In this document: piece by piece, positions 1 through 23,013 of the stretch
Numbering within the stretch: position 1 is the first letter of the stretch
Layout: every line of letters begins with the position of its first letter
From: a virus
Direction: 5' to 3' (one strand)
DNA length: 23,013 bases
Virus record (IMG/VR): IMGVR_UViG_3300031586_000022
Span: 1 to 23,013 of that record
The notes under the pieces: model-generated
The model's database searches: none
Told to the model about the DNA's origin: nothing
What the model saw: the letters and a program-made list of their open reading frames with translations, nothing else
Translations under genes and position numbers: made by a program

Positions 1-110
1 CCAGGACCGCCGCCCGACCACTCGCGGACGAGGTTGTATGGAGGCGACGTCACGACGCACTCAACCGATTCGGTTTCTTGTCCTGAGTCATTGCGCTTTC
101 CTTTCTTCAT
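1..110 (-). CDS. DNA methyltransferase, N-terminal fragment
   Basis: Only the first 36 codons lie in the window; the gene runs off the left edge. From an ATG at 110-108 the translation begins MKKGKRNDSGQETESVEC and continues into VVTSPPYNLVREW. TSPPY is the catalytic motif IV of amino DNA methyltransferases (the S/T-PPY type, typical of N4-cytosine and some N6-adenine enzymes), preceded by the hydrophobic strand VECVV expected there. The motif sits very near the N-terminus, as in the beta-class arrangement where motif IV precedes the AdoMet site; the rest is not visible. The ATG overlaps the stop of the clamp-like gene as ATGA, so the two are probably co-translated. Likely role: modification of phage DNA to evade restriction. 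Target base and site cannot be told. Confidence 0.75.
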   Translation of the reverse strand, partial: MKKGKRNDSGQETESVECVVTSPPYNLVREWSGGGP

Positions 111-799
111 CCATCATTGAACGTCATTCTTCGAAGATCCTTGTCGTCGTTCGAGATGAGCTGCATGCCCATCACCATCGCCTTGACGTGCTGCCAGGGT
201 TTGTCCCCCTCCTCCTGCGCAAACACGATCTGAATCTTGTGCCCTTTCCCCTCTATTCCAACGACCGTCGGGCTGGTGGTGTCTATCACGCGAAGCAACA
301 CGGCCTTGCCCGGACAGTAATCGGCGAAGAACGTCAGCGCGCAAGCGAGCAGCTTGGGATCCACGCACACCTCGAGCCCGACCTTTTCTCGGGACCCCGG
401 CTCGACGACCTCCTCGACGGGCGGGAAGTTCTTATCCGTCTCAAACTCGCGCACCCGTCTTTCGACCGACCCCCTTTCCGTGCTCATTGTGGCGACAGGT
501 CCGTCATCGGTCTCCTCGATCGTTATCTGAATCGTCTCGTGTTCTTGTAGTAGATCTGCCCCGAGCTCGTCCGTTTCGGTTCGGTTGCGTGGCTGCGCGG
601 CCTCCTCGAACGCGTCTGCCGCGATCAGCATCTGGGGCACCTCCTCATCGACGTCGCCCACGATGACGGCCGCCTTACCGTCCGTCACCATCAGTTGACC
701 GTTGCGGATCGCGACCGCGTCTAACGCGTATCGGCGGCCTTCATCCCCGCACACCTTTACAATCTCCGCGACGTTCCGCCCAAACTTCAGCGTCTTCAT
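107..799 (-). CDS. Sliding-clamp-like (DnaN-like) protein, short
   Basis: A 230-residue acidic protein. The N-terminal part (FGRNVAEIV, RYALDAVAIRNGQLMVTDG) resembles a beta-clamp domain, where a strand-helix is followed by a 'known by this property, in this DNA' loop ending in TDG. The C-terminal part (DPKLLACALTFF, VLLRVID, then IQIVFA and MGMQL) resembles the last clamp domain, which usually ends in a MPMR/QL-like tail. Bacterial beta clamps are about 370 residues with three domains, so this would be a two-domain form; the match is divergent. An ATG at 799 is preferred over the GTG at 805 because AAGGGGAG sits 5 bases upstream of it. The gene is followed by the methyltransferase (ATGA overlap). 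It carries one copy of a 39-base repeat also found in the portal gene. Likely role: processivity factor or clamp mimic in replication or late transcription. Confidence 0.5.
   Translation of the reverse strand: MKTLKFGRNVAEIVKVCGDEGRRYALDAVAIRNGQLMVTDGKAAVIVGDVDEEVPQMLIAADAFEEAAQPRNRTETDELGADLLQEHETIQITIEETDDGPVATMSTERGSVERRVREFETDKNFPPVEEVVEPGSREKVGLEVCVDPKLLACALTFFADYCPGKAVLLRVIDTTSPTVVGIEGKGHKIQIVFAQEEGDKPWQHVKAMVMGMQLISNDDKDLRRMTFNDG
547..585 (-). repeat. 39-base direct repeat, copy A (in clamp-like gene)
   Basis: Positions 556-585 match 19743-19772 base for base (30 bases), and 547-554 match 19734-19741, with one mismatch between the blocks. Here it encodes ...RTETDELGAD... of the clamp-like protein; the other copy is read in a different frame in the portal gene. 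It contains an 8-base palindrome CGAGCTCG. Confidence 0.9.
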
Positions 800-817
800 C
801 TTCACTCCCCTTCCCTG

Positions 818-1066
818 TCATCCGGTGAGGTCAAGGCGCCTCGCGACCGTCTCGAGCCGCTCGAGCGAGACTAACGGAAACCGCCCCTGCTCAGCGGCGA
901 GCCGCCGCTTCGCGTCGCGCACGATCACCGCATCGCCCGCGAGGTCCGTCAGCTCGCCGTCCTTGAGCCGCCACAGAACCGGCGTCATCTCGGGCGTGCC
1001 GACCAGCCGCCGGAGCGTCTCCGTCAGAGACTCCTCGGCACAAAGTTCAACGTCGCGGTTCAACAT
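818..1066 (-). CDS. Hypothetical protein (82 aa)
   Basis: Small charged protein starting MLNRDVELCAEESLTETLRR and ending VARRLDLTG. I do not recognise a family. It starts at an ATG with a good Shine-Dalgarno, AAAGGGGGACAGG just upstream. It lies in the left operon between a 67-residue protein and the clamp-like gene, with short gaps (12 bases above, 18 below). There is no signal peptide or membrane segment. The C-terminal half is Arg/Leu-rich and probably helical. The ribosome binding site, tight packing and shared strand support it as a real gene; function unknown, probably early or replication-associated by position. Confidence 0.65.
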   Translation of the reverse strand: MLNRDVELCAEESLTETLRRLVGTPEMTPVLWRLKDGELTDLAGDAVIVRDAKRRLAAEQGRFPLVSLERLETVARRLDLTG

Positions 1067-1078
1067 CCTGTCCCCCTT

Positions 1079-1282
1079 TCATCTCGCGTCGTCCGTCCTC
1101 TTCAACGCAGCCTCCGCAATTCTGCGCGTCTGCTGCTCACCGGTCGCCTTCGTGATTTCGAGCAATGCTTTTCTGGCGTGCCGGAGGAGTGCGCGGAGGT
1201 GGACTTCTATACGCTGGCGTTTTACCGCGCGGTCATGCTCTCGATACAACTCCTCTTCATAACTCACGCCTTCATCCCTCAT
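1079..1282 (-). CDS. Hypothetical small helical protein (67 aa)
   Basis: Starts MRDEGVSYEEELYREHDRAV and continues as an Arg/Glu/Ala-rich, almost certainly all-helical protein without hydrophobic segments. The ATG overlaps the stop codon of the endolysin-like gene upstream (ATGA), a hallmark of coupled phage genes, which is the main reason to accept it. No family recognised. By position it could be a small accessory protein of the lysis or replication set, but nothing in the sequence shows this. Confidence 0.55.
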   Translation of the reverse strand: MRDEGVSYEEELYREHDRAVKRQRIEVHLRALLRHARKALLEITKATGEQQTRRIAEAALKRTDDAR

Positions 1283-1665
1283 CTTCGCTTTTGCTTATCC
1301 AGCTCCGCCTTCACCTTCCGCCAGTAATGGAGCGTCGCCGGTTTCTCCCTCCAACGCGGCCCGCCACCGTTGTGACAGCGTGCGAGCACCTCAAGGTCGC
1401 CCGACTCGTAGGCTCTCGGCGCCCATTTCCGCCAATAGGCCTTGACGATGAGCATCGAGAGCCGCCGATTGAAGACGTCGACCTCGTAGTCGAGTGCCTC
1501 CGCAATGGGGTTCCCCTCCTTCGCGAGCTGGTCGACCGCGTCGGTCCAATAGAGTCGGCCGATTTGGAGCGGTCCCCTTGAGGAGCCGTCGTCACCGATG
1601 GCGTCGTCGTCGCCTGAGGACTCGACCAGGACCATCGCCGCAAGAAGAAGGTCTATTGCCGTCAT
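1279..1665 (-). CDS. Lysozyme-like / lytic transglycosylase endolysin
   Basis: A 128-residue single-domain protein. The N-terminal helix carries VESSGDD, with E15 placed as the catalytic glutamate of SLT/goose-type lysozyme folds, followed by AIGDDGSSRGPLQI, the conserved glycine-rich turn and G-x-QI motif. The C-terminal part has ARCHNGGGPRW and YWRKV, like the HNGG...TLPYWxKV substrate-groove motif of this superfamily. It would cleave the peptidoglycan glycan strand. There is no signal peptide, so release would depend on a holin. ATG 1665 is chosen over GTG 1668 because GGGGG lies 6 bases upstream of it. Its ATG overlaps the preceding stop (TGATG) and its stop overlaps the next start. The best holin candidate lies about 5 kb away at 6591-6806. 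Confidence 0.75.
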   Translation of the reverse strand: MTAIDLLLAAMVLVESSGDDDAIGDDGSSRGPLQIGRLYWTDAVDQLAKEGNPIAEALDYEVDVFNRRLSMLIVKAYWRKWAPRAYESGDLEVLARCHNGGGPRWREKPATLHYWRKVKAELDKQKRR

Positions 1666-2204
1666 CACACACCCCCAGGGCCAAGTGCAAAGAGCAGGGC
1701 CTGTGCCGGCCTCTTCAGCCTAAGTTCCGGCACAGGCGTCTGCCCCGGCTCGGGACCGATACAGCGGCCGGTCGTCTTGGCGTCGGCCGACCGCCCCGGG
1801 CGACCGGACGCCGAGCCTGATTCCGTCCCCGTCCTCTCAGCTTCGCGACGCAGGCCCTCTGTGCGCGCCTGTGGCGTCTTCTCAGACCGGTCGGCAACAG
1901 GGTCGGGGTGTGCGCACTTCGGGGGAGGTCCAAGAGCCGCATAGAGGGCCGAAATGTGGGCGTATTCGGGCTTTTGAGCCGCAATTCCAAGAAGCACGCG
2001 CTTGTAGACGCAGTCGGCAGGCTGACACACCGCGTCAGAGCGCGCAATGCATCGGGATCCCACAAAATTAGCGCACTCGGCCCGGATGAAGCGCTTCAGA
2101 CTGACGCGGCGCGTCGTCCCGACGCGGCGTCGTGTCCCCGTTCCCTTGCGCTTGCTCAACTCAACCCCCGTTCTTGCCACAGACTTTCCGGCTGGCAGCG
2201 ACAC
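1665..2204 (-). CDS. Hypothetical Cys-rich basic protein
   Basis: About 179 residues with a GTG start 6 bases after the YegP-like stop; the start is uncertain because no strong Shine-Dalgarno is seen. Residues about 41-66 contain four cysteines in C-x7-C-x7-C-x4-C spacing (ECANFVGSRC ... CQPADC), resembling small zinc-binding or disulphide-rich domains common in phage early proteins. The remainder is Arg/Pro/Gly-rich and looks disordered. The stop overlaps the endolysin-like start (TGATG), which supports the frame at its 3' end. Function unknown; nucleic-acid binding through a zinc site is a reasonable guess only. Confidence 0.5.
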   Translation of the reverse strand: MSLPAGKSVARTGVELSKRKGTGTRRRVGTTRRVSLKRFIRAECANFVGSRCIARSDAVCQPADCVYKRVLLGIAAQKPEYAHISALYAALGPPPKCAHPDPVADRSEKTPQARTEGLRREAERTGTESGSASGRPGRSADAKTTGRCIGPEPGQTPVPELRLKRPAQALLFALGPGGV

Positions 2205-2210
2205 AGGGCG

Positions 2211-2381
2211 TCACGGCCGAATAAGAGCCTCGACCAGAAGAAGAGCTGCGGTGCGCGCCGCTCTCTCTGCATCGATCTTCCGCGTGTGCCCCTCGGGCGG
2301 GATGACGATCTCGCCATTCTCGGCGACGACGCGCCATCGCCATTCACCTGCCTCGTCCTGATACACTTCCATTCGTGCCAT
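2211..2381 (-). CDS. YegP/DUF1508-like small protein
   Basis: 56 residues: MEVYQDEAGEWRWRVVAENGEIV is the single YegP-type repeat, in which a two-stranded E-W-R-W-R-x-x-A-x-N-G-E-I core is diagnostic. It continues with IDAERAARTAALLL as a helix. The family is small, widespread and of unclear function. The ATG at 2381 has GGAGAAGACG directly upstream; a longer upstream reading would run through the terminator hairpin and Arg-rich nonsense and is rejected. The gene begins only 16 bases after the terminator at 2397-2437, so its transcription probably depends on read-through. Confidence 0.7.
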   Translation of the reverse strand: MARMEVYQDEAGEWRWRVVAENGEIVIPPEGHTRKIDAERAARTAALLLVEALIRP

Positions 2382-2396
2382 CGTCTTCTCCAAGAC

Positions 2397-2437
2397 AAAA
2401 CCCCCGGCAGCCGCTTGAGAGGGTGGACTGCCGGGGG
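2397..2437 (-). terminator. Intrinsic terminator between HTH regulator and left operon
   Basis: Read on the minus strand, CCCCCGGCAG (2437-2428) pairs perfectly with CTGCCGGGGG (2410-2401), a 10-bp GC-rich stem with a 17-base loop followed at once by TTTTG (2400-2396). This has the form of a Rho-independent terminator, with a short U-tract. It lies downstream of the HTH gene and 16 bases before the YegP-like ATG, leaving no room for a promoter between them. That suggests regulated read-through into the left operon. Confidence 0.8.
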
Positions 2438-2514
2438 CGGAAAGGAGGACGCGGACGCCCTCGAAACGGATTTCCGATATATTATCCGACGTTACGCCCG
2501 AAATAAAAAAGCCG

Positions 2515-2808
2515 TCAGCCCCGACTCTCTTCCTTCGCTTTTGCCGCCTCCTGTGCGATCTCTGCAGCCAGCTCTTTGATCCTCTTCTCGGGGACCTCGT
2601 AAAGGAACTCCCCGCTTTGTTCATCCAGGACGACCTTTGCCCCGATGGCCTGAGCCAGCGCGACAACCCCTTTGCGGCCCATCTGAGCCGTCCCCCGCAT
2701 CACGGAACCCAAATAGCTCTGGCTGAGCCCCGCCCGGCCCGCCAGGGCCGTTTGCTCGCGGATGCCACGTGCGATTCGTCGCAAAACGTCCCGAATGCTC
2801 AACGTCAT
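2515..2808 (-). CDS. Cro/CI-type HTH transcriptional regulator
   Basis: 97 residues. Residues about 16-56 (REQTALAGRAGLSQSYLGSV, then a basic turn, then VVALAQAIG) form a helix-turn-helix of the Cro/CI (XRE) family, with recognition helix SQSYLGSVMRG. A short beta segment (VVLDEQSGEFLYEV) and a Lys/Glu/Ala-rich helical tail follow. There is no peptidase domain, so it resembles Cro or a small repressor rather than a full CI. The ATG at 2808 has GGAGG six bases upstream. It is divergent from the plus-strand pair at 2991-3913 and sits behind a good sigma70-like promoter (2826-2855), so it likely controls this divergent region. Confidence 0.75.
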   Translation of the reverse strand: MTLSIRDVLRRIARGIREQTALAGRAGLSQSYLGSVMRGTAQMGRKGVVALAQAIGAKVVLDEQSGEFLYEVPEKRIKELAAEIAQEAAKAKEESRG

Positions 2809-2825
2809 CCATTGCCTCCGCGTGA

Positions 2826-2855
2826 ACTTTACCTGAAGGCCCGGGGCCGTGTCAA
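2826..2855 (-). promoter_or_regulatory. Candidate sigma70-like promoter for the HTH gene
   Basis: On the minus strand there is a consensus -35 TTGACA (2855-2850), an 18-base spacer and a -10 TAAAGT (2831-2826), matching four of six positions. The start would fall near 2819, giving a very short leader with the Shine-Dalgarno close to the 5' end. The spacer contains the self-complementary run GGCCCCGGGCC, which could serve as an operator. Confidence 0.55.
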
Positions 2856-2886
2856 GAAGAAAATCAGAAAAAAGTCATATTGCTCC

Positions 2887-2915
2887 TTGCGCTGCCCTCC
2901 CCCGTCGGTCATACT
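2887..2915 (+). promoter_or_regulatory. Weak candidate promoter for the plus-strand pair
   Basis: TTGCGC (2887-2892), a 17-base spacer and CATACT (2910-2915) lie about 75 bases upstream of the ATG at 2991. The matches are partial (3/6 and 4/6). The 182-base divergent gap 2809-2990 must hold a plus-strand promoter, but this one is only the best-looking candidate. Confidence 0.3.
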
Positions 2916-2990
2916 ACATGTGCTGTTGAACCGATTAGGGAGGAGGATGTGCTTTATCTGCTGCTCATTGGAGGAACGGAGGTCAGGTGA

Positions 2991-3494
2991 ATGAGCATCT
3001 TCTTGACGAAAAAGGGAGAACCTCGCAAAAACCGCGTGGACAGGTCGACGAAACTGTCCGTGACATTCAGCGAGGGATATGTGGAAGGCTGGACGATCCG
3101 TGTGTTGGAGGCTTTCAAGGAAGCTCTCGATATTCGGCTGACCGAACTCATTCGGAGCGATCCCGAGAACCCGAAGAGCAAGCAGACTATCCTTGCATGG
3201 ACGGAGGGTTTGCCGCCCTGCTATGCCTTCGGCCCAGGGGACATTTTCTACGACACGCGCGCGGCTTACGAACTCCCCTGGGGTGAAGCTCTGTCTCGAT
3301 TGGGCTTTGCCATTCAGATCCAAGAGGCGAGCCCCGATGATTTCGGCGAGGGTAGGAAGCAGCCGGGTTGGGTCAGGGCCAACATCTATCGGCCGGACCG
3401 GTCTGGAGGGGCGTTACGCTTTGAGCGCGAGATCCTCGTGAGCCAGGATGAGTTTGTGAACATCCTGAAGACGGGCGACCTGGGCAAACCGTGA
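2991..3494 (+). CDS. Hypothetical protein, plus-strand island
   Basis: 167 residues, starting MSIFLTKKGEPRKNRVDRST. The N-terminus is basic and the centre is mixed alpha/beta with a Trp/Pro/Gly-rich loop (AWTEGLPPCYAFGPGDIFYD). No family recognised, and no signal peptide or membrane segment is visible. The ATG is preceded by GGAGGTCAGGTGA. It is the first of two plus-strand genes in an otherwise minus-strand genome, divergent from the HTH regulator. That layout resembles lysogenic-conversion (moron) or lysogeny-maintenance genes. It is followed, after 29 bases, by a membrane protein that may be its partner. Function is not inferred beyond this context. Confidence 0.7.
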   Translation: MSIFLTKKGEPRKNRVDRSTKLSVTFSEGYVEGWTIRVLEAFKEALDIRLTELIRSDPENPKSKQTILAWTEGLPPCYAFGPGDIFYDTRAAYELPWGEALSRLGFAIQIQEASPDDFGEGRKQPGWVRANIYRPDRSGGALRFEREILVSQDEFVNILKTGDLGKP

Positions 3495-3523
3495 ACACAA
3501 AAGAAGAATGGAGGAGACAAAGC

Positions 3524-3913
3524 ATGCGACGAATATTAACCGTTTCTGTGGTTCTGCTCATTCTCCTCGGCAGCGCTTCCCCCCTGTGGGCCGATGCGGC
3601 TGCTGACGTTGAAAAAACTGTGCGAGAGGCCGAGATGTTCTTTTATACGCAACTGCTCAAGGTCTATGTCCTTGGCCTTCTCGGTTCGCTTCCCTATTTC
3701 CTGCTCTTGGCGCTTGTTCTCTATCTGGTGCTCAAGCCTGTCGTCGCCGAGCTGAAGGGCATCAACGCGCGGCTGCCGAGGGTAGGACGTCCGGACGCTG
3801 CCGTGCCCGAGCAGATCAACGCCGTCGCCCAGCAGGTCTACCAGCTTCAGCAGACACTTGAGACGAACGCGAGGACGGAGCCGATGAAAAGGATGGGGTC
3901 AGAACGGGGATAA
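3524..3913 (+). CDS. Small membrane protein with signal sequence
   Basis: 129 residues from ATG 3524, chosen over the GTG at 3491 (which overlaps the upstream stop) because GGAGGAGACAAAGC lies directly before it and because it puts a signal-like segment at the N-terminus. MRRILTVSVVLLILLGSASP is a basic-hydrophobic leader with a likely cleavage near WADA. Residues about 47-72 (LYVLGLLG-like, then YFLLLALVLYLVL) form a long transmembrane helix, followed by a Gln-rich, probably coiled-coil tail (QINAVAQQVYQLQQTLE). It would be anchored in the inner membrane. With the preceding gene it forms the plus-strand island; superinfection exclusion is possible but not shown. It ends 27 bases from the convergent nuclease gene. 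Confidence 0.7.
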   Translation: MRRILTVSVVLLILLGSASPLWADAAADVEKTVREAEMFFYTQLLKVYVLGLLGSLPYFLLLALVLYLVLKPVVAELKGINARLPRVGRPDAAVPEQINAVAQQVYQLQQTLETNARTEPMKRMGSERG

Positions 3914-3940
3914 TTCGTAGGGCAACGGTCTTCAAGACCA

Positions 3941-4303
3941 TCATCGGGACCCCTCTCTGAGCAGCTCACCGACATTGCGGCCATCAACATAGACGTTCGC
4001 CCTCAGCCTTCCGAAGTGATCGCGCTTGCGGGGGCCGGGGAAGGAGAGACGCACGACCCGGCCGGCAATCAACTTCTCAAGCGCCGCCTTCGCCTCGGGA
4101 CCCCCCTTCTCGCGGGGTTCCGGTGCATCGAAATCCGCGATCCGCACCGATGTCTCCTCGCCATCATACATCACCGTGAACGTGTCGCCGTCGATGACTC
4201 GCAGGACCTCGAAGTCGCGGACCGTGACCTCGCGGGTCTCGCGTCGTGAACATCCCGCCAGCGCCAGAATCATCAGACATACCGAGAAACATCGCCTCAT
4301 CAT
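3941..4303 (-). CDS. Lipoprotein thermonuclease (SNase-like)
   Basis: 120 residues. MMRRCFSVCLMILALAGC is a lipoprotein signal with lipobox LAGC (Cys18). The rest matches the Staphylococcal nuclease OB-fold: VIDGDTFTV (Asp38/Asp40), VRIADFDAPE (Arg54, Asp59, Glu62, corresponding to the catalytic Arg35, Asp40 and Glu43 of nuclease) and FGRLRANVYVDG (Arg99, like Arg87). All key residues appear present, so it should be an active Ca2+-dependent nuclease on the periplasmic or outer surface. At about 100 residues after the lipid Cys it is a minimal domain. The ATG at 4303 overlaps the upstream HTH stop (TGATG). It could attack incoming DNA (exclusion) or scavenge host DNA; which is not known. Confidence 0.85.
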   Translation of the reverse strand: MMRRCFSVCLMILALAGCSRRETREVTVRDFEVLRVIDGDTFTVMYDGEETSVRIADFDAPEPREKGGPEAKAALEKLIAGRVVRLSFPGPRKRDHFGRLRANVYVDGRNVGELLREGSR

Positions 4304-4785
4304 CAAGCCAGCTTTCTGATGGCGATTGCCACGTGAAGGGGAATCCGCCTCGACCCGGATAACCACCGCTGAACCGCTGGCTGGGTTACCCCAAGGACAT
4401 CGGCAAGTTCGGTCTGCGTCCAGCCTTTGAGGGCCATTGCCTTCTTCATTTCATCCGGCTTCATTTGCGATTTCTCTCCCCACCAGGGGGGAATAAACAT
4501 GACGTGTCCGTCCTCGCGGATGTTGTGCGCGGCTGCTGCGTGGACCTCCGACCATCTTGATGGGAATCCGAAGGCGGAGGCAATGCCTCTCAATGTCCCC
4601 TCGACGTGCGCGGCCAATTCATCATCAAGCGGCGGATGACCGTTTACAGCTCGAACCCTTTTGAGAACAGCAGCGCACTCGATGCGAGCCCCTTTCTGCT
4701 CTGCGCTACATCGGCCGTGACGGGCCATCGACTTGCTGAGCGCGAGCCACCCGCGCAGCATGCTCATTGCGTCTCTGCGTTTCAC
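4303..4785 (-). CDS. HTH protein with unknown N-terminal domain
   Basis: 160 residues with a GTG start at 4785, supported by GAGGAGGACAAATC directly upstream and by GTGA overlap with the previous gene's stop. Residues about 1-105 are unrecognised (helical, with FIPPWWGEKSQ at the end). Residues about 108-160 are a compact helix-turn-helix (LKGWTQTELADVLGVTQPAV, then RWLSGSRRIP) of the Cro/XRE type with recognition helix TQPAVQRWLSGS. A second ATG at the start of the HTH part has GGGGAG about 11 bases upstream, so a shorter HTH-only product is possible. It is coupled to the lipoprotein nuclease downstream and is likely a DNA-binding regulator. Confidence 0.7.
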   Translation of the reverse strand: MKRRDAMSMLRGWLALSKSMARHGRCSAEQKGARIECAAVLKRVRAVNGHPPLDDELAAHVEGTLRGIASAFGFPSRWSEVHAAAAHNIREDGHVMFIPPWWGEKSQMKPDEMKKAMALKGWTQTELADVLGVTQPAVQRWLSGSRRIPLHVAIAIRKLA

Positions 4786-5156
4786 GATTTGTCCTCCTCA
4801 AGTTTCTTTTGATACAGCCACTCGGGAATCACAAGTTGGTCAAGATGCGCCATCGACCTCTCCATGACTGTGACCTGGCTCTTGGGGAACCAACCTGAGA
4901 TGAGTTCTCCAGACTCGGCTTTTCCCGAGAACAGCACCGCCTTCTCGGTTTCGCGCTTGACGCGACCGGTTAAGGAAACGTTGACTGGCCTGCCAGCGTC
5001 GCGCGCTTGGTATTCGGCGAACTTCTTCGCTCGCGAGACCACGTCATCCGGGTAAAAGCTGCCGTCTCGGAGCGTTCTCTGGCCGACTGCCAAGCATTGA
5101 GCAACCCTCTGCAGCGACCAGGTGCGACCGTCCGCGCTTTTGAACTTGATCTTCAT
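4782..5156 (-). CDS. Hypothetical protein, possible OB-fold domain
   Basis: 124 residues. The N-terminal part is SADGRTWSLQRVAQCLAVGQ. The centre, ETEKAVLFSGKAESGELISG followed by WFPKSQVTV, has the T-x-K-A-x-L...W-x-P-K-S-Q pattern seen in small phage proteins with a beta-barrel, often described as single-strand-binding-like. VIPEWLYQKKL near the end fits the same group. The ATG has AAAGGGGGAAAGCG upstream and lies behind a strong promoter with a palindromic operator, so this is the first gene of a three-gene set (this, HTH, nuclease) with overlapping stops and starts. Nucleic-acid binding is an inference from the motif only. Confidence 0.65.
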   Translation of the reverse strand: MKIKFKSADGRTWSLQRVAQCLAVGQRTLRDGSFYPDDVVSRAKKFAEYQARDAGRPVNVSLTGRVKRETEKAVLFSGKAESGELISGWFPKSQVTVMERSMAHLDQLVIPEWLYQKKLEEDKS

Positions 5157-5178
5157 CGCTTTCCCCCTTTCCGCACAT

Positions 5179-5206
5179 ATTATACCAGTGGTATCGGGAC
5201 AGTCAA
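5179..5206 (-). promoter_or_regulatory. Strong promoter with overlapping palindromic operator
   Basis: Minus strand: -35 TTGACT (5206-5201), a 16-base spacer and a perfect -10 TATAAT (5184-5179), about 23 bases upstream of the ATG at 5156. The palindrome ATACCA-C-TGGTAT (5194-5182) overlaps the spacer and half of the -10, an ideal place for a repressor to block polymerase. The motif GGTATAAT recurs at 5231-5224. The HTH proteins at 4303-4785 or 2515-2808 are candidate binders. Confidence 0.75.
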
Positions 5207-5279
5207 GGGAAAAACGGAAAGAAATTATACCGTCGTCATAACATCAGGGATGCCAAGGGGTTAGGGAGCAAGGTTTTTG

Positions 5280-5302
5280 GCTGCAAAATGTGATTTTGCA
5301 GC
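5280..5302. repeat. Perfect 10-bp inverted repeat
   Basis: GCTGCAAAAT and ATTTTGCAGC flank a GTG triplet. No T-tract follows on either strand, so it is not a canonical terminator; it may be an operator or a structured part of a leader. Confidence 0.8.
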
Positions 5303-5414
5303 TTGGGGCTATACGCGAGCCGGACAGAAATTGGGGGTGACGTAAGTCTTTGGGGCTCAAGAGGTTATGGTGAAGGGGCATAAAACGTGTTGCATAACGT
5401 CGGCGCAGAAGGGT

Positions 5415-5454
5415 GCTCGAGCGGGCGAAGGGAGCGACCCGCTCGAGCGGTCGC
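5415..5454. repeat. Nested inverted repeats (11-bp stem plus overlapping palindrome)
   Basis: GCTCGAGCGGG (5415-5425) and CCCGCTCGAGC (5438-5448) pair perfectly around a 12-base loop. The right arm also belongs to a near-perfect palindrome at 5434-5454 (GCGACCCGCTC / GAGCGGTCGC, one extra C), so two alternative structures compete. It lies about 50 bases past the lipoprotein stop. No U-run follows, so if it ends late transcription it would not be by the standard intrinsic route. Confidence 0.75.
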
Positions 5455-5496
5455 CGAACCCCGGGGAAAAGGCCCGACGGTTTCTCCACGCGGTCG

Positions 5497-6324
5497 TCAG
5501 ACGCGGAGTTTGAGCTTGCCGAGCCACGCGCCGAGGCCCTCGGGGGTTCTACTGTCGGCGGTCGAGGCAATTATGGTGGCGGCGCCGCCGCCGTGGTCCT
5601 TGACGGAACTGGCAATGCCCTTCGTCGCCTCTCTGAAGAATATGAACTTCGCCACCACCGCGATCAAGACGAGGACGATGATCCCCATGACGCCGGTCTT
5701 GATCACTGTCGCGTGGATCGTCACAAAGTAACCTAAGAGGCAGACGACGCCGAATATGCCGGCACCGGTGGCGAGCAATTTGCTCTTGAGCGCAATCAGC
5801 GCGTAGGCGGCCCCTGCGAACGAGGCCAGTCCGACCAGTAGAGCCACGTGCGCAAGGAGTGTGCCGAGCAGTCCGGTCTGTGCCGACTTTCGCAGCTTGG
5901 TGACTTCGCTGACCAACTTCGCAATTACGGGTTCACGAGCGGTGACCTCCCTGTCAACGGCAGTCGTCTCATGGACTGTCAAAGTCACGGCTTCTTTGAG
6001 CTTCGTCGCCAGAGCATGAGTTTTGCGGGCCGCTTTCGCGGCGTCTTCTGCATCATTTGCCTGCGCCTTCATCTTCGTTTTCAAGGCCGGCGGACTTTCG
6101 TTTGTAAGCGCCCGCGTCTCTTCGGCGACCTTCGCCGTCAGTTCGACGGTCTCGGCCGATCGGTTCACGGTCTCGGCGGCGAGGGTGTCGGCGGCCTGCG
6201 CCGCTTCGAGGGCCTTCTCGGTTGCCGGTTTCGGCCCGACTTCCTTGACGACCTGGTCGCAGCCTGCACAGCCGATAACCGCAGCCAAGCAGAACAGCAT
6301 TCCAACCCAGAGCGAGTGTCGCAT
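5497..6324 (-). CDS. Polytopic coiled-coil lipoprotein
   Basis: 275 residues from ATG 6324, selected because GGAGGAGGAGCC precedes it and it gives a proper signal: MRHSLWVGMLFCLAAVIGC with lipobox at Cys19 (a second, CAGC, at Cys22). Residues about 35-150 are Ala/Glu/Lys/Thr-rich and strongly predicted coiled coil. Three hydrophobic segments follow: about 152-178, 183-208 and 211-230. A lipid-anchored N-terminus combined with three C-terminal membrane helices is unusual. It is the last gene of the late block, after a holin-like gene, so it could belong to the lysis set (spanin-like linkage or holin regulation) or to host-envelope alteration. No family recognised. Confidence 0.7.
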   Translation of the reverse strand: MRHSLWVGMLFCLAAVIGCAGCDQVVKEVGPKPATEKALEAAQAADTLAAETVNRSAETVELTAKVAEETRALTNESPPALKTKMKAQANDAEDAAKAARKTHALATKLKEAVTLTVHETTAVDREVTAREPVIAKLVSEVTKLRKSAQTGLLGTLLAHVALLVGLASFAGAAYALIALKSKLLATGAGIFGVVCLLGYFVTIHATVIKTGVMGIIVLVLIAVVAKFIFFREATKGIASSVKDHGGGAATIIASTADSRTPEGLGAWLGKLKLRV

Positions 6325-6469
6325 GGCTCCTCCTCCAGAAAAGGTCACAGTCATTGACCGTCTGCCGGTCGATGCCGAGGTGATGCAGGCACCGGACGCG
6401 ACAGGCATCGTCCGTAAACGTCACGCAGTAGCATTTCGCGCATCTGAGACACAGCTTCTGACCTTTCAT
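6053..6469 (-). CDS. Possible Cys-rich small ORF overlapping the lipoprotein gene
   Basis: From an ATG at 6469 the first ~47 residues (MKGQKLCLRCAKCYCVTF, then CRVRCLHH, ending DCDLFW) show C-x2-C-x2-C-x-C and C-x3-C spacings like small zinc-binding phage proteins. Past 6324 the frame runs into the lipoprotein gene and becomes Arg/Gly-rich shadow sequence without a stop until 6053. Only the first part looks like real protein. The Shine-Dalgarno is weak. It may be a decayed gene that lost its stop, or a true overlapping gene. Confidence 0.25.
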   Translation of the reverse strand: MKGQKLCLRCAKCYCVTFTDDACRVRCLHHLGIDRQTVNDCDLFWRRSHATLALGWNAVLLGCGYRLCRLRPGRQGSRAETGNREGPRSGAGRRHPRRRDREPIGRDRRTDGEGRRRDAGAYKRKSAGLENEDEGAGK

Positions 6470-6485
6470 GGCGCGAGTCCAGTTT

Positions 6486-6581
6486 GCCACAGAGGCACAG
6501 AGGACACAGAGAGAAGAAACAGAGGTGCTTTTGTTAAAAAGAAAAGGCCGTTGTTCTCTGTGCTCTCTGTGCCTCTGTGGC
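6486..6581 (-). repeat. CACAGAG inverted repeat, copy 1
   Basis: 96 bases running from GCCACAGAGGCACAGAG to CTCTGTGCCTCTGTGGC. The outer 17 bases pair perfectly and pairing continues with few mismatches for about 27 bases. The core contains TTGTTAAAAAGAAAA. It lies between the holin-like stop and the lipoprotein gene. Confidence 0.9.
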
Positions 6582-6590
6582 AGAGTTTTT

Positions 6591-6806
6591 CTATCCTCTT
6601 GTCAGCCAGGCGACGGCAAGACCGATGGCCAGCATGCCGAGGCCCGAGATGAGAAAGACGATCGGATAGGGCACCCGCCGAAGGGCTTCCTTCATCACGG
6701 ATTTCAGGTCGGTCTTGATCTCGGCGATGTCGGTCTCGATGCTCTCGATCTTCATCTTGATTCCGGAGTGTTCGGCGCACTGGAACTGTGGCAGTTGTTC
6801 AGACAT
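6591..6806 (-). CDS. Putative holin / XhlA-like membrane protein
   Basis: 71 residues. Residues about 15-46 (IKMKIESIETDIAEIKTDLK...) form an amphipathic coiled coil, and about 48-68 (PIVFLISGLGMLAIGLAVAW) form a single transmembrane helix ending in Arg-Gly. This layout, a helical soluble head followed by one C-terminal membrane helix in about 70 residues, matches XhlA/hemolysin-type holin-associated proteins. GAGGAGAGACC precedes the ATG. It follows the tail genes, where lysis genes often lie, but the endolysin is in the left arm. A structural membrane role cannot be excluded. Confidence 0.55.
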   Translation of the reverse strand: MSEQLPQFQCAEHSGIKMKIESIETDIAEIKTDLKSVMKEALRRVPYPIVFLISGLGMLAIGLAVAWLTRG

Positions 6807-6815
6807 GGTCTCTCC

Positions 6816-7583
6816 TCAATCCTGTGAAATCACGTAGGCACTGACTGCGCTGTCGGCGAGCGTCGGGTTGTAGGTGACAGCGTAAGTGGCGTCGGTCGCG
6901 TCGACCTCGATGTAGAGTTCGAAGCCGTAGATGACCGACAGGGCATCCCATCCGTTCATCGCCTCGACGGCGGCCTGCGCCGGCCACTTGATCAACTCCG
7001 TTGACCACGGCGAATCATCGGTCGAAAGACCGGCGATGAGCGTCCACCACAGTTCATCGCCGAAACTCAGACCGCCATCGGTGACGTAGGCGATGTTCCA
7101 TGTCAGGCCATTGGGCGTCCAGTCGGTGAGCACCGGTCTTATGCAGAAGCGGACGGTGACGTTACCGGGCCAGGCCTCCGTCGGTGCACACGTGATGCTG
7201 AGGGTGTCCTTGTGGTCGAAGGTGAGGTCGCCGATGAGGCGATGAAACGTCGAGCCGAAGTGCGTGTCGCTGTGGACGAAGACGTTGTATTCGACGTCGT
7301 CGTTGTTCTCCAAGAAGAACTGCTGATAGCCCGAGGTGTCGTCCTTCGCGTCCTCCCGCACGGTCGTGTAGTTGTCCTTTGCGCTCGCCACCACGTGATA
7401 GCGTTTCAGCTTCGGGATCCGGGGCAGCAGGGCGTTGAGATTGAGGTGCGTGCCGAAGGTTCCGTCATGCTGCCGAAGGCCCACGAGGTCGCTGCCCGCA
7501 ATGTCGGGAGGCGCCATCGCGCGGTTGAGTTTCGCGGCCGTGAGGCGCTCGCCTTTTCGGAATCTGATCCCGAGCCTGCTCAT
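6816..7583 (-). CDS. Putative tail appendage / virion structural protein
   Basis: 255 residues, beta-rich and Trp/Tyr/Thr-rich (WPGNVTVRFCIRPV, GLTWNIAYVTDGGLSFGDEL), as in receptor-facing or baseplate parts. The first ~55 residues (IRFRKGERLTAAKLNRAMAP ... LNALLPRIP) are repeated in the 59-residue protein encoded just upstream at 7580-7759. The ATG overlaps that gene's stop as ATGA. No family recognised. Position after the tape measure and other tail-tip genes and before the holin suggests it is a distal tail or fibre-like component; no chaperone or glycan-hydrolase motif is seen. Confidence 0.65.
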   Translation of the reverse strand: MSRLGIRFRKGERLTAAKLNRAMAPPDIAGSDLVGLRQHDGTFGTHLNLNALLPRIPKLKRYHVVASAKDNYTTVREDAKDDTSGYQQFFLENNDDVEYNVFVHSDTHFGSTFHRLIGDLTFDHKDTLSITCAPTEAWPGNVTVRFCIRPVLTDWTPNGLTWNIAYVTDGGLSFGDELWWTLIAGLSTDDSPWSTELIKWPAQAAVEAMNGWDALSVIYGFELYIEVDATDATYAVTYNPTLADSAVSAYVISQD

Positions 7584-7759
7584 GTTCTCGGCACCCGTGG
7601 AAGAAGGGAATTGACGCCAATCACAAATCCGAACGCGCGCCCTCGACGGCGCATCCGAGCCGGTGAGCTGGCCGTCATGACCGGCGGCGCCGTCGCGCGG
7701 TTGAGCTTCGCCGCCGAGGGGCGCTGCCCTCTTCTGAATCGAACATCATGCACGCTCAT
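7580..7759 (-). CDS. Small paralogue of the next gene's N-terminus (59 aa)
   Basis: MSVHDVRFRRGQRPSAAKLN ... INSLLPRVP-like, ending LLPRVPRT. It aligns along its whole length with the first ~55 residues of the 255-residue protein downstream: VRFRRGQRPSAAKLNRATAP versus IRFRKGERLTAAKLNRAMAP, and VNSLLPRVP versus LNALLPRIP. Its ATG overlaps the preceding stop (TGATG) and its stop overlaps the next ATG (ATGA), so it is embedded in a coupled chain. It may be a free copy of an assembly or docking module, or the residue of a duplication that truncated a full-length copy. Confidence 0.75.
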   Translation of the reverse strand: MSVHDVRFRRGQRPSAAKLNRATAPPVMTASSPARMRRRGRAFGFVIGVNSLLPRVPRT

Positions 7760-8274
7760 CAGTCCGCGTCCTCGCGCACGGTGACGGTGACGACGAGACC
7801 CTGTCCCTGCGTGCCGGTCGAGCCCGAAACCGCGACGACGGCAAGAAGGGTATCGCCCTGAACCAGACCTGCGCTGTCGATCGTGCCGGGCTCCACCTCG
7901 CAGTCGTTCTGCGTCTGGGAATAGGCAATCGTGCCCGTCAGCACAGTGGCGGGCGTAGGCGTCCCCTCGTCCGCCTTCTGGAGGTCGACGCTGAAGGCCT
8001 TGTCGCCGCCCGAGGGGGCGTCAACACAGACGACCTCGACGGCGACGATCGTTGCGCTCGTGCCGCGCACCGTGTAAATCGGGACGATAGCGGCGGCGAC
8101 GTCGCTGCCGTCCGCCTGGCTGTAGGTCAGGCAGTGCTGGTGCTGGAGCTTGCTCGCGCTCAGTCCGGCGGCCGCCTTCACCGCTGCATCATCCACCGTC
8201 CCGCCCGGGATGGTGAGCGTCTGAACGCTCAGGTTGCCGGCAATGTGGACGTCCTCTCCGATTCTCGTGGCCAT
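7759..8274 (-). CDS. Putative virion structural protein
   Basis: 171 residues, starting MATRIGEDVHIAGNLSVQTL. The N-terminus (LSASKLQHQHCLTYSQADG) is followed by a long beta-rich Ala/Val/Thr domain (TVRGTSATIVAVEVVCVD ... VVTVTVREDAD). It resembles decoration or fibre-base proteins in composition, but I do not recognise the family. The ATG has AAGGAGGAATAACGC upstream, and a CACAGAG repeat lies immediately before that ribosome binding site. The stop overlaps the next start. By position it is a tail-tip or appendage protein. Confidence 0.65.
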   Translation of the reverse strand: MATRIGEDVHIAGNLSVQTLTIPGGTVDDAAVKAAAGLSASKLQHQHCLTYSQADGSDVAAAIVPIYTVRGTSATIVAVEVVCVDAPSGGDKAFSVDLQKADEGTPTPATVLTGTIAYSQTQNDCEVEPGTIDSAGLVQGDTLLAVVAVSGSTGTQGQGLVVTVTVREDAD

Positions 8275-8296
8275 GCGTTATTCCTCCTTCTGGTCC

Positions 8297-8393
8297 GCCA
8301 CAGAGGCACAGAGAGCACAGAGAGAATCAAACAGCGCTGCTTCTGTTAAAAAGAAAAGGCTGTTGTTCTCCGTGTTCTCTGTGTCTCTGTGGC
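8297..8393 (-). repeat. CACAGAG inverted repeat, copy 2
   Basis: 97 bases with the same ends (GCCACAGAGGCACAGAG ... GTGTCTCTGTGGC) and the same core (CTGTTAAAAAGAAAA) as the copies at 6486 and 12512, in the same orientation. It fills the gap between two tail genes. Similarity to copy 3 continues a few bases past the right end (TxATGTTT). Confidence 0.9.
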
Positions 8394-8400
8394 TCATGTT

Positions 8401-9255
8401 TCAACCGATGGTTGGGGTCAGGCGCAGCGCGTTGAAATCGGTCTCCGGATAGACCTCGAATGCGGCGTAGGAAGCGCCAAGCGCTGTGCCTCTGTGTGAC
8501 CTCATTCCGTTCGTCACGCTCACGTCATGCGGGGGTCGGCCGGTCGAGGGGTCGATGTAAATGGCCTCCGCCCCCCAACTGTATCCCGTCACCTTCCCCT
8601 CCTTGTTGAGCACGGCAATGCCCCGTTCGAAGAGGAACTGCTCTTCGTAGCTGATGCCGTTGTTGTCGCTCTCGGAGTTGATCTGGCGGCAGAGCCATTC
8701 GCCCGCCTTCGAGCCGATGACGACGTCCCAGGGCCTGCTGTTGACGTGATCCGCGTAGTCGTCGGCGTCCATCATGGGGAAGATGGAACCGGTGCGCGTG
8801 ATGACGAGAACGCGGCTCGAACGCTGCACCGAGACGATGACCCCCTGGTGATAGGTCGTCTGCGTCGCGCCCTCGGTGTAGGTGACGTTCATCATGTTGC
8901 CGTCCCTGTCGAGGTTCGTTTCGACGTCGCGGGTTGCGGTGCTCATCGAGATGAGGACTCGTGATTCGTCGTCAACGCCGGGGCGCTGGCGGTAGCTGAG
9001 CCGCAATTTGACGACCTTGGGCGCCACCGATAGCGGGCTTATCTCGTCCAGATACAGGTCATCGACCGACGGATGCGCGTCGTCGATCGAGGGCACGGCG
9101 ACGCCGGTGACGGAATCGACGGCCTCGGCGGCGTCAACGAGACGTTTGTGCGCGTCGCCCGTGAGTTCGTAGACGGTGGCAAGGCGTTCGAGTTCCCATC
9201 CGTCGCGTGTCAGGCGGCCTGAGTTTTTGATGTTGTCCAGCTTCACGCGCGCCAT
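8401..9255 (-). CDS. Putative distal tail / baseplate protein
   Basis: 284 residues from ATG 9255 (MARVKLDNIKNSGRLTRDGW). It is mostly beta, with conserved-looking Asp/Arg-rich strands (VVKLRLSYRQRPGVDDE, VLISMSTATRDVETN) and a C-terminal globular part. It begins one base after the tape-measure stop (TGACATG) and so is coupled to it. In siphoviruses the gene after the tape measure is usually the distal tail protein, which is my reading from position; no family motif was recognised. At 284 residues it is the largest tail-tip protein here, with no long fibre or tip protein present. Confidence 0.65.
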   Translation of the reverse strand: MARVKLDNIKNSGRLTRDGWELERLATVYELTGDAHKRLVDAAEAVDSVTGVAVPSIDDAHPSVDDLYLDEISPLSVAPKVVKLRLSYRQRPGVDDESRVLISMSTATRDVETNLDRDGNMMNVTYTEGATQTTYHQGVIVSVQRSSRVLVITRTGSIFPMMDADDYADHVNSRPWDVVIGSKAGEWLCRQINSESDNNGISYEEQFLFERGIAVLNKEGKVTGYSWGAEAIYIDPSTGRPPHDVSVTNGMRSHRGTALGASYAAFEVYPETDFNALRLTPTIG

Positions 9256-9256
9256 G

Positions 9257-10636
9257 TCAGGCGAGCCCCTTCTCACGTCGAATGAGTTTCAGTTCCTCGA
9301 GGATGTCGGTGAGTTTTTCTTTCTGCTGTTCGCTGCTGCGCAGCATGCGGTCGTCGCGTTTCGATGAGGCGAGGCCGCGCGGATCGATGAGGCTGCGCTG
9401 GAAGATTCTGGCCGTGCCCGGGTCGCGGTAACCGCCAGGTGACGTTCTGTCGGCGCCGACCGCGTCGAGGTCCTTGCGGAGCTGAGCGCCGAGGTCCGCG
9501 AGACGCTTGTCGCGCACCGATTGCACGCTCGCTATCTTCTCGGCAGCCTCTTTCGCGACCACTGCCGTTTCCTTCAGCGATCCTGTGAGGGCGTCGTTCT
9601 GAACCTTGACGTGGGCAATCGCGGCGCTCGCGTCGCCGGCCTTGTCCTCGAGGTCGCTGAATGCCTTGTTGATGCCGATGACGGCGCCGGTGGCGATGAC
9701 GGCGCCGGCGGCGAGGGTCGCCCATCCGGCGGGCCCGCTGAAGGCCTGAGAGATGGCCTTGGCGGCGGCGAGCGCCTTATAGGCGGCGACGATGGCGTAG
9801 ATGGCGCCCCGAACGAGCTTGATGACCTTGATGGCAATGGTGAGGCCGATGACCCACTTCGCGATGGTCTTGATGGTCTGGACCGTCCCCTTGTTGAGAT
9901 TGCGAACCCATTCGATGGCGGACTGAAGGCGCTTGACGAACCTGAGAATCGCGGGCACGAGGGCGGCGCCGATGGATTCCTTGATGTCGCCAAGGGTGTT
10001 CTTCAGTTGCTCCATCTGCCCGCGAAACGTGCTGGTCTCCCCCTTGGCGAGGGCGAAGGCCTCGGACCCCATATCGAGGACGGCGTTGAATTTCTCCTGC
10101 TGCGTCATCGTCTGGTCGAGCTTGATACCGTATCGGGCGAGGGTTGCCGTATCGCCGACCGCAGCTCGAGCGACGAGGCGCATGGCGGTGACGGTATCGA
10201 CCTGCATGCGCTTCGAGAGGCCGATCGCGGCCGTCGTGGCCTTCTTGAGGCCCTCCCCCGAGAGCTTTCCGAGCGACGCGCCGAGGGATGCAAGCTCGAG
10301 GACCGCCTCGTCGCCGACGGTCGTCACCTTCTGGATGCCGGCGGCGAAGCGCTGCATATCCTTCATGGTGTCGGCGCCGCCCTTGCCTAAGAGGTCGAGG
10401 GCGTCGGACAGAGACTTCACCGCCGCCTCCTGCCGGCCGTAGGCGCTGACGACGGACTTGATGCCCATGATGATGCCGGCTGCGCCGAGGGCGACGCCGA
10501 ATGTGCCTAACAGCCCGGTGACGCTGCTGACGGCGCCGCCGAAGAGTTTCGTCTTCCTTCGCGCTTTCGCCATGCCGCGCTCGTAATGGCCGGTCGAGGC
10601 CTTCAAATTCACAAGCAATGAAGCGATAGTTGACAT
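9257..10636 (-). CDS. Tail tape measure protein
   Basis: 459 residues. The N-terminus (SLLVNLKASTGHYERGMAKA) is typical of TP901/TMP-type tape measures. Long helical stretches follow, with hydrophobic segments at about 34-60 and 255-335 (WVIGLTIAIKVIKLVRGAIY, WATLAAGAVIATGAVIGINK) and a charged helical C-terminus. It runs down the tail lumen during assembly and sets tail length; at about 1.5 Angstrom per residue it predicts a tail near 70 nm, short for a siphovirus. The ATG overlaps the chaperone T stop (TGATG). Its position directly after a frameshifted chaperone pair is the classic order. Confidence 0.9.
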   Translation of the reverse strand: MSTIASLLVNLKASTGHYERGMAKARRKTKLFGGAVSSVTGLLGTFGVALGAAGIIMGIKSVVSAYGRQEAAVKSLSDALDLLGKGGADTMKDMQRFAAGIQKVTTVGDEAVLELASLGASLGKLSGEGLKKATTAAIGLSKRMQVDTVTAMRLVARAAVGDTATLARYGIKLDQTMTQQEKFNAVLDMGSEAFALAKGETSTFRGQMEQLKNTLGDIKESIGAALVPAILRFVKRLQSAIEWVRNLNKGTVQTIKTIAKWVIGLTIAIKVIKLVRGAIYAIVAAYKALAAAKAISQAFSGPAGWATLAAGAVIATGAVIGINKAFSDLEDKAGDASAAIAHVKVQNDALTGSLKETAVVAKEAAEKIASVQSVRDKRLADLGAQLRKDLDAVGADRTSPGGYRDPGTARIFQRSLIDPRGLASSKRDDRMLRSSEQQKEKLTDILEELKLIRREKGLA

Positions 10637-10962
10637 CAGTCGTCCTTCCTCATCGTCTCGCCGATGCTTTTCAATATAGCTCCCTGCGTCTCGGCCGTCT
10701 GGCCGACCGGTCCCTCGTGCAGGAACGGCATGAAGTCAAGGACGCCCAGCGGCCGGTCGCCTTCGCCGCTCCACGCATTGGCAACGAGTGCCGAGAGCTG
10801 CGCGATTCTCAGGTCGGCGCGCTCATCTCCGAAAGGTTCGAGCGAATCGAAAGCCATCCACTCGCTGATCTCCTCGCTGCTTATTGAATGCAGCAGCTCG
10901 CGGTGCGTTCTACCTAATGCCAGGGCTAATCTGAAGGTGAAGAACCGCCCTGGCCGGCGCCG
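10636..10962 (-). CDS. Tail assembly chaperone, T part (-1 frameshift extension)
   Basis: Reading in the -1 frame from the slippery site at 10962, the frame is open down to the stop at 10636 (108 codons). It encodes RLALALGRTHRELLHSISSE, EISEWMAFDSLEPFGDER and ADLRIAQLSALVANAW, which matches the DUF4035/T-type chaperone: an N-terminal LALALGRT-x-x-ELL motif and the E-x-F/W-G-D/E-E-R-A-D-L-R motif. An internal ATG at 10857 would remove the conserved LALALGRT...ISEWM part, so frameshift fusion to the upstream G protein (total about 228 residues) is the better model. It would coat the tape measure during tail assembly. The stop overlaps the tape-measure ATG. Confidence 0.85.
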   Translation of the reverse strand, partial: RRRPGRFFTFRLALALGRTHRELLHSISSEEISEWMAFDSLEPFGDERADLRIAQLSALVANAWSGEGDRPLGVLDFMPFLHEGPVGQTAETQGAILKSIGETMRKDD

Positions 10963-10968
10963 AAATTT
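10919..10968 (-). promoter_or_regulatory. Programmed -1 ribosomal frameshift signal
   Basis: In the zero frame the codons are GAA AAT TTC, giving the X-XXY-YYZ heptamer A-AAT-TTC at 10968-10962. After a 7-base spacer (GGCGCCG), GCCAGGGC (10954-10947) pairs perfectly with GCCCTGGC (10926-10919) across a 20-base loop. The zero-frame stop TAG (10928-10926) lies at the base of the right arm. The order, slippery site then short spacer then stem-loop just before the stop, is the standard arrangement. Confidence 0.85.
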
Positions 10969-11321
10969 TCGGCCAGCTCCTTCACGTCCTCGGCGGTCAT
11001 GCGGCTCAACCGCCGGGCGACCATGAATATCCTTTGAAGCCCGGCGGCGGACTTCCGACCCAGGGCGGCGATGTCATCGTCGCTGAACATGCGCGCGCCG
11101 TCGGCGTCCACAATCGACCGCGCGCAGAGCTTCGCGCGCATGTTCTCGAGGTCGCTGACGGCCTCCTCGCCCTCGCCCTTGACGATGCTCGCCTCGTAGG
11201 CGTCGCGCTCATCTCCTCTCAGGCTGCGCACGAGAACGGCGCCGTCCCATTCGGGAACCTCGACCTCCTCGGTCACGAGGTCGTCGGCGGCCAGAATCTC
11301 ATCCTGCGTCAACTGCTTCAC
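10926..11321 (-). CDS. Tail assembly chaperone, G part
   Basis: 131 residues with a GTG start at 11321 behind AGGAGGGAGAGAC. VEVPEWDGAVLVRSLRGDER is the typical start of siphovirus tail assembly chaperones (VP-E-W-x-G-x-V-x-V-R-x-L-x-G-x-E-R), and a helical domain follows. It lies between the tail tube and tape measure genes, as lambda gpG does. Its last 11 codons after the slippery site are Gly/Ser-rich and end at TAG 10926; a fraction of ribosomes would instead shift into the T frame at residue 120. The short form binds tape measure in bulk and the long form recruits tube protein, by analogy with lambda. Confidence 0.88.
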   Translation of the reverse strand: MKQLTQDEILAADDLVTEEVEVPEWDGAVLVRSLRGDERDAYEASIVKGEGEEAVSDLENMRAKLCARSIVDADGARMFSDDDIAALGRKSAAGLQRIFMVARRLSRMTAEDVKELAENFGAGQGGSSPSD

Positions 11322-11371
11322 GTCTCTCCCTCCTCTTCACGGATTCAAAGATCCGGGATCCGGATTCCGCT

Positions 11372-11806
11372 TCAACCCTGGTTCGTCCACGTGACGGCGC
11401 CCGTGATTCTGAGTTTTGCGCTGAATCGAATCGCGTCGCGCAATGCCAGGTTCAGCTTGAAGTTCTTGACGTTCGCCGAGAAGTCGAGCTGTTTCTGTCC
11501 CGACCCGCCCGCGAGGTTGATGTAGTAACCCTGGGCGGCGCCCCCGGCGTCGCCGCGCAGGAGTTCCTGCCCGGCCGCCGCCGTGTAGTTGCCCTCGATG
11601 GTGATCTCCCCGCCATCGACGCATCCGGAGTTTATGTCCTCGCTGACGGATGCGGAATCCTGAGAGGTGGCGTCGACGTCCACGTCGGACGCCTCGGGCG
11701 GGTCGATGCTCGTGAGTTCCTCGATGAGGGTTCCGCCCGTCTTCGGCGTGCCGGAGCCGCCGCGATAGAGCTTCGTGCCGAATGCACTCTTTGCGCTCGA
11801 TGGCAT
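11372..11806 (-). CDS. Tail tube (major tail) protein, undecorated paralogue
   Basis: 144 residues. The sequence MPSSAKSAFGTKLYRGG, ELTSIDPPEASDVDVDAT, EDINSGCVDGGEITIEGNY and the C-terminal LDFSANVKNFKLNLALRDAI match the lambda gpV-like/TP901 tube fold (I-D-P-P-E-x-S-D-V-D motif; G-G/H-E-I-x-x-E-G strand). It forms stacked hexameric rings. It is a clear paralogue of the protein encoded immediately upstream (11817-12494), which has the same framework but an extra ~81-85 residue insertion. GAGGAGACTGAC precedes the ATG. It lies ahead of the chaperone pair, as usual for the tube gene. Confidence 0.85.
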   Translation of the reverse strand: MPSSAKSAFGTKLYRGGSGTPKTGGTLIEELTSIDPPEASDVDVDATSQDSASVSEDINSGCVDGGEITIEGNYTAAAGQELLRGDAGGAAQGYYINLAGGSGQKQLDFSANVKNFKLNLALRDAIRFSAKLRITGAVTWTNQG

Positions 11807-11816
11807 GTCAGTCTCC

Positions 11817-12494
11817 TCAACTATAGGTCACGGCCGCCGTGACCCTGATTTTGAAGCTGTAACCCAATGCGCCGCGCAGCGGCGCGTTCGATTTGAACGC
11901 CTTGACGTTTCCGGCGAAGTCGAGCCGCGTGCCAATCTGAACCGTGTGCGTGCCGGTGCCCGTGTCGGTGATGTCGACCTTGCCGCTGTCGGCGACGGCG
12001 CCGGCGTTGGTGGTGTGCAGAGTGAATGTATCGGCAGAGATATAGTGGACCCAGTAGGTGGTGTTGGCCGACAGGCCCGCCGGCAGCGTGTCGGTGGTCG
12101 TCAGCCGGACCGGCTGCCCGGTCGTCAGCGCGTGGCCCGCGGCGGTGACGACGTCGGTGCTCGCGTTGGCGGTGAACGTCTTCGTGCGCGCTCCCCAGTT
12201 CGGAGCGCAGAGCTGCCAGTTGCCGACGGCGCCTCCGACGTTTCCGCGCACCGCCGTCTGCGTCGCGTCGTTGACAAAGTTCCCCTCGCTGACGATCTCC
12301 CCGTGGTCCACGCAGCCCGAGTTGATGTCCTCGGTAGCATCGGGCGAATCGTGCGAGGTGACGTCAATGTCAACGTCGCTCATCTCGGGCGGGTCGATGT
12401 TGATGAGTTCAGCGACGGTCGTGAACTTCTCGGGGCTCGCAGCGTCACCATACTGGAGCTTTGTCCCGAATCCGGATTTTGCACTGGTCGTCAT
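11817..12494 (-). CDS. Tail tube paralogue with inserted beta domain
   Basis: 225 residues from ATG 12494, chosen because AAAGGAGG lies upstream; a longer reading enters the repeat. MTTSAKSGFGTKLQYGD, LINIDPPEMSDVDIDVTSHD, DINSGCVDHGEIVSEGNF and the C-terminal LDFAGNVKAFKSNAPLRGAL match the tube protein at 11372-11806. Between them, residues about 105-189 form an extra beta domain (VVTAAGHALTTGQPVRL, LPAGLSANTTYWVHYISAD, TDTGTGTHTV) absent from its sister but similar to an insert in the head-tail connector at 13773-14567. Such inserts would project from the tube surface. It may form a minor ring, tail terminus or decorated share of the tube. Confidence 0.85.
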   Translation of the reverse strand: MTTSAKSGFGTKLQYGDAASPEKFTTVAELINIDPPEMSDVDIDVTSHDSPDATEDINSGCVDHGEIVSEGNFVNDATQTAVRGNVGGAVGNWQLCAPNWGARTKTFTANASTDVVTAAGHALTTGQPVRLTTTDTLPAGLSANTTYWVHYISADTFTLHTTNAGAVADSGKVDITDTGTGTHTVQIGTRLDFAGNVKAFKSNAPLRGALGYSFKIRVTAAVTYS

Positions 12495-12511
12495 GGTTCG
12501 TCCTCCTTTTT

Positions 12512-12608
12512 GCCACAGAGCCGCAGAGCGCACAGAGAGAAGCAAACAGCGCTGTTTCTGTTAAAAAGAAAAAGCCGTTGTTCTCCGTGTTCTCCGTGTC
12601 TCCGTGGC
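12512..12608 (-). repeat. CACAGAG inverted repeat, copy 3
   Basis: 97 bases, GCCACAGAGCCGCAGAG to CTCCGTGTCTCCGTGGC, same orientation as the other two. The core contains the perfect 14-base palindrome AAACAGCGCTGTTT. It lies just before the Shine-Dalgarno of the decorated tube gene. Confidence 0.9.
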
Positions 12609-12618
12609 TGATGTTTTC

Positions 12619-13035
12619 TCACACCGACGGCGCGGCCTCGACGTAGTAGATATCAAACTCAACCGCCCGGCCGAAGACGCGGCGCTCGTCGAGGTCGGCT
12701 GATGCCTCGGCGGGCACGTCCGCTTCGTCGGCAAGCAGACATTCCTCTATTGACTCGCCGCCCATCGTGCCGCTCAGGCCGTCGCTGGCGAGCCGCACGA
12801 TATTGGCCAAGTTCATCGCGGCGTTGTAGGTCTCTGCCCAGGAGACGACGCGGAACCGCGCGATAAGCAGCCGCGAGGCGCCGTCGTGCGTGTGCTCACG
12901 GGGGGATCCCATTCTCTGCCAGGTGATGGCCGGGTAGTCGGCGCCCTGGGGCACCCATACGGGATAGACCCTGGCCGCAGCGGTCGAACCGCTTATGTCC
13001 GCCAGGTGTGTGTAAAGCCCCGCTTCAACGCTCAT
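12619..13035 (-). CDS. Tail completion / terminator protein (DUF3168-like)
   Basis: 138 residues. The N-terminal MSVEAGLYTHLADI, RVYPVWVPQGADYPAITWQR and the central RFRVVSWAETYNAAMNLA match the DUF3168/gp17-like fold (L-x-x-H-L, R-V-Y-P...P-Q...Y-P-A-I-x-W). The family completes the tail end or links head and tail in HK97/SPP1-type phages. Its ATG overlaps the stop of the gp10-like gene (ATGA). It is the last connector-module gene before the tube genes, which fits tail terminator function. Confidence 0.85.
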   Translation of the reverse strand: MSVEAGLYTHLADISGSTAAARVYPVWVPQGADYPAITWQRMGSPREHTHDGASRLLIARFRVVSWAETYNAAMNLANIVRLASDGLSGTMGGESIEECLLADEADVPAEASADLDERRVFGRAVEFDIYYVEAAPSV

Positions 13036-13454
13036 CCTGCTTTCGCCTCCCGTGCAATGCCTGCGGCGACCTCGCGCTTGATGGTCTCGCTCGCCTCATG
13101 TTTGCGCGCCTCGAACGCGGGCTCGAGGAACGGCTTCGCCTCCATGCGCGACGTGCCGAACTCGACGAAGGCGGCGTAGTATTGGTCGCCGGTGAACAGG
13201 TTGTCGAACTTGCTGGTGCGGACGGAGATTCCGACGACGCCGCGCTTCTGCTTCTTCATGGCGCGAACCCTGATGGACTTCCTGGTGGCGCCCGTGAGAA
13301 CCGGCGCCCGGCTCTTCGCCTCGCGCTGGATGACCTTCGCCCCCGAACGCAGGCCGCGTTTCAGCACCTTCTTCGCCGCGCGCTTCTCAAGACGACGGAG
13401 CTTGCGGTCAAGAGCCTCGAATCCTTTCATCTCGAGTGTCGCGAGCGCCGCCAT
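13032..13454 (-). CDS. HK97 gp10-like minor tail / head-tail joining protein
   Basis: 140 residues. It starts with KGFEALDRKLRRLEKRAAKK, a basic helix followed by SRAPVLTGATRKSIRVR (the A-P-x-x-T-G-x-L/T-R-x-S/N-I motif) and YYAAFVEFGTSRMEAKPFLE (Y-A-x-F-V-E-F-G-T-x-x-M-x-x-x-P-F-L), both hallmarks of the HK97-gp10 family. These proteins sit between head and tail in siphoviruses. ATG and upstream stop overlap (TGATG), and the downstream start overlaps its stop. Confidence 0.92.
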   Translation of the reverse strand: MAALATLEMKGFEALDRKLRRLEKRAAKKVLKRGLRSGAKVIQREAKSRAPVLTGATRKSIRVRAMKKQKRGVVGISVRTSKFDNLFTGDQYYAAFVEFGTSRMEAKPFLEPAFEARKHEASETIKREVAAGIAREAKAG

Positions 13455-13771
13455 CAGGCCGCCTCCTTGCAGAGCAGTTGCAGTTCGCGGTTGCGCTCCC
13501 CTACATTGCTGACCACATTTATGTCGAAGATGCGAGCGCCGAACTTGATGCGATGGGCGGCCGTGACCCCCGAACGATACCGCAAGCCGATGCGGACCGT
13601 GGTCTCGGCCGCCACCTGCTGCGCGTTGAGGAGTTCGACGCCCGAGAGCGGTTCAATGGACGCCCACACGGTTGCGACGGTCGTCCAACTGTCCACCTCC
13701 TCGCCGACGGCGTTGCGCGTCGGCGTGTTCTCCTGAATCTCCAACTTGTGTCGCAGGTTCCCTGCACGCAT
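13454..13771 (-). CDS. Head closure / head-tail adaptor protein
   Basis: 105 residues. AGNLRHKLEIQENTPTRNAV, EVDSWTTVATVWASIEPLSG and IRYRSGVTAAHRI-like strand, then RIFDINVVSNVGERNRELQL, match the SPP1 gp16/HK97-type head-tail joining family (M-x-x-G-x-L-R-H-x-x-x-x-Q, W-x-x-x-A-x-V-W-A-x-I-x-P, and a final I-x-x-V-x-N-x-x-E-R-x-x-x-L). It seals the portal channel and docks the tail. It starts one base after the connector stop (TGACATG), and its stop overlaps the gp10-like start. Confidence 0.9.
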   Translation of the reverse strand: MRAGNLRHKLEIQENTPTRNAVGEEVDSWTTVATVWASIEPLSGVELLNAQQVAAETTVRIGLRYRSGVTAAHRIKFGARIFDINVVSNVGERNRELQLLCKEAA

Positions 13772-13772
13772 G

Positions 13773-14567
13773 TCAGAAGGTCCTCAGAGCCCAGAGGAGC
13801 GAATCGACCGCCATCGGCAGCGGCCGGGCGGGGACCGGAAGCGTCACGGCCTCGCGATTCTCGAACCAGTGCCCGACCAGAAGCCGCATCGCCGAGAGCG
13901 CCTGGTCGGGGACCGTGCCGCCGATGAAGGTCGTGCCGGTGCCCGCGTCGTTCAGCGTGATCGCCGCGCCCCCCTCCGTCAGAGATAGCGAGACGGTGCT
14001 GCCTGTGGCGCTGACGACGTAGTAGTCGGTCTTCTCGTCGAGCGGCAGGGGCAGTGCCCCGCCACTGTTGCTCAGGCGCACGACGTCGTCGTCGGCGTAG
14101 GTCAGGTCCCCCAGGAGCGTCAGGGTGTTAGCGCTCGCGTCGACGCTGACGGGCGTCGCGTATCCGGCGACGTAGGTGACGGTCACGGCATTGAGTTCTC
14201 TGCGCGTCGATGGCCAGCTCTCGCCGTAGGCGGGCTGGATGCGGGCCGGTTCGCTTCTGCCGTCAACCTGGTAGTCGCTCGACGAGAGGGTCTGCGTGAC
14301 GCCGTCGATGTCGGTGTATTGAATCGAGGTGACCGACGCGAGCGGCGGTCGCGGCAGGCGTATGACGGCGGGGAACGCGTCGAGCGTGAGTCTGAGCGTG
14401 GCGGTGACGAACTGGCGGCGCGTGAACATCTCGGCGTAACCAAGAGCCGCCGTGATGAGCGAGCGGATGAGGGCGTCCGAGTCCGTCTCGGTGACGCGCA
14501 GGTGGAGCTTCGCGTCCTCGACGTGCAAGGGTTCCGCACGGGGCCCACGTGAGAATGTCAGGATCAT
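13773..14567 (-). CDS. Head-tail connector (gp6-like) with inserted beta domain
   Basis: 264 residues. The N-terminal helical part (EPLHVEDAKLHLRVTETDSD, LITAALGYAEMFTRRQF) and the beta part (AVIRLPRPPLASVTSIQYTD, VTVTYVAGY) match gp6-like/DUF3199-type adaptors. The C-terminal helix VPDQALSAMRLLVGHWFENR is also typical. Between Y136 and V219 about 80 residues are inserted (LTYADDDVVRLSN, LPLPLDEKTDYYVVSATGS, LNDAGTGTTF) that normal gp6-like proteins (about 190 residues or less) lack and that resemble the insert in the tube paralogue at 11817-12494. It binds the portal as a dodecameric ring. The ATG overlaps the upstream stop (ATGA). Confidence 0.88.
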   Translation of the reverse strand: MILTFSRGPRAEPLHVEDAKLHLRVTETDSDALIRSLITAALGYAEMFTRRQFVTATLRLTLDAFPAVIRLPRPPLASVTSIQYTDIDGVTQTLSSSDYQVDGRSEPARIQPAYGESWPSTRRELNAVTVTYVAGYATPVSVDASANTLTLLGDLTYADDDVVRLSNSGGALPLPLDEKTDYYVVSATGSTVSLSLTEGGAAITLNDAGTGTTFIGGTVPDQALSAMRLLVGHWFENREAVTLPVPARPLPMAVDSLLWALRTF

Positions 14568-14827
14568 CTTTCCGGTTTCCGTTGTTTCCGACGCCGGGTC
14601 CCTCGTCTTGCCGGCGGGGCCGCCGGCGTCGCGACTGTTTCTTCGGCTGCCGGCTCGGCGGTCGCCCTCTCAGCAGGAGGCCGCACACGCTCGCGCGGCG
14701 CCAAGGATGCCTGTCCGCTCTTCAGAAGCACAAGGGCGGCCGCCTCGGGCAGGTCAATCACGTCACCCGGACCGGCGGTCCCCTGGGGACCGGCCATGAT
14801 GGTCTTCAGCCTGATCTTCATCCTCAT
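14564..14827 (-). CDS. Small phage structural-region protein (hypothetical)
   Basis: 87 residues. MKIRLKTIMAGPQGTAGPGD followed by VIDLPEAAALVLLKSGQA is a small domain often found next to connector genes (a M-R-x-x-x-M-A-G-P-x-G-T-x-x-P-G-x-V-I-D pattern, then a helix with L-x-x-x-G-x-A). The tail is Ala/Glu/Pro/Arg-rich and ends in a basic run (RRGTRRRKQRKPER), probably disordered. ATGA overlaps at both ends. Function unknown; position suggests a head or connector accessory. Confidence 0.75.
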   Translation of the reverse strand: MRMKIRLKTIMAGPQGTAGPGDVIDLPEAAALVLLKSGQASLAPRERVRPPAERATAEPAAEETVATPAAPPARRGTRRRKQRKPER

Positions 14828-15192
14828 CCCACCACAATGTGAAAGGTTCCGGTCTTCGTGTCGCCGCCCTGTGCCACGACGATCTTCACCCGGTCATTGA
14901 CGGCGACGATGTGGTCCTCGACCGGCTCGCCTCCCGCCGCATATAGCGATGCGGTTCCATCGCTCGCGTGCGTCGGCTGTCGGGGGGCGACATTTGCGGA
15001 GGTATCGACGTTCGTGCCGGACCACAGTGCCTGTGCGGTCGCCTCGAGGGTGATGGTGAAATCGACGCCGTCGGCGAAGTCGGTCTTGGCGTAGATGATG
15101 TCGAGAATTCGGCCGGTGATGACGGGCGTGTATCCGGTGGCGTCACCCGACTCGTCGGTCGTCAGGGTGACGACGTGTCGTTCTGCGAACAT
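14824..15192 (-). CDS. Putative head-associated structural protein
   Basis: 122 residues, starting MFAERHVVTLTTDESGDATG. It is all-beta in appearance (VITGRILDIIYAKTDF, VDFTITLEATAQALWSGTNV, DRVKIVVAQGGDTKTGTFHI). The pattern is recurrent in HK97-type head modules between capsid and connector, but I have no family name. A head decoration, spike or neck role is plausible. AAAGGCGCGAATC precedes the ATG. The stop overlaps the next gene. Confidence 0.65.
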   Translation of the reverse strand: MFAERHVVTLTTDESGDATGYTPVITGRILDIIYAKTDFADGVDFTITLEATAQALWSGTNVDTSANVAPRQPTHASDGTASLYAAGGEPVEDHIVAVNDRVKIVVAQGGDTKTGTFHIVVG

Positions 15193-15261
15193 GATTCGCG
15201 CCTTTCGATTGAAAAAGTCCGAGACCGGGGACCCGAGCCCCGGATCCAGGTTTTCAGACGC

Positions 15262-15741
15262 TTATCCCGACGTGACCCAGGTCCCGCGCTTCGCCACGCA
15301 GCGCCATGATGTTGCGGCGACGTTGCACACGAGATGAATGTAGTCGTATTGGATGCTCGTCACCTTCGTGAGAAGAGCGAGCTTGGTCGCGGCAATCGTG
15401 AGATTCGCCCCCGCGATGATCTCGTTCCCGTTGAGGTCCACCTGAAGCAGCAGACCCGCATCCGCCTCGCCGTTCATGATGACGAAGTCCATGCCGACGA
15501 CGCCAACGGGCAGCGTGATCTTGGTGTCGGTGCCGGCATCCGCCGTCACCAGGATCAGCCCGCCGCTGTGGGTCGCGGCGGCCAGCGTCAGGTCGATGGC
15601 AGTGTCGATGACGGTCTTTCCAACAAACTCGGGCGGAATCCCGGCGATAACGGCGCCGGAATCGAGCCGCAGAATCCCGCTGCTCGCGACGACCAGCTCG
15701 TCGCCGCCCTGCTTCCGATAGACCTTGGGTTGGTAAGACAT
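15262..15741 (-). CDS. Putative head decoration/structural protein
   Basis: 159 residues, starting MSYQPKVYRKQGGDELVVAS, then a repetitive Ile/Leu/Ala-rich beta region (SGGLILVTADAGTDTKITLP, GMDFVIMNGEADAGLLLQVD) that reads like stacked short strands, and a Trp/Cys-rich end. Similar starts (M-S-Y-Q-x-K-V-Y-R-x-x-G-G-D-E/x-x-V-V-A-S-G) occur near capsid genes in uncultured siphovirus genomes, in my recollection. GGGGAGCCTC lies before the ATG. A GC-rich hairpin (15769-15801) precedes it by about 30 bases. Surface decoration is my inference. Confidence 0.65.
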   Translation of the reverse strand: MSYQPKVYRKQGGDELVVASSGILRLDSGAVIAGIPPEFVGKTVIDTAIDLTLAAATHSGGLILVTADAGTDTKITLPVGVVGMDFVIMNGEADAGLLLQVDLNGNEIIAGANLTIAATKLALLTKVTSIQYDYIHLVCNVAATSWRCVAKRGTWVTSG

Positions 15742-15768
15742 GAGGCTCCCCTTCCGCTGGTTGCCCCG

Positions 15769-15801
15769 CCCGGGGCTTCACGCGGGGAACGTGAAGCCGG
15801 G
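15769..15801 (-). repeat. GC-rich hairpin before the 159-aa structural gene
   Basis: GGCTTCACG-type arms: GCTTCACG (15775-15782) pairs with CGTGAAGC (15790-15797), extended by one further pair, a 2-base bulge and three GC pairs, around a 7-base loop. No U-tract follows. Likely an mRNA stability or processing element. Confidence 0.6.
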
Positions 15802-15867
15802 GCGAGTAGTCAACAAAGACACGGTGCAACCCCGACCCTTGCTGCCGTCGGGCGGTCCTTCTTGAGC

Positions 15868-16302
15868 TTACGCCAGAGCCGGGCTCACGACTGAGACGCC
15901 AGCAACAATTTGCGAAGCCGCTTCCTCGGTAATGGGCTTCTTGACCCCGCGATAGCGCTCGATGACGACGCCGCCGAGGACGCTGTTGGCGACGGCGCGG
16001 GTGATCGTCGCCGACATATACCGGTGAATCGGCTTGAACACATCGACGATGAGCAGACTGCCGCCTTGAGCTGTGGCCGTGGCCAGTGCCACCGCGCCGG
16101 CGAGCGCAGCGCCGACAGCGTCGGTCGCCGAACCCTTGACCTGCATCGACACGGTCCCGGCGCCAGTGATGACCCCGAGGACACAGATGAAGCGCACGCC
16201 GTCCCACCCGGCCATGTCCACGACTGCAGTATCGGGGTCGGTCTGGCCATCAGCCGTCTGAATGAGCCCGAGCGTAGCAAGCACATCGTTGCTCAGTTGC
16301 AT
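15868..16302 (-). CDS. Putative capsid-associated protein
   Basis: 144 residues starting MQLSNDVLATLGLIQTADGQ, then DPDTAVVDMAGWDGVRFICV, a Gly/Ala/Thr-rich beta region and VFKPIHRYMSATITRAVANS. The D-M-x-G-W-D-x-V-x-F-x-x-x-x-G motif and the ending R-Y-x-x-x-x-x-R recur in small proteins encoded beside HK97-fold capsids, but no named function is known to me. GGAG is six bases upstream of the ATG. It directly follows the capsid gene and could be a decoration or spike-base protein. Confidence 0.65.
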   Translation of the reverse strand: MQLSNDVLATLGLIQTADGQTDPDTAVVDMAGWDGVRFICVLGVITGAGTVSMQVKGSATDAVGAALAGAVALATATAQGGSLLIVDVFKPIHRYMSATITRAVANSVLGGVVIERYRGVKKPITEEAASQIVAGVSVVSPALA

Positions 16303-16328
16303 TGCATTCTCCTTGCATTACCTCGGAG

Positions 16329-16361
16329 ACGGGAGGGCGCCTTGCGGCTCATCCCTCCCGT
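16329..16361 (-). repeat. 9-bp hairpin after the capsid gene
   Basis: ACGGGAGGG and CCCTCCCGT pair perfectly with a 15-base loop, 17 bases past the capsid stop. No U-run follows, so it may stabilise or delimit the capsid message rather than terminate it. Confidence 0.65.
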
Positions 16362-16377
16362 ATCCGACGGGGTTTGG

Positions 16378-17637
16378 TTATGCGAGCGTGACTCGCACGA
16401 ACGCCTCCTCGAGGACCGGCATGCCGTCGAGTTCCATGCGGCCGATGAAGCCGACCTGGTTGGTCTCCGCATACAGCTCGGCTAAGCGCTGCACCGTCAT
16501 GTTGAGGGCGTCGGCGATCCAGTAGTTGTCGAAGTCACCGAGGACGCCGACGTAGAGGCCGGTGGTGAAGGTGTTCGGCGCATACTCGCTCATGTTGAAC
16601 GGGAAGTTGAGCAAGCGGTCCGGCTGCCCCTCTCGCATCGACGTCTGGAACATATACTGGCCGTTGCCGTCCTTCATCAGCGCGATCTGCTTCAAGCCGT
16701 CGCGATGGAAGACCCACTGCGCCCTCCCCCAGTACTGGCCCTTCAGCGCGTACTTCGCATTCACCAGCCCATCGGCCTTGATTTCCGTCTCGGCGTTACC
16801 GGTCGAGACGTCGCGGCCGGTGCTGATGCCGTCGTCACTCGCCGTGAAGACGCCGAGCGGCTGGTTCGCGCCGCTGCCCGTGAGGAAACCCTTCTCCTCG
16901 GTCACGCCGAACTTGTAGGCGAGACGCTCGCGGACGAGCTGCTCGACCGGAATTGCGGAGACCCGTATCAGCTTGTTGGACGACTTGATGCGCTTGGCGA
17001 GCGGGTGCGGGTGCAGCTCGCGCTTCCCGATGGCCATCGTGCTGTCCTCGCTTCCGGTGGCAATCTCGGCGGTCCAGTCCGCATCGGCCGGGTCGGCGTC
17101 AAGCGACGGGGCGCCGAGGGAATCACCGGTGGTCACGGGAATGACGCGCGCGATCTTGCGGATGAAGACGAGGTCGTCGACGGCCTTGATGAGTTCATTC
17201 ACGAACTGCATCGGCGGGACCATGTAGCCGCCGAGGATGTCGCTGTCGGCCTGAAGAGCGCGAACCTCCTCGGCCGAGAAGATGGTGGGGCCGTTGGCGA
17301 GGAAGCGCCGGAACGTCTCCATCCTCTTCTCTGCGCGGTCCTCGCCGGCCGGCGCGGCTGCTGAAGCGGTCTCCGGGTCGGGGAGCTGGTTGCGCTTCTC
17401 GGGGTCCTCGGGCGCGGTCCTGCGGCCGGCGCTCGTCTCGAGCTCGGCTTCCTGGGTGGCGAGCCGTTCGAGCCTCTTGGCGTCGTCCGCACAGCTCTGG
17501 GCGTCATCCATCAGCTTGTCGAACTGCTCGTGTTCCTCGGCGGTCGCCTCGCGCTTCTCCTGTTCGGCTTTCTCATAGAGCGCGCGCGCATCAGCAATGG
17601 CCTTCGCCCGCTTTTCCATCAGTTCCTTGATTGTCAT
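16378..17637 (-). CDS. Major capsid protein, HK97 fold
   Basis: 419 residues. Residues 1-105 are a charged coiled coil (MEKRAKAIADARALYEKAEQ, EEHEQFDKLMDDAQ), the delta or scaffold domain removed by the protease in HK97. ADSDILGGYMVPPMQFVNEL then starts the mature HK97-fold shell protein, with IRKIARVIPVTTGDSLGAPS (E-loop region), GFLTGSGANQPLGVF (the highly conserved G-x-G-x-x-Q-P-x-G motif) and a C-terminal beta/alpha region (NYWIADALNMTVQRLAELYA). AGGAGGTGGGCA precedes the ATG. It has its own candidate promoter (17819-17847) and a strong hairpin terminator in its leader. Confidence 0.96.
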   Translation of the reverse strand: MTIKELMEKRAKAIADARALYEKAEQEKREATAEEHEQFDKLMDDAQSCADDAKRLERLATQEAELETSAGRRTAPEDPEKRNQLPDPETASAAAPAGEDRAEKRMETFRRFLANGPTIFSAEEVRALQADSDILGGYMVPPMQFVNELIKAVDDLVFIRKIARVIPVTTGDSLGAPSLDADPADADWTAEIATGSEDSTMAIGKRELHPHPLAKRIKSSNKLIRVSAIPVEQLVRERLAYKFGVTEEKGFLTGSGANQPLGVFTASDDGISTGRDVSTGNAETEIKADGLVNAKYALKGQYWGRAQWVFHRDGLKQIALMKDGNGQYMFQTSMREGQPDRLLNFPFNMSEYAPNTFTTGLYVGVLGDFDNYWIADALNMTVQRLAELYAETNQVGFIGRMELDGMPVLEEAFVRVTLA

Positions 17638-17681
17638 TGCCCACCTCCTGCTGTCTGACCGGCCGGTGGACGCAAAAAGAA

Positions 17682-17728
17682 AGCGCAGACCACCAGCGTA
17701 AATTGTCTTTACGCGGGTGGTCTGCGCT
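17682..17728 (-). terminator. Strong hairpin with U-tract in the capsid leader
   Basis: Minus strand: AGCGCAGACCACC (17728-17716) pairs perfectly with GGTGGTCTGCGCT (17694-17682). Inside, GCGTAAA (17714-17708) pairs with TTTACGC (17702-17696) around a 5-base loop, with one mismatch between the segments. TTCTTTTTG follows the stem. It is a 20-bp stem with a U-rich tail, the strongest terminator-like structure in the window, placed between protease and capsid genes. Confidence 0.85.
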
Positions 17729-17818
17729 CATCGACGGACGGGCGTTTCTCACCGTTCCACGAAACCAGTCGGGAATCATCGGACCCTCGACCGATTTCGC
17801 AGCTTGAATACCGTAGGG

Positions 17819-17847
17819 AGAATGACCGCAGAAGATGCGGCTGTCAA
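17819..17847 (-). promoter_or_regulatory. Candidate promoter for the capsid gene
   Basis: Minus strand: consensus -35 TTGACA (17847-17842), a 17-base spacer and -10 CATTCT (17824-17819; weak, 3/6). The spacer holds an inverted repeat CCGCA-TCTTC-TGCGG. The start would fall near 17812, giving a ~175-base leader that includes the 17682-17728 hairpin. Except for the hairpin, 17638-17878 holds no credible gene. Confidence 0.45.
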
Positions 17848-17878
17848 GTCGTTTTAACGCATCGGACATGCCGATGCC

Positions 17879-18502
17879 CTATTTCTGCCCTCCTGCGTCG
17901 GTTGACTCGGCCAGGCGGAGCCTCATCGCCATGTTGTGCATCCTGCCGGCAGCCTGAACTGCCTCGTTTTGCCACGATTTCAGGGAACGCACCGCGACGT
18001 CCGTGTCGGTATAAGCAGGATACGTGACCACGGAAACGTCGAACACCTTGACCTTCTCGAGCGTCCGGACGGTCTCCCCATCCTCCGTCGCCCAACTGTC
18101 GCTGACGGTCTCGAAGGCGAAGCTCATCCCGTCGAGATCGCCGCGTCGGATGCTCTCGAGGACATCCCGACCGACGCTCGTGTCCGGCGGGTCGATGTCG
18201 GCAAGGAGCCCCTTCGCGTCTTCGCTCACCCGCAGCGTTCCGGATTTGCGGCGGCCGAGGATGCGCGACGACTCGTGGTCCACCAGCGCCCGCACGTCGT
18301 CACCAGCGGCCAGCGACTCTGCGAAGGCACCCGGCAGGATTCGCTCCCTGAACTGCGAGAAACCCAACGGCAGGCTCAGCTTGTTGAAGACGGCGGCGTG
18401 ACCGACGATCCTCGGCTTCTCGTCGTCGTCACCGCGCAGCTCGAGCAGGGCTACGTCGGCCGACAGATAACGGCGTTCAAGCGACTTCTCCACTTTCTCC
18501 AT
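17879..18502 (-). CDS. Prohead maturation protease (HK97 family, S78)
   Basis: 207 residues. IVGHAAVFNKLSLPLGFSQF, RERILPGAFAESL, RALVDHESSRILGR (catalytic His76), GDLDGMSFAFE (catalytic Ser127) and VKVFDVSVVTYPAYTDTD match the HK97 gp4-type serine protease. It cleaves the capsid delta domain during maturation. It starts 26 bases inside the portal gene's 3' end. Its stop is followed by the capsid leader region. Confidence 0.95.
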   Translation of the reverse strand: MEKVEKSLERRYLSADVALLELRGDDDEKPRIVGHAAVFNKLSLPLGFSQFRERILPGAFAESLAAGDDVRALVDHESSRILGRRKSGTLRVSEDAKGLLADIDPPDTSVGRDVLESIRRGDLDGMSFAFETVSDSWATEDGETVRTLEKVKVFDVSVVTYPAYTDTDVAVRSLKSWQNEAVQAAGRMHNMAMRLRLAESTDAGGQK

Positions 18503-20183
18503 TGTCAGCTCCTTCCACAGTGAGCGCGAGTTCCCTTGTGACGGGGTTCAGGTCCGTGATAATGCGGTCGGCAATCGATGCCGGTTTCTGAGTGTGCCAG
18601 AGGTCCATGCACTCTTGCACGCTTTCGGGAGTCCAGGCCCTGTGGCCGTCCGCGCCGTTGAGTTCCTGCTGCGCTCGAGCGACGTGCTCGGCGGCGAGTG
18701 TGCGCAGATAGCCCGGCGGCACGACGCACGCGCGCACCGTGCACAGGGCGCCGGCCAGCGCGATGACGGCGGGCTCCATCAACTCGATGAAGTAGTCGGC
18801 GTGGTCGGCATAGAATCTTTCAATAGCCTGTCGCGGCTGTTCCCTGAGCGGCAGCTTCACGCTGCGCTTGAACGCGAGGACTTCCTTCGTCACGACGCGC
18901 CGCGCGCAGCTCTCCAGCAGCGGCCGGTGTGATGCGATGATGCAGTCGATTGCGTGCCGCGAACCCGTGGCCTTCGCCGCCAGCACGGCGTCGGCGCCGG
19001 CCATGTTCATCGGCACCATATACATGTCGCCCTGTTTGCCCGGCAGTGGATTCGTGTTCTCGAGCTCGCACACGTCGTTCGCGCTCAGCCATCCCCACTG
19101 CCGGCCGATTGCATACGCCTTGTATCTGCTCTCCATGTCACCGCGCAGGAACCCTGCAACAACGTGCTCGGCGAAGACCTCACCATGCTCTGCAGTCGAG
19201 AACAGTTTCCAATTGCATTCCTGCTCTATCGTGACGAGCCAGGGCATGACTGAATCCTGAATGAACTCGATGTTCTGTTCCTCGATGTTTCCGAACGTCG
19301 CGCGCTCGAGGTCTTTCAGCTTATGCGGCGGCAGGTTGAACCATCGGGCGATGTCGGTCACCTGAAACTGCCGGGTCTCGAGGAACTGCGCGTCGTTGGG
19401 GGGGATGCCGATCTTCTCCCACTTCATACCCTCCTCGAGGATCATCATTCGGTGTGCCTTGCCGAGCCCCTTTATCTTCTCCTCCTGGGTCTCCTTGAGC
19501 CGCTCGTAGGCCTTGTCGCTCAACTTCGCGGGATGCTGAAGCACCGACCCGGGCTGGGCGCCGCTGCCGAAGAAGCTGCTGCCGAACCGTTCGGTCGCCA
19601 GGCCGAGCCCGATGCTTTCGCGGGCGAGGCGGATGACTGAGTATCCGACCAGGCCGTCAAAGGAGACCCCCTTGAAGTGCAGAACCTGCTCGGGCAGTAG
19701 CGTGGTCGCGTGGCCGTTCTTGTCCCGGACCTCGTAGTAGAGCTGCCCCGAGCTCGTCCGTTTCGGTTCGGTGCGGTCGGGCCTCAGCGGCCAGAGAGCG
19801 AGGGGTTTGCCCGCGCCGTTGAGTTCAATCTCTGCATAGGCGTTGCCCCACATCAGGACGTGTCCCATGAGGCATTGCCGGAAATCGAGCGAACCCATTT
19901 CGGGATTGGGCCGGTCGTGAAGGAGGGTGTAATTCGGATGTGTCCGGAACCGCTCTTTGCCACGAGGCGTGAGGCGTTTGAACACCGGAAAAGGCAGCAC
20001 CGCTTCCGTTTGCGAGAGCAGCGTGACCGCGCAGTAGATGGCAGAGTATGTGAGCGCCGTGTCGGCGGTCACCGTGATGCCGGCAGCGCTCGCCCAGCTC
20101 CACAATCCCGGACGCCGGGGGTCATAAAGGATGCTTCCGGAGCGCCGCCCAAGCAGCGCCCTGAGTGCCTCGAGGATAATCAT
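18477..20183 (-). CDS. Portal protein (HK97 family)
   Basis: 568 residues. TALTYSAIYCAVTLLSQTEA, LHDRPNPEMGSLDFRQCLMG, LMWGNAYAEIELNGAGKPLA and FQVTDIARWFNLPPHKLKDL, then ERATFGNIEEQNIEFIQDSV match HK97-type portals along their length. It forms the dodecameric gate for DNA entry. Residues about 430-568 extend past the usual ~420-residue family length (RFYADHADYFIELMEPAVIA region and a Glu/Thr-rich end), as in some larger portals. The ATG overlaps the small membrane gene stop (ATGA). It carries one copy of the 39-base repeat (19734-19772), here read as RTEPKRTSSGQLYY. Confidence 0.95.
   Translation of the reverse strand: MIILEALRALLGRRSGSILYDPRRPGLWSWASAAGITVTADTALTYSAIYCAVTLLSQTEAVLPFPVFKRLTPRGKERFRTHPNYTLLHDRPNPEMGSLDFRQCLMGHVLMWGNAYAEIELNGAGKPLALWPLRPDRTEPKRTSSGQLYYEVRDKNGHATTLLPEQVLHFKGVSFDGLVGYSVIRLARESIGLGLATERFGSSFFGSGAQPGSVLQHPAKLSDKAYERLKETQEEKIKGLGKAHRMMILEEGMKWEKIGIPPNDAQFLETRQFQVTDIARWFNLPPHKLKDLERATFGNIEEQNIEFIQDSVMPWLVTIEQECNWKLFSTAEHGEVFAEHVVAGFLRGDMESRYKAYAIGRQWGWLSANDVCELENTNPLPGKQGDMYMVPMNMAGADAVLAAKATGSRHAIDCIIASHRPLLESCARRVVTKEVLAFKRSVKLPLREQPRQAIERFYADHADYFIELMEPAVIALAGALCTVRACVVPPGYLRTLAAEHVARAQQELNGADGHRAWTPESVQECMDLWHTQKPASIADRIITDLNPVTRELALTVEGADNGESGEVA
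19734..19772 (-). repeat. 39-base direct repeat, copy B (in portal gene)
   Basis: Near-identical to 547-585 (38 of 39 bases), same orientation, but read in another frame. In the portal it encodes RTEPKRTSSGQLYY, a well-conserved part of the family, so this copy may be the original. Confidence 0.9.
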
Positions 20184-20323
20184 TCGCGTTTCCTTTCAAC
20201 GGTCACGTCGATGAGGATGAGAGCGCCGATGACGATGAGCGCCCAAGGGGGCGACAGCCACCAGGCCCCGGTCGTGATCAGCACCAATCCAATGCACGCT
20301 AAGATGTGTCGCACTCGTATCAT
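20180..20323 (-). CDS. Tiny membrane protein between terminase and portal
   Basis: 47 residues: MIRVRHILACIGLVLITTGA, then WWLSPPWALIVIGALILIDV and a basic end VERKRE. It has two hydrophobic segments separated by a Pro-Pro turn, and an arginine-rich cytoplasmic tail. ATG overlaps the terminase stop (ATGA) and its own stop overlaps the portal start (ATGA), so it is firmly embedded in the operon. Small membrane proteins often occupy this position; their job is unknown. A holin-like or membrane-docking role is possible. Confidence 0.75.
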   Translation of the reverse strand: MIRVRHILACIGLVLITTGAWWLSPPWALIVIGALILIDVTVERKRE

Positions 20324-22017
20324 ATCGTGAGCACCCCCCGTTCTTCGTAGACCGAGCCCGCCTCGGCCGGCTCGAGCATTGCGCGGCCGAGGGCCATGAT
20401 GAGCGCGACGATGCCGTCGATCTTCTCGTCGGACTTCTTCTTCGAGGGCTTCATGTTGCCGGCAGCATCCAGTTCGACACTGACGTTGCTGGCCATCCAT
20501 CGGAGAACCGGGTGCCCGCCATGCGCGAGGTGCTTCGTGAGAACGAACTCCTCGAGCCGCTTTGTCGGCGCGGCCATCGAGTAGAAACCCTGGCCGAAAC
20601 TGACGACCTCGAAGCCGTCGCCCATGAGCTGCATGCTGAGTTGGTCGCCCTGAAAGAGGCGGTCGATGGCGAGTTCGACGACGCGGAACTTGTCGGCGAT
20701 CCCGTTGATATCGCGTCGAACGCGGTCGTAATCCATCGCGCTGCCGGGGGTCGTGCGGATGAGCTTGTCGCGGACCCACACGTCGTAGGGGACCGACGCG
20801 CTTCTCACGCGGGGCGTCACGCTGTCGGCCGGCAACCAGAAGAAGGGCAGCACCGGCCAGGGGCCGTCGTCGTCGGGGAAGAGGAGCACCAGCGACGTCA
20901 GGTCCGAGACGCTGCCGAGGTCGAGGCCCGCGTAGCACGGGCGGCCCAGGAGTTCGGGCTCCCTGACGGCTCTGGCGCAGGCGTCCCATTTTTGCATCGA
21001 GAGCCAGCGCACGTCCTGCTCGGTCCAGATGTTGAAATGGAGGCGCTTGACGGTGTTCTCGTAGGCGGGCGATTCGGCGGCTCGCGCGACTTGCCGCGCG
21101 AGGTAATCGCGCTTGATGGTGATGCCAAGGTTCGGGTTCGCCTTCGTCCATACCTTCTCGTCGGTGATGTCATCGTCCTTATCCGCTGCGCAGATGATGG
21201 GCAGATAGTCCGGGTCGTTGATGATGCCGGCGCGGACCTTGAGCGCGTAATCGTGCTGCTCGCGGCAGATGGAGTGCTTGTCGAAACCCGCCGTGGTGAT
21301 GACGAAGACCATCGGCTGGCGGCGTGTGCCGCCCGCCGTCGTCAGCACGTCCCACAGCTCGCGGTTCGGTTGCTTGTGCAGCTCGTCGAAGATGACCCCA
21401 TGCGCGTTCAGGCCGTCCTTCGTCTGCGCCTTCGAGGAGAGGACCTTGTAAGAGGCGCCAAGATGCTCGGCGGTGATCGCATACCGATAGACCTGCAGGC
21501 GCTTCTTGAGCGCGGGCTTCGCCCGCGCCATGCGCTTGGCGATGTCAAAGACGATGGAAGCCTGGCTCTGGTCGTTGGCGGCCGAGTATATCTCGGCGCC
21601 GGGCTCCTGGTCGGCGACAAGCAGATACAGGGCGACGCCGGCGGCCAGCGTCGACTTGCCGTTCTTGCGGGGGACCTCGACGTAGATCATGCGATACTGC
21701 CGCGTGCCGTCGGGGCGTTTCCATCCGAAGCCGGGGCGGATGATCTCCTCGCGTTCCCACGCCGTCAGCTTGAACGGCTGACCGGCCCATTCACCCTTGA
21801 CGTGAACCAGGAACTTCTCGAAGAAGAGCACCGCGTTCTCGGCCGCCGTCTCGTCGAAGTAGTATCCCTCCGGATGGATGAGCGGCGGACGTTTCGGTTT
21901 GCGCTTGCGTGCACGGGGCCGTTTCGCGCGGGCGGGTTTCTTCTTCGCGGCGGCTCGCTTCTTCGAGTGGCGGCGCGGCGCCCTCTTCAATTTGGATTTC
22001 GCTGCCTTCTTCGCCAT
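20320..22017 (-). CDS. terL: Terminase large subunit
   Basis: 565 residues. The ATPase has Walker A VPRKNGKST (about 115-123) and Walker B GVIFDEL (about 207-213) with an adjacent TTAGG coupling motif. The nuclease domain has CYAGLDLGSVSDLTSLVLLF (first acidic cluster) and DEKIDGIVALIMALGRAM (last catalytic Asp, about 534). It packages DNA through the portal. The first ~45 residues are Lys/Arg/Ala-rich (KKAAKSKLKRAPRRHSKKRA) and unlike ordinary TerL, which begin at GYYFDETAAENAVLFFEKFL. No strong Shine-Dalgarno is seen, but the ATG lies 3 bases after the ParB-like stop. Confidence 0.96.
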   Translation of the reverse strand: MAKKAAKSKLKRAPRRHSKKRAAAKKKPARAKRPRARKRKPKRPPLIHPEGYYFDETAAENAVLFFEKFLVHVKGEWAGQPFKLTAWEREEIIRPGFGWKRPDGTRQYRMIYVEVPRKNGKSTLAAGVALYLLVADQEPGAEIYSAANDQSQASIVFDIAKRMARAKPALKKRLQVYRYAITAEHLGASYKVLSSKAQTKDGLNAHGVIFDELHKQPNRELWDVLTTAGGTRRQPMVFVITTAGFDKHSICREQHDYALKVRAGIINDPDYLPIICAADKDDDITDEKVWTKANPNLGITIKRDYLARQVARAAESPAYENTVKRLHFNIWTEQDVRWLSMQKWDACARAVREPELLGRPCYAGLDLGSVSDLTSLVLLFPDDDGPWPVLPFFWLPADSVTPRVRSASVPYDVWVRDKLIRTTPGSAMDYDRVRRDINGIADKFRVVELAIDRLFQGDQLSMQLMGDGFEVVSFGQGFYSMAAPTKRLEEFVLTKHLAHGGHPVLRWMASNVSVELDAAGNMKPSKKKSDEKIDGIVALIMALGRAMLEPAEAGSVYEERGVLTI

Positions 22018-22020
22018 TGT

Positions 22021-22578
22021 TCAGCACTCGAAAACGTAACCGCAGCTCGGACATTCCATGCGGCGGGGTTCGGCCTTTGCGCCCCCGCCCTCTGCGCCCG
22101 GGGCCTTGGGCGCGGGCATGAGTTCGGCTATCTGGCTCGGGTCGAAACCCGTCAACGTCAGGTCGAAGTCGGCGCCCTCGAGATCCCGCAGCACGTCTGC
22201 GAGTCTCGGGAAATCCCACTCGCCCGCGAGATTCGGATTGTTCAGCGCAACGTTCAGGGCCTTCTCCGCGCTCTCGTCTAAGTCCACGTGGACCACCGGC
22301 AGCTCCGTGAGCCCCGCACGCTTCGCGGCGCGGACGCCCTGGTGGCCGGCGACGACCCGGCCGGTCCGGCGGTTGACGACGATGGGCTTGACGCAGCCGA
22401 ACCGCGCGTAGCTGCGCGTCAGACGGGCGAGGGCGTCACGGGAGATCGTGCGCGGATTGTAGGGAGAGAGCGCGAGCTGCGCGATGGGCACGGTCGCCAG
22501 CGTCGAGACGCTCGCGGCGCGCTCAGGCGGATGCGAATCTGCCGATGATGGGGACGGCGCCGAAGATGCGGTCTTCAA
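22021..22578 (-). CDS. ParB-like nuclease-domain protein
   Basis: 185 residues with a TTG start at 22578, supported by AAAGGAG six bases upstream; the longer frame is Ser/Arg shadow of the terminase gene. LATVPIAQLALSPYNPRTIS, VKPIVVNRRTGRVVAGHQGV and AAKRAGLTELPVVHVDLDES are the ParB/Srx domain signature (P-I-V-V-N...G-x-V-V-A-G-H-x-x-x-x-A). It continues DFDLTLTGFDPSQIAELM, the linker often found between ParB domain and a DNA methylase. The C-terminus MECPSCGYVFEC resembles a one-knuckle zinc ribbon. No methylase is fused here, and one lies at the left window edge. It overlaps the terminase small subunit 3' end by 56 bases. Confidence 0.85.
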   Translation of the reverse strand: MKTASSAPSPSSADSHPPERAASVSTLATVPIAQLALSPYNPRTISRDALARLTRSYARFGCVKPIVVNRRTGRVVAGHQGVRAAKRAGLTELPVVHVDLDESAEKALNVALNNPNLAGEWDFPRLADVLRDLEGADFDLTLTGFDPSQIAELMPAPKAPGAEGGGAKAEPRRMECPSCGYVFEC

Positions 22579-23013
22579 GGTTCTCTCCTTTGCCCTTTCC
22601 GCCAGCGTCGGCCGGGACCGTGATGCGACTGCGCGAGGCGGGGGTGAAGCCGAACTCGCGCTCCAGCTTGATGAGCATCTCCGCGCAGTTGCGGGCGATG
22701 CTGACCTGCGGGGCTTGCTGAAGATATTTGACGCGGCGATTGCCGTCCTTGTCGGGCTCGTCTTCGTAGATCGCATACACGGGGCCCTTGGTGTTGAGGA
22801 AATCTACGGCCTGCCGCCACTGCGCCCAGGTCTGACAGTAGAGGGTCAGGGCGTGGGCGTCGGCCTCCGTGAGGAGTTTCATGTGTCGCAGTGATTTTGT
22901 GACGGAACGCCAGGCCTTACGACCCTCGGGCGGCATCCACTGAGGACACCGTGGGGTGACCATTCGGGGCTGCGGTTCGCGGGCGTTCAGGGGCCTGCGC
23001 CCCGGATTTCCGG
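22523..23013 (-). CDS. terS: Terminase small subunit, P27 family (5' end cut by window)
   Basis: The frame is open to the right edge, so the true start is outside. The visible N-terminal part reads GNPGRRPLNAREPQPRMVTP and continues CPQWMPPEGRKAWRSVTKSL, then LLTEADAHALTLYCQTWAQW, then VSIARNCAEMLIKLEREFGF with TPASRSRI. That is the P27-type small terminase (G-N-P-G-K/R-R-P-L-N, C-P-x-W-L/M, Y-C-x-x-W-x-x-W, F-G-x-T-P-x-S-R-x-R). The ATG at 22963 is internal (the GNPGRRPLN motif precedes it). It recognises packaging DNA and loads the large subunit. Its stop is inside the ParB-like gene's frame. Confidence 0.95.
   Translation of the reverse strand, partial: GNPGRRPLNAREPQPRMVTPRCPQWMPPEGRKAWRSVTKSLRHMKLLTEADAHALTLYCQTWAQWRQAVDFLNTKGPVYAIYEDEPDKDGNRRVKYLQQAPQVSIARNCAEMLIKLEREFGFTPASRSRITVPADAGGKGKGENLEDRIFGAVPIIGRFASA

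Follow-up and report, generated by a model that had tools for sequence, protein, structure and literature searches.

The uncultured tailed phage represented by the IMG/VR virus record IMGVR_UViG_3300031586_000022, whose 23,013 bases make up the whole stretch of DNA analysed here (the window), very probably encodes a tail assembly chaperone pair of the lambda G/GT type, in which a programmed -1 frameshift at A AAT TTC would join the two halves. The signal is of a known kind, and it is real and conserved in relatives; it is the slip sequence that is less usual. The pair lies on the minus strand, in a head-tail module of siphophage type where tail tube genes are followed by G, T and the tape measure gene (Table 1). 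In particular, the G-like chaperone sits between a tail tube gene of phrog_158 and a gene of a tape measure family. G matches phrog_344, with a score against Pfam Phage_TAC_1 of 18.6 bits, which is below the cut-off, and the -1 frame leads into a T-type chaperone, as had been proposed from the letters of the sequence, by its matches to both PF06223 and phrog_337. What is more, a single PHROG (14766) covers the G and the T halves together.

A preliminary description of this DNA had put a heptamer A-AAT-TTC in the zero frame of G, followed by a 7-base spacer, and both elements lie exactly where it placed them, the zero-frame codons at the slip site reading GAA AAT TTC. The -1 frame is open across the end of G, and translation through a slip at A AAT TTC gives a G-T fusion of 228 aa, in agreement with the predicted product of about this size. 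By itself, such a heptamer is weak evidence, because 11 of the 3791 codons in the window's genes carry an in-frame X XXY YYZ motif, and the chance of finding one within approximately 12 codons of T is about 3% when taken alone. Therefore, both G and T served to gather relatives, drawn from viral contigs as well as from genomes and phage isolates.

Table 1. Features of the G/T locus and its neighbours in the window.
Feature	Coordinates	Strand	Basis
Tail tube protein, second, paralogue of 11372..11806	11817..12545	-	phrog_158; 50% identity to 11372..11806
Tail tube protein, next gene upstream of G	11372..11806	-	phrog_158 1.8e-15
G frame, tail assembly chaperone, 131 aa, GTG start	10926..11321	-	ORF; phrog_344 1.6e-28
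SD-like AAGGAG, 8 nt upstream of heptamer, possible stimulator	10977..10982	-	sequence
Slippery heptamer A AAT TTC, zero frame of G	10962..10968	-	sequence; homologous position conserved in relatives
7-nt spacer GGCGCCG	10955..10961	-	sequence
Stem left arm GCCAGGGC	10947..10954	-	folding; register covaries in relatives
Stem right arm GCCCTGGC	10919..10926	-	folding; register covaries in relatives
G stop codon TAG, 3' end of loop; last base pairs in right arm	10926..10928	-	sequence
T domain, -1 frame after predicted slip	10636..10962	-	PF06223 Minor tail protein T 2.5e-17; phrog_337 2.5e-25
ORF that a gene caller would give for T, 73 aa, fragment without first two helices	10636..10857	-	first T-frame ATG at 10857
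Tape measure protein, 459 aa, next gene downstream of G/T	9257..10636	-	phrog_1533 2e-13

Both domains are present in 164 loci. Relative to G, T is read in -1 in 160 of these and in +1 in 3; the one locus with T seemingly in the same frame as G (L166) is an artefact of a run of masked bases (N). A canonical heptamer is found upstream of T in 68 of 85 non-redundant -1 loci, at -12 nt in 56 of them and at -9 nt in 12, as compared to a background of 18 heptamers in 8909 codons of the G bodies (0.2% per codon). It is this comparison that removes the doubt over chance. Namely, a sequencing error or a chance motif, for which the 3% expected of one short motif might still speak, has a practically vanishing probability when 160 loci, of independent origin in metagenomes, genomes and phage isolates, show the same arrangement.

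Two slip registers, one codon apart, dominate the 85 loci. Sites of the one register read A AAA AAC or G GGA AAC, and those of the other carry T TTC or T TTT in the A site, after AAT, GGT or GAT. The idea that AAATTTC would be shared across tail-chaperone alignments holds for the place more than for the letters: the exact heptamer recurs in one relative, and the homologous place is otherwise occupied by varied heptamers, among them AAATTTT (4 loci), GGGTTTC (3) and the non-canonical G GAT TTC (6). More specifically, AAT stands before TTY in the window and in L007, L074, L077, L106 and L118, and GGT does so in L046 (Rhodococcus phage Jflix2), L080 and L097, while GGATTTC is found 9 nt before T in L037, L043, L050, L082, L122 and L159, with GGATTTT in L078. 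At the GAT-type sites canonical re-pairing in the P site is not possible, and the G GAT TTC sites probably act through slippage on T TTC in the A site. The nearest relatives of the window by G (L051 and L056) carry GGGAAAA or GGGAAAC, two codons further downstream than the register of the window. A single origin of the TTTY class was considered and set aside, with 13 minimal changes against 16.4 after shuffling on a G tree that is too poorly resolved for this question, and its resolution is likewise insufficient for counting how often the register changed. Be that as it may, the turnover at one and the same place (AAAAAAC, GGGAAAC, AAATTTY, GGGTTTC, GGATTTC) points to selection on slipperiness rather than on the encoded peptide.

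Could the two halves be joined by transcriptional rather than ribosomal slippage? The window does contain a run of four A, and AAAAAA is present in many relatives. However, a run of 4 or 6 is rather short for a polymerase to slip on, the members with GGGTTTC, GGATTTC or GGGAAAC have no long run, and the heptamers keep to codon phase, all of which makes a transcriptional origin of the fusion exceedingly improbable. A different question is whether T is made as a separate protein from ATG 10857, via reinitiation after the G stop or by way of an internal GAGGAG, in which case the RRRPGRFFTFRLALALGR stretch would not be fused to G. The ATG is indeed present, with the weak and distant SD-like GAGGAG 12 nt upstream of it, and Rhodococcus phage REQ1 is annotated with two separate ORFs. 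That said, Rhodococcus phage Jflix2, with a homologous G, is annotated with a joined gene, and in 62 of the 85 loci, including the window, no ATG, GTG or TTG precedes the LALALG core in the open T frame. In the window, none of these start codons is found in that frame anywhere before 10857. A start at this ATG would, just as had been argued, deprive T of its conserved beginning: the L, A, G and W that are invariant in the T domain all precede the ATG, and the methionine at 10857 is itself not conserved. In addition, AlphaFold predicts helices at residues 4-15, 20-26 and 29-41 of T, and the ATG corresponds to residue 36, in the middle of the last of these, such that a start there would also drop the two others. 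In view of all this, we consider a separately initiated T very unlikely and retain the frameshifted fusion as our reading. In practical terms, gene callers would list the truncated T of 73 aa and overlook the fusion.

The structure downstream of the heptamer requires a more differentiated assessment. The 8-bp stem and the 20-nt loop (10946-10927) are as described, with one correction: contrary to what had been stated, part of the stem comes after the G stop. The TAG occupies the 3' end of the loop, and its last base is the first of the right arm. As an isolated element of 36 nt, the stem has a folding energy of -18.9 kcal/mol (z of -4.2 versus dinucleotide shuffles); for a fold of 57 nt, z is only -1.5. 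When synonymous codons were re-drawn after the G stop, an equally good stem appeared in 53% of the draws (p = 0.53), because the right arm is simply the favoured coding of Ala-Leu-Ala, and we accordingly dropped the window's stem as stand-alone evidence. One could argue on these grounds, and on those of the 75-nt fold of the window with its z of +0.13, that the frameshift at A AAT TTC is real and the hairpin a functionless by-product of GC-rich codons. The family, however, speaks against this. Namely, with shared ancestry partly corrected for, the downstream structure of 68 loci has a mean z of -1.24 versus synonymous codons, with 84% of the values negative, and under the same partial correction the best stem reaches p<0.05 against the synonymous null in 15 of the 68 loci, where 3.4 are expected. 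Moreover, the strongest covariation, again with shared ancestry partly corrected for, falls in exactly the stem register of the window (z of 4.3 versus row shuffles, with 0 of 500 as high), and relatives show alternative stem pairs such as CCAGGGC/GCCCTGG, CCAGCGC/GCGCTGG and CCAGAGC/GCTCTGG. In other words, downstream structure is selected at the level of the family, where a stimulatory structure of this kind is not universal, and the window's own stem does not go beyond its codon expectation. The putative role of the stem as a stimulator is thus supported by the family and not by the window alone, and we regard a hairpin devoid of function as unlikely, if still worth keeping in mind.

An additional element, absent from the preliminary description, is the SD-like AAGGAG at 10982-10977. 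In the window it is no stronger than what synonymous codons give (p = 0.55), and in the family, where an SD-like pentamer is present in 57 of the 85 loci, z is only -0.26. For this reason, we do not claim a conserved SD stimulator as selected.

As for the occurrence of slippage, its rate and the roles of the proteins, we infer the following by analogy with lambda G/GT, an analogy that the preliminary description had drawn and that gains support from the homology of both halves and from the conservation of the -1 frame of T and of the place of the slip site. Most ribosomes would produce G alone (131 aa), whereas in a few per cent the tRNA-Asn and tRNA-Phe on AAU UUC would shift back by one base and pair anew with AAA UUU, after which translation through T would yield the 228-aa G-T protein. 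As in pairs of the lambda type, this fusion would be needed for tails. The hairpin 7 nt downstream would favour the slip, and the upstream SD-like AAGGAG perhaps as well. As in lambda, G would coat the tape measure protein, with subunits of the tail tube recruited by the T half.

The slip site of lambda is G GGA AAG, and the window's A AAT TTC does differ from this G-type site, as had been remarked. The two systems (for lambda G and GT as tail assembly chaperones, see Levin 1993 and Xu 2004, 2013, as cited in PMC5009743) are alike in the location before the tape measure gene, in having G in the zero frame and T in -1, in the late slip site and in the T family, PF06223; apart from the slip sequence, they differ in that the window's G is in phrog_344. 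In the HK97-like cluster, too, two frames of a tail chaperone are fused by -1 frameshifting, which was measured at 6-7% in E. coli (PMC3711429). Homologous pairs annotated as a two-piece joined CDS are found in Rhodococcus phage Jflix2 (OQ938594, genes 18/19) and in Streptomyces phages Dubu and phiSASD1, whose G proteins are 45-48% identical to that of the window. Jflix2 has GGGTTTC where the window has AAATTTC, with GGT rather than AAT as the P-site codon, and Dubu has GGGAAAC one codon earlier than the site of the window. No relevant report in the literature searched describes frameshifting at AAATTTC or AAAUUUC. According to PMC4066793, heptamers of the form H_HH.U_UU.Y, A_AA.U_UU.C included, are among the most efficient in E. 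coli, where U_UUC is the second best tetramer and both A_AA.A_AA.C and G_GG.A_AA.C are weak. By these rules, which are those of E. coli and may differ in the host of the phage, the site in the window would be stronger than the one usual in its family. The present loci extend A AAT TTY, G GGT TTC and G GAT TTC sites to uncultured phages.

Following up the three +1 loci among the 164 revealed a sister clade of 8 lineages (L045, with the junction at 3283-3345, L169, L172, L186, L188, L189, L190 and L217), whose T is in +1 and whose G/T junction carries TCC TTT C, extended to TCC TTT CGT in six of them. The T domains of this clade are short, at approximately 60-70 aa. Two more distant lineages keep only TTT C (ACG TTT CAG in L195, AGC TTT CCT in L220), and it is absent from the junction of L193. 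Judged by codon usage, the TCC TTT pair has a probability of 0.05-0.11 per +1 locus, with a product of about 1e-9 if the loci are independent. UCC_UUU_CGU is the +1 frameshift site of influenza PA-X (PMC3498833), TTT-CGC has been proposed for the tail chaperone pair of halovirus HF1 (PMC7230728), and in bacteria UUU_Y is known to favour slippage by +1 (PMC5009743). Influenza PA-X and HF1 have the same motif as the G/T junction of the sister clade, and their direction is +1. The mechanism proposed for the window is another one, its T being read in -1 rather than in +1 with UUU_C at the junction. The literature searched contained no report of this +1 motif in a tail chaperone of a bacterial phage.

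Judging by this sister clade, the direction of the frameshift seems to have changed within the chaperone family. We lean towards the view that one homologous family has replaced its recoding repeatedly and kept the fusion, the versions being -1 at A AAA AAC, -1 at T TTY one codon later (the class of the window, including G GAT TTC) and +1 at UCC_UUU_CGU in the sister clade. The position and the fusion would then be the fixed elements, and the heptamer, the codon and even the direction the drifting ones. If this is true, the family amounts to a natural experiment on the evolution of frameshift sites and directions, and the sister clade, which provides one protein pair in both -1 and +1 versions, makes a direct comparison possible.

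Several minor features of the window deserve mention. The two tail tube genes (12545-11817 and 11806-11372) are tandem paralogues, the first with an extra 80 or so amino acids between two matched blocks; a match to an insert common to tail tube and connector proteins was weak (E of 0.03) and is not claimed. An interspersed repeat of approximately 105 nt, with hairpin arms GCCACAGAGGCACAGAG, is present in three copies (6485-6589, 8297-8401 and 12512-12616). A near form of it, which might hint at the host, occurs in 11 stretches of viral contigs, and a comparison of the element with two genomes as a host clue gave no match. A near-identical repeat of 42 nt (95%) is found at 544-585 and 19731-19772, some 19 kb apart, with one copy within the portal gene. 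Finally, a direct repeat of 93 nt (74%) joins 7491-7583 and 7667-7759, the former copy overlapping the 5' end of the ORF at 7583-6816.
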